Program-made: the position numbers and the translations under genes
Shown: piece after piece, positions 1-64,000 of the stretch
How the letters are laid out: each line of letters begins with the position of its first letter
Numbering within the stretch: position 1 is the first letter of the stretch
From: Bryobacterales bacterium
GTDB lineage: Bacteria; Acidobacteriota; Terriglobia; Bryobacterales; Bryobacteraceae
DNA: 64,000 nucleotides
Reading direction: 5' to 3'
Assembly (NCBI GenBank): GCA_016789905.1
Contig: JAEUQC010000136.1
Span: 1-64,000 of the forward strand
The notes under the pieces: generated by a model
Told to the model about the DNA's origin: nothing
Seen by the model: the letters and a program-made list of their open reading frames with translations, nothing else
Databases searched by the model: none

Positions 1-175
1 CGTTCAACAGTGGCTCTCGGCCACAAACGCCACGTGCCGCCACTTCTTCGACCCGCCACGAAAGCGCCGCAGTCAGACCGCCGCCGTCTTGCGTCATGCC
101 CTTCCACCGAATCAGGTTCGTTAAGTTAGCGCCTATGCCCCGCGCACCCCCCCTCTTTTTTAAACCCCAAAAACC
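1..175. other. Window edge, no assignable gene
   Basis: No recognised gene. On the plus strand a frame is open from base 2 to a TAA at 122-124, giving an arginine-rich peptide with no family likeness. On the minus strand a frame is open from an ATG near position 98 out through the window edge, preceded by GGAAGG but at a very short spacing. Either could be a gene fragment cut by the window, and the sequence does not decide between them. The last 50 bases are C- and T-rich and follow the stop codon of the next gene. Confidence 0.2.
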
Positions 176-1729
176 CTACCGAAACTGAAACGCAAACAGC
201 TTCGCCGCCCGCATCTTAATCCGCAGCCGCACCGCCTGCCCCGCCAGCGCCGAAACATCCGTCGAACCCTTATTCCAACTCGCCCGCAGCGTCAACGAAT
301 TCCCATTCAACTCATCCGCCTCCGCCATCGTGAATCCCCGTATCGGCTCTCCGGTCTCTTTCAATATCTCCACCTTCGCCACGCCCCCCGCCCCCGTATT
401 CAAATTCAACTCCAGCCGCGACCCCGCGAACCGCACCGGCGGCGTCATAAACACGCCCCCCTCATAATCCGCCTCCGCCGCCACAAACCCATCCACCCGC
501 AGTATCGCCCGCGATAGCGCCTCCTGCTTCTTCCCGTCCACCCGCCCCGCATGGTCATGATTCGTACCCATATAGTAAATCCACAACTCATCCCCCATTC
601 GCACCGGCCGCAGTACCGGATAGATCCATTTCGAATCCCACGTCCCATCCATCCCCGTCGTCAAAAACGCCCGCCGCGGACCCGGCCGCGTGAAGTTCCG
701 CGCATCCCGGCTCACCGCCAACTGGATATCCCCCGTACTCGGAAACGTGTCACTCCCGGACCCCCGCCAATGATGAAACACCGGCACCAATGCCAAATAC
801 ACCCCCTCATACGGAAACACTCCCGGCCCGTAAAAGTCCAACGGCGCCGTCGGCGTCAACACCTGGTCCTCGCCCGTCGCCGCGCCCGTCCGCCCCTCCC
901 GCATCGGCATAATATTCTCCCCATTCACCACCAGCCGCGTCGGGTCCAACACCATCATCGGCGCCGCCGCCGCATCTCTCTCATCGGGCTCAAACGAAAA
1001 GTGCATCGCCGTCCAATTCACCATATCGTCGCTCTCGTTGTAACTCGCCATCCGCGCCCCAAATCCCGATTTTTCCCGCACCCATTCCCGCGAATAGCCA
1101 ACGTATCTTCCAATCCGCTTATCCCAGAACCACGACGGCTGCGTATCCGCCGCCCGCAGTCCCGTCACCGGCCTTTCTTCATGCGTCCAACGCAGCCCGT
1201 CCGGCGATTTCCATACCCGGTGCGGCCCCCGCACCGGACTCCCCGGCTTATCGTACATCTTGCTCCAACTCTTGTACCGCGCATCCGGCGCCGCGTTCGG
1301 ATTATCGTCCCGCCACACCGTCCCCCCGCCCACCGCCAGCCACTCCGGCCGCGGCGGCAGCACCAGATTATTCTCCTTGGTCCCATTCCGCTCCACCAGC
1401 CCCAGCGGCTTCTTCACAAAGTGAATCCCGTCCACCGATTCCGCATACGCCAGCCCCATAAACGGCGGGTTCTTCCGCGGCTCCGGAATCCCCGCCCGCA
1501 CGTCGTACCACAGCCGGATCTTTCCGTCCTCCTGCACCACCGTCGAATAGCTCCCCAGGTGCGCGTCTTTTTCCCACGGCGCGTCCGTCGTCAACAGCTT
1601 CTCCCGTGTCTGCATCGGTTGCTGCACCGCCAGCGTAATTCCCTCTGCACTCTCCATGAACTTATGGTCAATGAACAACTGCTTCATTGATCCAATCTCA
1701 ATCACCGCCGCCATCAGGAAAAGAATCAT
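176..1729 (-). CDS. Glycosidase-like five-bladed beta-propeller protein
   Basis: 517 aa. The repeated pattern of aromatic-rich strands with SxDGxxW/F turns (for example KSPDGLRW and AVSRDARNF) is that of the five-bladed propeller shared by GH32/GH43-type enzymes. Proteins of this type in acidobacteria and planctomycetes are usually annotated as hypothetical or GH32-like. Motifs such as WDSKWIYPVLRP and LWIYYMGTNHDHAG resemble the substrate-facing strands, and the last 90 or so residues look like a beta-sandwich cap. The first 15 residues are hydrophobic and could be a short signal peptide. I cannot place a catalytic triad, so sugar hydrolysis is an inference. The gene stands alone, with a 41-bp gap to the divergent peroxiredoxin gene, so the two may share a promoter region. 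Confidence 0.6.
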   Translation of the reverse strand: MILFLMAAVIEIGSMKQLFIDHKFMESAEGITLAVQQPMQTREKLLTTDAPWEKDAHLGSYSTVVQEDGKIRLWYDVRAGIPEPRKNPPFMGLAYAESVDGIHFVKKPLGLVERNGTKENNLVLPPRPEWLAVGGGTVWRDDNPNAAPDARYKSWSKMYDKPGSPVRGPHRVWKSPDGLRWTHEERPVTGLRAADTQPSWFWDKRIGRYVGYSREWVREKSGFGARMASYNESDDMVNWTAMHFSFEPDERDAAAAPMMVLDPTRLVVNGENIMPMREGRTGAATGEDQVLTPTAPLDFYGPGVFPYEGVYLALVPVFHHWRGSGSDTFPSTGDIQLAVSRDARNFTRPGPRRAFLTTGMDGTWDSKWIYPVLRPVRMGDELWIYYMGTNHDHAGRVDGKKQEALSRAILRVDGFVAAEADYEGGVFMTPPVRFAGSRLELNLNTGAGGVAKVEILKETGEPIRGFTMAEADELNGNSLTLRASWNKGSTDVSALAGQAVRLRIKMRAAKLFAFQFR

Positions 1730-1770
1730 GACACCTCCATCCTACCCGCAATTCGTCTACATGCTCTATC

Positions 1771-2253
1771 GTGGTGAACAGCATGTTTGATTGGCTAATA
1801 GGCGCTCCCCTTGCCGTCGGCTCTATCGCCCCGGCATTCGATCTCCCAGATGAAAACGGCCGTCCTGTGTCCTTGTCCGCCCTCAGGGGCAAACCCGTCG
1901 TCCTGGTCTTCTACCCCGGTGACGACACGGCCATCTGCACCAAACAGCTCTGCGAGATCCGTGACGACTGGAAGTCCTTCCAGCGTTACAACGCCGTTGT
2001 CTACGGCATCAATGGCCAGGGCGCCGAAGCCCACGGCAAGTTCTCCGCCAAATACCGTTTTCCCTTTCCGCTCCTCGTCGATCACGGCTGGCTCACCTGC
2101 AAGGAGTACAACGCCGGCTGGGGCCTCGTCCGCCGCACGGTCTATGTCATCGGCCCTGATGGCCGCATCCTCTACGCCAAACGCGGAAAGCCCTCCACCG
2201 CGGAGATACTCACCGCCATGGAGGGCCTTCTCGCCAAACGCGCTACTTCTTAA
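1771..2253 (+). CDS. Peroxiredoxin, BCP/PrxQ type
   Basis: 160 aa, a normal length for the BCP/PrxQ branch of the AhpC/TSA family, which reduces hydroperoxides with thiols from thioredoxin. The active site reads FYPGDDTAIC (Cys56, peroxidatic), with a second Cys five residues later (Cys61). That spacing is the known peroxidatic/resolving pair of atypical 2-Cys PrxQ enzymes. A thioredoxin fold is visible, from PVVLVFYPG to the RTVYVIGPDGRILY strand. No signal peptide, so it is probably cytoplasmic. The GTG at 1771 is the called start; an ATG four codons later is an alternative. Its 3' end overlaps the convergent selenocysteine-type peroxiredoxin by 11 bp, so a Cys enzyme and a putative Sec enzyme of the same superfamily sit tail to tail. 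Confidence 0.85.
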   Translation: MVNSMFDWLIGAPLAVGSIAPAFDLPDENGRPVSLSALRGKPVVLVFYPGDDTAICTKQLCEIRDDWKSFQRYNAVVYGINGQGAEAHGKFSAKYRFPFPLLVDHGWLTCKEYNAGWGLVRRTVYVIGPDGRILYAKRGKPSTAEILTAMEGLLAKRATS

Positions 2254-2767
2254 TCCGCTGACACGCCGCTATCGACGCTTCGTTATGCGGCGCCGGCCGG
2301 CCGTCGGCAATGATCTCAACAATCTTGCCCGTCTTGTCAATGACGAACGTCGTTCGGCTGGCGATGCCGCGTTCCGCCATCAGTACGCCATACGCCTTCG
2401 CCGTGTTGCGATTCGGAAAATCCGATAGCAACGGAAACTCGAGCGAGAGGTCGTCGGAAAAACGCTTCAGCGACGGTGCCGCGTCCACGCTAATTCCCAA
2501 TATCTGTGATTCCGCTTCGTTAAAGTTTTTGATTCCAGCCTGGAACCCTTTCATTTCCGCGGTTCAGCCACCCGTAAACGCCAGCGGGAAAAAGGCGAGC
2601 ACCACGGTCTTGCTGCCTTTGAAATCCGCCAACGAATACGTTTTGCCTGGAACCGAGGAACTGAGCTTGGTAAACTCCGGAGCCATGTCGCCAACCTTCA
2701 AATGCGTCTTGCCGTCTTGGGCAAATAGCGCGGTTGCGACGAGACCCAGGAAGAGTATTTTCTTCAT
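2243..2767 (-). CDS. Exported peroxiredoxin with in-frame TGA at the catalytic position (probable selenoprotein)
   Basis: Conventional gene calling would break this gene in two at the TGA at 2564-2566. The frame continues without interruption for 106 codons and completes one AhpC/TSA peroxiredoxin of 174 aa. The TGA is codon 68, in [20 protein letters not shown], exactly where the family has its peroxidatic Cys in the TxxC motif. Insertion of selenocysteine at that site is known in bacterial PrxU-type proteins, so Sec68 is the natural reading. A hairpin follows at SECIS spacing. The ATG at 2767 is preceded by GAGG and starts a signal peptide ([17 protein letters not shown]), so the enzyme is probably periplasmic. 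The only Cys in the mature part is five residues from the end (AACQRIKK), a possible resolving partner. It lies 41 bp downstream of the Xaa-Pro peptidase gene. The alternative is a pseudogene with a nonsense mutation. Confidence 0.82.
2531..2566 (-). promoter_or_regulatory. Putative bacterial SECIS element with its UGA codon
   Basis: Read on the minus strand, the TGA (2566-2564) is followed 16 nt later by GGTTCCA-GGC-TGGAATC (2547-2531). This is a 7-bp stem including one G-U pair, closed by a 3-nt loop beginning GG. The loop starts 24 nt after the UGA. Bacterial SECIS elements lie inside the reading frame just after the UGA, with the apical loop roughly 16-37 nt away and a G among the first two loop bases, so this fits the known model. 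Extra AAAG/CTTT pairing below the stem is possible. SelB binding is inferred. Confidence 0.7.
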
Positions 2768-2808
2768 AGTGTGTCCTCGTTGAAATAAAACTGCCGAACC
2801 CAACTAGT

Positions 2809-3981
2809 CTATATCTTCACCATCTCCGTCTGCCGCTCCCCCGTCACCCGCGCGTCCCGTTCGCCCACAAAAACATTCACTTCGCTCCGGATGCCAAAGG
2901 CCGGCAAATACACCCCCGGCTCCACCGAAAAACACGTCCAAGGAATCACTCGCCGCACATCGTGCGTCTCCAGGTTGTCCATGTTCGCGCCCGACCCATG
3001 CACCTCTTCGCCAATCGAATGGCCCGTCCGGTGGATGAAGTAATCGCCAAACCCGTGCTCCCGGATATGCCCGCGGCACGCGTCGTCCACCTCGAATCCG
3101 CACAGCGGCAGCCCCGCGCCAATCGTATTCTGCACCTTCGCCACCGCCGCGTCTCGCGCCCCAGTCACCACCGTGAACACGCGCTGCACTTCATCAGGAA
3201 TCTCCTCGCCCGTGTACCCCGTCCACGTCACGTCGTAGTAAACCGTCCCCGGCTTGTTCAGCTTCGCCCACAGGTCAATCAGCACCACGTCGCCCTGCTT
3301 GATCATCTCGTAGTCGTCGGCGTGCGGCTCGTAGTGCGGGTTCGATGCATTCGCGTTCACGCCCACAATCGGCCCATGATCGGTAAACAGCCCCGCCCGC
3401 TCAAACGACCGCAGAATGAACGATTTCACCATGTACTCATTCACTGGTTCCCGCCCGCGCAGCAGGTCCCCGATCTCCACAAACGCCGCTCGCCGAATCT
3501 CATCCACCAGCACCCCGGCCTGCATATGCGAGTCCAGCTTCTCCTGGTTCCACTTCGCCTCGAAAATCTGCACCAGGTTCGCCGAAGTTTCCACCTCCAC
3601 GCCCTGCTCCCGCACCAGTTCCACGGTCCCGGCGTCCACCATCGCCACATACGGCACCGCGCACTGCGGCGAATACTGCATCGCCACCCGCTTGCATCCG
3701 TTCAGCAGCATCGTCAATCCATACACCTGCCGCGACCAGCTCGAATAGCTCTGCGTCGTTCCCGGCAGCGCGTCCAGCATCGACGGCTCAATCTGGTGTA
3801 CTAGCTTCCTGGGCTCCCCGTTCGCCGGAATCAGGTAATACCAGCGCCGCGACGGCGTCCGCGGCGGCGTAAAGTCCAGCACCCGGTACGCCAGCGGATC
3901 CCGCAAATGATGGTCGAAAAACAGCCACCCATCCAGCTTCTCTTCGCGCAGTGCCTCTTGAATCGCCGCAACGTTCATCAT
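2809..3981 (-). CDS. M24-family Xaa-Pro peptidase
   Basis: 390 aa. The N-terminal creatinase-like domain (about 1-160) precedes a pita-bread catalytic domain. The five metal ligands of the M24 family are all visible: Asp236 (VVLIDLWAK), Asp250 (VYYDVTW), His321 (HRTGHSIG), Glu354 (FSVEPGVY) and Glu367 (SEVNVF). The enzyme should remove an N-terminal residue before proline or split Xaa-Pro dipeptides in the cytoplasm. Its start overlaps the stop of the upstream POT peptide transporter by 4 bp (ATGA), so uptake of small peptides and their cleavage are translationally coupled. The selenocysteine-type peroxiredoxin follows 41 bp downstream. Prolidase and aminopeptidase P cannot be told apart here. 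The related creatinase reaction is less likely given the transporter partner. Confidence 0.85.
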   Translation of the reverse strand: MMNVAAIQEALREEKLDGWLFFDHHLRDPLAYRVLDFTPPRTPSRRWYYLIPANGEPRKLVHQIEPSMLDALPGTTQSYSSWSRQVYGLTMLLNGCKRVAMQYSPQCAVPYVAMVDAGTVELVREQGVEVETSANLVQIFEAKWNQEKLDSHMQAGVLVDEIRRAAFVEIGDLLRGREPVNEYMVKSFILRSFERAGLFTDHGPIVGVNANASNPHYEPHADDYEMIKQGDVVLIDLWAKLNKPGTVYYDVTWTGYTGEEIPDEVQRVFTVVTGARDAAVAKVQNTIGAGLPLCGFEVDDACRGHIREHGFGDYFIHRTGHSIGEEVHGSGANMDNLETHDVRRVIPWTCFSVEPGVYLPAFGIRSEVNVFVGERDARVTGERQTEMVKI

Positions 3982-5444
3982 TTCTGCTCTCCCATTAAGC
4001 CGCGCAGCGGCTTCACGAATACTGTCAACACTGCCGCCGCCGCTATCGCGAACAGCGCCACGTACAAAAACAATTCTTCCAGTTTCATCCGCTCATAGAA
4101 ACCCGACAATCGCCCGCCCACGTAGTTCCCCGTCGCAATCGACAAAAAGAACACGCCCATAATCACGCCGCCCAGCCGCGCCGGCGCCAGCTTCGTCATC
4201 GCCGATAGTCCCACCGGGCTCAAACACAACTCGCCAATCGTGTGCAGCAAATACGTCACCACCAGCCAGAACGGGCTCACCTTCATCCCCGCGTCCGCCG
4301 TCGCCGCCGCCGGCACCAATATCAAAAAACCCAATCCCACAAACAGCAGCGCCAGTGCGAACTTCGCCGGCACGCTCGGCTCCCTCGGCCCTAGCTTGAT
4401 CCATAGCACCGAAAAAACTGGCGCCAATATCAGCAGCCAGATCGAGTTTACAGATTGGAACCAGCTCGACGGATAATCCATCCCCAGCACCTGGTTCCGC
4501 GTCTTCTCATCGGCAAACAAATTCAGCGTCGAACCTGCCTGCTCAAACAACGACCAAAACACCGCCGACGCGATCGACAAACACAGAATCACCGCGATGT
4601 TCTTCCGCTCCTGCCCCTTCGCCGTCGCCCCGAATAGCACCACGAAGATCCCCACAAAACAAATGGCCATCAACACGCTGAACCCATCGGCAATCGCCGT
4701 CACCGATAGCGAAGTCACCCCCGAAGTCTGCAAAAATCCCAGCAAAAGCGGCAATCCTACCACCACGCCAAGCCCCATCGCCAGTTGCTTCTTCTCCGCC
4801 GCCCCCGGCGGCGTCGCCGTCCGTAGCCCAGCCTCGCCCAGGTGCCGCTGCGTCGCCACATACTGAATCAGTCCCACCGTCATCCCCGCCGTCACCAGCA
4901 GAAACGCCAACCGCCAGTTGATCGCCTGCCCCACATACCCAATCGCCAGCGGCGCCAGAAACGCCCCCAAATTGATGCCCATGTAATAGAGCGAAAATCC
5001 CGCGTCCCGCCGGTTGTCACCCTTCGCATACAGCGCTCCCACCATCGTGCTGGCGTTGGTCTTCAGCAGTCCAGTGCCCACGCAAATCATCCCCAGCCCT
5101 AAATAAAATGCCCACATCATCGGCGCCGCCAGCAGCGCGTTGCCCGCCGCTATGATGATCCCCCCATACAGCACCGCTTTGCGCTGCCCCAATATCCGGT
5201 CTGCCACCCAGCCTCCCGGCAGGCTCAGCAAATAGACCGACGCCGTGAAGATCCCATAAATCGCCCCGGCCGTCGTCTTGTCCATCCCCAGCCCGCCGTT
5301 CTGATACTGTGCCGTCAGGTACAGAATCAAAATCGCGCGCATCCCGTAATAGCTGAACCGTTCCCACATCTCGGTGAAGAACAGCGTGGAAAGTCCCCAC
5401 GGATGCCCGAAAAACGAAGTATCACTTACGGATTGCGTTGCCAT
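3978..5444 (-). CDS. POT-family proton-coupled oligopeptide transporter
   Basis: 488 aa with about 12-14 hydrophobic segments. The N-terminal motif FFTEMWERFSYYGMRAIL contains the ExxER signature of the POT/PTR2 branch of the major facilitator superfamily, which couples di- and tripeptide uptake to protons. The family motif GGWVADRILGQRKAVLYGG follows in the loop after helix 2. The stop overlaps the start of the Xaa-Pro peptidase, and its own start lies 19 bp inside the end of the ABC ATPase gene. All three are therefore in one leftward transcription unit. The inferred role is import of proline-containing di- or tripeptides for cleavage by the next gene product. Confidence 0.9.
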   Translation of the reverse strand: MATQSVSDTSFFGHPWGLSTLFFTEMWERFSYYGMRAILILYLTAQYQNGGLGMDKTTAGAIYGIFTASVYLLSLPGGWVADRILGQRKAVLYGGIIIAAGNALLAAPMMWAFYLGLGMICVGTGLLKTNASTMVGALYAKGDNRRDAGFSLYYMGINLGAFLAPLAIGYVGQAINWRLAFLLVTAGMTVGLIQYVATQRHLGEAGLRTATPPGAAEKKQLAMGLGVVVGLPLLLGFLQTSGVTSLSVTAIADGFSVLMAICFVGIFVVLFGATAKGQERKNIAVILCLSIASAVFWSLFEQAGSTLNLFADEKTRNQVLGMDYPSSWFQSVNSIWLLILAPVFSVLWIKLGPREPSVPAKFALALLFVGLGFLILVPAAATADAGMKVSPFWLVVTYLLHTIGELCLSPVGLSAMTKLAPARLGGVIMGVFFLSIATGNYVGGRLSGFYERMKLEELFLYVALFAIAAAAVLTVFVKPLRGLMGEQK

Positions 5445-6616
5445 TCAATCTCCGTGTTCAGTTGAATCATGCCCGCCGTGTCCCGGTGGTCGATTACCGC
5501 GAACGGCAAGGCATCGTCTATCCAGTCCTGACTCGCGCCATCCCCGTGCTGCATCGCCACCGTCAGCGTATACTCCGCCCGGCTCAGCAAACACTCCAAC
5601 GCGAATCGAATCTCCAGCACATCCCCCGCCGCAAAGTCCCCCAGTTCTACTTTCTCCACCTTCGTGTTCGTCCCATACACATCCACGCCCAGCCGGTTCC
5701 GGATCAATATCCCAGCCATCGGCCGCTCGCAATCTCTCGCGAACTTCGCCCGCACCCGCACCACCGTCCGCTCCCCGCTCATCAGGCTCGTTACTTCTTC
5801 GCCCCGCCCATTCAGCAGCGCCACGCTTTCAATCCGGCTCGTCCCGTCCCCGTGCCGGTAGCTCCCGACGTCGGCCGGCGTGTCCCGCAGTTGCAGCTCA
5901 TGCACCAGCCCCACGTACTTGTTCACAATCTCGCTCGGCTTTCCCATCGCCACCACTTCCCCCTGCATCATCAGCGCCGCCCGGTCCGCCAGCCGCTTCA
6001 CGATTCCCAGATCGTGCGACACAAACAAAATCGTGATTTTCTTCTCTTTCAACTCCTCCAGCTTCCGCACGCACCGGTTCGCGAAAATCGCATCGCCCAC
6101 CGCCAGCGCTTCGTCGACAATCAGCACTTCCGGCTCCACATGGATCGCCGTCGAAAACGCCAGCCGCACATACATCCCGCTCGAATACTCTTTCACCGGC
6201 CGGTCCATAAAGTCGCCAATCCCCGCAAACTCCACAATCTTCGGAAACGCCGTCTCCACTTCCGCCCGGCTCAGCCCCATAATCTCGCCGTTCAAAAAGA
6301 CGTTTTCCCGCCCGGTGAAATCCGGGTTGAATCCCGCGCCCAATTCCAGCAGCGCCGCCACCCGTCCCTGGCAAACCACCCGGCCCCGCGTCGGCTGCAT
6401 AATTCCCGCCACAATCTGCAGAAGTGTCGATTTCCCGCTCCCGTTCGGCCCCACCAGCGCGAACACTTCCCCCGCCTCCACTCGCAGGTTTACATCGTGC
6501 AGCGCCCGGAACTCGCGCCCCCGCGCCTCTCCGATCACCGGCAGTAGCGATACCAGCCGGTCCGTCGGGCGCTCGTAGAGCGTATAGACTTTCGAAACGT
6601 GTTGAACGGAGACCAA
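5426..6616 (-). CDS. Wzt-like ABC transporter ATPase with C-terminal sugar-binding domain
   Basis: 396 aa. Residues 1-235 form an ABC ATPase: Walker A GPNGSGKST (56-64), signature YSSGM (144-148), Walker B LIVDEA (165-170) and the H-loop in FVSHD. The sequence GRVAALLELGAGFNPDFTGREN is typical of the O-antigen/teichoic-acid exporter branch (Wzt, TagH). Residues 255-396 form a beta-rich domain like the Wzt C-terminus, which recognises the capped end of the polysaccharide. The cognate membrane subunit (Wzm) would normally be adjacent but is absent here, so the protein presumably pairs with one encoded elsewhere. The end overlaps the POT transporter start by 19 bp. A 37-bp gap separates its start from the divergent propeller gene. 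Confidence 0.85.
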   Translation of the reverse strand: MVSVQHVSKVYTLYERPTDRLVSLLPVIGEARGREFRALHDVNLRVEAGEVFALVGPNGSGKSTLLQIVAGIMQPTRGRVVCQGRVAALLELGAGFNPDFTGRENVFLNGEIMGLSRAEVETAFPKIVEFAGIGDFMDRPVKEYSSGMYVRLAFSTAIHVEPEVLIVDEALAVGDAIFANRCVRKLEELKEKKITILFVSHDLGIVKRLADRAALMMQGEVVAMGKPSEIVNKYVGLVHELQLRDTPADVGSYRHGDGTSRIESVALLNGRGEEVTSLMSGERTVVRVRAKFARDCERPMAGILIRNRLGVDVYGTNTKVEKVELGDFAAGDVLEIRFALECLLSRAEYTLTVAMQHGDGASQDWIDDALPFAVIDHRDTAGMIQLNTEIEWQRNP

Positions 6617-6653
6617 CCTATCAGCTTAGCCGACCCTGGCCGCGATAGACTCA

Positions 6654-7601
6654 GTGAGCATCATGCACGCCCTGCCACTCTTCTTCGCGCTTCTCCTGGT
6701 CGTTGAAAAACACAACGATTCGGTCAGCTTCTACGAATTGGCCAACGGCGCCCCGGTCGCCACCGTCAAGGTCGGCCACATCCCGCACGAATTCGTCTTT
6801 TCCGCCGACAAAAAATCGGTCTACGTCACCAACTACGGCACCGCCCGCTGGACAGATGAAGCACCCGGCGGCAACACGATCTCGATCCTCGATCTCGCCA
6901 CAAAAAAGGTCACCGGCGAAATCAATCTCGGCGAGTTCCACCGCCCCCACGGCATCGAACTCGGCCACAGCGGCAAGCTCTACGTTACTTGCGATATACC
7001 CTCCGCCGTTCTCATCATCGATCCAATGCAACGCAAAATCGAACGCGTCCTCCGCTACCCGGCCAAGGAACTCCCTCACATGCTCGCCGTCACCCGCGAC
7101 GAGAAGACGCTCTACACTGCCAACGCCGGCAACGGCGCCATAACTGTCCACAACCTCAAAACAGGCGCCGTCAATTCCATCGAAGTCGGCGGTGTCCCCA
7201 TGGGCTTGGCCCTCACCAAGGACGAGCGGACGCTTTACGTCGCCACCCGCACTGCCGATACCGTTGTCGAAATCGACACGCGCAAATGGACCATCCGCCG
7301 CACCATCAAACTCGCCGGCCAGCCCGTCCGCCTCCAACTTCTCCCCAACGAAAAGCAGCTATTGGTCAGTCTCATCGTCGATGGCGCCATGGTCGTTCTC
7401 GATACCAAAACCGGTCAGGAGACCCACCGCCTCAAGGTGGGCCTCAATGCGGAGGGCATGCACATCGATCCCGTAACGAACGAAGGTTTCGTCTCCGCCC
7501 AAGGCGAAAAACGCGTGGTTCGTTTTTCACTCCGGACCTTTGAACGAACCGGCGTCGTCAACACTCAGGAGCGGCCCGACCCGATCCTCGTCCACCGCTA
7601 G
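6654..7601 (+). CDS. YVTN-type beta-propeller repeat protein, exported
   Basis: 315 aa made of about seven repeats of roughly 42 residues with the pattern PHxxxxxxDxKxLYVxN (for example PHEFVFSADKKSVYVTN and PHMLAVTRDEKTLYTAN). This is the YVTN/surface-layer propeller repeat. The N-terminal stretch MHALPLFFALLLVVEK looks like a short signal peptide or anchor, so the ATG at 6663 may be the true start rather than the GTG at 6654. These proteins bind or scaffold at the cell envelope, and no enzymatic residues can be identified. The gene is divergent from the Wzt-like gene and convergent with the glycosyltransferase-like gene, with a repeat-bearing gap after its stop. Confidence 0.75.
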   Translation: MSIMHALPLFFALLLVVEKHNDSVSFYELANGAPVATVKVGHIPHEFVFSADKKSVYVTNYGTARWTDEAPGGNTISILDLATKKVTGEINLGEFHRPHGIELGHSGKLYVTCDIPSAVLIIDPMQRKIERVLRYPAKELPHMLAVTRDEKTLYTANAGNGAITVHNLKTGAVNSIEVGGVPMGLALTKDERTLYVATRTADTVVEIDTRKWTIRRTIKLAGQPVRLQLLPNEKQLLVSLIVDGAMVVLDTKTGQETHRLKVGLNAEGMHIDPVTNEGFVSAQGEKRVVRFSLRTFERTGVVNTQERPDPILVHR

Positions 7602-7944
7602 TCTGCAAAACGCCAGCCCCGCCCAACTCAACATGCACCCCCCCCCCCGCCGGGACACGCTCACCTGTAACCCCCGCCACAAGCCGCGCGCCGGGAGATC
7701 CCACATGCAACACTAATCCCCGACGGGACTTGCTTTAGCATGTCCCAAGACGCATCCCCACCTCCACAAAGGGTCACGCCCCCGCGACAAGCCATGCGCC
7801 GGGAAATCAGACAGGCAACACAACCCCCGACGGGACGCGCGGCATCCCCACCCCACAAAGAGTCACACCCCCGCCATTTGAGCGTGTCCTAAAACGCTCG
7901 CCATCCACACCCGCCGACCCCCGAAACAAAGGACACCAACCCAC
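7602..7944 (+). repeat. Dispersed intergenic repeat, copy A (two units)
   Basis: No gene is seen in this gap between convergent genes. From about 7638 to 7905 it carries two diverged units of the repeat family found again at 13.9, 30.2 and 44.7 kb. Unit landmarks are CCGCCACAAGCC, CGCCGGGA, CAACAC and a core hairpin, here GGGACTTGC (7725-7733), loop TTTA and GCATGTCCC (7738-7746), with one mismatch. CCCAAGACGC follows the hairpin as in the other copies. The second unit lacks the hairpin arm and goes directly from CGACGGGAC to GCGCGGCATCC. Confidence 0.75.
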
Positions 7945-9156
7945 TCAACCACGCCCCGCCGATCTTTCCAACAGCGCCAGCCTCTCCGCCGCCGCCCGCT
8001 CAAACATCGCCGCCCGCCCCTCCAGCCACGTCGCCCGCTCCCGTTCTCCGTTCAACGCATTCCGCAGCGTGTCCAACTCGGCCTGCTGCTCGGCCAGCAG
8101 CACGTTTGCCTCCTGCAGCTTCACCAATCGTTCCTCGGCCGCCCGCCGCCACATCGCCGCGTCCCGGTCCCCGTCCATCACGCCCGTCTCCGCCGCCCAC
8201 GCCCGCATCTCGTCGCCAAACGGGTCGGTGAAGTAGGCGGCCACCCGCCCAAGCCGTCCATACAATGCCCGCAAAGCCATAGGAATTGCCTCGCCGTTCG
8301 CGAAACGGTCGAAGGCATACGGCCATGTTCGTGTCTCCGCGTAACCCGCTGCCAAAACCCGTTCTGCATACCGGGCAAACAACTCGGCCGCACCCGTGTT
8401 CTCCATCTGCATCGATGGCCAATACCGGGAAACTCTCCCCGGTTCCATCGGGTCAAAGCCGCTGTAATGAAACAGCCGCCACCTCCCTGCGTCTGGCCGT
8501 TCATACAGATTCCAATAGGCCACGTTGTACGCCGGGTCCCGCTCCACCGCCAGCCCCGGTACAAACGAGGGCGCGTAGTCCAGCCATCGCTGATCCAGGT
8601 GCATCCCGTCTTCGATCGAGTAACGGCAATACTCCCGTGTCCGCGCCGCCCACCAATCCAGAAACCCCCGCGTCTCTTCCGTCTCTCGCGCTCCCGCCAC
8701 GCCACCGTTGAACACCCCGCACTGCAGCACGTTCAGTTCCGCATCCACTCCCATCCCCGGCCCTAATGTGTGCGGCGTCAGCGTCAGCGGCCTCCCCGCC
8801 ACTCGCTCCAGCAGCGGACCCAAGTCCCCCAGCACCTCCATGTCCGCGTCCAGAAACAACACACTTTCATGGCCCATGTCCAGCATTCTGCGCAGCAAAT
8901 AAGGCTTCGCCGCCGATACCGCCTCCCGTCGCGTATACCGGAAGCAAAAGTCCGCCAATCGCGGTATGCCCAACTCCGCCAGCGCCAGCACCGGGAACGC
9001 CTCGCCCGAGGGGTCAAACAACCCCTCCGGCTCATCCACCAGCGCAACATAAAACGGCAACTCCGGGTGCCACCGCCGCAGCGATTCCCCCAGCACCCGC
9101 GCAAACGGCAGGTAGTTCTTAGCCACAATCGTTCCCGCCGCCGTCATGCCGTCCAT
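7945..9156 (-). CDS. GT-A fold glycosyltransferase-like protein with coiled-coil tail
   Basis: 403 aa. The N-terminal half has the GT-A nucleotide-sugar pattern: KNYLPFARVLGESLRRWHPELPF, then the metal-binding DxD as FLDADMEV (Asp103/Asp105), then FNGGVAG. WNLYERP and the WW pairs match its neighbour. Residues about 345-403 (EERLVKLQEANVLLAEQQAELDTL...) are a charged heptad-type helix, probably a coiled coil. The protein likely transfers a sugar in the cytoplasm to a polysaccharide or protein acceptor, but donor and acceptor are unknown. Two in-frame ATGs exist: 9156, and 9147, which makes an ATGA overlap with the upstream paralogue. The pair is therefore co-translated. Confidence 0.7.
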   Translation of the reverse strand: MDGMTAAGTIVAKNYLPFARVLGESLRRWHPELPFYVALVDEPEGLFDPSGEAFPVLALAELGIPRLADFCFRYTRREAVSAAKPYLLRRMLDMGHESVLFLDADMEVLGDLGPLLERVAGRPLTLTPHTLGPGMGVDAELNVLQCGVFNGGVAGARETEETRGFLDWWAARTREYCRYSIEDGMHLDQRWLDYAPSFVPGLAVERDPAYNVAYWNLYERPDAGRWRLFHYSGFDPMEPGRVSRYWPSMQMENTGAAELFARYAERVLAAGYAETRTWPYAFDRFANGEAIPMALRALYGRLGRVAAYFTDPFGDEMRAWAAETGVMDGDRDAAMWRRAAEERLVKLQEANVLLAEQQAELDTLRNALNGERERATWLEGRAAMFERAAAERLALLERSAGRG

Positions 9157-9998
9157 CCCGCCCGCAGCAGTTCCTCACGGTATCGTGCGAACACCACCGC
9201 CGCCGCTCCCAGATTCTCCATCGTCAATCGCGCGAAATATCGCGTCGCCCCCTCCGGACGGTCGGCGTCATACCCGCTGAAACGGAACAGCCGGCACGGC
9301 CCCCCGTCCACCAGAATCCGCTCCCCTTCCACTGTCACCGCTCGCTCCGGCAGGTTCCAATGCCCTACGTTCACCCCAGGGTCGCGCACCACCGCCAACC
9401 GCTCCACATACGCCGCCGCCAGGTCCAGCCACCGCTGCTCAAAGTGCATTCCCGCCGCCGGATCATACCGGCAGTGCGTTGCCACCCGCGCCGCCCACCA
9501 TTGCAGAAATCGTCCCCCTTCCTCCGTATTCGCGCATCCCACCAGCCCCCCGTTATACGTCCCGCAACGCAGAATCTCCCGTTCTCTCGCCGCCGCCGTC
9601 AGTGGCCGCAGCAAGTGCGGTGTCAACGCCACGGAAGCCGTTTCCAGTAGCGCCGCTACCGGCGTCAGATCCCCCGTCACCATCGATTCCTGTTTGATGA
9701 ACAGTACCCGGTCAAACCCCTGCCGCAGTACCCATTCCATCAGCAACGGTGTCAACGCGTAGCTGTACTCCTGCTCGTTGTACCGGCTTCGCATCGCCTC
9801 CGCCCCCGTCCCCAACTCATCCGGCCACACCACCCGGAACGGTTCGTTCCCCGCTTCAATCCGCCCTTCGCAGAGCAAAAGAAAAAACGGCACCCCGGAA
9901 TGGTGCCGTTGAAACGAACTGCATACCACGCGGCCCAGCGATAGATGTCGCTTCGCCGCTATTGTGCACACTGCCCACTTTCCGCCCATTCGCCCCAC
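9144..9998 (-). CDS. Glycosyltransferase-like paralogue lacking the DxD motif
   Basis: 284 aa and clearly paralogous to the following gene. Shared landmarks are VLF...GDL, LTPH, CGTYNGGLVG, FLQWWAAR, the HFEQRWLDLA stretch and VGHWNLPER. Where its partner has FLDADMEV, this protein has FIKQESMV, so the first Asp of the DxD is Lys and the second is Glu. Metal-dependent nucleotide-sugar binding may be lost or altered, and it could be a regulatory or structural partner. It lacks the coiled-coil tail. The start is uncertain: ATG 9998 and ATG 9989 both lie inside a 13-bp hairpin arm just upstream of the coding body. The gene ends inside the start of its paralogue. Confidence 0.65.
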   Translation of the reverse strand: MGRMGGKWAVCTIAAKRHLSLGRVVCSSFQRHHSGVPFFLLLCEGRIEAGNEPFRVVWPDELGTGAEAMRSRYNEQEYSYALTPLLMEWVLRQGFDRVLFIKQESMVTGDLTPVAALLETASVALTPHLLRPLTAAAREREILRCGTYNGGLVGCANTEEGGRFLQWWAARVATHCRYDPAAGMHFEQRWLDLAAAYVERLAVVRDPGVNVGHWNLPERAVTVEGERILVDGGPCRLFRFSGYDADRPEGATRYFARLTMENLGAAAVVFARYREELLRAGWTA

Positions 9999-10020
9999 TA
10001 TACCAGCGGGGCGAATGGGC
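9984..10020 (-). terminator. 13-bp perfect inverted repeat over a start codon
   Basis: GCCCATTCGCCCC (9984-9996) and GGGGCGAATGGGC (10008-10020) are perfectly complementary and separated by 11 nt. On the minus strand the hairpin starts 10 nt after the stop of the DUF481 gene and runs into the candidate start codons of the glycosyltransferase-like gene. There is no T tract. It could end the upstream transcript, stabilise its 3' end, or hide the downstream start. Confidence 0.6.
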
Positions 10021-10029
10021 GATTGCTTC

Positions 10030-11094
10030 TTACCGCCTTACCGTAAAGCCCAACCCCATCGTGTACAGGAAGTCGTTGCTCTTCCTCCCCGGCGCCGGGT
10101 TGCTCAGGTAACGGTCACTCACCGCCGCATTCCACGTCAGCCACTTGGTCAGCGCCGCCGTCAACCCCACATCCACGTTCTGCCGGTACTCGCCCGTATT
10201 CGTCATGTTGTTGAACATCCGGTAGCTTTGAATGAAATTCATCCGCGACGAAAGCTTGTAATTGAAGTCGTCGCCCCAATAAATTTCCGCCGAATTCCGG
10301 GTAAACGGCTGCCGCGGACGCGCCGGGTCAAACTTTTCCCGGTTGTACGCGCCACCGCCAACCAGATCCAGCCTGCCCTTCTCGCCCTTCCACGCTATGT
10401 AGCCCAAACCGCCGCCGGCCACAAACCGCAAGTCCAGGTTTTGGAACTTGTCGTACTCGTAGTCGTTGAACCCGGTCACAAACAGCCGAGGACTCACGTT
10501 CCGGTTGTATCCCACGCCGCCGCGCACCGCTTGCGCCGTCGCCGCCGATACTCCCGCAATCGATGCCGACGCACGGATGAAGTTGAAATACACCGTCGTC
10601 TTGTCCGTGTTCGTCACTCGCGTCGCGTTCACCGGCGTCGTAAACGTCGCTGTCTTCGCGTTCCCCGATGTGCCGGCAATCCCGATGCTTCCATTGATTA
10701 CCCATACATCGCCCCAACCAGGGTTCAACATCCGCAGATAAGCTTTCTGTTCGGCATCGTCGCGGATCGTCTTAATCTCTTCCGGCGCCACCGTCTGCTT
10801 CGCCCCGGCCGCCGCCACCACCACCTTGTCGCCCGCCGTCTCCAGGGAGCCTTGCACGGTCTGCCCGCCCGACAGGGTGACGTTCAACGGCTTATCCGCC
10901 GTCACCGTCGCCACCTTGTCCCATGGCAGCGTCACCACCCCAAAATGTTCGGTCTTTATCGTAAGCGTTGCCGCGTCTTTTTTCACAATACTGCCGGTCA
11001 CGCGGTCGCCGTTTTTCATGACAATCTGATCGCCCAGGAGTCCGAACGAACCCAGGCTCAGTGCCACTAACGGGAAAATGGATTTGTTTCGCAT
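10030..11094 (-). CDS. DUF481 (YdiY-like) outer-membrane protein
   Basis: 354 aa with a signal peptide (MRNKSIFPLVALSLGSFGLLG). Residues 22-110 form small beta-rich repeats (DQIVMKNGDRVTGSIVKKDAATLTIKTEHFG...), a pattern common in front of DUF481. Residues about 130-354 are alternating amphipathic strands ending in an aromatic-to-Arg C-terminus (LYTMGLGFTVRR), as expected for an outer-membrane barrel of the DUF481 (YdiY, salt-inducible) family. The molecular function of that family is not established. The gene starts 29 bp from the divergent MscS channel gene. Both would be envelope-stress proteins in related bacteria, so a shared control region is plausible. Confidence 0.8.
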   Translation of the reverse strand: MRNKSIFPLVALSLGSFGLLGDQIVMKNGDRVTGSIVKKDAATLTIKTEHFGVVTLPWDKVATVTADKPLNVTLSGGQTVQGSLETAGDKVVVAAAGAKQTVAPEEIKTIRDDAEQKAYLRMLNPGWGDVWVINGSIGIAGTSGNAKTATFTTPVNATRVTNTDKTTVYFNFIRASASIAGVSAATAQAVRGGVGYNRNVSPRLFVTGFNDYEYDKFQNLDLRFVAGGGLGYIAWKGEKGRLDLVGGGAYNREKFDPARPRQPFTRNSAEIYWGDDFNYKLSSRMNFIQSYRMFNNMTNTGEYRQNVDVGLTAALTKWLTWNAAVSDRYLSNPAPGRKSNDFLYTMGLGFTVRR

Positions 11095-11123
11095 AATAGG
11101 GACTGATTCCAGTCTGAAAGGGG

Positions 11124-12722
11124 ATGCGTCTGACCGCCAAAATGTTTCAATTTTTCGCCGCCTTCCGCGCCCTAGCCCTTTCCCTTCTATTGTTACCCGT
11201 ATTCTCGATTTCTTTGTTCTCCCAGCCCGCGCCGGTTCGTTTTCACGGCCAGTTACTCTTTGAAATCAGGACTCCCACCGCCGACCTAACCCCCTCCGAA
11301 GCCGCCGGTCTCGCCGCCGCCCGCCTCGAAGCCTTCGCCGCCAATCGCTCTCTGTCCTCCTCCACGCTCCACGTCGAACCCACCCCCAACGGTCATCTCA
11401 TCCACGCCGGCGCCTCCCTCCTCCTCCTCGTCACCCCCGCCGAAGCCGCCGCACACCAGCGTGATGCCGCCGCCCTCGCCTCCGATTGGCTCACCCGGAT
11501 GCAGGCCGCCATCGACGCCCACCGCGCCACCAACAGCCTTCGCTTCTGGCTCGGCGTCGCCCTTCGCCTTTGTCTCTATACGCTGCTCTTCGCTCTCGCC
11601 GTCTGGCTCCTCAATTGGCTCCAGCTTCGCGCCCGCGCCTTTGCCGATGCTTACACGCAAACCCACCTCGCCGATCGCGGCTCCCGCATCCTCAGCCTCT
11701 TCTCCCCCTCCACCCTCCTCGATGGCCTCGCCAATCTTCTGAGTCTCACCCGCTGGCTCCTCATCCTCGTTCTCTTCAACTTCTATCTCAATTACGCCAT
11801 CCGCCTCTTCCCCGGCACCGGCGAAATCAGCCGCACCCTCGGCTCCTATCTCCTCTCCCCGCTCTATGACCTCGGCGGCGCCCTTGTCTCCTATCTGCCC
11901 AGCCTCTTCTTCGTTCTCCTCGTTGCCCTCATCGCCAATTACCTCATCCGCCTCTCCAACTTCGTCTTCATCAAAATCGCCCGCGGTGCCATCCTCGTCG
12001 AAGGTTTCTATCCCGATTGGGCCGTCCCCACCGCCAAACTCGTCCGCCTGCTCATCATCGTCCTCGCCGTCATCATCGCTTTCCCCTATCTCCCTGGCGC
12101 CAGTTCCCCCGCCTTCCAGGGCATATCGCTTTTCATCGGCGTCCTATTCTCCCTCGGCTCGTCCTCCACCATTTCCAACGTCATCAACGGTGTCATCCTC
12201 ACCTATATGCGTGCCTTCCAGATCGGCGACCGCGTCAAGATCGCCGACACCATCGGCGACGTCACCGAAAAGAACCTCCTCGTCACCCGCATCCAGACCT
12301 TTCGCAACGAGGTCGTCACCGTACCCAACTCCCAGATCATGGCCACGCAGATTCTCAACTACTCCCTCCTCGCCCGCGAAAAGCGCCTTATCCTCTACAC
12401 GGCCGTCACCATCGGTTACGACGCGCCTTGGCGCCAGGTCCACCAGCTTCTCCTCGCCGCCGCCGCCGCCACCCCTGGCGTGGAACAAACCCCCGCTCCT
12501 TTCGTCTGGCAGCGGGCCCTCAACGACTTCAACATCACCTACGAACTCAACGTCCATACCGCCGACGCCCGCCGTATGTTCGATACCTACAGCGCGCTCC
12601 ATTCCAATATCCAGGACGAGTTCAACCGCGCCGGCGTCGAAATCCTCTCCCCCAACTACCACGCCCTCCGCGATGGCAACGCCTCCACCATCCCTGTCCG
12701 CCCCCGTCCCCCAGTGACATAA
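11124..12722 (+). CDS. MscS-family mechanosensitive channel
   Basis: 532 aa. A signal peptide (about 1-30) is followed by a periplasmic domain of about 100 residues, then several membrane helices between about 140 and 340. The MscS core follows: the pore helix and beta domain around 340-410 (LGSSSTISNVINGVILTYMR, then FQIGDRVKIADTIGDVTEKNLLVTRIQTFRNEVVTVPNSQIM), and the cytoplasmic alpha/beta domain to the end. It opens under membrane tension to release solutes after hypo-osmotic shock. AAAGGGG abuts the ATG at 11124, which is too close for a normal ribosome site. An ATG at 11142 is an alternative start. Transcribed away from the DUF481 gene. Confidence 0.85.
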   Translation: MRLTAKMFQFFAAFRALALSLLLLPVFSISLFSQPAPVRFHGQLLFEIRTPTADLTPSEAAGLAAARLEAFAANRSLSSSTLHVEPTPNGHLIHAGASLLLLVTPAEAAAHQRDAAALASDWLTRMQAAIDAHRATNSLRFWLGVALRLCLYTLLFALAVWLLNWLQLRARAFADAYTQTHLADRGSRILSLFSPSTLLDGLANLLSLTRWLLILVLFNFYLNYAIRLFPGTGEISRTLGSYLLSPLYDLGGALVSYLPSLFFVLLVALIANYLIRLSNFVFIKIARGAILVEGFYPDWAVPTAKLVRLLIIVLAVIIAFPYLPGASSPAFQGISLFIGVLFSLGSSSTISNVINGVILTYMRAFQIGDRVKIADTIGDVTEKNLLVTRIQTFRNEVVTVPNSQIMATQILNYSLLAREKRLILYTAVTIGYDAPWRQVHQLLLAAAAATPGVEQTPAPFVWQRALNDFNITYELNVHTADARRMFDTYSALHSNIQDEFNRAGVEILSPNYHALRDGNASTIPVRPRPPVT

Positions 12723-12761
12723 TGGTAAGCGGTTTCAGTTCACCCTCGTAAGGACACACTC

Positions 12762-13886
12762 ATGAACCAGGAAAACACACGCCGCAACTTCGTCAAAGCG
12801 GCCGCCGCCTTCTCCATCGTCGGCTCCCAATCGGTCCGCGGCACGCAGGCCAACTCCGCCGTCACGCTCGGCCTCATCGGCTGCGGCAATCGCGGCATGT
12901 ATGTCAGCGGACTCTTCGCCAAGAACGAGAACCTCAAAGTCGCCGCCTATAACGACATCTATGAGGATCGATTCCAGGCCGCCGCCGCCAAGTATTCCGG
13001 CGCCAAGCGCTTCAACTCCATGGACGACCTCCTTGCCGACAAGTCCATCGACGCCGTTCTCATCGCCACCCCGGCCTTCCTCCACCCCGAACACTTCGAA
13101 CGCGCTGTCAAAGCCAAGAAGCACATTTTCCTCGAAAAGCCCGCCGGTGTCGACGCCGCCGGGTGCCACCGCGTGCTCCGCGCCGCCAAAATGGCCGACC
13201 CTACCAAGCGCATTTCCATGGACTACCAGCAGCGCTACGGCAAGGATTACCGCAAGGCTCACGAGACCGTGAAGTCCGGTGAACTCGGCCGCATCATCCA
13301 GGTTCGCGCCGCGTGGATGGGTGGCGGCCCGCCCATCAAGAAGGGTCACCCGGCGGAGCAGGAGCGCATCCGCAACTGGTTCTTCTACCGCGAACTTTCC
13401 GGCGATATCTTGATCGAGCAGGACTGCCATAACATCGACGTCGTCAACTGGTTCATGGGCCGCCATCCGGTCCGCGTCTCCGGTGTCGGTTCCCGCATGT
13501 CCCGCACGGACATTGGCGACATCTACGACAGCCTCTCCTGCAGCTTCCAGTTTGAAGACGGCGTGACCTTCAGCTACACCGCCAACCAGTTCGGCAACAT
13601 GGTCGGCTATAGTGACGTGACGGAGACCTTCATTTGCGAGAAGGGCTCGGTGAACGTTGGCCGCAAGGGCTACACGATCTATCGCCAGGGCAAGCCGAAC
13701 GAGGTGGCGGAGACCAAGCACGACATCACGCTCGACAACGTGAACGAGTTCGTCGAGGGTGTCCGGACGGGCAAGATCGAGAACGCCGCGCTCTGGGGCG
13801 CCGAAAGCACTCTGGTCGCCGTCATGGCCCTCACCGCATGCACCAGCGGCCAGCCCATGACCTGGGAGAAGGTTAACCAGGCCTAG
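12762..13886 (+). CDS. Gfo/Idh/MocA-family oxidoreductase with Tat signal
   Basis: 374 aa. The N-terminus carries a twin-arginine signal (NTRRNFVKAAAAFSIVGSQ), so export of a folded, cofactor-loaded enzyme is expected. The Rossmann motif GLIGCGNRGMYVSGLF binds NAD(P), and FLEKPAG is the EKP motif of the family, whose Lys is catalytic. WFFYRELSGDILIEQDCHNIDVVNW is the usual His-bearing region of the C-terminal half. Substrates in this family are sugars or inositols; the Tat-exported acidobacterial and planctomycete branch is mostly uncharacterised. An AAGGACACACTC stretch precedes the ATG. A strong hairpin follows 9 bp after the stop. Confidence 0.85.
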   Translation: MNQENTRRNFVKAAAAFSIVGSQSVRGTQANSAVTLGLIGCGNRGMYVSGLFAKNENLKVAAYNDIYEDRFQAAAAKYSGAKRFNSMDDLLADKSIDAVLIATPAFLHPEHFERAVKAKKHIFLEKPAGVDAAGCHRVLRAAKMADPTKRISMDYQQRYGKDYRKAHETVKSGELGRIIQVRAAWMGGGPPIKKGHPAEQERIRNWFFYRELSGDILIEQDCHNIDVVNWFMGRHPVRVSGVGSRMSRTDIGDIYDSLSCSFQFEDGVTFSYTANQFGNMVGYSDVTETFICEKGSVNVGRKGYTIYRQGKPNEVAETKHDITLDNVNEFVEGVRTGKIENAALWGAESTLVAVMALTACTSGQPMTWEKVNQA

Positions 13887-13894
13887 CGTCTTCC

Positions 13895-13923
13895 CCGAGT
13901 GCCGGGCAACACCCGGCACTCGG
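13895..13923 (+). terminator. 12-bp hairpin after the oxidoreductase gene
   Basis: CCGAGTGCCGGG (13895-13906) and CCCGGCACTCGG (13912-13923) form a perfect 12-bp stem with a 5-nt CAACA loop, starting 9 bp after the stop codon. No T tract follows, so it would be a hairpin-only terminator or a 3'-end stabiliser. The tandem repeat array begins about 15 bp beyond. Confidence 0.65.
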
Positions 13924-13939
13924 CCCCAGGATGGCCCGC

Positions 13940-14600
13940 CGGGACATCATCTGTACCCCCGCCACAAGCCGCGCGCAGGGAAATCCCACATGCAACACCC
14001 CCCGCCGACGGGACGCGCGCCATCCCCACCCCGACAATGGGTTACGTCCATCGGAAACCCCAGCCACAAGAGCCTCGTCGGGAAATCCCACAAACAACAC
14101 AACCCTCCGCCAAGACGCGCGCCATCCCCAACCCGACAATGGATGACGTCCATCGGAAACCCCCGCCACAAGCCACCCGCCGGGAAAACCCACAAGCAAC
14201 ACAACCCCTGCCAAGACGCGCGCCATCCCCACCCCGACAATGCGTTACGTCCACCTGTAACCCAGCCACAAGAGCCTCGCCGGGAAATCCCACATGCAAC
14301 ACACCCCCCGACGGGACATGTTTTAACGTGTCCCAAGACGCGCGGCATCCCCACCCCGACAATGCGTTACGTCCATCTGTAACCCCGCCACAAGCCACCC
14401 GCCGGGAAAACCCACAAGCAACACAACCCCTGCCGGGACGCGCGCCATCCCCAACCCGACAATGGATGACGTCCATCGGAAACCCCCGTCACAAGCCACC
14501 CGCCGGGAAATCCACTAGCAACACAAAAAACCGCCGGGACGCCGCTCCAGCGTTTCCCAAGGCGCACAAAACCCCACCCCTCAAACCCGGTCCCCACCCC
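13940..14600 (+). repeat. Tandem array of the dispersed intergenic repeat, copy B (six units)
   Basis: Six head-to-tail units of about 100 bp fill the gap between the convergent Gfo/Idh/MocA and dnaB genes. Each unit contains CCACAAG, a CGCCGGGAAAT/CC stretch, CAACAC, (G)ACGCGCGCCATCCCCA, a CCCGACAATG motif and GACGTCCATCGGAAA or ACGTCCA(T/C)CTGTAA. One unit is longer because it includes the hairpin core GGGACATG (14313-14320), TTTTAA and CGTGTCCC (14327-14334). Units three and five are nearly identical over most of their length, which suggests recent amplification. No open frame of conserved character spans the array. Confidence 0.85.
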
Positions 14601-14659
14601 CGCCCGGACGGCGCCCCGGCTCACCACATTTGAGCGGCTCAGATCCCCACCGCCAAGCG

Positions 14660-16030
14660 TTAGCCTTCCCCGCCGTCGCCCGGCATCTCCTCCAACAAAT
14701 TCTCAAACTTCGTGAACTCATGCAGAAACGCCAGCTTGACGGTCCCCGTCGGCCCGTTACGCTGTTTGGCCAGAATCAGCTCCGCCTTCCCATGCAGGTT
14801 CGCGTCGAACCGCTTATAGTACTCCTCGCGGAACACGAACATCACCATATCGGCGTCCTGCTCAATCGATCCCGATTCCCGCAAATCGCTCAACTGCGGC
14901 CGGTGGTCGCCCGGCCGTGTCTCAGGCGCGCGGCTCAATTGCGACAGCACGAAGAACGGGCACTTCAGTTCCTTCGATAGCAGCTTCAACCCTCTCGACA
15001 ACTGGCTCACTTCCTGCGTCCGGTTCTCGCTGCGCCCCGGCGTCGACATCAGTTGCAGGTAGTCCACAATCACCAGCCCCAGCTCATTGTCCCGCTGCAG
15101 TCGCCGTAGCTTGGCGTGGATGTCCATCAGCGTAATGTTCGACGAGTCGTCGATAAAGATCGGCGCCCGCGCCAGGTCAATGGTCGCCTTCTGCAGCAGC
15201 CGCCGTTCATCGGCGTTCAAGTAGCCTTCTCGGAACTTCGTCTGCGACACCCGCGCCTGCGCGCAAATCATACGTGTCAACAGCGATTCGTTCGACATTT
15301 CCAGCGAGAACACCGCCACCGCCTTCGGCGCCGCCGGATTCAACGCCACATACTGCCCCAGGTTCAACGCCAGCGCCGTCTTCCCCATCGCCGGCCGTGC
15401 CGCCAGAATTATCAGTTCCCCCGGACGGAACCCGCCCGTCATTTCGTCCAGTTTCAAAAAACCCGTCGATGTGCCCCGTACCCGCTTCGTCGGATCCAGG
15501 AACGCGTTCAGCCCGCCCTCAAACTGCTCAATCACCTCGCGCGGCGTCAGCAGCGAATCCTTCACCTGCGCCTCGCCCAGGCTCATCAACTGCTCTTCCG
15601 CCGACGCCAGAATCTCATGCGGATCGTCCGACCCGTTCACACACCGGTCTATCAACCCCTGCGACGTGAAGATGATGTGCCGCAGCACGGCCTTATCCTT
15701 CACGATCTTGATGTAGCTCTCCAGGTTGTAGAGCTGCGGCAACCCATCGTCCAGCGACACCAGATAGCTGATCCCGCCCACGTTCTCCAACTCGTTAAAC
15801 CGCATCAGTTCGTTGGCGATCGTCACCCGGTCGATCTTCTCCCCGCGCTCAAACAACTGCAGCATCCGCGTGAAAATTAGCTGGTGCGACTGTAGCGAGA
15901 AGTCCGCCGCCTGGATCGCGCTGCCGACATTGAGGAACGTCGAAGAATCCAGGAGGATCGCTCCCAGAATGTACCGCTCCGCCTCGATATTGGCCGGCAG
16001 GCCCTTCTGCATTACGAGGTCGTTTGCCAT
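14660..16030 (-). CDS. dnaB: Replicative DNA helicase DnaB
   Basis: 456 aa, standard length for DnaB, the hexameric 5'-3' helicase that unwinds DNA ahead of the replication fork. The N-terminal domain starts LPANIEAERYILGAILLDSS. The linker and RecA-like domain follow with Walker A AARPAMGKTALAL (about 210-222), Walker B LVIVDYLQLM, and the conserved SQLSRAPETRPGDHRPQLSDLRESGSIEQDADMV segment containing the arginine finger region. No intein or insertion. The gene is followed by the 16042-17181 dehydratase gene on the same strand (upstream of it, 11 bp away) and ends at the repeat array. Confidence 0.95.
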   Translation of the reverse strand: MANDLVMQKGLPANIEAERYILGAILLDSSTFLNVGSAIQAADFSLQSHQLIFTRMLQLFERGEKIDRVTIANELMRFNELENVGGISYLVSLDDGLPQLYNLESYIKIVKDKAVLRHIIFTSQGLIDRCVNGSDDPHEILASAEEQLMSLGEAQVKDSLLTPREVIEQFEGGLNAFLDPTKRVRGTSTGFLKLDEMTGGFRPGELIILAARPAMGKTALALNLGQYVALNPAAPKAVAVFSLEMSNESLLTRMICAQARVSQTKFREGYLNADERRLLQKATIDLARAPIFIDDSSNITLMDIHAKLRRLQRDNELGLVIVDYLQLMSTPGRSENRTQEVSQLSRGLKLLSKELKCPFFVLSQLSRAPETRPGDHRPQLSDLRESGSIEQDADMVMFVFREEYYKRFDANLHGKAELILAKQRNGPTGTVKLAFLHEFTKFENLLEEMPGDGGEG

Positions 16031-16041
16031 TCCCTACCAAC

Positions 16042-17181
16042 CTACCAAATCGTCGCTACAGCCAGCCCTTTGTCGAAGACTTCGGTGTGCAGGGCATACC
16101 CGAAACCCGCCCCCGCCGGCAGCGATATCAGCCCGTCCACCGGCCGCGGATCGCCCGTCAATACCCAGTCCGGCGTCGTCCCACGGTAGATGTCCACGTA
16201 CTCCACAAACGGCGTCATCGAAGGATCGTTCGCCATCTCGAAGTGGTACGTCGCCGCCCCGATCCCGTGGCAGATCAGCTTCGTGTGGTGCGCCCGCGCC
16301 AGCGCCGCGATCTTCCGCAGTCCCGTCACCCCGCCCGCCCGGTAAATGTCCGGCTGCACAATGTCCACGCAGCCTTCTTCGATCAATCTACGAAAGTCTT
16401 CGTAGATGTAGGCGTGCTCCCCGCCGGTCACCATCGTGTTCACCCGCCGCCGGATCTCCCGGTACCCCGCGTAGTCATCGGGCAGCACCGGTTCTTCCAG
16501 CCACGCAATCCCGTACTTCTCCAGCCGGTCGTACATCCGCAGCGTGTAGGGCACATCCCAGGCCATGTAGATATCCAGCGCCAGAAACGCCTCCGGCCCC
16601 AGCACGTCCCGCGCCCGCGCCACTGCCTCCTCGTTCTTCCGCATCCCGGCCTCGCCGTGCGCCGGCCCATAGGGCACCGCGATTTTCATATCCCGAATCC
16701 CATACGCCGCCAGCGCCTCCGGGGCATAGCCGGTGTAGTAGGCCCGCAGTGGCCGCGCCGCCGCGCCCAGCAACTCGTACACCGGACGTCCCAGCAGCTT
16801 GCCTTGCGCGTCCCACAACGCGATGTCGATGCCCGAAAGCGCCGCCTGCGTCGTTCCGCCACGCCCGTAGAAAAGGGAGGCCCGGTATAACTGCTCCTGC
16901 AGCGTCGCCGTCGCAAACACGGATTGGCCCACGGTCATAGCCCGCATCTGCTCATCGATCACCGCCTTCGCCGCCAGGCCTTTCCCGCACCCCACGAACC
17001 CAAACCCGCTCGTGCCGTCCTCCAGCACCACCTCCACCACCGCCGCCGTCATCGGCCCAAACCAACTGGACCTCTTCTCGAAATACTCCGGGTACCCCGA
17101 CATCGGGTTGGCAATGACGGACTCCGATAACCACGACCCCGCCATCGGCGCCGTATGGCACTCCACCTCTCGGATAATCAT
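16042..17181 (-). CDS. Enolase-superfamily sugar-acid dehydratase, L-rhamnonate dehydratase-like
   Basis: About 380 aa from the ATG at 17181, which has AGGAGG four bases upstream; a longer frame from 17205 lacks such a site. The mandelate racemase/muconate lactonizing fold is clear, with metal ligands Asp203 (LALDIYMAWD), Glu229 (AWLEEPVLP) and Glu255 (VTGGEHAY), and the catalytic His305 (LICHGIG). SSWFGPMTAAVVEV and the KIAVPYGPAHGEAGMRKN stretch match the L-rhamnonate dehydratase branch best, so removal of water from a 6-deoxy or related sugar acid is likely. The exact substrate cannot be read from sequence. It is upstream of dnaB on the same strand, a pairing with no obvious functional logic. 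Confidence 0.8.
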   Translation of the reverse strand: MIIREVECHTAPMAGSWLSESVIANPMSGYPEYFEKRSSWFGPMTAAVVEVVLEDGTSGFGFVGCGKGLAAKAVIDEQMRAMTVGQSVFATATLQEQLYRASLFYGRGGTTQAALSGIDIALWDAQGKLLGRPVYELLGAAARPLRAYYTGYAPEALAAYGIRDMKIAVPYGPAHGEAGMRKNEEAVARARDVLGPEAFLALDIYMAWDVPYTLRMYDRLEKYGIAWLEEPVLPDDYAGYREIRRRVNTMVTGGEHAYIYEDFRRLIEEGCVDIVQPDIYRAGGVTGLRKIAALARAHHTKLICHGIGAATYHFEMANDPSMTPFVEYVDIYRGTTPDWVLTGDPRPVDGLISLPAGAGFGYALHTEVFDKGLAVATIW

Positions 17182-17273
17182 TCCGCCTCCTCGCTCTCTC
17201 AGCATCCCACGCCTTCGCCGCCCGCCCCTGTCTCATCCATCCGCTCCCTCGAAATCGGTGTAAATAATGGGTT

Positions 17274-20200
17274 ATGGTCAAACTGTGCTTGTCTGCACTG
17301 CTCGCCGCCGCCTCCGTGTCTGCGCAAGCATACCTGGCAACAATCGCTGGCGCCCCTCCCGCCACGAGCGTGGTGCCTTCCACCGGCTTAGCCGCGTCCT
17401 TCGGTACCCTCACTGGCGCCGTCACGGATGCCTCCGGCAATGTCTACTTTGCCGATACTCGCCAACAGACCATCTTCCGGCTCGAACCCTCCGGCCGCCT
17501 CTTCCGCGCCGTCGGTAACGGCATCGAAGCGGAGTCCCCCGATGGCCCCGCCCTTGCCATCTCCCTTACTCTCAGTGCCGCTCCCATGGCGGTCAATCGC
17601 GCCGGAGAGCTCATTTTCGGCGATGGCTGGCGCATCCGGAAACTCCGCCGCGATGGCCTCGTCGTCACCATCCCTCGCTTCCCCTCCGGCGGCTACCTCA
17701 TCGACACCCTTGCCGTCGATCCCAACGGCGCCATCTTCTACTCCGCCGCGCCCGACAACCGCGTCTACCGCATTGGCCCTGACAACGTAGCCTCCCTCTT
17801 CGCCGGCAATGGCGAAGAGGGGAGCGCCGTGCTCGAAAACGCCCCTGCTACCACTGTCCCGCTGTTCGGCATCACCGCCATCGCCGTTTCTCCCAGCGGC
17901 GCCGTCTATATCGCCGAAGAACGAACCCAGCGGATTCGCGTTGTCGGCACCAATGGCGCCATGCGAACCTTCGCCGGCAATGGCACCCCCGTCGGCGGCG
18001 ATGGAGGCCTGGCCACCGTCGCTGGCTTAGGGGTTCTCCGCTCCCTTGCGGTCCACCCGAATGGCGACCTTTTCCTGGCCTCGTTCGATGGCCGCATCCG
18101 CCGCATCCGCCCCTCTGGCATCATCGAGCAGTTCCTCCATGCCGGCAATTGGTCAATCGCCGGCATCGCCTTTGACTCCACCGGCAACCTCTTCCTCGCC
18201 GATCCCTCGGCCCGCCTCATCCGGCGCACCGATGGCGCCCAGATCACCACCACCGTCGCCGGCGGCGCGCCCTCGCCTGTATATGCCGCCCCGCCCGCCG
18301 CCGTCGCCTCCATCGGCGTCCCCTACTGCGTCGCCGTTTCCCCGTCCGGCGCCGTCACTTTTCTCACGGATCGTTTGTCCCCGGTCCTCCGGCAAATCGG
18401 CGCCGACGGGCGCCTCCGCACCCTGCCGCTCGCCAGGCCGTCCGACCTCGCCTTCGCCGCCCAATTCGCCTTCAGCCAAACCGGCGAACTCTTCGTCGCC
18501 CATAACGACCGCATTTCCCGGCTCACCCCAGATGGCCAACTCGTCCTCGTCGCCGGCGGTTTGGGCGCCGGGTCCGCCGCCGCCGGGCTCCCTGCCTTGC
18601 GCACCCCCATCAACGCCGCCTTCGGCCTCGCCTTCAGCCCCGCCGGCGAGCTCCACTACGCCGATGGAGCGGCCGATACCATCCGCAAAATCGACTCCCT
18701 TGGCATCGTTCGCGATATCCCCATCCCTGTCGCCGAGCGCCCTCGCGAACCCCGCCAACTCGCCTTCGATCCCTTGGGCAACCTCTACTTTGCCGACACG
18801 CGCAACCACCGCGTCCGCCGGGTCGGCCCTGGCGGCCTTGTCGCCACCGTCGCTGGTTCCGGTCAAACCGCTCCGTTCGCCGATCAGGTTGAGGGCCCAA
18901 GGGCAACCGTCGCCTCCCCGGTTGGACTCGCCGCGGACCGTGCCGGAAATCTCTATATTCTTGAGGCCAACCCGCCGCGCGTCCGCGTGCTTCGGCCCTC
19001 CGGCGTCCTCTCCACCGTCACCGCGCCGTCCTTCGGCGCTCCCCCCGCCCAGACGCCGGCCGAGTTCCCCGGTGTCGACGGCGTCTCCGCCATCGCCGTG
19101 GACAACGAGGGCCGCCTTATCCTCACCAACGAACTGCTCGGCAGCCTCATTGCCGTTGTCCGCACATCGCCCGTCCTGGAACTATCCGCCCCGTCTCTGG
19201 TCCTCACCAGCCGTAGCCCCAGTGCCGTGGTCAGCGTCACCTCCTCGCCCGCCGGCGCCGCCGTCCCCAACGCCCTTGCCAGTCCCGGATGGCTATCGGT
19301 CACCCAATCGGCCTCCACCACTCCGGCCGTCCTCCACATTACCGCCGATCCGGCCCGCCTCCCCGCCGGGCGCGCCACCGGCTCCGTCGTTTTGGGTGCC
19401 CGCTCTATCCCTGTTTCCATGGATGTCCTTGAAAGCGGCGCGCCCCGGCTCGATGTGTCCCGGAGCCCCATCCTGCTGCGCGCGAGCGAACGCGTGGCGC
19501 TTTCCATCCGCAACGCCGGCGGCGGGGCGCTCCCCTACCGGCTCTCCGCCAAGGGCGCCCCCTGGCTCAGCGTGTCGCCTTCCGAAGGCCAGGCCTCCGC
19601 CGCCGTCCCAGGCATCGCCATCCTATCCGCCAGCGGCGCGGCCCCAACCGCCATCGATGCCGCTGTCGTCCAGATCATCGCCGAAGGGCAAACCGTCGAA
19701 GTACCCGTCACTCTGCTCTCCAGCGCCGACGCCGCCCGCCCCCGCCTGGCCGCCTCCGGCGTCGCCTTCGCCGCGCTTGCCCTCGGCCCCCCGCCAGCCG
19801 CGCGGACGCTTCGCGTTGCCGGTGAAGGCGCCTTCTCCGTCAGCGCCTCCACCCTCTCCGGCGGCGAATGGCTCCGCGCCGCCGCCGCCGGCCGCTCCGT
19901 CGTGGTCTCCGTCGATCCCAGCGCCCTCTCTCCCGGCGAGTACTTCGGGGAGGTCCGCCTGCTCCCTGCCAGTGGCGGTGCTCCCAGGGTGGCCACCGTG
20001 GCTCTACGCGTCTGGCCGCGCGGCGGCTCCACGCTTTCGCCTGTCTTCGCGCCCTTGGCGCTCACCTTCGCTGGCGCGGCCAAGGTCACCCTTCCGTCGG
20101 AGGACATCCTCCTTCACAATCCACTCCATGAGCCGGTGGCCTTCTCCGTCAACGCTCCCTCCTGGGTCACCGTCGCGCCCGGCCGCGGTCTGCTGCCGCC

Positions 20201-21335
20201 GGGCGCCACCGGGCGTTTCACCGTGCAGGTGGATGGCGACCCCGCCCAGACCCTGCGCCGCGCCGCCGTCAATGTGAGCTTCTCCGATGGCTCCGTCCGC
20301 GCCTTGGAGGTGCTCGCCCTGACGAACCCTCCCGGCTGTGTCAGCCGGCGGCTCTATCCGCAGTTCGTCGCCCTGCCCGCCGAGCGTTCGCTCTTCGCCG
20401 CCCAAGCCGTTCCTGTCGAAGTCCGCGTCACCGATGAGTGCGGTCAACCGGCGCCCGCTTCGGCCTCCGTCTTCGTGCGTCTCTCGACGGGAGAGCCGGA
20501 TATTCAACTCACCCCGGTGGACCACGGTCTTTGGGCGGGCGCCTGGAACCCTGCCCACTCCGCCACTCCGGCCACGCTCTCCGCCGTCGCGGTGTCCGGC
20601 GCGCAGACCGGCCGCGTGGATTATCCGCTCGCCGCCGAAGCGTCTCCCCAAACGCCCCTGTTCCGCCCGGGCGCCATCGTCCACAGCGCCAGCCAGAGCG
20701 GCGACGCCCCGATGGCCCCGGGGACGCTCGTTACGCTGTATGGAGTGAATCTCGCCGCCGCCGTTGGCCAGTCGCCGGGCCTCCCCTTGCCGTCCGTCCT
20801 GGAAGGCACACAGGTGCTGGCCGGCGGCGTCCCCATGCCCTTGTTGTTTGTCAGCCCCAATCAGATCAACGCTCTCCTGCCCCCGGGCCTTCTGGCCGGA
20901 GAGGCTTATCCGGTGGCGGTCCGGCGCGGCGACCGCCAATCGGCGCCGGAACTGCTGCCGATCGCCGCCGCGCAGCCCGGAATTTTTACAGCGAACCAGT
21001 CCGGCAGCGGGCAGGGTGTCGTCCTCGGTCCGGACCAGCTCACGCTGGCCGATGCCGCCAACCCGGCGCCAAAAGGGCAGGCCGTGGTCATCTACGGCAC
21101 CGGTTTCGGCGAAGTGACGGACGTTGGAGGGTTGTCGCAGACGCAACTGCCGGTTGCCGTCACCGCAGGCGGGGTGCCGGCCCGCGTCCTCTTCAGCGGT
21201 CTGACCCCCGGCTTCGCCGGGCTCTATCAGGTGAACGCCATTCTCGGCGAAACCACGCCCTCCGGTGACGCGGTCGCGTTGACGGTTACCGTCAATCAGA
21301 GAGTAAGCAACGTCGTCTCCATTGCAGTACGGTAG
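17274..21335 (+). CDS. Giant exported NHL-repeat protein with TIGR03437-type C-terminus
   Basis: 1353 aa. A signal peptide (MVKLCLSALLAAASVSAQA) precedes roughly a dozen NHL-type propeller repeats (residues about 25-640) with the pattern GNLYFADTRNHRVRRVGPGGLVATVAG, enough for two propellers. From about 650 to 1050 there are several beta-sandwich modules of the BACON/Ig-like kind (for example APSWVTVAPGRGLLPPGATGRFTV). The last 220 residues (GAIVHSASQSG...PGTLVTLYGVNLA...VSPNQINALLP...VIYGTGFG) match the TIGR03437 domain typical of Solibacter-type acidobacteria. It is expected outside the cytoplasm, probably in polysaccharide or protein binding, but no activity is known. It is alone, convergent with the efflux operon. 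Confidence 0.85.
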   Translation: MVKLCLSALLAAASVSAQAYLATIAGAPPATSVVPSTGLAASFGTLTGAVTDASGNVYFADTRQQTIFRLEPSGRLFRAVGNGIEAESPDGPALAISLTLSAAPMAVNRAGELIFGDGWRIRKLRRDGLVVTIPRFPSGGYLIDTLAVDPNGAIFYSAAPDNRVYRIGPDNVASLFAGNGEEGSAVLENAPATTVPLFGITAIAVSPSGAVYIAEERTQRIRVVGTNGAMRTFAGNGTPVGGDGGLATVAGLGVLRSLAVHPNGDLFLASFDGRIRRIRPSGIIEQFLHAGNWSIAGIAFDSTGNLFLADPSARLIRRTDGAQITTTVAGGAPSPVYAAPPAAVASIGVPYCVAVSPSGAVTFLTDRLSPVLRQIGADGRLRTLPLARPSDLAFAAQFAFSQTGELFVAHNDRISRLTPDGQLVLVAGGLGAGSAAAGLPALRTPINAAFGLAFSPAGELHYADGAADTIRKIDSLGIVRDIPIPVAERPREPRQLAFDPLGNLYFADTRNHRVRRVGPGGLVATVAGSGQTAPFADQVEGPRATVASPVGLAADRAGNLYILEANPPRVRVLRPSGVLSTVTAPSFGAPPAQTPAEFPGVDGVSAIAVDNEGRLILTNELLGSLIAVVRTSPVLELSAPSLVLTSRSPSAVVSVTSSPAGAAVPNALASPGWLSVTQSASTTPAVLHITADPARLPAGRATGSVVLGARSIPVSMDVLESGAPRLDVSRSPILLRASERVALSIRNAGGGALPYRLSAKGAPWLSVSPSEGQASAAVPGIAILSASGAAPTAIDAAVVQIIAEGQTVEVPVTLLSSADAARPRLAASGVAFAALALGPPPAARTLRVAGEGAFSVSASTLSGGEWLRAAAAGRSVVVSVDPSALSPGEYFGEVRLLPASGGAPRVATVALRVWPRGGSTLSPVFAPLALTFAGAAKVTLPSEDILLHNPLHEPVAFSVNAPSWVTVAPGRGLLPPGATGRFTVQVDGDPAQTLRRAAVNVSFSDGSVRALEVLALTNPPGCVSRRLYPQFVALPAERSLFAAQAVPVEVRVTDECGQPAPASASVFVRLSTGEPDIQLTPVDHGLWAGAWNPAHSATPATLSAVAVSGAQTGRVDYPLAAEASPQTPLFRPGAIVHSASQSGDAPMAPGTLVTLYGVNLAAAVGQSPGLPLPSVLEGTQVLAGGVPMPLLFVSPNQINALLPPGLLAGEAYPVAVRRGDRQSAPELLPIAAAQPGIFTANQSGSGQGVVLGPDQLTLADAANPAPKGQAVVIYGTGFGEVTDVGGLSQTQLPVAVTAGGVPARVLFSGLTPGFAGLYQVNAILGETTPSGDAVALTVTVNQRVSNVVSIAVR

Positions 21336-21368
21336 CTCCGCGCGGACTCGTCCGTGCTTGCGGCGGCT

Positions 21369-24300
21369 CTATCTGATGCTGATCTTGTACGTCTCCAGCG
21401 TCTCTCCCTTGGCCTGCTCCAGGCGTGCCGTGGCTTTGTTGTACTCAAGTTGCGCCACCACCAGCCGGCGCCGGGATTCTAGCATCTCGTTCTGCCGCGT
21501 CAGCACGAAGAAGTTGGTGGACTCCCCGGTCTGGAACAGCCGCAATTCGCTGTCGAGCTTTTCCTGCGCCGCCTTCACCGCCGCCTCCGCCGCCGTGATC
21601 CGTTGCCGCGACGCCTGCAGGCTCTGCAGCGCGTTACGCACCTGCATGTCGATGATCTGCTCAACCCGGGTCTTCTCCAGGTTCAGCCGCTTATCGGCGA
21701 TCTGTGTTTGCGCCAGGTTGGCTTGCGCCGTCTGGTTCCGCAGATTCAGGTCGAACTGCACCCCCACTTGCACCGACGGGAACCGCGCTCCGAACAGGCT
21801 CTGCAACGCCTGTCCATAGCCACCAATCAGGAAGCCGGGAAGCGCCCCGAAACTCGGCGGCTGCAGCGGCGGCAGGCCCGCCCCCGCGCTCAGCCGGTTC
21901 AGCCGGTCGTAGAGCGGTCCATTGGAGGCGCTGAACGGGTTGTCCCCGGTCACTACAGCACCGGCCAGGCCGCTGCTTACAAACGCCCCCACCACGTTTA
22001 CCTGCGGCTTCAACTGGTCGCGGTTGAACCGGCTCTGCACCTCGTTCACTTCCCGCCGCTGCGCCACTTGCTTCAACTCCGGGCGCTTGCCGATGGCAGT
22101 CCTCACGGAATCGGCCAGCGGCTCCAACTCGGCCTGCGCCACCGGCATCTTGTCGGTGGGGATGATCTCGTCCTTCCAGATGTCGCTATCCCGCGCCGGG
22201 CTGAGCAGCATCTTCAGGCCGTTCTCGATGGTGTTCAAGGCGTCCAGGTTGGCGTAGTAGGTGTCCTTGCGCCGTTCGAGTTCAGATTGCGACGCGGGAA
22301 GTTCCACCGGCGCGAGCGTCCCGGCCTCAATCTGCCGTCTCGTGCGGGCCAGTTGCTCATCGCTGAGCTTAACGCCCTCGGTGGCCACTTCCACCGCCTG
22401 GCGCGCCGCGGCCAGGTCCCAGTAGGTCTGCTCCACGCGGCTGATCACATCAATCGCCCGCATCTCCAAGTCCAGCTCAGAGACTCCAATCTGCTTGGCG
22501 CGGATCTTGACCTGCGCCCGGTCAAAGTCGATCTCCCGGTTCCGCAGCAGCGGCAGTGTGGCGCCAATCGTAAGCCGCGAATTAACGTTCGGATTCAGGC
22601 TCACAAAGGGGTTGTTTGTATTGGTGCGGGCATTGTCGAAGCCCGCATTGAAGCTCAGTCCCCGCCACGGGGTGCGGCCCAACAGGCTGAAGTTGTTGTT
22701 GACGTAGTCCTCCGTCAGCTTCCCGGTGGCCGCTTGCAGCGCCGATGCCGCCGGCGTGTTCCGCTTCTCATACGAAGGGTTGTAGCGGAAGATCGGGTCG
22801 AAGGCGCCCTTGGAGGCATTGAGCAACTGGCGCTGGGTGTCGATGTTGGTCCGTTCGATCTCAATCTCCAGATTGTTGCGCAGCGCGATCTCGGTGGCCT
22901 CCTTCAGCGTCAACGGGCGGCGGCTTGCGGTGACGCCGACGCGCGCCGTGTCAAGAACGGTTTGGGCCTGCACGGCGGGGGCGAGCAGCGCCAGCAGCAC
23001 CATGGCGGCCGGGGCCCATTTGCCGCCGGTCAGCAGGCGGCGGATGCGGCTGAAGAGCTGGTAGTGGCCCAGGTCATCGAACAGCGAATAGGCGACCGGG
23101 GTCACCAGCAGTGTCAGCAGCAGGCAAAGGGTTTGACCGCCGATGACGACGATGGCCACCGTGCGGCGTGTGCCCGCGCCCGCACCAGTGCCAAGCGCCA
23201 GCGGCAACATGCCCGCCACCAGCGCCGCCGTAGTCATCAGAATCGGCCGTAGCCGGTCTTCGCAGCCATGGAAGATGGCGTCCAAGCGCGAGAGGCCCTC
23301 CCGGCGCAGGCTCTTGATGTGATCGAGCTGCAAAATGGAGTTCTTCTTCACGATGCCGAAGAGCACCAGGATGCCCACCGAGCTATAGATGACCGAGAAG
23401 TTCTCCTTCATCACCATCAGCGAGAGCACGGCGAACGGCACCGACAGCGGGAGGCTAAGCAGAATGGTCACTGGATCGATGAAGCTCTCAAACTGCGCCG
23501 CCAGGATCATGTACATGAACGTGATGGAGAGCAGGAACGCGAAAACGAACCCGACCATGGCGCGGCCCAGTTCCTTGGTCCGGCCGATGGTGCCCGTTCT
23601 GTATTGGGGAGCGAGGTCCATGGATTTGACGGTCTCCTCTGTGATCTTCAGTACCTCGGAGAGGGACTGGCCGCCGACGACGCTGGCCGAGATCATGATC
23701 TGCCGCTGCCGGTTCCGGCGGTCTATATTGATGGGGCCGGTGGATTCCTGCAGCGAGGCGACGTTGGCGAGCGAGACGTTGCCCACCTTGCTGGAAGGGA
23801 CGTAGAGCCGGCTCATGGCGTCGGGCGATTGGCGGAACTCCCGGGTGACGCGGAGGCCCACGTCATAGCGGTCGTCCCCTTCGCGATAGGTGGTCACTTG
23901 TTCGTCACCGGCCACCAGCGTGCGGATGGCGGTGGCGATGGAGGCGACGTTCACTCCAAGCTCGGAGGCGCGGTCCCGGTTGATGCGGACGCGCACTTCC
24001 GGCTTGCCGGCTTCATAGCTGCTTTCGATATCGACAACGCCGGGCGTGTCTTGCAAGCGGTTAACGAGGGTTTGGGCGTACTTGTCGAGTTGTTCCAGGT
24101 CCGGACCGTTGAGGATGTACTGGAAGTCGCGATTGGGTCCGGCGCCCTGAATGACCGAGGGAAGCTGCACGGAGATGACGAGGTCCTTGTATTTGCGCAT
24201 CATCTCGCGCGCCTGATCCATGATCTGGAACTGGGTGGCCTCGCGGTCCTTGGTGTCGACGAGGGTGACGAGGACGCTGCCGCGGTCCACCTGCTGGCGC

Positions 24301-26102
24301 GAGTCGGACCCGATCAAGGTGAGGAGGCTTTTGACGCCGGGAAGGGTCTTCAGATCGGCCTCGATGCCGCGCAGAACGCCATCGGTGCCATCGAGCGAGG
24401 ACCCGGCGGGCATGCGGATAGTGATCTCGAACTCGCTCTGGTCGTCCTGGGGCAGGAAGTCGATGCCGACGCGCTTAAAGATGGGGCCAGTGGTTAGCAC
24501 GGTGGCGATAGCGAGCACGACGATGACCCAACGGTGGCGCATGGACCACATGAGCAGCTTTTGGTATGGCAGGTCCACGACGCGGAAGATCCAGGTCTCC
24601 TTGGAGGCGTGCGGGTTGTGATTCTCCGGAAGCTTCAGGAACCGGCCGCAGAGCATGGGGGTGAGCGTGAAGCTGACCAGAAGCGAGACCATGATGGCGA
24701 AGGCGGCGGTGAAGCCGAAGCTCGACATGAAGCGGCCGACGATGCCGGTCATGAAGGCCACCGGGAGGAAGACGACGGCGAGCGAAAGCGTTGTGGCAAG
24801 CACGGCCAGGCCAATGTCGCGGGTGCCTTCGATGGCGGCCTGGACCGGCGGCAGGTTCTTCTCTTCCATGAACCGGAAGATGTTCTCGAGCACGACGATG
24901 GCGTCGTCGATGACGATGCCGACCATGAGCGTCAGGGCGAGCATGGTGATCTGGTTGAGCGTGAAGCCCATCAGGTTGAGCAGCGTGTAGGTGGCGATGA
25001 TGGAGGTGGGGATGGCGATGCCGGCGATGAGCGTGGAGCGCCAGTTGCGCATGAAGATAAGGACGACGATGCCGGCCAGAACGCCGCCGAGGATGAGGTG
25101 CTCCTGCACGGCTTCAAACGAGGCCTTGATGAAGCCGGACTGGTCTCCGACGTAGGCGATCTGGAGGTCGCTTGGAAGGCCCGGGCGGAGCTCCTCGACG
25201 CGTTCTTTGATACGGTCGATGATTTCAAGCGTGTTGGTGCCGGCCTGTTTGCGGATCTGGAGCACGACGGCCTCCTTGCCGTCCAGGCGGGCCGAGGAGC
25301 GAGTCTCCTTGTAGCCATCCTCGACGCTGCCGATGTCCTTGACGCGGATGGGGGCGCCCGAGTTGGCGACGATGAGTTCGCCGAAGTCGGCGGGTTTCAG
25401 GATGCGGCCGAGGGTCCGGACGCTGAGTTCGCGGGCGCCCTGATCGAGCCGGCCGCCGGGGACTTCGATGTTCTGGGCGGCGATGGAGCCGCGGACCTGA
25501 TCGATGTTGAGGCCGTAGCTATACATCTTCTGGCCATCAAGCCAGATCTGGATTTGGCGTTCGCGTTCGCCGATGAAGCGGATCTGGCCGACGCCGTTAA
25601 TGGTCTCGATGTCTTTCTTGATCCGGTCGTCGACGAGCTTGGTGATCTCGCGGAGGTCGCGGTTGGCGCTGACGACGATGTTGATAATGGGGCTGGCGTC
25701 GGTGGCGAGTTTTTCGACGACGGGCGGTTCGGCGTCGTTGGGCAACTGGCCGAGGATGGTGGAGACCTTATCGCGGACTTCCTGGGCGGCGATTTCGGCG
25801 TCCTTATCGAGGACGAAGGTGATGATGACGCGCGAGAGGCCTTCGGCGGACATGGACTGGAGTTCGTCGATGCCGCTGACAGTGTTGACGGCTTCTTCGA
25901 TGCGTTTGGAGAGCTGGGTTTCGACCTCTTCGGGCGAGGCGCCGCGGAGCGTGGTGGTGACGGTGACGATGGGGAACTCGACTTTGGGGAAGAGATCCAC
26001 CCCGAGTTTGCGATAGGCATCGAGGCCGAGCACGACGAGCATCAGGATGAGCATCGTCGCGAAAACGGGCCGTTTTATGCAGATTTCGGCTAGTTTTTGC
26101 AT
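21369..26102 (-). CDS. RND efflux pump fused to TolC-like outer-membrane factor
   Basis: 1577 aa, where an RND pump is normally about 1040. Residues 1-1030 are a HAE1/AcrB-type inner-membrane pump: ICIKRPVFATMLILMLVVLG start, VEFPIVTVTT porter region, and the helix-4 proton relay GIVIDDAIVVLENI with Asp399/Asp400. Residues about 1060-1577 are a TolC-like factor (LTLKEATEIALRNNLEIEIER and the long helical repeats ending LEYNKATARLEQAKGETL). Between them lies AAMVLLALLAPAVQAQ (about 1032-1047), which looks like a signal peptide with cleavage after Ala1046. The pump and exit duct may thus be made as one chain and then cut. Downstream in the operon of the TetR and membrane-fusion genes; it expels lipophilic or drug-like molecules. 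Confidence 0.88.
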   Translation of the reverse strand: MQKLAEICIKRPVFATMLILMLVVLGLDAYRKLGVDLFPKVEFPIVTVTTTLRGASPEEVETQLSKRIEEAVNTVSGIDELQSMSAEGLSRVIITFVLDKDAEIAAQEVRDKVSTILGQLPNDAEPPVVEKLATDASPIINIVVSANRDLREITKLVDDRIKKDIETINGVGQIRFIGERERQIQIWLDGQKMYSYGLNIDQVRGSIAAQNIEVPGGRLDQGARELSVRTLGRILKPADFGELIVANSGAPIRVKDIGSVEDGYKETRSSARLDGKEAVVLQIRKQAGTNTLEIIDRIKERVEELRPGLPSDLQIAYVGDQSGFIKASFEAVQEHLILGGVLAGIVVLIFMRNWRSTLIAGIAIPTSIIATYTLLNLMGFTLNQITMLALTLMVGIVIDDAIVVLENIFRFMEEKNLPPVQAAIEGTRDIGLAVLATTLSLAVVFLPVAFMTGIVGRFMSSFGFTAAFAIMVSLLVSFTLTPMLCGRFLKLPENHNPHASKETWIFRVVDLPYQKLLMWSMRHRWVIVVLAIATVLTTGPIFKRVGIDFLPQDDQSEFEITIRMPAGSSLDGTDGVLRGIEADLKTLPGVKSLLTLIGSDSRQQVDRGSVLVTLVDTKDREATQFQIMDQAREMMRKYKDLVISVQLPSVIQGAGPNRDFQYILNGPDLEQLDKYAQTLVNRLQDTPGVVDIESSYEAGKPEVRVRINRDRASELGVNVASIATAIRTLVAGDEQVTTYREGDDRYDVGLRVTREFRQSPDAMSRLYVPSSKVGNVSLANVASLQESTGPINIDRRNRQRQIMISASVVGGQSLSEVLKITEETVKSMDLAPQYRTGTIGRTKELGRAMVGFVFAFLLSITFMYMILAAQFESFIDPVTILLSLPLSVPFAVLSLMVMKENFSVIYSSVGILVLFGIVKKNSILQLDHIKSLRREGLSRLDAIFHGCEDRLRPILMTTAALVAGMLPLALGTGAGAGTRRTVAIVVIGGQTLCLLLTLLVTPVAYSLFDDLGHYQLFSRIRRLLTGGKWAPAAMVLLALLAPAVQAQTVLDTARVGVTASRRPLTLKEATEIALRNNLEIEIERTNIDTQRQLLNASKGAFDPIFRYNPSYEKRNTPAASALQAATGKLTEDYVNNNFSLLGRTPWRGLSFNAGFDNARTNTNNPFVSLNPNVNSRLTIGATLPLLRNREIDFDRAQVKIRAKQIGVSELDLEMRAIDVISRVEQTYWDLAAARQAVEVATEGVKLSDEQLARTRRQIEAGTLAPVELPASQSELERRKDTYYANLDALNTIENGLKMLLSPARDSDIWKDEIIPTDKMPVAQAELEPLADSVRTAIGKRPELKQVAQRREVNEVQSRFNRDQLKPQVNVVGAFVSSGLAGAVVTGDNPFSASNGPLYDRLNRLSAGAGLPPLQPPSFGALPGFLIGGYGQALQSLFGARFPSVQVGVQFDLNLRNQTAQANLAQTQIADKRLNLEKTRVEQIIDMQVRNALQSLQASRQRITAAEAAVKAAQEKLDSELRLFQTGESTNFFVLTRQNEMLESRRRLVVAQLEYNKATARLEQAKGETLETYKISIR

Positions 26103-26105
26103 GAG

Positions 26106-27308
26106 TTACTGCCTCACCTTCATTCCGTTGGTCAGGGCGGGGAGTTCGTTGATGGCGACGCGGTCTCCGTTTTGGAGGAGTCCGGCGGGTACTTCGACCA
26201 TGCCATCGACTTCGGGGCCGGGGACGAAGGTGATGAGGCGGGCGACGCCGTTCTCGATCTTGAATACCTTGGTGAGGCCGGCAATGGAGTAGAGGGCCTG
26301 GCGGGGGACGGCGACGACGCTGGCGGCGCGTTCGGTGACGAGTTTCACCTGGACGAACATGCCGGGGCGGAGGCGGGCGTCGGCCTTGGTAAGGCGGGCC
26401 TCGGCGGTGAGGGTGCGGTTGCGGGCATCGAGCGAGGGGTTCAGTTGGCGAACGATGGCGTCAAAGCCGGCGCCGGCGGCGGCATCGGTGGTGAAAGTAA
26501 GCGGGGTGCCGATTTTGACGGCGTTGACGGCGGCTTCGGGGACTTCCAGGCGGAGGCGCATGGGGTTGACTTTCACGAGGCGGAGGATGCCCATGTTGTC
26601 TTTGACGTACTGTCCGGCGGAGATGAGTTTTTCGCCGACGACGCCATCGAAGGGGGCGCGGACGATGGTGTCGCCTCGGCGCTTTTCAACGAGTTTGAGA
26701 TCGGCTTCGAGGGCGGTGACGTTCATCCATTGCGTGCGGAGGTCGTCGCGAGCGGAGTCGACGGCGGCCTGGCGGGCGCGGAGGGCCTTTTCGAGTTCAT
26801 TGAATCTGTCCTTGGCGATATCGCCGGTTTGGAAGAGCTTGGCGGCGCTGTCGTATTTGAACTTAGTGTCTTCGAGTTGGGCGATGGCGGAACGGAGCGC
26901 CGGGGTAGTCTCCGGGGCGGCGGTCTTGCCGTTATATGGGGGCAGGCTCAAGCGGGCCAGGGCCTGGTTCAGCGCGCCGCGGGAGCGTTCGACCTGCAGG
27001 TCGTACTCGGTGCGGTCGAGTTCGATGAGGATATCTCCTTTGCGGACGGCCTGGCCGAAATCGGCGCGGATGGCGGCGATGCGGCCGGGGACTTCGGTGG
27101 AGACGGTGACGGTCTCATCGGGCAGGAGGGTGCCGGTAACGGCGATGGCGCGTTCGGTCTGACGCTCGATGGCGGAGGCGGTTTTGACGGCGATGGGATC
27201 GGCGGCTTTTGTGGCGGCCTTGGCTTCGGTTGCTTTCGGGTCCTGCTTGGAACAAGCGGAGAGGAATAGGAGGGTAATGAGTAGAACAGCTTGTGTAAAG
27301 GGTTTCAT
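26106..27308 (-). CDS. RND membrane-fusion (periplasmic adaptor) lipoprotein
   Basis: 400 aa. The N-terminus is a lipoprotein signal with lipobox LSAC (Cys about 19), anchoring the adaptor to the inner membrane. VSTEVPGRIAAIRADFGQAVRKGD and RAPFDGVVGEKLISAGQYV are the two halves of the lipoyl/barrel-sandwich domain. A helical hairpin lies between them (about 125-215), and MRLRLEVPE starts the beta-barrel domain. It joins the inner-membrane RND pump to its outer-membrane duct. Three base pairs separate it from the pump-TolC fusion gene, and its start overlaps the stop of the TetR gene by 4 bp, so all three are one operon. Confidence 0.9.
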   Translation of the reverse strand: MKPFTQAVLLITLLFLSACSKQDPKATEAKAATKAADPIAVKTASAIERQTERAIAVTGTLLPDETVTVSTEVPGRIAAIRADFGQAVRKGDILIELDRTEYDLQVERSRGALNQALARLSLPPYNGKTAAPETTPALRSAIAQLEDTKFKYDSAAKLFQTGDIAKDRFNELEKALRARQAAVDSARDDLRTQWMNVTALEADLKLVEKRRGDTIVRAPFDGVVGEKLISAGQYVKDNMGILRLVKVNPMRLRLEVPEAAVNAVKIGTPLTFTTDAAAGAGFDAIVRQLNPSLDARNRTLTAEARLTKADARLRPGMFVQVKLVTERAASVVAVPRQALYSIAGLTKVFKIENGVARLITFVPGPEVDGMVEVPAGLLQNGDRVAINELPALTNGMKVRQ

Positions 27309-27949
27309 GCGTTTTTCATTCCATGCAGAAAGATGTCGACCATGGAGTCGATGGCGCGTTTGCGGCTGGCGCGGACGAGTTTGAAGCCAAAATGCTGATC
27401 AAAGATGATGTAGTGCATCACCATGCCCATGAAGGATCGCGCGGCGAGCGGGGCGTCGACCTGGCGGAAGGCTCCGGAGGCGATCTGGTTTTTGATGAAG
27501 CCGGTGACGAGCAGGTGGATGACGGTGGCGTGACACTCAAAGCAGTGTTCGGCCAGTTCGTGACGTTCGAGCGCGCTGAAGAGCAGGAGGCGCAGGTAGT
27601 TGGGATTGGCGGACTGGTGATCGGCGATGAGATTGGCGAGGGTGGAGAAGAAGTCGGCGGCATCACCGGCGGCGGCCTTCTGCTCCAGGATGGCGAGGGC
27701 GCGGTCGAACTCACGGGGGGCGGAGTTCTCGATGATGGCGGCGTAGAGTTCGCCTTTGGTCTGGAAGTGCTCATAGAGCACGGGCTCAGAGACGCCAACG
27801 CGCTTGGCGAGTTCGCGGGTGGTGCCGCCGCGAAAACCGAGTTCGGAGAAGAGTTGGGAGGCCGTCTCGACGATAGCCTTGCGGCGGTCGGCCTTGTTTA
27901 ATCTAGCGCTCACTAACCTAGTATCCACTAACAAGAGCCCTTTGCGCAA
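27305..27949 (-). CDS. TetR/AcrR-family repressor of the efflux operon
   Basis: 214 aa. The N-terminal helix-turn-helix is typical: RRKAIVETASQLFSELGFRGGTTRELAKRVGVSEPVLYEHFQTKGELYAAI (about residues 21-72). The C-terminal part is an all-helical ligand-binding and dimerisation domain. TetR proteins of efflux operons release DNA when they bind the pump substrate. It is the first gene of the operon and overlaps the adaptor gene by 4 bp, so it should repress its own operon. The N-terminus may begin a few codons later at a non-ATG start. The gap to the divergent glycosylphosphotransferase is only about 40 bp and probably holds the operator. Confidence 0.88.
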   Translation of the reverse strand: MRKGLLLVDTRLVSARLNKADRRKAIVETASQLFSELGFRGGTTRELAKRVGVSEPVLYEHFQTKGELYAAIIENSAPREFDRALAILEQKAAAGDAADFFSTLANLIADHQSANPNYLRLLLFSALERHELAEHCFECHATVIHLLVTGFIKNQIASGAFRQVDAPLAARSFMGMVMHYIIFDQHFGFKLVRASRKRAIDSMVDIFLHGMKNA

Positions 27950-27986
27950 GCGCCGCCATCCAGCTTTGCTACGCTTGAGACGAGCC

Positions 27987-29396
27987 GTGTTTTCCCGTCA
28001 TCAGCGCAAACTCCGCCTGTTTCACCTGCTCGCCGATGGCGTCGTGGTGTGGCTTGCATTTGAGGCGGCGTATCAAACGCGATCGTATTTGCCGCTGGCG
28101 AAGGATTTTTATTTCCTGCTGCCCGTTAAGATTCTCGTTCTGCTGCTGGGGATGCTTTGTTATTGGGGGACGGCGCTTTGGTTCGGGGACTATGAGGCGT
28201 TTGACGGACTGACGCGGCGGGAGGCGCTGCGGCGGACGGCGCGGCAGGCGTTGATGGCGCCGGCGCTGCTGGTGCTGGCGCAATTCGTGCTGCGGCTGGA
28301 CATGAGCCGTCTGTTTTTGGCGTTGTTTGGCGGGTTCGCGGCGGCGGGGTTGCTTGTGTTCCGCTGGAACGCGGCGCCGTTGCTGGGCTGGTACCGGCGG
28401 CGGTTTGGCGGCGAGCACTACTTGTGGATTGTGGGCACGGGGGACAGTGCGCGACGGGTGGCTGGACTGGTGGAGGACGCGTCCACCTATGGATTGCGGC
28501 TATCGGGTTTTCTGGACGCGGCGCCGGCGGTGACGGCGATTCAATTGCGGCAGGAGTATCCGGTTCACGCGCTGGCGGACCTGCCGGGGCTGTTGCGGCG
28601 GCATGTGATTGACGAGGTGCTGTTCGCGGTGCCGTCGGGGGAACTGGCGGAGTTGGAAGAGACATTCCTTTTGTGTGACGAGGAGGGAGTGCGGAGCCGG
28701 GTGGCGGTGGACTTCTTCCCGCATGTGCATAGCGAGGTGTATTTGGAAAAGCTGGGAGCGGCGCCGATGCTGACGTTTTCCGGCGCGCCGCACGACGAAG
28801 TGAGGCTATTGTTGAAGCGGTTCATCGATGTGGTGCTGGCCGGCGTGTCGTTGCTGGCGGTGAGCCCGGTGATGTTGCTGGTGGCGGTACTGGTACGGGC
28901 GACTTCGGCGGGGCCGGTGCTGTTTCGTCAGGTGCGGTGCGGGCTGAACGGGCGGCGGTTTGTGTTGTACAAGTTCCGGTCGATGGTGGCGGACGCCGAG
29001 GCGCGGAAGGCGGCGTTAGCAGAGCGAAACGAGCGGGAGTTGGTGTTCAAGATCAAGGACGACCCGCGGTTGACGGGAGTGGGGAAGTGGCTGCGGAAGT
29101 TTTCGATTGACGAGTGGCCGCAGTTGTGGAATGTGCTGCGGGGGGACATGTCGCTGGTGGGGCCGCGCCCGGCGATACCGGAAGAGGTGGAACAATATAA
29201 GAGATGGCAGCGGCGCCGCCTTCGGATGCGCCCGGGGCTGACATGCCTGTGGGTGGTTGAGGGCCGGGACGCGGTGGACTTTGAGCGATGGATGGCATTG
29301 GACATGCAGTACATCGACAACTGGTCGCTGGCGTTGGATTGGAAGATCATGCTGCGCACGATACCGCAGGTAGTTATTGGCAAAGGAGCTCATTAA
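27987..29396 (+). CDS. Polyprenyl glycosylphosphotransferase (exopolysaccharide priming)
   Basis: About 469 aa from a GTG at 27987. Translation open further upstream overlaps the TetR gene and does not look like protein. Four hydrophobic segments (about 10-110) precede a Rossmann-like domain (WIVGTGDSARRVAGLVEDASTYGLRLSGFLD) and a fifth hydrophobic segment (VVLAGVSLLAVSPVMLLVAVLV). The bacterial sugar transferase domain follows, with LFRQVRCGLNGRRFVLYKFRSM, KWLRKFSIDEWPQLWNVLRGDMSLVGPRP and RPGLTCLW. The family loads the first sugar phosphate on undecaprenyl phosphate at the inner membrane (WbaP/WcaJ type). The donor sugar is unknown. pyrE follows 3 bp after the stop, so the two are cotranscribed. 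Confidence 0.88.
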   Translation: MFSRHQRKLRLFHLLADGVVVWLAFEAAYQTRSYLPLAKDFYFLLPVKILVLLLGMLCYWGTALWFGDYEAFDGLTRREALRRTARQALMAPALLVLAQFVLRLDMSRLFLALFGGFAAAGLLVFRWNAAPLLGWYRRRFGGEHYLWIVGTGDSARRVAGLVEDASTYGLRLSGFLDAAPAVTAIQLRQEYPVHALADLPGLLRRHVIDEVLFAVPSGELAELEETFLLCDEEGVRSRVAVDFFPHVHSEVYLEKLGAAPMLTFSGAPHDEVRLLLKRFIDVVLAGVSLLAVSPVMLLVAVLVRATSAGPVLFRQVRCGLNGRRFVLYKFRSMVADAEARKAALAERNERELVFKIKDDPRLTGVGKWLRKFSIDEWPQLWNVLRGDMSLVGPRPAIPEEVEQYKRWQRRRLRMRPGLTCLWVVEGRDAVDFERWMALDMQYIDNWSLALDWKIMLRTIPQVVIGKGAH

Positions 29397-29399
29397 GCC

Positions 29400-30017
29400 A
29401 TGGAGATCATACCGACACAGGACGAAGTACTCGAATTACTGAAGGAGACTGGCGCGTTGCGGGAGGGGAATTTCGTTTACCCGAGCGGGCTGTATTCGGA
29501 CCAGTATTTGCAGATACCGCTGGCGTTCCGGTATTACCAGCACGCGAAGACGTTGAGTGTGGCGTTGAGCCGGAAAGTGCGGGCGAACGCGGAGTTGCGG
29601 GCGATGATTCCGCAGTTGTCTGTGGTGGCGCCGGCGACGGGCGGCTTGCCGGTGGCGTTTGGCGTATGTGAGGCGCTGCGAGCCAAGCAGGTGTATTGGG
29701 CGGAGCGCCAGAACGACAGTGAGCCCTTGCGGCTGCGGCAGTTTCTGAATATCCAGCCGGGCGAGAAGGTACTGCTGGTGGACGACATTCTACGCACCGG
29801 CGCGAAGCTGACTGAGATCAAGAAGATGGTGGAAGCGGCGGGGGCGGAAGTGGTGGCGCTGGCGGTGATTGTAGCGCAGATGGCGCCGGGTTGCCCGGAC
29901 TTCGCGCCGCTGCCGGTGTATTGGCTGGCGCAGTTGGACCCATTGAATCTGTTCGATGGCGAACAGCAACGTGACTTGAGCTATCCGGACCGGCCGGTTG
30001 AAAAGATCTGGGTGTAG
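29400..30017 (+). CDS. pyrE: Orotate phosphoribosyltransferase
   Basis: 205 aa, normal for PyrE, which joins orotate to PRPP to form OMP in pyrimidine synthesis. The PRPP-binding motif VLLVDDILRTGAKL lies at 124-137. The substrate end has the GNFVYPSGLYSDQYLQIPLAF segment, corresponding to the F-x-L-x-SG-x-x-S-x-Y-x-x stretch of the family. APATGGLPVAFGVCEALRAKQVYWAER is the dimer and active-site loop region. It follows the glycosylphosphotransferase by 3 bp. UDP-sugars need UMP, which gives a loose metabolic link. A 9-bp hairpin follows 12 bp after the stop. Confidence 0.88.
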   Translation: MEIIPTQDEVLELLKETGALREGNFVYPSGLYSDQYLQIPLAFRYYQHAKTLSVALSRKVRANAELRAMIPQLSVVAPATGGLPVAFGVCEALRAKQVYWAERQNDSEPLRLRQFLNIQPGEKVLLVDDILRTGAKLTEIKKMVEAAGAEVVALAVIVAQMAPGCPDFAPLPVYWLAQLDPLNLFDGEQQRDLSYPDRPVEKIWV

Positions 30018-30029
30018 ATGATGCCGTTG

Positions 30030-30063
30030 GCCTGCCCGGCGTTTGGACCTGGCACGGGCAGGC
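30030..30063 (+). terminator. Hairpin after pyrE
   Basis: GCCTGCCCG (30030-30038) pairs perfectly with CGGGCAGGC (30055-30063) across a 16-nt loop, 12 bp after the pyrE stop. No T tract is present, so this is a candidate hairpin terminator only. Confidence 0.5.
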
Positions 30064-30273
30064 GGGGTGGGATTCGTTCGGATGTCAAAGACCTGGTCCG
30101 GGTGGCTGGCGATGGTTGATTAAGACCAGCGGCCGGAGGGGTTGGGCGCCTTTTGGGCGCGGGGTTTTAGGATTACTCCTTGTGGTACGGGGTTGCAGAC
30201 CGAGTACCGCGTCTTGGGACAGATGAGGCATGTCCCGGACAGCTGTATGTCGGGTGTTGACTGCCCCATTTGC
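30064..30273 (-). repeat. Dispersed intergenic repeat, copy C (one diverged unit)
   Basis: This gap between convergent genes has no recognised coding. Read on the minus strand, about 30262-30205 carries the repeat landmarks CAACACCCGAC, CCGGGACATG, and CTGTCCCAAGACGCG. The hairpin arms are at 30216-30221 and 30231-30236 (GGGACA/TGTCCC). The rest of the unit is degenerate, with only GGTTGCAGACC and CCACAAGG-like traces beyond it. Confidence 0.6.
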
Positions 30274-31836
30274 TTAAAGGAGGCGGTTGGGCTGGTGGCC
30301 GTATTGGGTCCTCCTGGTCTTTGTTTCGGGCTCGCTCGGTTGGCCGGGGAGCAGGCTGGGCGTGTCGCGCACGGCGGCGTGGACGGCTAGTGTGACCGCC
30401 ATTACCAGATCGTCGTGCATGGCGCCGCCGGCGGGATGCGTGGTCGCGCCGCTGAGCTCTACCAACTCGCTGACGAAGATGTCCCAGCCGGGTGTTCCTT
30501 CTTCGCAGATGATGGAGCCGACGGTCATGGTCATTAGCAGCGTCGACAACAGGCTGCGCCGGGGTATGCCGATGTAGCCGCCGGTGAGCGTGTTCTGCCC
30601 CTTGCCGCCGGTGATGATGACCGGCTTCAACACTATGTGGCTGGGCAACGAGGCACGGAGACGGTCGACTACGGGCGGGCCGGGGCCGCCGGCGTCGACG
30701 ATCAGTTCCAGATTCTGGTGCTCCTGGCTGAGCCGCTCCATGACCAGTTCGTAGGTCTTCTCGTAGCTGAGGCCGACGGGGAAACGGTGGAGCGAGGTGA
30801 TGCGCATTTGGGCCTGGTATTGTTCGGTGAACAGATAGGGATCACGGCCCAGATGGCGCCAAGTGACCTCGATGGCGGCGATGGCGCTGTGGTCGAAGCG
30901 CTGACCGAGATCGAGGGCGATGTATTTGCGGGGGGCTGGGATGGCGGCGGCGCCGCGAAGATAGTTGACGATACCGGCGCCGCAGGGCCTGTCATCGCCT
31001 TTCTGGAGCAGGATGGCCATGGCCATCTCGCGCGAACAGAGGCGGTTGGCGGGAGGGGTGAATTGACAGAGAAAGTTCCGGCTGAAGGCGATGGGGTCGG
31101 CGCGTTCTTCCATGGCGAGGAAGTCGGGGTCGATGTCCGGGCAGTCGTGGACGTTGGAGAAGACGCGGTGCCATTGGCCGGAGAGGTCATGCCAGTAGTT
31201 GAAGAAGAAGCCACTCTGGCGGGTGGGGGCGGAGAGGAGCCAGATTTTGCCGTGGGTGTGGCCGACGAAGGCGGAGGCGGCGCGGTAGACGGCGTCGCTG
31301 ACTTCGGCGGCTTCGTCGACGATGAAAACGTTGGCGGTGCGGCCGTAAGTGGTGGAGATGGTGTGGGGGACGGCGCAGAAACTGGTGCCGTTGGGCAGGA
31401 GGAGAGAGTGGGACTGGCCGAGGACACGGCGAGTGGGGAGGAGGAGCGCGGCGACGAATTCGGCGATTTTGGCGAGCATGAGGCTGGCCTGGTCTTTGGA
31501 CCGGGAAAGGATGACGATTTTGAGTTTTGGAGTTTGCAGGCCGGCGTAGAGGGCTTTGGCGGCGATGGTTGTGGTTTTTCCCCACTGGCGGTTGCAGCAC
31601 AGGATGAGGTATTTGGCGTCGGATTCCAGGATTTCGGCCTGTTTGGCGGTGGGGGTGAAGCCGAGCTTGGCGGTGGCCCATTCGACGATGTTTTCTGGGG
31701 CTTCGGTGGGCGTGGTAGGGGTGGGGAGGGCGATGATTTGGCTGGAGTAGTTTCGATTTGCGGCGTTTAGACACACTTTGGGTGTTGTCGCCGGTAGGCG
31801 GGTTGGGCTTTGACATTGTAACGGCTCGTACTGCAC
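30274..31836 (-). CDS. Terminase large-subunit-like ATPase/nuclease without phage neighbours
   Basis: 520 aa from a GTG start with AAGGG about nine bases upstream. The ATPase half has an adenine-motif-like TPTAKQAEIL, Walker A CNRQWGKTT (81-89), Walker B FIVDEA (171-176) and the coupling motif LLSAPT (200-205). The C-terminal half has the RNase H-like nuclease acids Asp309 (YIALDLGQRFD), Asp381 (LELIVDAGGPG) and Asp475/476 (MHDDLVMAVTLA). All are intact, as in phage TerL proteins that cut and pump DNA into capsids. No portal, capsid or tail gene is present. The 3-bp gap to the upstream gene makes a two-gene operon. It may be a domesticated terminase or a satellite-like cassette. Confidence 0.8.
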   Translation of the reverse strand: MQYEPLQCQSPTRLPATTPKVCLNAANRNYSSQIIALPTPTTPTEAPENIVEWATAKLGFTPTAKQAEILESDAKYLILCCNRQWGKTTTIAAKALYAGLQTPKLKIVILSRSKDQASLMLAKIAEFVAALLLPTRRVLGQSHSLLLPNGTSFCAVPHTISTTYGRTANVFIVDEAAEVSDAVYRAASAFVGHTHGKIWLLSAPTRQSGFFFNYWHDLSGQWHRVFSNVHDCPDIDPDFLAMEERADPIAFSRNFLCQFTPPANRLCSREMAMAILLQKGDDRPCGAGIVNYLRGAAAIPAPRKYIALDLGQRFDHSAIAAIEVTWRHLGRDPYLFTEQYQAQMRITSLHRFPVGLSYEKTYELVMERLSQEHQNLELIVDAGGPGPPVVDRLRASLPSHIVLKPVIITGGKGQNTLTGGYIGIPRRSLLSTLLMTMTVGSIICEEGTPGWDIFVSELVELSGATTHPAGGAMHDDLVMAVTLAVHAAVRDTPSLLPGQPSEPETKTRRTQYGHQPNRLL

Positions 31837-31839
31837 GAC

Positions 31840-32622
31840 CTAGACCCTTTTTCGGGGTACCGGGCCGAGTTTGTCGTAGTCGTAGCGGCTGTTTTCGTCC
31901 TCCGAGGGCGGGATGAAGACGATGCGGTGGTGCGGGAACTCGCGGCGGTATCCCTGAATGACGGCTTCGGTGCACTCGGTGGTGTAGACGGCAGGTTCGT
32001 TACCGTCTATTTCTGGACATTCCTGGGCATTAAGTGGTTCTGTTTGTTCGGCTTCGGCGTTTTGCGGCGCTTCGTCGTTTTCCGGCACCGCGGCGGGCAC
32101 CTGGTTCGGGCAGTCGGCCTTGAGGAGGCGGAGACGGCGCTCGGCGCGGGCGAGAACCTGCTGGAGACGGGCGATCTCGCGGTTGATTTTGGACATCATG
32201 GCGGTACCGGAGAGCATGGCGGTGATGGCTTCGGCGTTGACCTCGGTATCCCGGAGTTCGGGCACAACGTTCGTCGGCTGTTTGTTGGCGTTGATGAACG
32301 CCATGTTCCAACAGGCGGTGAGGGCGTGGTTGAGGCGCTCGATTTGCCAGCGAGCAATGGCCATGTCGCGAACGAGATCGCGGGCGGGCGGATTCTGGGG
32401 CCGGTAGGTTTCGACGAGTTCTTCGACGAAGCCCTGGTATTGGCGTTTGTCCTCGTTGCAATGGACCGCTTCGTGGGGCGGCACGAAGTGTTTGAGGACG
32501 TCGGCGTAGTCGCCGTGCTTGATGGCGTTGCGACTGGATTTGGCTTTGCCAGCGTCCGTGCGGGGGCCACGCGACTTGGCGCCGTTTTCGCGGCTGATTT
32601 GGGCTTTCTCTTCGGGTGTCAT
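31840..32622 (-). CDS. Terminase-partner protein with GAKSRGPRT...GKAKSSRNA motif
   Basis: 260 aa from an ATG with AAAGGAG six bases upstream. The frame also opens further upstream, but through a terminator hairpin. The N-terminus has a basic motif, SRENGAKSRGPRTDAGKAKSSRNAIKHG (about residues 9-37), seen widely in hypothetical proteins of acidobacteria and planctomycetes. I infer nucleic-acid binding from its basic, glycine-rich character. Residues 50-170 are helical, including a likely coiled coil (INREIARLQQVLARAERRLRLLKAD). The rest is acidic and low in complexity up to the conserved-looking C-terminus YDYDKLGPVPRKRV. It precedes the TerL-like gene by 3 bp, the position of a small terminase subunit, a role that remains unproved. 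Confidence 0.65.
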   Translation of the reverse strand: MTPEEKAQISRENGAKSRGPRTDAGKAKSSRNAIKHGDYADVLKHFVPPHEAVHCNEDKRQYQGFVEELVETYRPQNPPARDLVRDMAIARWQIERLNHALTACWNMAFINANKQPTNVVPELRDTEVNAEAITAMLSGTAMMSKINREIARLQQVLARAERRLRLLKADCPNQVPAAVPENDEAPQNAEAEQTEPLNAQECPEIDGNEPAVYTTECTEAVIQGYRREFPHHRIVFIPPSEDENSRYDYDKLGPVPRKRV

Positions 32623-32642
32623 AACTGGCTCCTTTGGCAATG

Positions 32643-32670
32643 AAAAAGCCCTCCGTTTTTGGCGGAGGGC
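32643..32670 (-). terminator. Rho-independent terminator in the leader of the terminase cassette
   Basis: On the minus strand GCCCTCCG (32670-32663) and CGGAGGGC (32655-32648) form a perfect 8-bp stem with loop CCAAAAA, followed directly by TTTTT (32647-32643). It sits about 20 bp upstream of the ATG at 32622 and before its ribosome site. Transcripts entering from the right would stop here unless read-through occurs, so it may insulate the cassette or act as an attenuator. Confidence 0.85.
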
Positions 32671-32877
32671 CTGTGCGGCACGGGTTTCCCGAGCCGATTT
32701 CACACTACCATGAGCGCACCAAGGAAATTGGGGGTGCGTTTTTGGAAGTTGTTGATTTTTTGGGAAATATAATTTTTAAGAAATTGGCAACGGGGGCGGC
32801 GGGTAGGTTGTTTTTTGGGGGTTGGCATTCCCCGCTGCTGGATTCCTGTCAAAACCGCTACATTGGAAGGTCCCCCA

Positions 32878-34326
32878 ATGTTCGAACAAGCGTTCAAAAA
32901 CATAGACGATATTCTCCGCAAAGAAAGCGGCTGCACTACCGAACTGGACTACACCGAACAGTCGTCCTGGCTGTTGTTCCTCAAGTATCTTGACGCCCTG
33001 GAGCATGACAAAGCCATAGAAGCTGAACTCGAGGGCAAGAAGTACACCTTCATCCTCGATGAACCCTACCGCTGGGACGCCTGGGCCGCCCCCAAAACGC
33101 CCGACGGCAAGTTCGATCACAATCGCGCCCTCACCGGCGACGATCTCCGCGACTTTGTCGACCGCAAACTCTTCCCCTACCTCCAGGCCTTCAAACAGAA
33201 AGCCGCCAGCCCCGCCACCATCGAATACAAAATCGGCGAAATCTTCAGCGAGATCAAGAACAAGATCCAAAGCGGCTACAACCTCCGCGAGATCTGCGAA
33301 ATCATTGATACCCTCCGCTTCCGTTCCCAATCAGAAAAGCACGAACTTTCGCATCTCTACGAAGCCAAGATCCGCAACATGGGCAACGCCGGCCGCAACG
33401 GCGGCGAATACTACACGCCCCGCCCGCTCATCCGCGCCATGGTCCGCGTCGTCAATCCCAAAATCGGCGAACGCATCTACGACGGCGCGTGCGGCTCCGC
33501 CGGCTTCTTGTGCGAAGCGTATGACTTTCTCAAAGCGCAACCCAACCTATCCACCAGCGACCACCAAACCCTCCAGCAGCGGACGTTCTACGGGAAGGAG
33601 AAGAAGTCCCTCGCCTACGTCATCGCCATCATGAATCTCATCCTGCATGGCATAGAGGCGCCGAACATCATCCACACGAATACGCTGTCGGAAAACCTCG
33701 CCGACATCCAGGATAAGGACCGCTACGAAGTGGTGCTGGCCAATCCGCCCTTCGGCGGCAAGGAGCGCAAGGAGGTGCAGGAAAACTTCCCCATCCGCAC
33801 CGGCGAAACGGCGTTTCTCTTCCTCCAGCACTTCATCAAGATCCTCAAAGCCGGCGGCCGCGGGGCCGTGGTCATCAAGAATACGTTTCTCTCAAATAGC
33901 GACGCCGCCAGCCTGCGCAAGCATCTGCTCAGTTCCTGCAATCTCCACACGATACTCGATTGCCCCAGCGGCACGTTCCAAGGGGCCGGCGTCAAAACCG
34001 TTGTGCTGTTCTTTGAAAAGGGCGCGCCGACACAAAAGATCTGGTACTACCAACTCGATCCTGGCCGCAGCCTCGGCAAGACCAACCCGCTGAACGATGA
34101 CGACCTCGCCGAGTTCATCGCCCTGCAGCAGAACTTCGCCGACTCTCCCAAGTCCTGGACCCTCGACGCGTCGTCGATCGATCAATCCACCTTCGACCTC
34201 TCCTTCAAAAACCCAACCGGCGCCGAGCCATCCGCGCATAGGACACCCCAAGAAATCCTCGACGAGATCGCCGCACTGGATGCCGAGGCGGCGGAGGTGC
34301 TGGCTGGAATTAAGGAGTTGCTGTGA
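32878..34326 (+). CDS. hsdM: Type I restriction-modification system, M subunit
   Basis: 482 aa from the ATG at 32878, preceded by GGAAGG; a longer frame from 32815 is not needed. The N-terminal helical HsdM domain (MFEQAFKNIDDILRKE...) precedes an N6-adenine methyltransferase. EYYTPRPLIRAM and DGACGSAGF (202-210) form the SAM site, and the catalytic NPPF lies at 289-292. HsdM methylates the recognition site together with HsdS and is also part of the restriction complex. Its stop overlaps the hsdS start by 4 bp. It begins just after the switch to a C-rich plus strand that marks the island. The restriction subunit hsdR lies 7.9 kb downstream instead of adjacent. Confidence 0.92.
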   Translation: MFEQAFKNIDDILRKESGCTTELDYTEQSSWLLFLKYLDALEHDKAIEAELEGKKYTFILDEPYRWDAWAAPKTPDGKFDHNRALTGDDLRDFVDRKLFPYLQAFKQKAASPATIEYKIGEIFSEIKNKIQSGYNLREICEIIDTLRFRSQSEKHELSHLYEAKIRNMGNAGRNGGEYYTPRPLIRAMVRVVNPKIGERIYDGACGSAGFLCEAYDFLKAQPNLSTSDHQTLQQRTFYGKEKKSLAYVIAIMNLILHGIEAPNIIHTNTLSENLADIQDKDRYEVVLANPPFGGKERKEVQENFPIRTGETAFLFLQHFIKILKAGGRGAVVIKNTFLSNSDAASLRKHLLSSCNLHTILDCPSGTFQGAGVKTVVLFFEKGAPTQKIWYYQLDPGRSLGKTNPLNDDDLAEFIALQQNFADSPKSWTLDASSIDQSTFDLSFKNPTGAEPSAHRTPQEILDEIAALDAEAAEVLAGIKELL

Positions 34327-35477
34327 AGGCCGGTTGGGAAACGTCGACGCTCGACAAAATCGCTTCCAATCTCGACAGTCGACGCGTTCCAATCACGAAG
34401 TCTGATCGAGTTCCAGGAGAATACCCATACTACGGTGCCTCAGGCATCGTCGACTACGTCGAGGGCTACATCTTCGACGAGGAAACGTTGCTCGTATCCG
34501 AGGACGGTGCAAACCTCCTGGCACGAACAACCCCAATTGCGTTTCCCGCCGCAGGACGGTACTGGGTAAATAATCACGCCCATATCCTGAAGTTCCCGAA
34601 CGCTACAATCCAGCGCTTCGTGGAGTTCTACTTAAACAGCATTTCGCTCAAGGAATTCATTACCGGCGCCGCCCAACCGAAGCTGAACCAGCAAGCCTTG
34701 AATTCCATCCCTATCCCGAACCCACCCCTCCCCGAACAGCAACGCATCGTCGCCATCCTCGACGAAGCCTTCGCCGCCATCGCCACCGCCAAAGCCAACG
34801 CCGAAAAAAACCTCCAAAACGCCCGCGCCATTCATGGGACACGACTCGATACTGCGCTAAACACCCTAAGGGACTCTGTCGAATGTTATCCGCTTTCGGC
34901 CATTGTCGAATTCCGCAATGGAATGAATTACACCAAGACCAGCCGCGGAGAGACAGTCCGAATCGTTGGCGTCAGTGATTTCCTCGATAGATTCCATGCA
35001 GACTGTGACGATCTGGAAGAAATCACCATTGACGGGCACCTCAAAGAGTCGGACTTCCTTCGAATCGGCGATCTGCTCGTTGTTCGATCCAATGGCAACC
35101 AAGCCTTGATCGGGCGTTCAATCCTGATTGATCGAGTGGTCGAGAAAATGACCCATTCCGGTTTTACCATTCGGCTGCGCCCTGTCACTCGAACCATCAG
35201 TTCGCGATATCTACTCTACGCACTAAAATCTCCAATTATGCGTGGAGAAATGGCCGGCGGTGGGACAGGCACAAACATAAAGAGCCTAAGTCAAAGCTCG
35301 CTCGCTGAACTCTCGGTCCCGGTCCCCTCCCTAGATGTCCAACAAAAGCTCACGGCTAACCTCGACGCCCTCCGCACTGAAACCCTCCGCCTGGAATCCC
35401 TCTACCGCCGCAAACTCGCCGCCCTCGACGAACTGAAAAAATCGCTCCTCCACCGCGCCTTCAACGGCGACCTCTAA
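34323..35477 (+). CDS. hsdS: Type I restriction-modification system, S (specificity) subunit
   Basis: 384 aa with two target-recognition domains. TRD1 is about 1-130 (GWETSTLDKIASNL ... NSIPIPNPPLPEQQRIVAIL), followed by the first conserved helix (about 135-175). TRD2 is about 180-335 (SVPVPSLDVQQKLTANLDAL), followed by the second helix to the end (ETLRLESLYRRKLAALDELKKSLLHRAFNGDL). The pattern is that of a full-length HsdS, which sets the bipartite DNA sequence recognised by the complex. The TRD2 stretch (about 34850-35330) is visibly less GC-rich than the flanking helices, as expected for exchangeable recognition domains. It overlaps hsdM by 4 bp and is 6 bp before rhuM. Confidence 0.9.
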   Translation: MKAGWETSTLDKIASNLDSRRVPITKSDRVPGEYPYYGASGIVDYVEGYIFDEETLLVSEDGANLLARTTPIAFPAAGRYWVNNHAHILKFPNATIQRFVEFYLNSISLKEFITGAAQPKLNQQALNSIPIPNPPLPEQQRIVAILDEAFAAIATAKANAEKNLQNARAIHGTRLDTALNTLRDSVECYPLSAIVEFRNGMNYTKTSRGETVRIVGVSDFLDRFHADCDDLEEITIDGHLKESDFLRIGDLLVVRSNGNQALIGRSILIDRVVEKMTHSGFTIRLRPVTRTISSRYLLYALKSPIMRGEMAGGGTGTNIKSLSQSSLAELSVPVPSLDVQQKLTANLDALRTETLRLESLYRRKLAALDELKKSLLHRAFNGDL

Positions 35478-35483
35478 CCCCCG

Positions 35484-36512
35484 ATGCCCCCACAACCCCA
35501 ACCCGAGCCCGGCATCCTCCTCTACCAGACCGAAGACGGCCGCACCCGCATACAGTGCCGCTTCGAACACGAAACCATCTGGCTCACACAAGCCCAAATC
35601 GCCGAGCTCTTCCAAACCACCCCTCAGAACATCACCCTCCACCTCAAAGCAATCTACGCCGAAGGCGAACTCACCGAGGAAGCAACTTGTAAGCAATACT
35701 TACAAGTTCGCCAGGAAGGCGCCCGCAGCCTCACCCGCAATCTCCGCCACTACCGCCTCGAAGCCATCCTCGCCGTCGGCTACCGCGTCCGCTCCCACCG
35801 CGGCACCCAATTCCGGCAATGGGCCACCGCCCGCCTCGCCGAATACCTGATTAGAGGCTTCGCCATGGACGACGAGCGCCTCAAAAATCCGCCCGGCCCC
35901 AGCCAAACCGACTACTTCGACGACCTCCTCGCCCGCATCCGCGACATCCGCTCCTCGGAGCGCCGCTTCTACCAGAAGGTCCTCGACATCTACGCCACCA
36001 GCCTCGACTACACCCCCAACACCGAAGCCTCCCAACTCTTCTTCGCCACCGTCCAGAACAAGATGCACTGGGCCGCCCACGGCCACACCGCCGCCGAAGT
36101 CATCCACGCCCGCGCCGACTCCACCAAGCCCCAAATGGGCCTCCAAACCACCCGTCCCGGCGGCGTCATCCGCAAAGACGACGTCTCCGTCGCCAAGAAC
36201 TACCTCGATGAGGAGGAGTTGAACGCCCTCAACCGCATCGTCAGCGCCTACATCGAGTTCGCCGAACTCCAGGCCCTCAACCGCAAGCCCATGACCATGC
36301 TCGACTGGATCGCCAAACTCGATGACTTCTTAGAACTCTCCGGCCGCGACCTCCTCACCCACGCCGGCAAAATCTCCGCCGAAAACGCCAAATCCAAGGC
36401 CGAAGTCGAATTCGACGCTTACCGCCAGCAAATCGACCAGCAACCCCGCCCCGTCGACGCCCATTTCGAACAAGCCGCCCGTCAACTAGGCAAACGCAAA
36501 AAGGATCGATAG
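35484..36512 (+). CDS. RhuM-family protein of the restriction locus
   Basis: 342 aa, full length for the RhuM (virulence-associated) family. Landmarks are IWLTQAQIAELFQTTPQNITLHLKAIYAEGEL near the N-terminus (a winged-helix-like part) and LRHYRLEAILAVGYRVRSHRGTQFRQWAT. The C-terminal half contains DYFDDLLARIRDIRSSERRFYQKVLDIYATSLDY. The family is frequently encoded inside type I restriction-modification operons, but its role there is not settled. It follows hsdS by 6 bp and is in the same C-rich codon style. A diverged fragment of a second rhuM-like gene lies about 600 bp downstream. Confidence 0.8.
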   Translation: MPPQPQPEPGILLYQTEDGRTRIQCRFEHETIWLTQAQIAELFQTTPQNITLHLKAIYAEGELTEEATCKQYLQVRQEGARSLTRNLRHYRLEAILAVGYRVRSHRGTQFRQWATARLAEYLIRGFAMDDERLKNPPGPSQTDYFDDLLARIRDIRSSERRFYQKVLDIYATSLDYTPNTEASQLFFATVQNKMHWAAHGHTAAEVIHARADSTKPQMGLQTTRPGGVIRKDDVSVAKNYLDEEELNALNRIVSAYIEFAELQALNRKPMTMLDWIAKLDDFLELSGRDLLTHAGKISAENAKSKAEVEFDAYRQQIDQQPRPVDAHFEQAARQLGKRKKDR

Positions 36513-36543
36513 CGAGCCAGTCCCTTCCATCGATAATGACGCT

Positions 36544-36798
36544 ATGAGCGTCACCATTGAGGATCAGCTTCCAGACGACCTGATCCCAATCCTTGACCAG
36601 AGAGCCCACGGTGCCGGGTTGGATCGGGAGCAGTATGTCCGCTCCATCGTATCCCGCGATCTGACCGGCCCCCGCCTGCTGGATGACATCCTCGGTGCGT
36701 TTCGCCGCGAGGTCTCTGAGAGTGGACAGTCCGACCAGGAACTTTTAGACCTCGTCACCGCCGCTCGCAATGACGTCGAAGCGAAGACCGATCGCTGA
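36544..36798 (+). CDS. Small RHH-type antitoxin
   Basis: 84 aa, acidic, beginning MSVTIEDQLPDDLIPILDQRAHGAGLDREQYVRSIV. A short beta strand followed by two helices fits a ribbon-helix-helix DNA-binding antitoxin. The C-terminal tail (LLDLVTAARNDVEAKTDR) would contact the toxin. Such antitoxins are normally followed within a few bases by a PIN-domain toxin gene. Here the downstream sequence has only a broken trace of one, so the antitoxin looks orphaned. It is separated by 31 bp from rhuM and could be cotranscribed with the restriction locus. Confidence 0.6.
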   Translation: MSVTIEDQLPDDLIPILDQRAHGAGLDREQYVRSIVSRDLTGPRLLDDILGAFRREVSESGQSDQELLDLVTAARNDVEAKTDR

Positions 36799-36805
36799 AT
36801 CTAGG

Positions 36806-36907
36806 AATGAACTACAGCCCGTTCAAGTTCGCGTCGTGTGCGATTACATGAACTTTCTCCCAGGGGCCGCGGGACAGTCCGGCGGGTGTGCTTGGATTCC
36901 GGCGTGA
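36806..36907 (+). pseudogene. Eroded start of a PIN-domain toxin
   Basis: Immediately after the antitoxin a frame without a usable start reads VRVVCDYMNFLPGAAGQSGG and stops at 36905-36907. PIN toxins of this branch start MRVVCDTNVFL or MRVVCDYNVFL, so the first strand with its catalytic Asp is recognisable, but the next residues are scrambled and the rest of the gene is gone. The expected partner of the antitoxin is therefore a relic of about 25 codons. The match is short and could be chance. Confidence 0.4.
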
Positions 36908-37002
36908 CCGGCCGCAGGGTTAGGCTTAAATAAGAAGTCCCTTTTTATCAACCGCTTAAAGAATTTACCCGCGATTCCCGGCTTCCACCTTAAATAAAAC
37001 AC

Positions 37003-37148
37003 CTACGCCCAGAACGGGAGATAGCGCGCATATTTCCTGGATCCCCCTACCGCTTCGGCAGCCTTGACCAGGCCAGACTCAATCGCCGCACTGATCACCT
37101 GAGAAACCACGGAGGGAAGAGGAACTGACCGCCCTGAACCGGATCGTC
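37003..37148 (-). pseudogene. C-terminal remnant of an unrecognised protein
   Basis: On the minus strand a frame of about 47 codons ends at a TAG (37005-37003) and reads as sensible protein at its end: SAAIESGLVKAAEAVG, then GGSRKYARYLPFWA. It opens after a TGA with no good start, although a GTG is available internally. It resembles the end of a helical protein but I do not recognise the family. It overlaps the rhuM fragment on the other strand in part, so its first third may be coincidental. Confidence 0.3.
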
Positions 37149-37221
37149 AGCGCAATACCATATTGTGCTCTGATCGTCGGTCCAGCATCCAGTAAATGAT
37201 TACTGCCTCGACTGGGTTGAG
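37115..37221 (+). pseudogene. Diverged fragment of a rhuM-like gene
   Basis: GAAGAGGAACTGACCGCC and the following CTGAACCGGATCGTCAGC encode EEELTALNRIVSA. This matches EEELNALNRIVSA in the intact RhuM protein, with differences mostly at third codon positions. About 50 bases later CTCGACTGGGTTGAG (LDWVE) corresponds to LDWIA, but the spacing and frame are broken. This is a relic of a second rhuM gene, not a recent copy of the intact one. Confidence 0.5.
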
Positions 37222-37547
37222 CCTTCGGCAAGTAACGACAGGCCGATCAAATAGCCGAAATCATACCAGCCCCCAGAATTGGGATAAGCATAAATGCGAA
37301 CGTCGCTTATCAGTCCATACAGAAAGCTAGGGATTATCAACGCGCCGTGAAATATTCCGACGATGAACCCGGGACCGGAATGGGTTTCAGGGATTGGCTG
37401 CCTAGCGCAACTCGCTAACATTGCGATAAGTATTATCGTTGCTTGCAACACTCGTCGTCTGGAGTACCAACGTGAGTTACTGATGCGGTAGAGGCTGACA
37501 GTGAGCATTTTGGGGAGCATATAGTGGCCCATTGTGGCACATCCCAT
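37200..37547 (-). CDS. Small membrane lipoprotein-like protein with YDFGYLIG end
   Basis: 115 aa as the longest frame; the true start is probably later (ATG at codon 14 or the GTG of VLQATIILIAMLASC). A hydrophobic stretch ends in a lipobox LASC. The remaining 65 residues (SGPGFIVGIFHGALIIPSFLYGLISDV, then NSGGWYDFGYLIG) resemble a widespread family of short membrane proteins with a GFxxGxxHG...FGxLxG pattern and no known function. It is the only apparently intact gene in a stretch of relics. Composition is lower in GC than the restriction genes. Confidence 0.55.
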   Translation of the reverse strand: MGCATMGHYMLPKMLTVSLYRISNSRWYSRRRVLQATIILIAMLASCARQPIPETHSGPGFIVGIFHGALIIPSFLYGLISDVRIYAYPNSGGWYDFGYLIGLSLLAEGSTQSRQ

Positions 37548-37806
37548 CTCAATACTCCGACCAGTGCGTCACCACCATTTTGAGATGGTGAGAGATTGGC
37601 TGATGTGCAAGATTGAGAAACGCTTCGATTCGTAAACGTCGAGACGGTGTTCGCCGGTCGTCATTTTCGGAACAAACCGGCGACAAGCTACGTAATGCGA
37701 CCCATATGATCTGGCCTACACACGAACGGCACAAACCTAACGCATGAATGCTCCTTAGACGGCGGCAGTGGCACCCTGTACCGCCGCCCGTCAACCCACA
37801 AAAACA
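37548..37806. other. Non-coding gap with an imperfect hairpin
   Basis: No convincing gene. About 37756-37793 holds GACGGCGGC...CCGCCGCCCGTC, an imperfect hairpin with a bulged C that would follow the DarG stop by about 15 bases on the minus strand and could terminate that transcript. The rest is of lower GC than the surrounding genes. Confidence 0.4.
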
Positions 37807-38841
37807 CTACGCCCATTGCAGCCGCGTGAGTTGCGCAAACGCCACCCGCACATGGTGTTCAGGAAACACGCGCGCTTTCCGCTCATTCCACGCATGCACA
37901 TCGCGAACCGCATGCGCGACGTCTGCCCGCGCTTGCGGATTCTCCGTCATCACCCAATGAACCGTCGCCAATAGTTCCATGCCGTGCGGAGTCTCGTACC
38001 CCTCAATCAACTCGTTCACCGCCTCGATCCGCCGCAGTGTCGCCTCATCGTCCGCCAGATACGTGGCAACCTCTTCCCGTCCTTCAGGCAGCACTTGAAT
38101 GGAGGACTCCCGGCTTCGGTCTCCGTATCCACGAACGAAATGACCTTCCATCCGCTGCAAGACATGGTTCAACGCTTCCGCGTAGGGCCCGTACTGCTGC
38201 CTCTCAAACGAGAGTCGCAGCGGTTGGCCGGCAAGCTGCAAGAAATACGCAAGCTTCTGGACTTCTAACAGCGTCAGCCGGTAACCAATCTCCCCATAGT
38301 CCATCATCATCGCCACGAGAGCCGCGCGATTATCGGTCATCCGCGGTCTCGCTGTGGCAATGTGCATCTCCTCAACGGCGGGCGCACCGTCAGGGGTATA
38401 CAAGAGTACCCTCACCTCGGGCACCTCCGCCAAAGCTTTCTCAATCTTCGGCCGAACCACGTTCCAATCCAGCCCACCATTTCCGCAGCCCAACGGCGGA
38501 ACCGCGATCGACTGAATCTTCTCGCGCCGGATCACGTCCACCAAATCACGCAGCCCGGCCTCGACGTCTTCCATTCTCGACTTGCCCTTCCAGTGACGCT
38601 TCGTGGGAAAGTTGATGACGAATTTCGGATTGCCCAGTCGATGGGTCGGCACCACAAACATCTTGCCGGGGACCACCTCTTCACGCTTGCAAGCGGCCGC
38701 ATACACCTTGAAGTTTTCCGGGAATGCCTGACGAAACTGTAGCGCAATGCCCTTGCCCATGACGCCCACCGTGTTCACCGTGTTGACCAGGGCTTCTACC
38801 GGCGCCTCCAACAGGTTGCCTTTCGTCAACTCCAGCATGGC
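37807..38841 (-). CDS. darG: DarG-like macrodomain antitoxin, apparently without DarT
   Basis: 344 aa from the ATG at 38841, with GGGGAG just upstream; the longer frame to 39045 runs into the divergent antitoxin gene. The N-terminal macrodomain (MLELTKGNLLEAPVEALVNTVNTVGVMGKGIALQFR and AVPPLGCGNGGLDW) is the DarG type, which removes ADP-ribose from DNA. The C-terminal part (LTLLEVQKLAYFLQLAGQPLRLSFERQQYGPYAEALNHVLQ) matches the DarG/SocA-like domain that binds the toxin. DarT, the DNA ADP-ribosyltransferase, is normally encoded immediately upstream. Here only a 187-bp gap and a divergent Phd-type gene are found. It may protect against foreign DarT or be a leftover. Confidence 0.8.
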   Translation of the reverse strand, partial: AMLELTKGNLLEAPVEALVNTVNTVGVMGKGIALQFRQAFPENFKVYAAACKREEVVPGKMFVVPTHRLGNPKFVINFPTKRHWKGKSRMEDVEAGLRDLVDVIRREKIQSIAVPPLGCGNGGLDWNVVRPKIEKALAEVPEVRVLLYTPDGAPAVEEMHIATARPRMTDNRAALVAMMMDYGEIGYRLTLLEVQKLAYFLQLAGQPLRLSFERQQYGPYAEALNHVLQRMEGHFVRGYGDRSRESSIQVLPEGREEVATYLADDEATLRRIEAVNELIEGYETPHGMELLATVHWVMTENPQARADVAHAVRDVHAWNERKARVFPEHHVRVAFAQLTRLQWA

Positions 38842-39028
38842 TCCCCTATCATCGTTAATTCTAGTCTCCCCTGACTTCGACGCCGAAACCCAACAAACCC
38901 AAGTCCACACCGTAACACCACGAACAGACCAGGCGCCAGTCCTCCCGCCCGGGTTTGACTCGGCAACCAACAAAGCATAGCTTGGGAGAAGGGGTATCGG
39001 CAGAACGATAACAGCCGAGTCCACACTT

Positions 39029-39322
39029 ATGACGGGCAAAATCACCGCCGAAAAGGCCGGCTCCGAATTCGGTCAAATCATGGATCGTGCAGTCGATCAC
39101 AACGACCGCTTCCTTGTCGAACGCGATGGCGAACCCGCCGTGCTGATTCTCTGCATAGTCGACCACCTAAAAGAGATCGCGCCGCCCCCCAGCTGGCTGA
39201 AAGACATTCATGAGGACTCGGTGCGTAACGGGACCGACACACTCACAATGGCCGAAATCGACGAAGAAATCGCAGCGGCCCGCGCAGAGAGGGGAGAACC
39301 GCGACAACGGCTCAACGATTGA
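39029..39322 (+). CDS. Phd/YefM-type antitoxin
   Basis: 97 aa. The N-terminal half has the Phd fold signature: KITAEKAGSEFGQIMDRAVDHNDRFLVERDGEPAVLILCIVDH, in which the antitoxin family reads V-x-A-R-x-x-F-x-x-x-L...V-T-R-x-G-x-P-x-A-V-L. The acidic C-terminal tail (MAEIDEEIAAARAERGEP) should neutralise a toxin and become ordered on binding. The protein would also repress its own promoter. No complete toxin gene follows: the next frame starts at TTG 39319 and ends after 33 codons. It is divergent from darG. Confidence 0.7.
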   Translation: MTGKITAEKAGSEFGQIMDRAVDHNDRFLVERDGEPAVLILCIVDHLKEIAPPPSWLKDIHEDSVRNGTDTLTMAEIDEEIAAARAERGEPRQRLND

Positions 39323-39420
39323 TTCGAGACGTCCTCGGCTCCATCATCGACCCGTCCCATATGCATCCGGCCCGCTTACCGGAAGCACCGCTCGTCGTGC
39401 GACCCACTATCGGGGCGTGA
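39319..39420 (+). pseudogene. Possible remnant of the toxin partner of the Phd antitoxin
   Basis: A frame starting at TTG 39319 overlaps the antitoxin stop by 4 bp, the expected position and coupling for a toxin gene. It reads LIRDVLGSIIDPSHMHPARLPEA and stops at 39418-39420. PIN toxins in this position start VIRxVLDTNVLVSALL...PARLLEA, so the outline is similar, but the catalytic Asp/Asn motif is destroyed and the gene is cut short. The assignment is weak. Confidence 0.25.
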
Positions 39421-40092
39421 GTTTTTCACATTTCTCCCTCTGCCGCGCACGAGTCGACGCGAAGGAAATAGGCACGGTGAGGCGTGGATTCGACCCCGAA
39501 TGCGGATCCCCTGATGAAGATGAGTTGGTGACTCTTTTTAAGGTGTCAGGTCTGCTTCCAACCAATTCTGGCTTTTCAAAGCTGGGAAGGCGAGAAAAGG
39601 GGATGGGACGGGAATCATGAGATTGTCTGGTCATCGCCACAAAGGGTTTGGCCCGCCCCGGAGCATTCGTTCTCGACTGCCATTCCAAAGGCGATTCAGT
39701 TGTCCCTTCTTGAAGCTCAGAAATGCTTGGTCGTTGGCGCCTATACAGCCTGCGTCGCAATGACGGGCCGCGCTCTTGAGGCGATCGGCCGGCACTTCCA
39801 CACGAAAGGAAATGCCAATAAATTGATGCTTGCTGCTGGTATCGAGGAACTGCGCCAGAACAACATTATTGACCAGCGCTTGTACGAGTGGAGCAAGGAG
39901 CTACACCTCAACCGTAACTTGGCGGCCCACGCAAGCAGCCAGGAGTTTGAACAGGCTGACGCCGAGGACCTGTTCAACTTCGCATCCGCAATCTGTGACT
40001 ACGTCTTTGTCCTTAGCGAGAAGTTTGACAAGTTCAAAAAACGCAAAGGATCGAACGGCACCCTGGCGCCGCCGGAAACTGCGGAACAATAG
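39418..40092 (+). pseudogene. DUF4145 protein gene broken by a one-base frameshift
   Basis: The intact 3' part encodes LLEAQKCLVVGAYTACVAMTGRALEAIGRHF and the LHLNRNLAAHASSQEFEQADAEDLF stretch, the DUF4145 domain, often found in defence-linked or restriction-linked proteins. Reading backwards, the frame continues through SSPQRVWPAPEHSFSTAIPKAIQ, GWDGNHEIVW and CQVCFQPILAFQSWEGE to a TGA. The preceding residues VRRGFDPECGSPDEDELVTL are in another frame. Removing one T from the T5 run at 39536-39540 joins them as DELVTLLRCQVC, restoring the treble-clef-like CxxC. The gene probably started at the GTG at 39418. A sequencing error in the homopolymer is equally possible. Confidence 0.6.
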
Positions 40093-40157
40093 TAACAAGG
40101 CGCGAATCAACGTCTGCGCTAAGGTAATTGCACCCTCTAATTCGGCGTGCACCCAGC

Positions 40158-41000
40158 TTAGCCCCGATGTGCCCGCAACTCACTCTCCAGCTCCTCCGCG
40201 AACGCTTCCGCCTCGCTCTCCCGGATGAACTCCTTTTCTCCGGGCATCTTTGCCAGTAAATTCTGCGCCTTCACAAATGATGGTTGAAGTCGCTCGTCCT
40301 GTGGCTCACCCAACAGCAGATGGATCTTGAATTTCTCACTGCTATCGTGCAGGCCGGTCGCCCGCCCCACCCAGCGATTAGCCTTTTCTAAAATAGCGCC
40401 GCCGTCGGCCATATCAAACGACACGGGTTCATATACGTGCCAAACCCCATTCTTCCAGGCCCGTTGGAACTCGTAGTCGTAGCTTGACGCCACAATCCGC
40501 TTCTTCGTTAAATGGGCGGTCACGGCGCGCTTTTCGAGCGGCTCCCGGAACACACGCCACACGTCTTCATCGTCTCTCCGCGCTGTCCCCGCGGGAACCG
40601 CATAGCGCTCGACGTATCTTTCAAAGAGATCGGCCAGCGTCTTCTCGAGGTCATTCGACAGGCCCACCCCGACGGGCCGCGAGAATTGAAGGGAACTATC
40701 GTCCGCCGGAAGCACCCGGCCCAGAAAATGCTCAATCGTTCGATCCGGCTCAAACGGCAACGCGCCAGCACACTTTTCCCCGCTCGCATTGATTTGATCC
40801 TGGACGTATCGGGTCAATTGCCGGAAACGAGTCCCATCAATTTTTGTGAAGAGGTGCGTGATCCTCGTATAGTGCGTGGTGCACAATGCGCGCAGAAATC
40901 CCGCTTGCTGCGAATAGACCGCCACTCCAATGTTCACGAACTCCTGGGTGACCGGGTCATGAACGTAGCGCAAGACGCTGAAACTATATGGAATTCTCAC
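40158..41000 (-). CDS. DUF3037 protein, partner of a HipA-like kinase
   Basis: 280 aa. The N-terminus MRIPYSFSVLRYVHDPVTQEFVNIGVAVYS is the hallmark of DUF3037, a family of unknown molecular function found next to HipA-like kinase genes. The C-terminal half is mixed alpha/beta, ending in an acidic helix (EAEAFAEELESELRAHRG). No membrane segment or signal. Its start overlaps the stop of the HipA-like gene by 4 bp, so the two are translationally coupled. By position it could be the regulator, substrate or antidote of the kinase. The gene sits among antitoxin relics inside the split restriction locus. Confidence 0.8.
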   Translation of the reverse strand: MRIPYSFSVLRYVHDPVTQEFVNIGVAVYSQQAGFLRALCTTHYTRITHLFTKIDGTRFRQLTRYVQDQINASGEKCAGALPFEPDRTIEHFLGRVLPADDSSLQFSRPVGVGLSNDLEKTLADLFERYVERYAVPAGTARRDDEDVWRVFREPLEKRAVTAHLTKKRIVASSYDYEFQRAWKNGVWHVYEPVSFDMADGGAILEKANRWVGRATGLHDSSEKFKIHLLLGEPQDERLQPSFVKAQNLLAKMPGEKEFIRESEAEAFAEELESELRAHRG

Positions 41001-41785
41001 GCTAGCCTCCTTCGAATCTCTTCGGCGAAACTCGCCGCTTCTCCGGCCACCGCCCGAAGGTGACCGTCGATCTTCTGCAAGCTACCATTGTTCCACTCCG
41101 CGGGCACTTCTGCCAGGATGGCCGGAAGCACCCGCTGGGGAAGGACGGACAGGGCTTCCGAAAACGACAGCAAATCGAGCTCTTTCCCCTTTAGGCGCCG
41201 GAAGAAGACGTGATCCGACAAAAATGGACACCGGTCCAGCCGCCACGGCTCCTCGGCCGGCAATAGGTCTTCGATGAACGAAAACGCCAGTTCATGGTCA
41301 TACACAATAATCTCGTCGCCCCGGCTAAACAGATTGGGATTCGGAGTGTAACGCCGGTCGGGGTTCTGAATTAGAGCGTCAAACGCGAAGGTACAAACCG
41401 CTGCCGGCCACATTGCCTCTGGGATCGGCCTGTCCACGGGCCAGGTCATCACGTCATTCAATTGACGCGATCCGAAATTCAGGCCAACACTCGGTCGCAA
41501 AATGTTCGCCCTATCAGGTTGGCTGGCACTCACCAAGTCGACAAACATTGGGTCCAGCGAAACAAGGGCCGGCGCCGGAACCGGTAGGCCGAAATAGGCC
41601 GCAATCTGCGACGCCACCAGTTCGGACGCCAACCCAGTCACTCCGCGTTCATTTCCACCACGTAGTTTAACCACATAATCGCCCGCCGGCGTTCCGTCGT
41701 CGCCCTCACACCCACAGAGTACAGGCTTTGTGCGGCCAGATCCCATGAAACGGTGAAACTGCACTGCTTGAACGGTCTGAATCAT
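40997..41785 (-). CDS. HipA-like kinase (short form)
   Basis: 262 aa, shorter than classical HipA (about 440) because the N-terminal subdomain is missing. The kinase landmarks are present: YVVKLRGG (Lys40, ATP binding), GLASELVASQIAAYFGLPVP, FDALIQNPDRRYTPNPNLF (136-153, the catalytic Asp/Asn loop of the HipA fold) and IVYDHELAF (Asp163, the metal-binding acid). HipA kinases phosphorylate a cellular protein such as a tRNA synthetase and slow growth. The short form paired with DUF3037 has no well-established role. It forms an operon with DUF3037 by a 4-bp overlap. No HipB-type DNA-binding antitoxin is adjacent. Confidence 0.75.
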   Translation of the reverse strand: MIQTVQAVQFHRFMGSGRTKPVLCGCEGDDGTPAGDYVVKLRGGNERGVTGLASELVASQIAAYFGLPVPAPALVSLDPMFVDLVSASQPDRANILRPSVGLNFGSRQLNDVMTWPVDRPIPEAMWPAAVCTFAFDALIQNPDRRYTPNPNLFSRGDEIIVYDHELAFSFIEDLLPAEEPWRLDRCPFLSDHVFFRRLKGKELDLLSFSEALSVLPQRVLPAILAEVPAEWNNGSLQKIDGHLRAVAGEAASFAEEIRRRLA

Positions 41786-42225
41786 TGACCCGCCAGTTAC
41801 AACCAGAGATATTCGATGTTGCTGAGACCACTAGTTTGCCAGAACCACGATGCGGTGTCATTGGGTGAAACTCCAACAAAAAAGCGCTGGAAGCGATGAG
41901 AACAACTAAGATCGATCGCAAGACAACCGAATGTCCGCGCAAGGAGCAGCGGGAAAAGTACTGCCTCGCGCGACGTTCGATGAAGTGCACCCTGGCAACA
42001 GCCGCCGCCCAGCCCACTCGCCACCAAAAGGAAAAGCAGCCAAGTGGGCTTCCGCCCAACGGACCGCCTTAGCAGCCCTCTCAACCGCAATCTCAGGGTA
42101 ACAAACAAACATTGGCCACCCCAACACACCCGCCAATCCCCGGCCGATATCCTCACTCAACATCCGCTACCATAAAGAAACCCTAACTCCCCAACCACGC
42201 CCGAGCCCGCCCTTCGAATCCCCCC
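41786..42225. other. 440-bp gap without a recognised gene
   Basis: Several minus-strand frames are open here, but none has a ribosome site, a family motif or plausible composition, and the longest overlaps the HipA-like gene. The sequence becomes C-rich toward hsdR. It should contain the promoters for the divergent HipA-like operon and hsdR. I saw no tRNA, hairpin pair or repeat. Confidence 0.5.
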
Positions 42226-44574
42226 ATGAACGAAGCCCAAACCCGAGCCGAGCACATCGAACCCGCCCTCCACGCCGCCGGTTGGGGAGTGACGCCCGGC
42301 TCCAAAATCCTCCGCGAATACCGCATCACCGAGGGCCGCAAACAAGGCCCCAACCGCCGCTCCCCCGCCGAGGTCGCCGACTTCGTCCTCTACTTCCGCA
42401 ACCAGAAACTCGCCATCGTCGAAGCCAAAGCCTGGGCCCGACCCCTGACCGAAGGCGTCGCCCAAGCCAAGCAATACGCCGGCAAACTCGCCGTCCGTTT
42501 CGCCTTCTCCACCAATGGCCAGGGCGTCTGGTCTATCGATTGCGAGTCCGGCGCCGAAGGCCAAATCGAGGACTACCCCACACCCGAAGAACTCTGGAAC
42601 CGCACCTACGCCCAGCAAAACGAATGGCGCGACCGCTTCGCCCAGGTGCCCTACGAAGACAAAGGCGGCACCCACGGCGCCCGCTATTACCAGGACATCG
42701 CGATCGACCGAGTGCTGGAGGCCATTGCGGCCGGCCGCCGCCGTGTTCTACTCACCCTTGCCACCGGCACCGGCAAGACTTTCATCGCCTTCCAACTCGC
42801 CTGGAAGCTCTTCCACGCCCGGTGGAACGCCTCCAACCAGCCCACTCGCCGCCCGCGCATCCTCTTCCTCGCCGACCGCAACATCCTCGCCAGCCAGGCC
42901 TACAACGCCTTCTCTGCCTTCCCCGACGATGCCCTCATCCGCATTAAACCCGAAGAAATCACAAAAAAAGGGCGCGTCCCCAAAAACGGCAGTATCTTCT
43001 TCACGATCTTCCAGACCTTCATGAGCGGCCCGCCCAAGGAGGGTGACAGCGAGCCCAGCCCCTACTTTGGCGACTACCCGCCCGATTTCTTCGACTTCAT
43101 CATCATTGACGAATGTCACCGCGGGGGCGCCAAAGACGAAAGCTCCTGGCGCGGCATCCTCGAATACTTCGCACCAGCGGTCCAACTCGGCTTAACGGCC
43201 ACTCCCAAACGCAAGGACAACGCCGACACCTATAAATACTTCGGCGATCCCGTCTACATTTACTCCCTCAAAGACGGCATCAACGATGGCTTTCTGACTC
43301 CCTTCCGCGTTCGCCAAATCGCCACCACGATCGATGAATACGTCTACACCACGGACGACACCATCGTTGATGGCGAAGTGACGACGGGCAAGCTCTATAC
43401 GGAACGCGATTTCAACCGCATCATCGAAATCAAAGAGCGCGAAGAGCACCGCGTCAAACTCCTTCTCGGCCAAATCGACCAGGCCGAAAAGAGTATCGTC
43501 TTCTGCGCTACACAGGACCACGCCCTCGCCATCCGCGACCTCATTAATCAGCACAAATCCAGCCCGAATCCCAACTACTGCGCCCGCGTCACCGCCAACG
43601 ATGGCGCCCTTGGCGACCAACACCTCCGCGACTTCCAGGACAACGAGAAGTCCATTCCCACCGTACTCACGACATCACAGAAACTCTCCACCGGCGTTGA
43701 CGCCCGCAACGTCCGCAACATCGTTCTGCTACGTCCCGTCAATTCCATGATCGAGTTCAAGCAGATCATCGGCCGCGGCACCCGGCTCTATGACGGCAAG
43801 GACTATTTCACGATCTACGACTTCGTAAAGGCGCACCACCACTTCAGCGATCCCGAGTGGGACGGTGAACCCCTGGAACCTGAGGCGAAGCCCGAGCCCA
43901 AACCCAAGCCGGACGAAGACGACACCGCCGACCCAGACGCCGGGCCGGAGCCCGACGCCAAACCCGCCCGCGCCAAAATCAAACTCGCTGACGGCAAAGC
44001 CCGCACCATCCAGCACATGATGGTGACGTCGTTTTGGCATCCCGACGGCACTCCCATGTCCGCCCGCCAGTTCATGGAACTCCTCTTTGGGAAGCTCCCG
44101 GAGTTCTTCAAGGATGAAGACGAACTACGCGCCCTGTGGAGCGATCCCGTTACCCGCGCCAGATTGCTGGAAGGCCTAGCCGGCCAGGGTTTTGCCCGCG
44201 AGCAGATGGTGGAAATGCAGAAGATCATTAACGCGGAAAACAGTGATCTGTTCGACGTGCTGGCCCATGTCGCTTATGCCGTAACGCCCGAAGCCCGCGA
44301 GCAGCGCGCGGCCCGCGCCGAGTCTCTGATCCACCAGCGGTTCACGACGAAGCAACAGGCGTTCCTCTCCTTCGTCCTTGGCCAGTACGTGAAGGAGGGA
44401 GTTGACGAACTCGCCGCCGAGAAGCTCTCCCCGCTGCTGAAGCTGAAATACAACGCCATTGCCGACGCGGTGGACGATCTTGGCGACACCGCTCAAATTC
44501 GAGCGCTGTTCGCCGGCTTCCAGAAGTATCTTTACCAAACGGCCGCCAAGTCGGTTGCTACGGACCAGATGTAG
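42226..44574 (+). CDS. hsdR: Type I restriction-modification system, R subunit
   Basis: 782 aa. The N-terminal PD-(D/E)xK nuclease is visible as EVADFVLYFRNQKLAIVEAKAW with Asp52, Glu66 and Lys68. The SF2 translocase follows: Walker A LATGTGKT (178-185), DECH at 295-298 in IIIDECHRGG, LGLTATP (motif III region) and IIGRGTRLYDGKDYFTIYDF (motif VI). A Pro/Glu/Asp-rich linker (about 545-585) leads to the C-terminal helical domain that binds the methylase. It translocates and cuts unmodified DNA with HsdM and HsdS. It is separated from hsdS by 6.7 kb of rhuM and toxin-antitoxin material, and it has its own upstream gap for a promoter. Confidence 0.9.
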   Translation: MNEAQTRAEHIEPALHAAGWGVTPGSKILREYRITEGRKQGPNRRSPAEVADFVLYFRNQKLAIVEAKAWARPLTEGVAQAKQYAGKLAVRFAFSTNGQGVWSIDCESGAEGQIEDYPTPEELWNRTYAQQNEWRDRFAQVPYEDKGGTHGARYYQDIAIDRVLEAIAAGRRRVLLTLATGTGKTFIAFQLAWKLFHARWNASNQPTRRPRILFLADRNILASQAYNAFSAFPDDALIRIKPEEITKKGRVPKNGSIFFTIFQTFMSGPPKEGDSEPSPYFGDYPPDFFDFIIIDECHRGGAKDESSWRGILEYFAPAVQLGLTATPKRKDNADTYKYFGDPVYIYSLKDGINDGFLTPFRVRQIATTIDEYVYTTDDTIVDGEVTTGKLYTERDFNRIIEIKEREEHRVKLLLGQIDQAEKSIVFCATQDHALAIRDLINQHKSSPNPNYCARVTANDGALGDQHLRDFQDNEKSIPTVLTTSQKLSTGVDARNVRNIVLLRPVNSMIEFKQIIGRGTRLYDGKDYFTIYDFVKAHHHFSDPEWDGEPLEPEAKPEPKPKPDEDDTADPDAGPEPDAKPARAKIKLADGKARTIQHMMVTSFWHPDGTPMSARQFMELLFGKLPEFFKDEDELRALWSDPVTRARLLEGLAGQGFAREQMVEMQKIINAENSDLFDVLAHVAYAVTPEAREQRAARAESLIHQRFTTKQQAFLSFVLGQYVKEGVDELAAEKLSPLLKLKYNAIADAVDDLGDTAQIRALFAGFQKYLYQTAAKSVATDQM

Positions 44575-44897
44575 TTGCTGCGCGGCCGCGGCCTGGGCGC
44601 GGGTAGCGCAGGGGCGCAACCCCTCCTTACTCTCTCGGAGTGGGTGGGGGCGTAGCGCGTCTTGGGACACGCTGAAAGCATGTCCCGGCGAGTTTGGTGT
44701 TGCCTGTGAATTTTCCGGCGAACCGCTTGTGGCTGGGGTTACAGATGCGCCGGGCCAACGGCGGCGCCGGATTGAACAACCTGTGAGTCAGCTTGCCGCA
44801 CGGGGCTGCGGACCAGTATGGTAGGGGGGCATGCTAAAGCAAGTCCCCGCTGCGGTGCTGCGTGTGGGGTGTTGACAGTTCCTGGTGGCTGGCTAGG
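44575..44897 (-). repeat. Dispersed intergenic repeat, copy D
   Basis: This gap between convergent hsdR and trpB2 holds no gene. Read on the minus strand, about 44755-44655 is a full unit: ATCTGTAACCCCAGCCACAAG, GGCAACACC, then GGGACATGC (44686-44678), a short loop and GCGTGTCCC (44672-44664), then AAGACGCG. A second partial unit (about 44880-44825) has CAACACCCCAC and GGGGACTTGCTTTAGCATG. Just after the hsdR stop are small GC-rich palindromes, including AGGGGCGCAACCCCT, that could serve termination. Confidence 0.75.
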
Positions 44898-46217
44898 CTA
44901 GGCGTCGTTTCCCGTCTGCTGCATCTTGCCGGAGAGGTAGCTATCGTAGGCGGCAAGATCGAGCAGACCGTTGCCGCTGAGAATGAACACAATCACTTCC
45001 TTGCGGTTTTCTTCACGGCAGCGGATGGCTTCGTCAATCACGGCAGAGATGGCGTGCGCCGATTCGGGGGCGGGCACAATTCCCTCCGTCCGCGCGAACT
45101 GCAGCGCCGATTCAAACACCTTCATCTGCGGCACGGCCACCGCGTCGATCAGCCCGAGCTTCTTGCAGTGGCTCACCATGGGCGCCATGCCGTGATAACG
45201 CAGCCCGCCGGCGTGAATGCTGGGCGGCATGAAGTCGTGACCGAGCGTGTGCATCATCATCAGCGGCGTCATTTGGGCGGTGTCGCCGTGATCGTACCGA
45301 AGCTCGCCCTGGGTGAGCGACGGGCATGAGGCCGGTTCGGCGGCAATGATGCGGTAGTTGGCGCCGGACTTGATTTTCTGCTGCACGAAGGGGAATGCCA
45401 ACCCGGCAAAGTTGCTGCCGCCGCCGGCGCAGCCGACGATGACATCCGGACCTTCACCAGCCATCTCCATTTGCTGAATGGTCTCCTGGCCGATGATGGA
45501 CTGGTGCAGGCAGACATGATTGAGCACGCTGCCGAGCGAGTATTTGGTATCTGGCGTGGTTACCGTATGTTCGATGGCTTCACTGATGGCGATGCCGAGG
45601 CTGCCGTTGGTATTGGGGTCCTGGGCGAGCATCTTCCGGCCAAACTCGGTTTGGGTGCTGGGGCTGGCATAGACGGTGGCGCCGTAGGTCTGCATCAGCA
45701 GTTTGCGATAGGGTTTTTGGTGAAAGCTGACCTTCACCATGTAGATGGTGCAATCGAGCCCGTACATGGAACAGGCGAAGGCAAGCGAAGAGCCCCACTG
45801 GCCGGCGCCGGTTTCCGTGGCCAGATGTTTGGTGCCGGCGATCTTGTTGTAGAAGACTTGGGGGATGGCGGTGTTGGGCTTGTGGCTGCCGGCTGGGCTG
45901 ACGCCTTCGTACTTGTAATAGATGTGCGCGGGGGTGCCGAGGGCCTTTTCGAGGCGAACGGCGCGGAGAAGGGGTGTGGGACGGTAGAGGGTATAGACGT
46001 CCTGCACCTCCCGGGGAATCTCGATGTGGCGCTCGGGGCTCATTTCCTGGGCGACGAGGTTTTCCGGGAAAATGGCGGTCATCACGTCCGGAGTGACCGG
46101 TTGGCGCGTGGCGGGATGGAGCGGGGGCGGCAGCGGTTCGGGGAAATCGGCGAGGAGGTTGTACCAATACTTGGGCATGGCCTCGGCGGGGAGGAGGAAT
46201 TGAATATTGTTGTTCAC
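44898..46217 (-). CDS. TrpB2-type tryptophan synthase beta chain
   Basis: 439 aa, longer than TrpB1 and with the TrpB2 N-terminal extension ([20 protein letters not shown]...). The PLP lysine is Lys113 in [22 protein letters not shown] is the phosphate-binding loop, and the last third has [19 protein letters not shown], as in TrpB2 proteins. TrpB2 makes tryptophan from indole and serine and commonly works without TrpA. No other trp genes are near, so it may salvage indole. It has a 5' region of about 135 bp to the divergent DUF885 gene in which I see no attenuator. Confidence 0.9.
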
Positions 46218-46353
46218 AGGTCGCGAACCTCGTTAGTTGATTGGGTGGTTTGTGGGAATTCCAGTGAGGGCGGAAGAGCAACCACTCGCGGTTCTTCCGG
46301 CACTTGTTAACAAGAATACATTCAAGCGCCGGAGAATGCGCGGGGCGCGATCA

Positions 46354-48117
46354 ATGCAAAAATGGGTAACCAGAATGCGTCGCGTATTGTTGTTTGTTGT
46401 TCTGACGGTTAGTGGCCAGACGCCACCGCATGTGCCGCGGGCGAAGGAGATTGTTTACACGGCACCGGCGGCCGTGGACACGGAGACGGGGCTGCGCGCC
46501 TACATTGAGCGCTACCAGACCGACCTGGGGGCGCTGGACCGCTACTACCGTGTGGAGGAGGCGCCGCAACGGATCAAGGCCCTGCGCACCTTTCACAACG
46601 CATGGCTACAGCGGCTGGCGGCGATGCGGTTCCACGAGTTGCCGCAGGACGCGCAGGTGGACCATATCCTGCTGAATAATAAAATCCGGCTGGAACTGCG
46701 GAGGATTGCGCAGACCGAGGCGCGGCTGAACGAAGCGCTGCCGCTGCTTCCTTTCGCGGACGCAATCTTTGCGTTGAACGACGACCGGGTGCGGGTGGAG
46801 CCGCCGGATTCGGCCAAGATTGCCGCGACGCTGTTCCGGCTGGAGAAAGAGATACAGGGCGCGCGGAAAGAGCTGGCGTCGCGGAAGGGGACGACGAAAG
46901 GGGCGACGGCGAACCGGGCGGCGCGGCTGACGCGGGAGCTGCAGGCGACGCTGAAGGAATGGAACACCTTTTACACGGGCTACGATCCGAACTTTTCGTG
47001 GTGGACGGCGGAGCCGTACGGGAAGTTGAACAAGGCGATGGAGGCCTACGCGGACGACCTGCGGGAAAAGCTTGCCGGGGTGGCGAAGACGGATAACGAC
47101 ACGATTGTGGGTGACCCGATTGGCGACGCGGCGCTGCGCGATGAACTGCGCTATGAGTTTGTGCCGTACACACCGGAAGAACTGGTGAAGATTGCCGAGC
47201 GAGAGTTTGCGTGGTGCGACCGGGAGATGCTGAAGGCGTCGCGGGAACTGGGGTTCGGCGATGACTGGAAGAAGGCGCTGGAACAGGTGAAGACGCTGTA
47301 TGTGCCGCCGGGGCAGCAGCCGACGCTGGTGCGGGATCAGGTGTTTGAAGCGATTGCGTTTTTGGAGAAGCGGGACCTGGTGACCATCCCGCAGTACACC
47401 AAAGACATTTGGCGCATGCGGATGATGACGCCGGCCGAGCAACGGGTGAACCCGTTTTTTCTGGGCGGAGAGCAGATCATTGTCAGCTTTCCGACGGCGG
47501 AGATGCCGCATGAGGCCAAGATGATGAGCATGCGGGGGAACAACATCCATTTTTCGCGGGCAACGGTACACCATGAAGTGATTCCCGGCCACCACTTGCA
47601 GATGTACATGACGCAACGGTACCGGCCGTACCGGCGGGCGTTTTATACGCCGTTCTGGATGGAAGGCTGGGCGCTGTACTGGGAGATGCGGCTGTGGGAC
47701 CTGGGCTTTCCACAGACGCCGGAGAACCGCATTGGCATGTTGTTCTGGCGGATGCACCGGTGCGCGCGGATTCTGTTCAGCCTGAATTTCCATTTGGAGA
47801 AATGGACGGCGCAGCAGTGCGTGGACTTCCTGGTGGAGCGGGTGGGGCATGAGCGGGAGAACGCGGCGGCCGAGGTGCGGCGGTCGTTTGAGGCGAACTA
47901 CCCGCCGCTGTATCAGGCGGCGTATATGCTGGGCGGATTGCAGTTCCGCGCGCTGCATGGAGAACTGGTGGGCGCGGGCAAGATGACCGAGCGGCAGTTC
48001 CACGACACGATACTGCAAAATGGCTCGATACCTGTGGAACTGGTGCGAGCGACTTTAACCAAACAGCCCGTGCAGGCGGGCCATACTTCGAACTGGAAAT
48101 TCTACGGACCCTTATGA
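46354..48117 (+). CDS. DUF885 exported zinc-peptidase-like protein
   Basis: About 587 aa from the ATG at 46354. The frame is open further upstream into the trpB2 promoter gap, and an ATG at 46375 would begin directly at the signal peptide (MRRVLLFVVLTVSGQ). The family motif HEVIPGHH (about 407-414) provides a zinc-binding HExxxGH pattern, with WMEGWALYWEMRLWDLG as the second conserved element. DUF885 proteins are thought to be zinc peptidases, but substrates are unknown. The stop overlaps the next gene by 4 bp (ATGA), which places it at the head of a hydroxyproline-degradation operon. Release of hydroxyproline-containing peptides would be a sensible role. Confidence 0.78.
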   Translation: MQKWVTRMRRVLLFVVLTVSGQTPPHVPRAKEIVYTAPAAVDTETGLRAYIERYQTDLGALDRYYRVEEAPQRIKALRTFHNAWLQRLAAMRFHELPQDAQVDHILLNNKIRLELRRIAQTEARLNEALPLLPFADAIFALNDDRVRVEPPDSAKIAATLFRLEKEIQGARKELASRKGTTKGATANRAARLTRELQATLKEWNTFYTGYDPNFSWWTAEPYGKLNKAMEAYADDLREKLAGVAKTDNDTIVGDPIGDAALRDELRYEFVPYTPEELVKIAEREFAWCDREMLKASRELGFGDDWKKALEQVKTLYVPPGQQPTLVRDQVFEAIAFLEKRDLVTIPQYTKDIWRMRMMTPAEQRVNPFFLGGEQIIVSFPTAEMPHEAKMMSMRGNNIHFSRATVHHEVIPGHHLQMYMTQRYRPYRRAFYTPFWMEGWALYWEMRLWDLGFPQTPENRIGMLFWRMHRCARILFSLNFHLEKWTAQQCVDFLVERVGHERENAAAEVRRSFEANYPPLYQAAYMLGGLQFRALHGELVGAGKMTERQFHDTILQNGSIPVELVRATLTKQPVQAGHTSNWKFYGPL

Positions 48118-49013
48118 CAAAACCAAACTGGCACGGGGTATTCCCGGCCGCGACGACCCATTTTCACGCCGACTACAGCCACAATCTGCCGGCCTTTCAA
48201 GCGCATTTGGACGCGATGATCCAGGCCGGGGTGCATGGGATGGTGGTGCTGGGATCGGTGGGCGAGAATACGGCCCATGAGTACAGTGAAAAGCTGATGG
48301 TGCTGGAGGCGGCGAAAGAGGCGGTGGCGGGCCGGGTGCCGCTGCTGTCGGGGGTGGCCGAGTTCACCACGGCGACGGCGTGCCGGTATGCAAAGGACTG
48401 TGAACGGCTGGGGCTGGACGGGCTGATGGTGCTGCCGGCGATGGTGTACAAAAGCGACCCGCGGGAGACGCTGGCGCATTTCCGCAGCGTGGCGCGGGCG
48501 AGCGGGCTGCCGGTGATGATTTATAACAATCCGCCGGCGTATGCGACCGATGTGACGCCGGAGATGTTTGTGGAGTTGGCGGATGAGAAGACGGTGGTGT
48601 CGATCAAAGAGTCGTCGGGGGACACGCGGCGGATCACGGACCTGGTAAACCTGACGGGTGACCGCTACATCCTGTTTAGCGGGGTGGACGATTTGGTGTT
48701 GGAGTCTGCGGTGCTGGGAGCGGTGGGCTGGATTAGCGGATTGGTGAACGCGTTCCCGGCGGAGAACCGGGCGCTGTGGGACCTGATGCTGGCGAACAAG
48801 TGGACGGAGGCGCTGGCGCTCTATCGCTGGTACACGCCGCTGCTGCATTTGGACACGCATGTGAAGCTAGTGCAGTATATAAAGCTGGCGTCGCAGGAGA
48901 CGGGGCTGTGCAGTGAGACGACGCGGCCGCCAAGGCTGGCGATTGCGGGCGCGGAGCGGGAGCGGGTGTTGGGAATTATTCGCAAGGCGATTGCGACGCG
49001 GCCGGCGCTATGA
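48114..49013 (+). CDS. DapA-family lyase, likely pyrroline-4-hydroxy-2-carboxylate deaminase
   Basis: 299 aa, a TIM-barrel of the dihydrodipicolinate synthase/N-acetylneuraminate lyase family. [16 protein letters not shown] is the GTTGE-like loop, with Ser/Val replacing Thr-Thr. [16 protein letters not shown] holds the catalytic Tyr, and [14 protein letters not shown] the Schiff-base Lys. Together with a 4-hydroxyproline epimerase and D-hydroxyproline dehydrogenase in the same operon, the best call is the deaminase that turns 1-pyrroline-4-hydroxy-2-carboxylate into 2-oxoglutarate semialdehyde. Sequence alone would allow other lyases. It overlaps both neighbours by 4 bp. Confidence 0.8.
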
Positions 49014-49891
49014 GGGTGATGGAGTATGTCGATTCGCACACGGGGGGCGAGCCGACGCGGCTGATTATCGACGGGGGCCCGGAACTGGGCCCCGGCACGA
49101 TGGCGGAGAAGTTGGCGGTATTGCGGCGGGACTATGACTGGGTTCGTTCGGCGGCGGTGAATGAGCCGCGGGGGTCCGATGTGATGGTGGGGGCGCTGCT
49201 GTGTGAGCCGAATGGGGTGATTTTCTTCAATAATGTGGGCTATTTGGGGATGTGCGGGCATGGGGCGATCGGAGTGGTGGCGACGCTTGCGTATTTGGGC
49301 CGAATCGGGCCCGGGGCGCATGTGCTGGAGACGCCGGTGGGGGCGGTGACGGCGACTTTGCATAAAGATGGCAGCGTGAGCATTGCGAATGTGGAGAGCT
49401 ACCGGAAGACGAAGGGGTTGACGGTGGAAGTGGAGGGACTGGGGCCGGTGACGGGGGACGTGGCGTGGGGCGGGAACTGGTTTTTTATTGCGAATGACCA
49501 CGGGCAGCGGCTGGAATTGGCCGAGGTGGAGCGGCTGACGGAGGTGAGCTGGCGGATACGGCAGGCCGTGAACCGGGTGGCGCCGGAGGTGGACCACGTG
49601 GAGCTGTGCGTGGGGAACCGGAACTTTGTGCTGTGCCCGGGGAAGGCGTATGACCGGTCGCCGTGCGGGACGGGAACGTCGGCGAAGCTGGCGTGTTTGG
49701 CGGCGGACGGGAAACTGCGGCCGGGGGAGGTGTGGCGGCAGGAGAGCATTGTGGGCAGTGTGTTTGAGGGGACGTATGCGTGGGCGGGCGAACGGGTGAG
49801 GCCGACGATTAAAGGGCGGGCGTGGGTGAGCGCGCATGGGAAGTTGCTGCTGGACCCGGCGGACCCGTTTATGCATGGAATACGGGCATGA
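49010..49891 (+). CDS. 4-hydroxyproline 2-epimerase (proline racemase family)
   Basis: 293 aa. Both catalytic cysteines of the proline racemase/hydroxyproline epimerase family are present: Cys82 in GMCGHGAIG and Cys219 in [14 protein letters not shown]. This rules out the trans-3-hydroxyproline dehydratase branch, which has Thr at the second place. [11 protein letters not shown] is the N-terminal signature. The enzyme interconverts trans-4-hydroxy-L-proline and cis-4-hydroxy-D-proline, the first step of the pathway. True proline racemase activity is a less likely alternative, given the following dehydrogenase genes. It overlaps the previous and next genes by 4 bp each. Confidence 0.88.
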
Positions 49892-50916
49892 CGGCGACGC
49901 CCGACGTGCTTGTGGTGGGCGCGGGGATTGTGGGGGCGGCGTGCGCGTGGGAGCTGGCAAGAACTGGGGCGCGGGTGGAGGTGGTGGACCAGGGAATACC
50001 GGGCGGGGGGGCGACGGCGGCGGGGATGGGCCACCTGGTGGTGTTGGACGATGACCCGCTTTCCAGTTTGTCGTTGGAGCTGTGGCGGGCGCTGGCGGCG
50101 GAGTTGCCGAAAGGGGCGGAATACTGGAACTGCGGCACGTTGTGGATAGCGGCGAACGCAGAAGAACTGGCGGCGGGGCGGCGGAAGCCGGGCGTGGAGA
50201 TGCTGGACGAGAAGCAGCTTTATGAAGCCGAGCCGGAGCTGCGGCCGGGGCTGGCGGGCGGGGCGCTGGCGAAGGGGGACGCGGTGGTATATGCGCCAGT
50301 GGTGACGCAATGGCTGCTGGGGCAGGCCGGGGTGCAAGTGCGGCGGGAGGCGGTGCGGGATGTGGGAGAGTTGCGGGCCGGGGCGGTGATTTGCGCGACG
50401 GGAGCGTTGACACAGAAGCTGCTGCCGGAACTGCCGGTGCAGCCGAGGAAGGGGCACCTGGCGATTACGGACCGGTATGCGGGGAAGGTGCGCCACCAAC
50501 TGGTGGAACTGGGGTACATGCAGAGCGCACATGGGCAGGCGAACGAATCCGTGGCGTTCAATGTACAGCCGCGGCCGACGGGGCAACTGTTGATTGGTTC
50601 GTCGCGGCAGTATGCGGTGGAGACGGCGGGGATTGATGCGCATATGCTGGAGCGGATGCTGCAACGCGCGTTTGGTTTTTTGCCGTTTTTGCGGGAGTGC
50701 AGCGTGATTCGGACATGGACGGGGTTCCGGGCGTCGACACCGGACAAGCTGCCGTTGATTGGCCGGCTGCGGGACAACTTGTATATGGCGACGGGGCATG
50801 AGGGGCTGGGCGTGACGACGTCGCTAGGGACGGCGAAGCTGCTGGCGGCGGAGATATTGGGGCGGCCGGCGCCGATACCGGCGGAGCCGTACCGGCCGGA
50901 GCGATTCCATGCTTAA
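49888..50916 (+). CDS. D-hydroxyproline dehydrogenase, DadA-like FAD subunit
   Basis: 342 aa from the ATG at 49888, which overlaps the epimerase stop (ATGA); a longer frame from 49822 lies inside the epimerase gene. The FAD-binding motif [21 protein letters not shown] is at the N-terminus, and GYDP-like [21 protein letters not shown] at the C-terminus is typical of DAO-family oxidases (DadA, SoxB-like). It should oxidise cis-4-hydroxy-D-proline to 1-pyrroline-4-hydroxy-2-carboxylate and pass electrons through the next two subunits. It overlaps the ferredoxin-like gene by 8 bp. Confidence 0.85.
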
Positions 50917-51118
50917 GCTGCGGCACAACGGGCGCGAGATAGAGGCGACGGAGCGGACGACGGTGGCGGCGGCGGTGCTGGGGGCGGGGGCGCGTATTGC
51001 GGGGCCGCTGTGCGCGATGGGCGTTTGCATGGGGTGCCGGATGACGATAGACGGGCGAGCGCACCAGTTAGCGTGCCAGACGCTGTGCCGGGAGGGGATG
51101 GAGGTGGAGACGCCGTGA
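50909..51118 (+). CDS. D-hydroxyproline dehydrogenase, small 2Fe-2S subunit
   Basis: 69 aa, all of it a Fer2_4-type 2Fe-2S domain. The four cysteines are Cys35, Cys40, Cys43 (GPLCAMGVCMGCRM) and Cys56 (QLACQT). In heterotrimeric D-hydroxyproline and related (opine, sarcosine-type) dehydrogenases this subunit is the gamma chain and carries electrons between the two flavoproteins. Its start lies 8 bp inside the preceding gene, and its stop overlaps the next start (GTGA), so expression is tightly coupled. Confidence 0.85.
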   Translation: MLKLRHNGREIEATERTTVAAAVLGAGARIAGPLCAMGVCMGCRMTIDGRAHQLACQTLCREGMEVETP

Positions 51119-52293
51119 ACGCGTTTGACATCGCGATTGTAGGCGCGGGACCGGCGGGACTGGCGGCGGCGCGCGCGGCGGCGCGGAGCGGAAAGAGCGT
51201 GGCCGTCATTGACGACAACCCGGAGGCGGGAGGGCAGATATGGCGGGGGGCGGCGCAGATACCGTTGGCGGCGGGAGCGCGCCTGTTTGCAATGACGCGG
51301 GTGTTTGACGTGCGGCCTGGATTCGAAGTGCACACGGCGCCGCATGGAGTGATCCGCGCGGAACGGCTGATACTGGCGACAGGGGCGCGGGAGCTGTTCC
51401 TGCCGTTCCCAGGGTGGACGGAGGCGGGGGTGGCGGGCGCGGGGGCGTTGCAGACGCTGGTGAAAAGCGGGATGGACGTGCGGGGGCGGCGAGTGTTGGT
51501 GGCGGGCAGCGGGCCGCTGCTGGTGGCGGTGGCGGCGAGTTTACGGGCGAAGGGGGCGCGAGTGCTGGGCGTGGCGGAGCAGGCGCCGCTGGGGCGGATT
51601 GTGCCGTTTCTGCTGCGGTACGCGGCGAAGTTGCCGCAGGCGACAGCGCTGCGGGCGCGGCTGTTCGGTGTGCCGTATTGGACGGGGGTGTGGCCGGTGT
51701 CGTTTGCCGCGGGACGGGTGGCGCTATCGAATGGGCGAGAATTGGATGTAGACTTTTTGGCGTGCGGGTTCGGGCTGGTGCCGAATTCGGAGGCGGCGCA
51801 GCTTTTGGGATGCCGGGTGGAAGACGGGTTTGTGGTGGTGGACAGCCGGCAGGAGACGACGGTGCGCGGGGTTTACTGTGCGGGGGAGCCGACGGGGATT
51901 GGCGGATTGGAAAAGGCGCTGGAGGAAGGGGAGCGGGCCGGAGCGGCGGCTACGGGCCAAGCGGTGCGGCCGGGGCGGACGGGGGCGTTTGTGCGGGACC
52001 TGGCGCGGGCATTCGCGCTGGACGGGCGGCTGTATGGTTTGGCGCGGCCGGAGACGTTGATCTGCCGTTGTGAGGAGGTGCCGCTGGCGGAATTAGCCAT
52101 GCACCGGGAATGGCGGGAGGCGAAGCTGCAGACGCGATGCGGCATGGGCGCGTGCCAGGGGCGGATTTGCGGGCCGGTGGCGGCGCGGCTGTTTGGGTGG
52201 ACGGCGTGTTCGGTGCGGCCGCCGCTGGTGCCGGTGGCCGCGGAGTGGCTGGCTACAGGCCAAAGACAACAAGAACCGGGAAGTGATCGCTAG
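51115..52293 (+). CDS. D-hydroxyproline dehydrogenase, large flavoprotein subunit
   Basis: 392 aa from a GTG at 51115 that overlaps the small subunit stop. The first FAD/NAD motif is FDIAIVGAGPAGLAAARAAARSG, a second Rossmann motif is VLVAGSGPLLVAVAASLRAKG, and GVYCAGEPTGIGGLEKALEEG is the C-terminal FAD loop. The tail has a BFD-like 2Fe-2S site: LICRCEEV...TRCGMGACQGRICG. This layout matches the alpha subunit (HcnB/OoxA-like) of the heterotrimeric dehydrogenase. No 2-oxoglutarate semialdehyde dehydrogenase gene follows; the operon ends here, overlapping a convergent gene by about 40 bp. Confidence 0.85.
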   Translation: MNAFDIAIVGAGPAGLAAARAAARSGKSVAVIDDNPEAGGQIWRGAAQIPLAAGARLFAMTRVFDVRPGFEVHTAPHGVIRAERLILATGARELFLPFPGWTEAGVAGAGALQTLVKSGMDVRGRRVLVAGSGPLLVAVAASLRAKGARVLGVAEQAPLGRIVPFLLRYAAKLPQATALRARLFGVPYWTGVWPVSFAAGRVALSNGRELDVDFLACGFGLVPNSEAAQLLGCRVEDGFVVVDSRQETTVRGVYCAGEPTGIGGLEKALEEGERAGAAATGQAVRPGRTGAFVRDLARAFALDGRLYGLARPETLICRCEEVPLAELAMHREWREAKLQTRCGMGACQGRICGPVAARLFGWTACSVRPPLVPVAAEWLATGQRQQEPGSDR

Positions 52294-53068
52294 GGAAGCG
52301 CCCATCCTTCGAATCGGTGAGCGTGGCGGCGGATTTCACTTTCCAGGGCGCGCGGAAGAGGACCCAATCGATGCGGGTTTTGCCGGGGGTGCCTTTGAAG
52401 CCGTGGAAGGTGCCTTCGGGGCCGGACTTCTTTTTGGCGGCGGTCCAGGCGTCGGTGAGCGTGGGCACGAGGGTGGAGTAGGCGGAGCTATCGCCGGCGG
52501 CGGCGTTGAAATCGCCGGTGAGGAGGAATGGGCCATCTTTTGGGAGGCGTTGCGCGATGAGGAGAGCGCCCTGGCGGCGGGCTTCTTCGTCGACCTTGCC
52601 GCGGTGGGCGAAGTGGGTGTTGAAGCAGGTGAAACGCTTGCGAGTTTTGCGGTCTTCGAAGACGGCCCAGGTGACCATGCGGGGAAGGCTCATGCCCCAG
52701 GCGGAGGAGCCGGGCACATCGGGCGTGGGGGAGAGCCAGAAGTTGCCGGTTTCGATGGGTTGGAGGCGGTCCTTGCGGTAGAAGACGCCCATGTGTTCGT
52801 CCTCCTTGTTGCCGCGGCGGCTGAGGCCGAACCAGGCGTATTCGGGAAGTTGGGCGACGATGTATTCGCCCTGGAGGTGAAAAAGCTCCTGGGTGCCCAT
52901 GACGTCGGGGCGGTGGCGGCGAACAGTGTCGATGAGAAGATCTTTGCGTTTTTCCCAGAAATCGGGGCCGTCGGCCGGGTTGGGGTAGCGGACGTTGAAA
53001 CTCATGACGCGCAGATCGGCGGCGGCGAGAGGGAAGGCGAGAAGGCTTAGTAAGGCGAGGCGGAACAT
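52253..53068 (-). CDS. Exported endonuclease/exonuclease/phosphatase-family protein
   Basis: 271 aa from the ATG at 53068, with a signal peptide (MFRLALLSLLAFPLAAA); upstream continuation of the frame is antisense to the M48 gene. Motifs of the metal-dependent EEP fold are in order: LRVMSFNVRYPN (Asn), MGTQELFHLQ (Glu), THFAHRG (His), LLTGDFNA (Asp-Asn) and RIDWVLF (Asp), then SDHFPVLV (Asp-His). Exported members are phosphodiesterases or nucleases, and the substrate cannot be told. Its 3' end overlaps the hydroxyproline dehydrogenase gene by about 40 bp. It is divergent from the M48 protease with only 12 bp between the called starts. Confidence 0.82.
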   Translation of the reverse strand: MFRLALLSLLAFPLAAADLRVMSFNVRYPNPADGPDFWEKRKDLLIDTVRRHRPDVMGTQELFHLQGEYIVAQLPEYAWFGLSRRGNKEDEHMGVFYRKDRLQPIETGNFWLSPTPDVPGSSAWGMSLPRMVTWAVFEDRKTRKRFTCFNTHFAHRGKVDEEARRQGALLIAQRLPKDGPFLLTGDFNAAAGDSSAYSTLVPTLTDAWTAAKKKSGPEGTFHGFKGTPGKTRIDWVLFRAPWKVKSAATLTDSKDGRFPSDHFPVLVVFGL

Positions 53069-53080
53069 AGGCTCGTTACG

Positions 53081-55081
53081 ATGGTATCTAGTCCTGCCAT
53101 GATTCGCCCAGTCCCGGTATCGGCCGCCTACCGCGCCAGCGTTGCGTTGGCGGCGCTGGCAATGCTGGCGACGCCGGTGCTGTATTTGGGATTTGTGGGG
53201 CTGGTGGCGGCGGGGGTGGCGGCGTGGGCGTTGGTAGGGTTGGCGTGGGTGGGGAACGCGTGGTTTTTGCTGCTGCATTTGACGGTGTTGGCGGCGGGGC
53301 TGACGGTGCTGTTCTTTTTGGGAAAAGTGTTTTTTGCGCGGCCGAGAATGGACGGGGGATTTCAGGCGATTGATTTGGCGAAGCATGAGGCGCTGGCGGG
53401 ATTGATCGGGCGAGTATGTGAAGCCACGGGGGCGCCGGAGCCGGCGGAGGTGGCGGTGGACATGTCGTTGAACGGGTCGGCATCGTTGATTCATCCGCTG
53501 CGGGGGCTGGTGAACAACCGGTATCGGTTGACGCTGGGGCTGCCGCTGGTGGCGATCAGCGATCAGCAGCATATGGCGCATGTGATTGCGCATGAGGTGG
53601 GGCATTTTTCGCAGGGCGGGGCGATGCGGGTGCGGCAGTTGATTCACTGGTCGGAGTACTATTTGAGCCGGCTGGTGGATGGGCGGGACCGGTGGGATGT
53701 GTGGCTGGCGTCGCGGCCGGATGGTGCGTCATATTTGGTGCATCTGTTCGCGTGGGCGGCGGCGTTTGGGATATGGGTGAGCCGGCGTGTGCTGCGGCTG
53801 CTGCTGCAGGGAACGCTGCTGGTGAACGCGCGAATGAGCCGGGAGATGGAGTTTCACGCGGACTTGTATGCGATACGGGTGGCGGGGACGCGGGCGTTCG
53901 CGGAGTCGGTAGAGACGTTCGCGGGAGGGAAGGCGGCGATGCAGCGGGGGTTGCGGATTGCGCAACGGGCGGAGGCCGACGGGCGGTATCCGGAGGATGT
54001 GGCGGAACTGACGGCGGAGTGTTTCGCGCGGATTCCGGCGGAGGAGAGAAGGGAACTGGCGCGGCAGGGGCGGTACACGATCGGGTTGGGATACGATTCG
54101 CACCCGGACGATACGGACCGGCTGGCGCGGAGCGAGGAAGAACACGACGAGGGGGCGTTGCGAGAGACGGGGGCGGCGGCGCTGTTGTTCACGGATTTCG
54201 CAGGGCTATGCCGGGCGGAGACGCGACGGTTCTTTGGAGTAGACGGCAAGGCGTGTGTGCCGGTGGCGGTGTTGATAAAAGAGGACGAAGCGCGGGACGC
54301 GCAGGACGCCGGGCGGATCGACTTTTTCGGGGCCGTATATGACGGGCCGGTGTGGCTGCGGGTGGGGGCGGTGGAGCCGGTGAGCGATGGGGAATGGCGG
54401 GAGGCGATTGCGGCGGGGGACGAGGCGCGTGCGGCCACGCTGGGGAGTCTGCAGGAGATTGTGGGGTGCTATTCGAAGCTGGTGCGGGAGACGGTGATTC
54501 TGCGGTGGCTGGAGGCGCGCGTGGCAGTGGACTGGCGGAGGCTGGAAGTGGAGCCGTGCGAAGCGGAGGCGGCGCGGGAGCGGATGTACGCGCGGGAACG
54601 GGAGTATTGGGCGACGGTGGAGAAGTTCCACGAGACGGCGTCGCCAATCCGGCGGCGGCTGATGGCGGCGTGGGCAAGGCGAGGACGGCTGGGGCCGGAG
54701 CGCCAGACGCTGTTCGACCGGCTATTGACGGAGATGCGGGCGATGGAGGCGGCCGACGAGGCGACGACGCGGCTGGCGATTGATATCGCGGTGCTGGCGG
54801 ATTTGGGAATGTCGATTAATGACAACTTGCGGAACTCGTTTTTCATGCAGACGATTCAATCGGAATTTGAGGCGGCAGTGCGGCATGCGGGTGCGTTTGA
54901 GGGACTGCTGGCGGCGGATTTATTGGCCTATGCGCGGCCGGTGCCGATGGACGAGGCGGGCGGGGTGGGGGCGTATTTGCAGACGTATGGAACGGTGCTG
55001 GGGCGGATACGGGACCGGCGATTGCGGATGATGGGGGAGTTGGCGGAGTTGGCGCTGGAGGTGGAGCGGAGGGGGTTGTAG
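53081..55081 (+). CDS. M48-family membrane metalloprotease
   Basis: 666 aa; the ATG at 53099 is a likely alternative start. Two hydrophobic segments (about 25-90) are followed by the zinc site HVIAHEVGHFSQGG (His171, Glu172, His175) and further membrane-like stretches around 215-260. The third ligand region is MSREMEFHADLYAIRVAG, as in the Ste24/HtpX clan. The C-terminal 380 residues are helical with no recognised domain and make it longer than HtpX. It probably degrades or processes membrane proteins. Strand composition is strongly G-rich (many GCG, CGG, GGG codons). Not obviously operonic. Confidence 0.8.
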   Translation: MVSSPAMIRPVPVSAAYRASVALAALAMLATPVLYLGFVGLVAAGVAAWALVGLAWVGNAWFLLLHLTVLAAGLTVLFFLGKVFFARPRMDGGFQAIDLAKHEALAGLIGRVCEATGAPEPAEVAVDMSLNGSASLIHPLRGLVNNRYRLTLGLPLVAISDQQHMAHVIAHEVGHFSQGGAMRVRQLIHWSEYYLSRLVDGRDRWDVWLASRPDGASYLVHLFAWAAAFGIWVSRRVLRLLLQGTLLVNARMSREMEFHADLYAIRVAGTRAFAESVETFAGGKAAMQRGLRIAQRAEADGRYPEDVAELTAECFARIPAEERRELARQGRYTIGLGYDSHPDDTDRLARSEEEHDEGALRETGAAALLFTDFAGLCRAETRRFFGVDGKACVPVAVLIKEDEARDAQDAGRIDFFGAVYDGPVWLRVGAVEPVSDGEWREAIAAGDEARAATLGSLQEIVGCYSKLVRETVILRWLEARVAVDWRRLEVEPCEAEAARERMYAREREYWATVEKFHETASPIRRRLMAAWARRGRLGPERQTLFDRLLTEMRAMEAADEATTRLAIDIAVLADLGMSINDNLRNSFFMQTIQSEFEAAVRHAGAFEGLLAADLLAYARPVPMDEAGGVGAYLQTYGTVLGRIRDRRLRMMGELAELALEVERRGL

Positions 55082-55110
55082 AGGCTGGTTCAGCGTGGCG
55101 TGTGTTTAGG

Positions 55111-55962
55111 CTACTGGACCGGATCTCTTCGGAGCTTCGTGGCGCTGGCGTCGCGATTGATGTCGAGCCACGCGACGTCGGAGGCGCTATCGGCGAAGCG
55201 CTTTTCGCCGGCGGCGAGGATGGCGGAGTCGTCCACTTTCGCAAGCGGCGTGTAGCGAGGATGGTGGGCGTCTTTGTAAGGATCGTTGCGGGCGGCGTTG
55301 TAGCAACAGATCATGGACCAGCGGGGATTTTCGGATTCATTTCGATCCGAGCGGTGCAGCATATTGGCGTGGAAGAAGACCACGTCGCCCGGAGCCATTT
55401 CGACGTGAACCAGCGGGAGGCGCGTGAGGATGGCGTCGACACGCTCGCGGTCGGCGCCGGCCTGGTCGCCGGTCAAGACATGGTCGATGCGGCCGAGGGC
55501 ATGGGAGCCGGGGATGACTTGCAGGCAGCCGTTCTCTTTGGTGGCTGGGTCCACGGCTATGAAGGCGCTGGTGAGGAGCGGAGCAAGGACGCCGTTCTGA
55601 TACCAGTAGCCGTAGTCCTGGTGCCAGGCCCAGGCACCGCCGGTGCGGGCGTCTTTCATGATCATCTTCGAGTGGTAGTGGTAGACCTCATCCGCGAGAA
55701 TGCCTTCGGCCGATTCGACCATGGAACGGCACCGGGCGAACATGCCGTAGATGGAGTCACCGGGGTGGTTCCAGAGAGAGAGGCGGACGCGGCCGCCTTC
55801 GCCGTCGCCGCGGGAGAAGGCATGATCGTCAAGGGCTTTGTCTTCCTTGGCGGCGCGTTTGAGGAGGCTGATTTCTTCGCTCGAAAAGAAGCCGCGGGCG
55901 AGGACGTAGCCGTCCTGCGCGTAGGCCGCGAGTTGCGTTTTGGTGAGAGGGCCGTTCGCCAT
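55111..55962 (-). CDS. Phytanoyl-CoA dioxygenase-family protein
   Basis: 283 aa. The Fe(II) ligands of this 2-oxoglutarate-dependent oxygenase fold are His114 and Asp116 (AWHQDYGYW) and His203 (NMLHRSDRN). Family landmarks include GYVLARGFFSSEEI at the N-terminus and NGCLQVIPGSHALGRIDH before the last ligand. The reaction would be hydroxylation of a small organic acid or CoA ester, with the substrate unknown. It is encoded divergently from a Gfo/Idh/MocA gene with 28 bp between starts, a frequent pairing of sugar-derivative oxidation genes in this group of bacteria. Confidence 0.85.
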   Translation of the reverse strand: MANGPLTKTQLAAYAQDGYVLARGFFSSEEISLLKRAAKEDKALDDHAFSRGDGEGGRVRLSLWNHPGDSIYGMFARCRSMVESAEGILADEVYHYHSKMIMKDARTGGAWAWHQDYGYWYQNGVLAPLLTSAFIAVDPATKENGCLQVIPGSHALGRIDHVLTGDQAGADRERVDAILTRLPLVHVEMAPGDVVFFHANMLHRSDRNESENPRWSMICCYNAARNDPYKDAHHPRYTPLAKVDDSAILAAGEKRFADSASDVAWLDINRDASATKLRRDPVQ

Positions 55963-55990
55963 GTCAGATGTGATGATACTGTGATTGGCT

Positions 55991-57055
55991 ATGCAACCGG
56001 TACGGATTGGAATGATTGGGTCGGGTTTTGTGGCCGAGTTCTACATGCAGGGACTGGCGAACGTGAACGGGCACGTGGTGGCGGGGTGCTATTCGCGTGA
56101 CGCGGCGCGGGCGGCGGCGTTTGCGGCGCGGTGGGGGATTGGGTCGGCGAGTAGTGACCTGGATGCATTCGTCGCGCGCGAGGATATTGACCTGTTCGTG
56201 ATTGCGCTGCCGAATGAGGCACATTTGCCGGTGTCGCTGGCGTTGTCGAAACTGCGGCGGAACCAGGTGTGTACGAAGCCATTGGGGCGGAACCGGGAGG
56301 AGGCGCGGCAGATGTGGGAGGCGGCGCGGGAATCCGGTGCGCTGCACGGGTATGCCGAGACAGAGGTGTTCGCGCCGTGTGTGGTGAAGGCGCGGGAGAC
56401 GGTCGCGGCGGGCGGGATTGGGCGCGTGCTATGGGTGCGGTCGCGCGAATCGCATAGCGGGCCGCATTCGGCGCATTTCTGGGATATCGCGAAGACAGGC
56501 GGCGGGGCGATGAACGATTTGGGGTGTCATTGCATTGCGGCGGCGCGGTATTTCTTTGGGAAGGAGGATCGCATCACGCGGGTAATGGCGTGGGGCAAGC
56601 GGATGGTGCATCACGATAAGACCGAGGGAGAGGACAATGCTTTGCTGGTGCTGGAGTTTGCCAGTGGCGGGATTGGGCATTGCGAACTATCGTGGACGAC
56701 GAAGGGCGGGCTGGACCTGCGGAACGAGGTGCATGGGTCAGAGGGGTCCATTTTCACGGACGTGACGCGAGGGACACCGATCACGACGTTTACGCCGCGC
56801 GGGGCGGGGTATGTGATTGAGAAGGCGGATATTGATTTTGGCTGGACGCGGCCGCTGCCGGAAGAGGCGTTTGCGTATGGGTATCAGGCGGAGATGCGGC
56901 ACTTTGTGGAGTGCGTGCGGGATGGGGTGCCGGCGCGGGAGACTTATGAGGATGGGTATATCGTCAATTGCGTTTTAGACGCCGGCTACGAGTCGATGCG
57001 GGAGGGGCGATGGGTGGCGCTTTATTCGGCTGTATCATTGCCGTCCGGCTCCTGA
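55991..57055 (+). CDS. Gfo/Idh/MocA-family oxidoreductase, cytoplasmic
   Basis: 354 aa from the ATG at 55991, with a TTG two codons earlier. The NAD(P) motif is IGMIGSGFVAEFYMQGL. The family EKP motif appears as TKPLGRN, so the lysine is kept while Glu is Thr. The C-terminal half has GGGAMNDLGCHCIAAARYFFG with the catalytic His region. Unlike the enzyme at 12762-13886 it has no Tat signal. A role in oxidation or epimerisation of a sugar or inositol is likely. It is divergent from the phytanoyl-CoA dioxygenase gene and 47 bp before the Septu-like pair, which starts in a different, less GC-rich style. Confidence 0.82.
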   Translation: MQPVRIGMIGSGFVAEFYMQGLANVNGHVVAGCYSRDAARAAAFAARWGIGSASSDLDAFVAREDIDLFVIALPNEAHLPVSLALSKLRRNQVCTKPLGRNREEARQMWEAARESGALHGYAETEVFAPCVVKARETVAAGGIGRVLWVRSRESHSGPHSAHFWDIAKTGGGAMNDLGCHCIAAARYFFGKEDRITRVMAWGKRMVHHDKTEGEDNALLVLEFASGGIGHCELSWTTKGGLDLRNEVHGSEGSIFTDVTRGTPITTFTPRGAGYVIEKADIDFGWTRPLPEEAFAYGYQAEMRHFVECVRDGVPARETYEDGYIVNCVLDAGYESMREGRWVALYSAVSLPSGS

Positions 57056-57102
57056 TAGGTTGAAATAGGTGTTGCGCTAGCGATTTGGAAAGGGAGCAGC
57101 CA

Positions 57103-58401
57103 TTGTATCTGGACAAAATTGAGCTTCGGAATGTTCGGGGATTCAAAGACCTGCGTTTCTCTCTCAAACGACCGGATGGGACGTTCGCTGGCTGGACTGT
57201 CTTTACCGGCGACAATGGGTCCGGAAAGAGTACATTGCTAAAGGCAATTGCCGTTGCGCTTGTCGGCCGTGAGACGGCCAGAGCCCTTCAGCCTAGCTTC
57301 CATCGTTGGATACGTGAGGGGACAAAGATCGGCACCATAACAGCCGAGATCGAACAAGTCCTCGACGACGACAAGATCGTGGATTCAGGCAAAACACCTT
57401 CAGCCACCCATTTTCCGGCGAAGCTTTTGTTGCGCCCCGCGTATCGCGATACTGTATTGGTATCAGACACTCCTTCGGGTAAGCCTGCATCCTACAAAAC
57501 CCCGGATCGGTCGATTTGGGCTAACGATGCCAAAGGGTGGTTTTGTTGTGGCTATGGCCCGTTCAGGCGCGTCTTCGGGGCTTCTCCAGAGGCAACTAGG
57601 CACATGGTAGCTGAGAGTACCGAGCGCTTTGTGACAATGTTTCAAGAAGCAGCGTCCCTTGCTGAGGTTGACCAGTGGCTCAGGAGTCTAAGCCACAAGG
57701 CGTTGGAAAAGAAGGGTGACTATGAGCAGCAGCGGGAACTTATTCTGAAGATCCTCAGTGATAATCTGATGCCCAACCTGATCACCGTTGACCGCGTTGA
57801 TTCAGATGGGTTGTGGTTGAGAGACCGCAACGGGCTTCAGATGGCTTGGTCTGAAATGAGTGATGGATATCGTGCCGCGCTCGCGCTTCTTGCCGACATT
57901 CTTCGACATCTAATTACAGAGTACGGATTGAGTGGCTTGACTGAGACGGATGCTAATGGATTTACCTATGTGACGCGAAGTGGTGTCGTACTGATTGATG
58001 AGATTGACGCGCACCTGCATCCGGAGTGGCAGCGGGAGATTGGCTTTTGGTTGAAGAAGCACTTTCCGAAGATTCAGTTTCTGGTGACGACACATAGCCC
58101 GATCATCTGTCAGGCGGCGGACCCCAACGGGCTGTTTGTATTGCCGGAGCCGGGGAGTGGGGATGTGGCGCGTGGATTGACGACGGCGGAGTATGAGGCG
58201 GTCATCGCGTCGAGGAGCGATGTGATTTTGCGGTCGGCGGCGTTCGGTTTGCAGAATACGCGGTCTCCGCGGGCGGTGGAGGCGCGGCAGGCTTACAGCG
58301 TATTGATGAGCAAAAAACGATCGGGCGCGAAGTTGACGGCGGCGGAGAAGAAGCAGGCAGGGCAGTTGGCGCTGTTTGTAACGGCCGACGGGGAGGACTA
58401 G
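57103..58401 (+). CDS. PtuA-like ATPase of a Septu-type defence pair
   Basis: About 432 aa from a TTG at 57103 with GGGAG six bases upstream; an earlier TTG at 57085 is possible. It is an ABC/OLD-type ATPase: LYLDKIELRNVRGFKDLRF start, Walker A FTGDNGSGKST (36-44), signature-like WSEMSDGYRAALALLADIL, Walker B VVLIDEIDAHLHPEWQ (Asp299/Glu300) and H-loop FLVTTHSP. There is no TOPRIM nuclease, unlike OLD itself. With an HNH nuclease gene directly after it, the pair matches the plan of Septu (PtuA-PtuB). In that system the ATPase controls an HNH nuclease that acts after phage infection. The first two thirds of the gene are clearly less GC-rich than its neighbours, pointing to horizontal transfer. 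Confidence 0.75.
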   Translation: MYLDKIELRNVRGFKDLRFSLKRPDGTFAGWTVFTGDNGSGKSTLLKAIAVALVGRETARALQPSFHRWIREGTKIGTITAEIEQVLDDDKIVDSGKTPSATHFPAKLLLRPAYRDTVLVSDTPSGKPASYKTPDRSIWANDAKGWFCCGYGPFRRVFGASPEATRHMVAESTERFVTMFQEAASLAEVDQWLRSLSHKALEKKGDYEQQRELILKILSDNLMPNLITVDRVDSDGLWLRDRNGLQMAWSEMSDGYRAALALLADILRHLITEYGLSGLTETDANGFTYVTRSGVVLIDEIDAHLHPEWQREIGFWLKKHFPKIQFLVTTHSPIICQAADPNGLFVLPEPGSGDVARGLTTAEYEAVIASRSDVILRSAAFGLQNTRSPRAVEARQAYSVLMSKKRSGAKLTAAEKKQAGQLALFVTADGED

Positions 58402-58404
58402 GCC

Positions 58405-59109
58405 ATGCGGGCGGTGCGGCGGAGTGCGCTGCCGAAGGGGGTGTTGGCGCGAATGGCTAACCGGCAGGCGGCGGTGGACCGGGAACCTGGGCGAGTGGAA
58501 GCGATCTGGAGCGGGTCAAGGAAGACGCAGCCGATTCGGGCCGTGTTCCGGACGCTGCAAGGCATGATGGGCGGAACGGAGCATTGCATGTATTGCGTGC
58601 ATTCGCATGGCTCCGACATTGAGCACTTCTGGCCGAAGTCGCCGTATCCTGAGCGGGCGTTTGTGTGGGAGAACCTCTTGCTTTGCTGCACGGAGTGCGG
58701 GCGAATGAAAGGGAGTCAGTTCCCATTGCACAACGGGCGTCCTTTGTTGGTTGACCCGACTGTGGAGAATCCGTGGCACCATTTGGACTTCGACCCGATG
58801 ACAGGTAACATTGTGGCTCGATTTGTGGAGGAGGCCCCGTCGGCTAAAGGGGTGGCGACTGCGACACTGCTGCAATTAAGCCGTCGAGAAGCGTTGGCGA
58901 TCGAATACAAGAAAACGTGGCGGCGACTGTGTGGACTGGTGGAGGCGGGCGGAGCGAGGCTGGTGGAAAGGCTGTTGGAGGCCGACGATCATGGATTGCT
59001 GGGATGGTGCTTCGACGGCACAGGGGCTGGCGAAGCACCATTCGCGGCGTGGCGCGCGCGGGACCCGGAAGGGTGGAATGCGTGCGCGGAGCGGGTGCGG
59101 CTACTTTAG
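58405..59109 (+). CDS. PtuB-like HNH endonuclease of a Septu-type defence pair
   Basis: 234 aa. The treble-clef HNH site is CMYC (Cys61, Cys64), then SDIEHFWPKSPYPERAFVWENLLLCCTECGRMKG with His74 as the general base, Asn90, and the second zinc pair Cys95/Cys98. The spacing fits PtuB-type and related defence HNH nucleases. GGGGAGG lies before the ATG, and only 3 bp separate it from the ATPase gene. No reverse transcriptase or retron RNA is present, so it is not a retron version. It ends overlapping the convergent DUF2911 gene by 9 bp. Confidence 0.78.
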   Translation: MRAVRRSALPKGVLARMANRQAAVDREPGRVEAIWSGSRKTQPIRAVFRTLQGMMGGTEHCMYCVHSHGSDIEHFWPKSPYPERAFVWENLLLCCTECGRMKGSQFPLHNGRPLLVDPTVENPWHHLDFDPMTGNIVARFVEEAPSAKGVATATLLQLSRREALAIEYKKTWRRLCGLVEAGGARLVERLLEADDHGLLGWCFDGTGAGEAPFAAWRARDPEGWNACAERVRLL

Positions 59110-59604
59110 TTTGAGCGACACGCTAGCCGCGGTCTCTTCCCACTCCAGCTTCAACGATTTCTCCGACAGAGTCATTTTGTAGGACTCGACGGGCGTGACT
59201 TTGGAGAGGCTCATTTTGGTGCGGCCGAGGTCCTGGTCCTGATTGTAGGTGAGGCCCCACTGGCCGGTCTGCTTGTTGACGATCAGCGTCCAGGAGTTGG
59301 CTTCGGGGATGACAAAGAGCGTGTAGTCGCCGGCGGGGACGGTGAGGTCGCCGAGGACGATGTCAGCATCGGTGTGCAGCGCGGTGGCTTCGTTAGCCCC
59401 GGCGCGCCACACCTTGCCGAATGGCACCAGTTCACCGAATATCTTGCGGCCCTTCATGGAAGGAGACGAGTACTTGATGGTGACGTTCTTGCCGCCGAGC
59501 GCGACGGAGGTCTCCACCGGCGGGCTGGCGCGTTGCTTCTTTTTCTTCTGCTCCTGGGGAAACAGGAGCGTTGCGGCGAGCAGGAAAAGGGTAAGGGTAC
59601 GCAT
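59101..59604 (-). CDS. DUF2911 exported protein
   Basis: 167 aa. A signal peptide (MRTLTLFLLAATLLFPQ) is followed by a lysine-rich patch and the DUF2911 domain. Landmarks are IKYSSPSMKGRKIFGELVPFGKVWRAGANEATALHTDADIVLGDLTVPAGDYTLFVIP. The family occurs in Bacteroidetes and acidobacteria, is expected in the periplasm and has no known role. It ends 9 bp inside the HNH gene of the defence pair and lies 23 bp downstream of purA on the same strand, so it may be cotranscribed with purA. Confidence 0.88.
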   Translation of the reverse strand: MRTLTLFLLAATLLFPQEQKKKKQRASPPVETSVALGGKNVTIKYSSPSMKGRKIFGELVPFGKVWRAGANEATALHTDADIVLGDLTVPAGDYTLFVIPEANSWTLIVNKQTGQWGLTYNQDQDLGRTKMSLSKVTPVESYKMTLSEKSLKLEWEETAASVSLKLK

Positions 59605-59627
59605 GTCCCCTCATTATCCCTTTTTCG

Positions 59628-60953
<1,326 letters not shown>

Positions 60954-61688
60954 TTAGCGCGTTAGCTGGTCGAGTGTGGCCATGGCCGGATCCATCCAGC
61001 CGCTCGACCAGTGGTGGACGCGTTTTTCCTTGTTTTCGTAATGGTGGGCGATGTGCAACGCGTCCAGTTGCTGGTGGGCGCCGGCGAGATCTGTTTGGAA
61101 ACTGCCGTAGCCGGAAAGGAAGAGGTTCAGGTTGCGGGCGTTGGCGTGCTTTCCAAAGAGCGTGGGGAGGTGGTAGCGGGCGAAGTTTTCCGGCGTGCCG
61201 TAGATATCGCCGGAACCGTATTTGCCAGGAGCGTCGAGGAGCAACGGAGCGTCCCAGGCGGCGGCCGCGGCGAACTTGTCGGGATGGCGGAGGCGGAGCG
61301 TCAGCGCTCCGTTGCCGGATTTGGAGAAACCGAGGAGCAGAATCCGGCCGGAGAGGCGAGGGAGGATGTCCTGGAGAAGATAGGATTCCTGGGCGATTTT
61401 AGGATTGGTGGGATGGTCGGCATACCAGGGGAGATGCGAGAAAGATGGGGCCGCTATGTTGACGTTGTAGCGTTTGACCCAGTTCAGCTTGAGCGCTTCG
61501 TAGAAGCCATCGCCCCATTGCGCGTTGATACCGGCGACGACGGGGAGGATCAGAACGGTGCGCATGGATGGTTTGCGGGGCCGGGCGATGCGAAGGAAAT
61601 TGGCCGTGGCCTGGCGGGGCGACTCAATGGTCTCCACTTCGTAGTTGACTGGGGCGAAGGCGAGGGAGAGCAGGCCGCGTCTGGTCAT
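60954..61688 (-). CDS. Alpha/beta-hydrolase (esterase-like)
   Basis: 244 aa from an ATG at 61688 (MTRRGLLSLAFAP). A longer frame begins at 61736 but would overlap the start of the divergent gene. The nucleophile elbow is LLGFSKSGNGAL (G-x-S-x-S-G type). A late acid and histidine are not certain, although RVHHWSSGWMD near the end supplies a likely His. Size and layout fit esterase D-like or PHB-depolymerase-like hydrolases. The TRRGLLSLAF start could be a weak Tat or Sec signal. Substrate unknown. Confidence 0.65.
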   Translation of the reverse strand: MTRRGLLSLAFAPVNYEVETIESPRQATANFLRIARPRKPSMRTVLILPVVAGINAQWGDGFYEALKLNWVKRYNVNIAAPSFSHLPWYADHPTNPKIAQESYLLQDILPRLSGRILLLGFSKSGNGALTLRLRHPDKFAAAAAWDAPLLLDAPGKYGSGDIYGTPENFARYHLPTLFGKHANARNLNLFLSGYGSFQTDLAGAHQQLDALHIAHHYENKEKRVHHWSSGWMDPAMATLDQLTR

Positions 61689-61719
61689 GGCGGAAAACTC
61701 GATGGTATCCTTTATTTCA

Positions 61720-62196
61720 ATGCAGTTGTGCGACATTTATCAGGGGCTTGGCGACCAGGCGTTCCGGGATCTGCTGAAGGCGATCTCGCTGGGCAAGCTT
61801 CGTACCTACCAACTATTTGAACGCTTGAAGGTTCGGCTGCGGCTGAACAAGCTGAACATGGAGTCGCTGGCCAAGTCATCGCCACGGCAATGGGACCGGA
61901 TTGTCACCGAGCGTGACGACGCCTTTGCGATGGAGTTGGGCCAGGCGGTGCTGGTGTGTCACATGGATTTGATTATCGATGTGCTGAACCACCTGCAGAT
62001 TCCGCATCAGGAAGGGTTCTTTGAAAAAGACGCGGACGTGTCGTCATTCCTGACGGGCGATTGGCAGCAGCGGGCGTGGGATGCGTTTGAGGCGAAGCAT
62101 CCGCGGGCGGTGCTGGCGTTTTATCTGAACCACCTGGCGCTGGAGATGACGAAAGATCCGGTGTTGTTCAACCCCCTGGCGACGGCGGCAAAATGA
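61720..62196 (+). CDS. Conserved-looking hypothetical helical protein
   Basis: 158 aa from the ATG at 61720. I do not recognise the family. It is almost all helical, with no signal or membrane segment. A basic middle (LRTYQLFERLKVRLRLNKLNMESLAKSSPRQWDR) is followed by a C-terminal half ending FYLNHLALEMTKDPVLFNP. It starts a run of four genes that overlap by 4 bp each or nearly so (this gene, ankyrin protein, pheS, then pheT 9 bp later). That suggests coupled expression with phenylalanyl-tRNA synthetase. Nothing in the protein indicates a role in translation. Confidence 0.6.
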   Translation: MQLCDIYQGLGDQAFRDLLKAISLGKLRTYQLFERLKVRLRLNKLNMESLAKSSPRQWDRIVTERDDAFAMELGQAVLVCHMDLIIDVLNHLQIPHQEGFFEKDADVSSFLTGDWQQRAWDAFEAKHPRAVLAFYLNHLALEMTKDPVLFNPLATAAK

Positions 62197-62855
62197 CGCC
62201 GGCGCAGGAGTTGCACGAAGCGATCCGGATTGGCGACGAGGCGCGCGTGAACGCGCTGCTCGATAGCGATCCGGCGCTGGTGCATGGCGGGGGCGCGGCG
62301 GGCATGCCGCCGCTGCTGCTGGCGATTTACACCAAGCGGCCGCTGATGGCGAAGTTGCTCTTGGGGCGGGGGGCGCAACTGGACGTATTCGCGGCGGCAG
62401 CCATGGGCGAGACTGAGGCGTGCAAGAAGTTCATTCAGGCCGATGAGGTGCTGATTGAAATGGCGAACTCCGACGGGTGGACGCCGCTGCATCTGGCGTG
62501 CTTCTTTGGCCACCTGCGGACGGCGGAGATGCTGCTGGAACTGGGCGCGGATGTGAAGGCAAGAAGCGCTAACGCAATGAACAATACGCCGCTGCACGCG
62601 GCGGCGGCCAGCCGGAGCCACGAGATTTGCGCGCTGCTGCTTTCGCATGGCGCTGAAGTGGGCGCAACACAGCAGGCGAACTACACGGCGCTGCATTCGG
62701 CGGCGGCGAATGGGGACCTGGAGATTGTCCGGCTGCTGCTGGCGCATGAGGCGAGCGCGGCGGCGAAGAGCGAAAAAGGCGAGACGGCGCTCGACATGGC
62801 CCGGCAGCGTGGGCACACAGCGGTGGCGGAACTACTGGAAAGAACAGCGCGATGA
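62193..62855 (+). CDS. Ankyrin-repeat protein
   Basis: 220 aa, consisting of six to seven ankyrin repeats of about 33 residues. The clearest are SDGWTPLHLACFFGHLRTAEMLLELGADV, NNTPLHAAAASRSHEICALLLSHGAEV and NYTALHSAAANGDLEIVRLLLAHEAS. Ankyrin stacks bind other proteins, and the partner here is unknown. It overlaps the preceding hypothetical gene by 4 bp and the pheS start by 4 bp (ATGA at both junctions). No signal peptide, so it is expected in the cytoplasm. Confidence 0.88.
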   Translation: MTPAQELHEAIRIGDEARVNALLDSDPALVHGGGAAGMPPLLLAIYTKRPLMAKLLLGRGAQLDVFAAAAMGETEACKKFIQADEVLIEMANSDGWTPLHLACFFGHLRTAEMLLELGADVKARSANAMNNTPLHAAAASRSHEICALLLSHGAEVGATQQANYTALHSAAANGDLEIVRLLLAHEASAAAKSEKGETALDMARQRGHTAVAELLERTAR

Positions 62856-63874
62856 TTGAAGCGAATTTGGAGGCGTTGGCGGTATCGGCCAAGGCCCGGA
62901 TAGAAGCCGCCGCGACGGTGGAAGAATTGGAAGCCGTCCGCGTGGAAGTGCTGGGGCGGAAAGGCGCGCTGGCGAACATCTCCAAGGAGATGGCCAAGAT
63001 GACGCCGGAGCAGCGAGCGGCGGTGGGCAAGCTGTTGAACGCGGCCAAACAGTCGCTGGAAAGTGTTTTCGACGCCCGGAAATCGGCGTTCGACGCGGCG
63101 GCGCTGTCGGCGCGGCTGGAAAGCGAATGGGTGGACCTGACGATTCCGGCGCCGGAACCGGGGCGCGGTTCGCTGCACCCGTTGACGCAGATTCAGGCGG
63201 AGATTGAGGACCTGTTTGTCTCCCTGGGCTTCACCGTTCTGGATGGCCCGGAAGTGGAGAGCGACGAGCACAATTTCGACGCGCTGAATATTCCGGCCGA
63301 TCATCCGGCGCGGGACATGCAGGATACATTCTGGCTGGACGGCGGTTGGCTGCTGCGCACGCACACCTCGCCCGTGCAGGTGCGGGGCATGCGGAAATTG
63401 GGGCCGCCTTTGCGGATGATTGCGCCGGGGCGCGTATTCCGGAATGAAGAAGTGGACGCGAGCCACGAACATACCTTCTACCAGTTGGAAGGCATGATGG
63501 TGGACAAAGACGTGAGTGTGGCGCACCTGCTGTATTTCATGAAGACGCTGCTATCGGCCATCTTCAAGCGGGAAGTGACGGTACGTTTGCGGCCGGGCTA
63601 TTTCCCGTTCGTTGAACCCGGGTTTGAGTTGGACATTCAGTGCCTGATCTGCGGCGGCGCTGGCTGCCCGGTGTGCAAACAGAGCGGCTGGGTGGAACTG
63701 TTGCCGTGCGGGCTGGTGCATCCGAATGTGCTGCGGAAATCGGGCATCGACCCGGAAGAGTATGGCGGGTTCGCTTTCGGCCTGGGGCTGACGCGGCTTG
63801 TGATGATGCGCTACGCCATTGACGATATACGGCAGTTGCAGGGCGGCGATCTGCGATTCTTGCGGCAGTTTTAA
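62852..63874 (+). CDS. pheS: Phenylalanyl-tRNA synthetase alpha subunit
   Basis: 340 aa, normal for bacterial PheS. An N-terminal coiled coil (about 1-95) is followed by the class II synthetase core: motif 1 region LGFTVLDGPEVESDEHNFDALN, motif 2 HTSPVQVRGM...GRVFRNEEVDASHEHTFYQLEG, and motif 3 YGGFAFGLGLTRLVMMRYAIDDIR. The zinc-finger-like CLICGGAGCPVCKQSGWVELLPCG is found in many bacterial PheS proteins. It charges tRNA-Phe as an alpha2-beta2 complex with PheT, whose gene begins 9 bp downstream. It is coupled upstream to the ankyrin gene by a 4-bp overlap. Confidence 0.96.
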   Translation: MIEANLEALAVSAKARIEAAATVEELEAVRVEVLGRKGALANISKEMAKMTPEQRAAVGKLLNAAKQSLESVFDARKSAFDAAALSARLESEWVDLTIPAPEPGRGSLHPLTQIQAEIEDLFVSLGFTVLDGPEVESDEHNFDALNIPADHPARDMQDTFWLDGGWLLRTHTSPVQVRGMRKLGPPLRMIAPGRVFRNEEVDASHEHTFYQLEGMMVDKDVSVAHLLYFMKTLLSAIFKREVTVRLRPGYFPFVEPGFELDIQCLICGGAGCPVCKQSGWVELLPCGLVHPNVLRKSGIDPEEYGGFAFGLGLTRLVMMRYAIDDIRQLQGGDLRFLRQF

Positions 63875-63883
63875 CGAGGGGCC

Positions 63884-64000
63884 ATGCAATTTTCCTATAA
63901 CTGGATTCACGAATTAGTGGACGGGCTGGACGTTCCGGCGGCGGAGATCGGGCGGCTGATCACGCTGAAAACGGCGGAGTGCGAGGGCGTGGAAGCGCAT
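63884..64000 (+). CDS. pheT: Phenylalanyl-tRNA synthetase beta subunit, 5' end only
   Basis: 39 codons from the ATG at 63884, with GAGGGG seven bases upstream, before the window ends. MQFSYNWIHELVDGLDVPA is the conserved PheT start (M-x-x-S-x-x-W-L/I-x-E-x-V). The order pheS-pheT is the usual operon. The rest of the gene lies outside the window. Confidence 0.93.
   Translation, partial: MQFSYNWIHELVDGLDVPAAEIGRLITLKTAECEGVEAH

Follow-up and report, generated by a model that had tools for sequence, protein, structure and literature searches.

The window analyzed here, a 64,000-nucleotide stretch of a Bryobacterales genome, holds on its minus strand a peroxiredoxin reading frame of 174 codons, complement(2243..2767), in which translation meets a TGA at codon 68 as the sole interruption. 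This TGA (complement 2564..2566) falls at residue 68 of a PxxxTxxU motif, and a Pfam AhpC-TSA match runs continuously across it (E = 3.1e-35), bearing out the claim of an earlier note, which left the strand unstated, that the frame stays open and family-like beyond codon 68. A GAGG motif resembling a ribosome-binding site lies 7 nt 5' of the ATG, and the protein ends in the residues AACQRIKK. As had been predicted of standard annotation, ORF calling breaks the gene into two fragments. The features of the locus are as follows:

2243..2767, minus strand: predicted selenocysteine peroxiredoxin coding sequence, 174 aa, Sec at 68, stop TAG (translation with TGA as Sec, Pfam AhpC-TSA, dN/dS)
2564..2566, minus strand: TGA, the predicted codon of Sec68 (conserved in 17/17 orthologues of the genus and 91/113 homologous stretches)
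2531..2547, minus strand: bacterial SECIS-type hairpin (covariation, synonymous-shuffle control, covariance model)
2720..2767, minus strand: predicted N-terminal signal peptide (hydrophobic N-terminus in orthologues, low pLDDT in residues 1-20)
2261..2263, minus strand: codon of Cys169, a last-helix residue and candidate resolving cysteine (no other Cys follows the active site in any of 98 orthologues)
2809..3981, minus strand: upstream M24-family metallopeptidase, context (Pfam 5.4e-32; gene order conserved in some of the genus)
1783..2253, plus strand: convergent Cys-type Bcp/PrxQ-like peroxiredoxin, context (Pfam AhpC-TSA 2.2e-32)

The convergent Cys-type gene overlaps the 3' end of the Sec peroxiredoxin by 11 bp, and such a Sec/Cys pair is present in about half of the genus. 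In genome G030, where Sec and Cys paralogues coexist, a Cys paralogue (L027) occupies the position of the convergent gene, and at L146 a Sec form and a Cys form are neighbours on a single contig (3001-3516 and 3616-4125).

A peroxiredoxin match was found in all 61 genomes searched, the window's own and its relatives, and the TGA is kept in every one of the 17 orthologues from the genus whose sequence extends to the site, a count that takes in the window's own gene. Across 113 homologous stretches, which include 80 extra loci from named Acidobacteriota MAGs (Bryobacterales, Solibacter, Pyrinomonadaceae, Blastocatellia), the catalytic codon is TGA in 91, TGC in 21, with some of the TGC rows representing more distant Bcp-type paralogues, and CGC in a single decayed tandem duplicate that has further stops and sits beside an intact copy (L061, G017:C8:143250-143534). 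The alignment of homologues that the earlier note had proposed as a check shows Cys or TGA at precisely this codon. Downstream of the TGA, dN/dS within the genus is mostly 0.02-0.12, indicating strong purifying selection. The idea that the TGA is a true stop, in a pseudogene or through sequencing error, would fit the two fragments given by standard gene calling, but it has next to no probability in view of a TGA common to the whole genus sample and dozens of other genomes, the constraint that follows it, and the different look of the truly decayed G017 duplicate, with its CGC and other stops. The chance that the locus encodes a short peptide before the TGA plus a second protein initiated at an ATG four codons after it is likewise negligible: although an ORF with this ATG exists (2243..2554), a single Pfam domain match spans the TGA without a break and takes in both halves, each Cys homologue is one ORF with no stop inside it, and many homologues have another codon (GCC, CTG or GTC) where the ATG stands.

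Two variations on the active site were also observed. In a sub-branch (L033, L038, L079 and others) Val replaces the first Pro of PxxxTxxU (YVLAFTGGU), and Bcp/PrxQ-like peroxiredoxins of other acidobacterial genomes (L074, L075, L076, L077) have TGA as the catalytic codon (TPG-TGA), so in this phylum the use of Sec may extend beyond a single peroxiredoxin lineage.

The hairpin that follows the TGA, GGTTCCA-GGC-TGGAATC, is exactly as first described, with a 7-bp stem and a GGC loop; 16 nt separate the TGA from the stem, which begins at the 17th nt, with the loop at the 24th. Its proposed role as a SECIS element could not be carried by the lone hairpin, which is not evidence by itself and whose single-sequence fold energy is not significant (z = -0.2). 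Local codon bias also failed to separate this TGA from chance when all TGAs of the window were scanned: the TGA at 2566 ranked second of 110 TGA sites, while TAA and TAG sites equal or exceed its score, meaning that bias alone proves nothing, and six other top-scoring TGA sites had no Pfam match. It is comparison that separates the TGA from chance, since the TGA and its hairpin are kept across genus, family, order and phylum with compensatory changes. Over 22 TGA sequences, pairing in the 7-bp stem reaches 90%, with 14 two-sided changes vs 3.9 in shuffles (0/500 as high), tallies that count sequences rather than independent events, and shifting the pairing register abolishes the stem signal; in seven Cys homologues the stem is 45% paired, close to shuffles. 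Among the inner stems, TTCCA/TGGAA, TACCA/TGGTA and TATCA/TGATA predominate. At least four of the five inner pairs form in all 74 distinct TGA sequences, against 27% expected from synonymous recoding that leaves the peptide unchanged, but in only 1 of 16 Cys sequences (6% expected from the same recoding), and the loop starts with G in each of the 74 TGA forms. Kept with covariation where the codon is TGA and absent where it is Cys, the hairpin behaves as the earlier note would have it for a SECIS element.

A covariance model of the hairpin scored 67.5 bits at the window site and matched 53 of 61 relatives, two weak matches, in G033 and G005, falling in Cys genes; in a phylum-wide sample it matched 44 of 297 genomes, with weak scores in about ten. 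No second copy was found by this model in the window's own genome, though the model misses the selD SECIS and its matches are therefore not a list of all selenoproteins.

A search for selenocysteine machinery, also proposed at the outset, located selA, selB, selD and a tRNA-Sec with a UCA anticodon in the genome (assembly of 8.08 Mb, 216 contigs). The tRNA-Sec scores 69 bits, selB 364 bits against a cut-off of 242, and selD 356 bits, while selA is split over two contig ends, its pieces overlapping by about 50 residues. The genome's weaker tRNA-Sec matches are tRNA-Ser, tRNA-Leu and tRNA-Trp. The selD gene has its own in-frame TGA at the active-site codon (KAAG-U-ASK; L055:1531-1585, contig C28), followed by a strong 7-bp hairpin with a GGU loop; read from sequence, this is an independent sign that UGA is decoded as Sec in this genome, and selD would be its second selenoprotein gene. 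In relatives with completeness of 90% or more and contamination of 5% or less, a SECIS match never occurs without a tRNA-Sec match above the cut-off, and the TGA-bearing genomes without a tRNA-Sec match (G018, G023, G034, G037, G039) are fragmented, incomplete or contaminated assemblies. In G053, which has the Cys form FTGGC, the best tRNA-Sec match (49.5 bits) is called tRNA-Ser by ARAGORN and no selB exceeds the cut-off. G027 has a selB over the cut-off, with a tRNA-Ser as its best tRNA-Sec match, and a close orthologue of the peroxiredoxin gene was not found there.

The frame would be open whatever the TGA means, and it could in principle be read as another amino acid (as Cys or Trp, or by a suppressor tRNA) or under a different genetic code; with tRNA-Sec(UCA), selA, selB and selD all present and the hairpin kept only in TGA forms, such decoding is very unlikely, although some Cys or Ser may enter at codon 68 under selenium limitation. 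The locus combines an in-frame UGA aligned with the redox Cys of homologues, a SECIS hairpin with G in its small apical loop, and a host with SelA, SelB, SelD and tRNA-Sec, as is expected of bacterial selenoproteins, and we put at roughly 95% the probability that complement(2243..2767) is one gene for a selenocysteine peroxiredoxin of the TxxU type. The SECIS hairpin directly downstream would cause SelB and Sec-tRNA(UCA) to insert Sec at UGA codon 68.

TxxU selenocysteine peroxiredoxins are an established selenoprotein family (PMC13188914), 43 members of which were counted in the Sargasso Sea (PMC1088965), and a few selenoproteins are already known in Acidobacteria (PMC1794560, PMC12013277). 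We found no published description of this acidobacterial branch in a search made mostly outside the subscription literature. Like PrxU of Eubacterium acidaminophilum and the Sargasso Sea Prx/COG1225 proteins, the predicted enzyme has an AhpC-TSA domain (PF00578) with Sec for the peroxidatic Cys of PxxxTxxC, here as PxxxTxxU with the catalytic Arg, and a bacterial SECIS with G in its small loop directly after the UGA (PMC13188914, PMC1088965, PMC1794560). The acidobacterial branch differs from these in its signal-like N-terminus, its C-terminal Cys, and an apparently ancestral Sec with Sec→Cys conversions. The original suggestion of a PrxU-type selenoenzyme stands as far as a Sec peroxiredoxin with TxxU is concerned; the NCBIfam model peroxi_PrxU (NF040737), however, gives 51 bits, far below its cut-off of 270, meaning that this is a TxxU selenoperoxiredoxin but not a PrxU equivalog, and it is rather AhpE-like. 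The score for the thiol peroxidase Prx-SUH (NF045827) is 48.8 bits vs a cut-off of 298; Prx-SUH is also a selenoprotein of the peroxiredoxin superfamily but has a CxxU motif, whereas residue 65 here is Thr.

An AlphaFold2 model (pLDDT 91.8) has its best fold matches in Sulfolobus Bcp4 and M. tuberculosis AhpE, and T65, residue 68 (Sec/Cys) and R138 are invariant in the alignment. AhpE (Mycobacterium tuberculosis Rv2238c, PDB 1xvw/4x0x) provides the closest solved structures by sequence (1.2e-22, 34-35% identity) and is among the closest by fold (TM 0.8-0.93). At about 34% identity AhpE is the nearest subfamily, and the protein fits it in fold and sequence; AhpE is, however, a Cys enzyme described as 1-Cys, and the sequence match stops before the Cys169 helix. 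The fold is also shared with archaeal Bcp1/Bcp4 (PDB 3drn, 3hjp) and with 2ywn, which has the same FYPAAFTxxCTKE active site, but these are Cys enzymes whose matched chains lack a signal-like N-terminal extension.

A strongly hydrophobic N-terminal stretch is present in 90% of 99 orthologues, and the sequence ahead of the peroxiredoxin motif has a median length of 28 residues, whereas it is mostly 3-10 residues long in the peroxiredoxins used for comparison. Residues 1-20 of the model have low pLDDT. From this signal-like N-terminus we infer that the Sec peroxiredoxin is probably exported. A lone Cys follows the active site in 98 of 98 orthologues, 98-104 residues beyond it; in our protein this is Cys169, which is invariant in the alignment and sits in a helix of the model (159-173), and as the single invariant Cys of the last helix it is a candidate resolving cysteine. 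A cytoplasmic 1-Sec AhpE-like selenoperoxiredoxin, with Cys169 structural and an external thiol resolving, would accord with the nearest solved structures, those of 1-Cys AhpE, but is less likely beside a single Cys at that spacing in all 98 orthologues and the signal-like N-terminus of most. For the exported enzyme with a resolving Cys, the Sec selenol would be the peroxidatic residue of the PxxxTxxU site, acting with catalytic Arg138, and Sec68 would, by analogy with the family, reduce H2O2 or organic peroxides. We lean slightly towards a cycle in which oxidized Sec is resolved by Cys169 to a selenenylsulfide, which an extracytoplasmic thioredoxin-like protein would then reduce.

Comparison of Sec and Cys forms also bears on the direction of change. 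On a quick tree of 101 ingroup rows (85 Sec, 16 Cys), an ancestral Sec requires 6 Sec→Cys changes, which is also the minimum, and 18 changes are needed if only Cys→Sec is allowed. Because many branches are weakly supported and sampling began from a Sec query, an ancestral Sec within this clade, with about six Sec→Cys changes, is only suggestive. A 2006 survey recorded 5 Cys→Sec events and no Sec→Cys events among peroxiredoxins (PMC1794560), and the clade offers Sec→Cys conversions that would run against this published trend. More tentatively still, at a little under even odds, these proteins may form a class of exported, AhpE-like peroxiredoxins that extends through the phylum and pairs Sec with Cys. 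Starting from an ancestral Sec, its members would have reverted repeatedly to Cys with loss of the SECIS, in some cases leaving Sec and Cys paralogues next to each other, and a Cys of the C-terminal helix would resolve the selenenic acid.

In conclusion, the checks proposed in the earlier note, as far as sequence comparison could make them, all favoured its reading. The enzyme is of a known kind, in a branch that looks exported, is widespread in Acidobacteriota and has some unusual predicted features. A well-supported enzyme branch that gene finders split is thereby added to a little-studied phylum of soil and groundwater, and a single orthologous group provides a natural experiment in which TGA goes with a selected hairpin and TGC with its loss.
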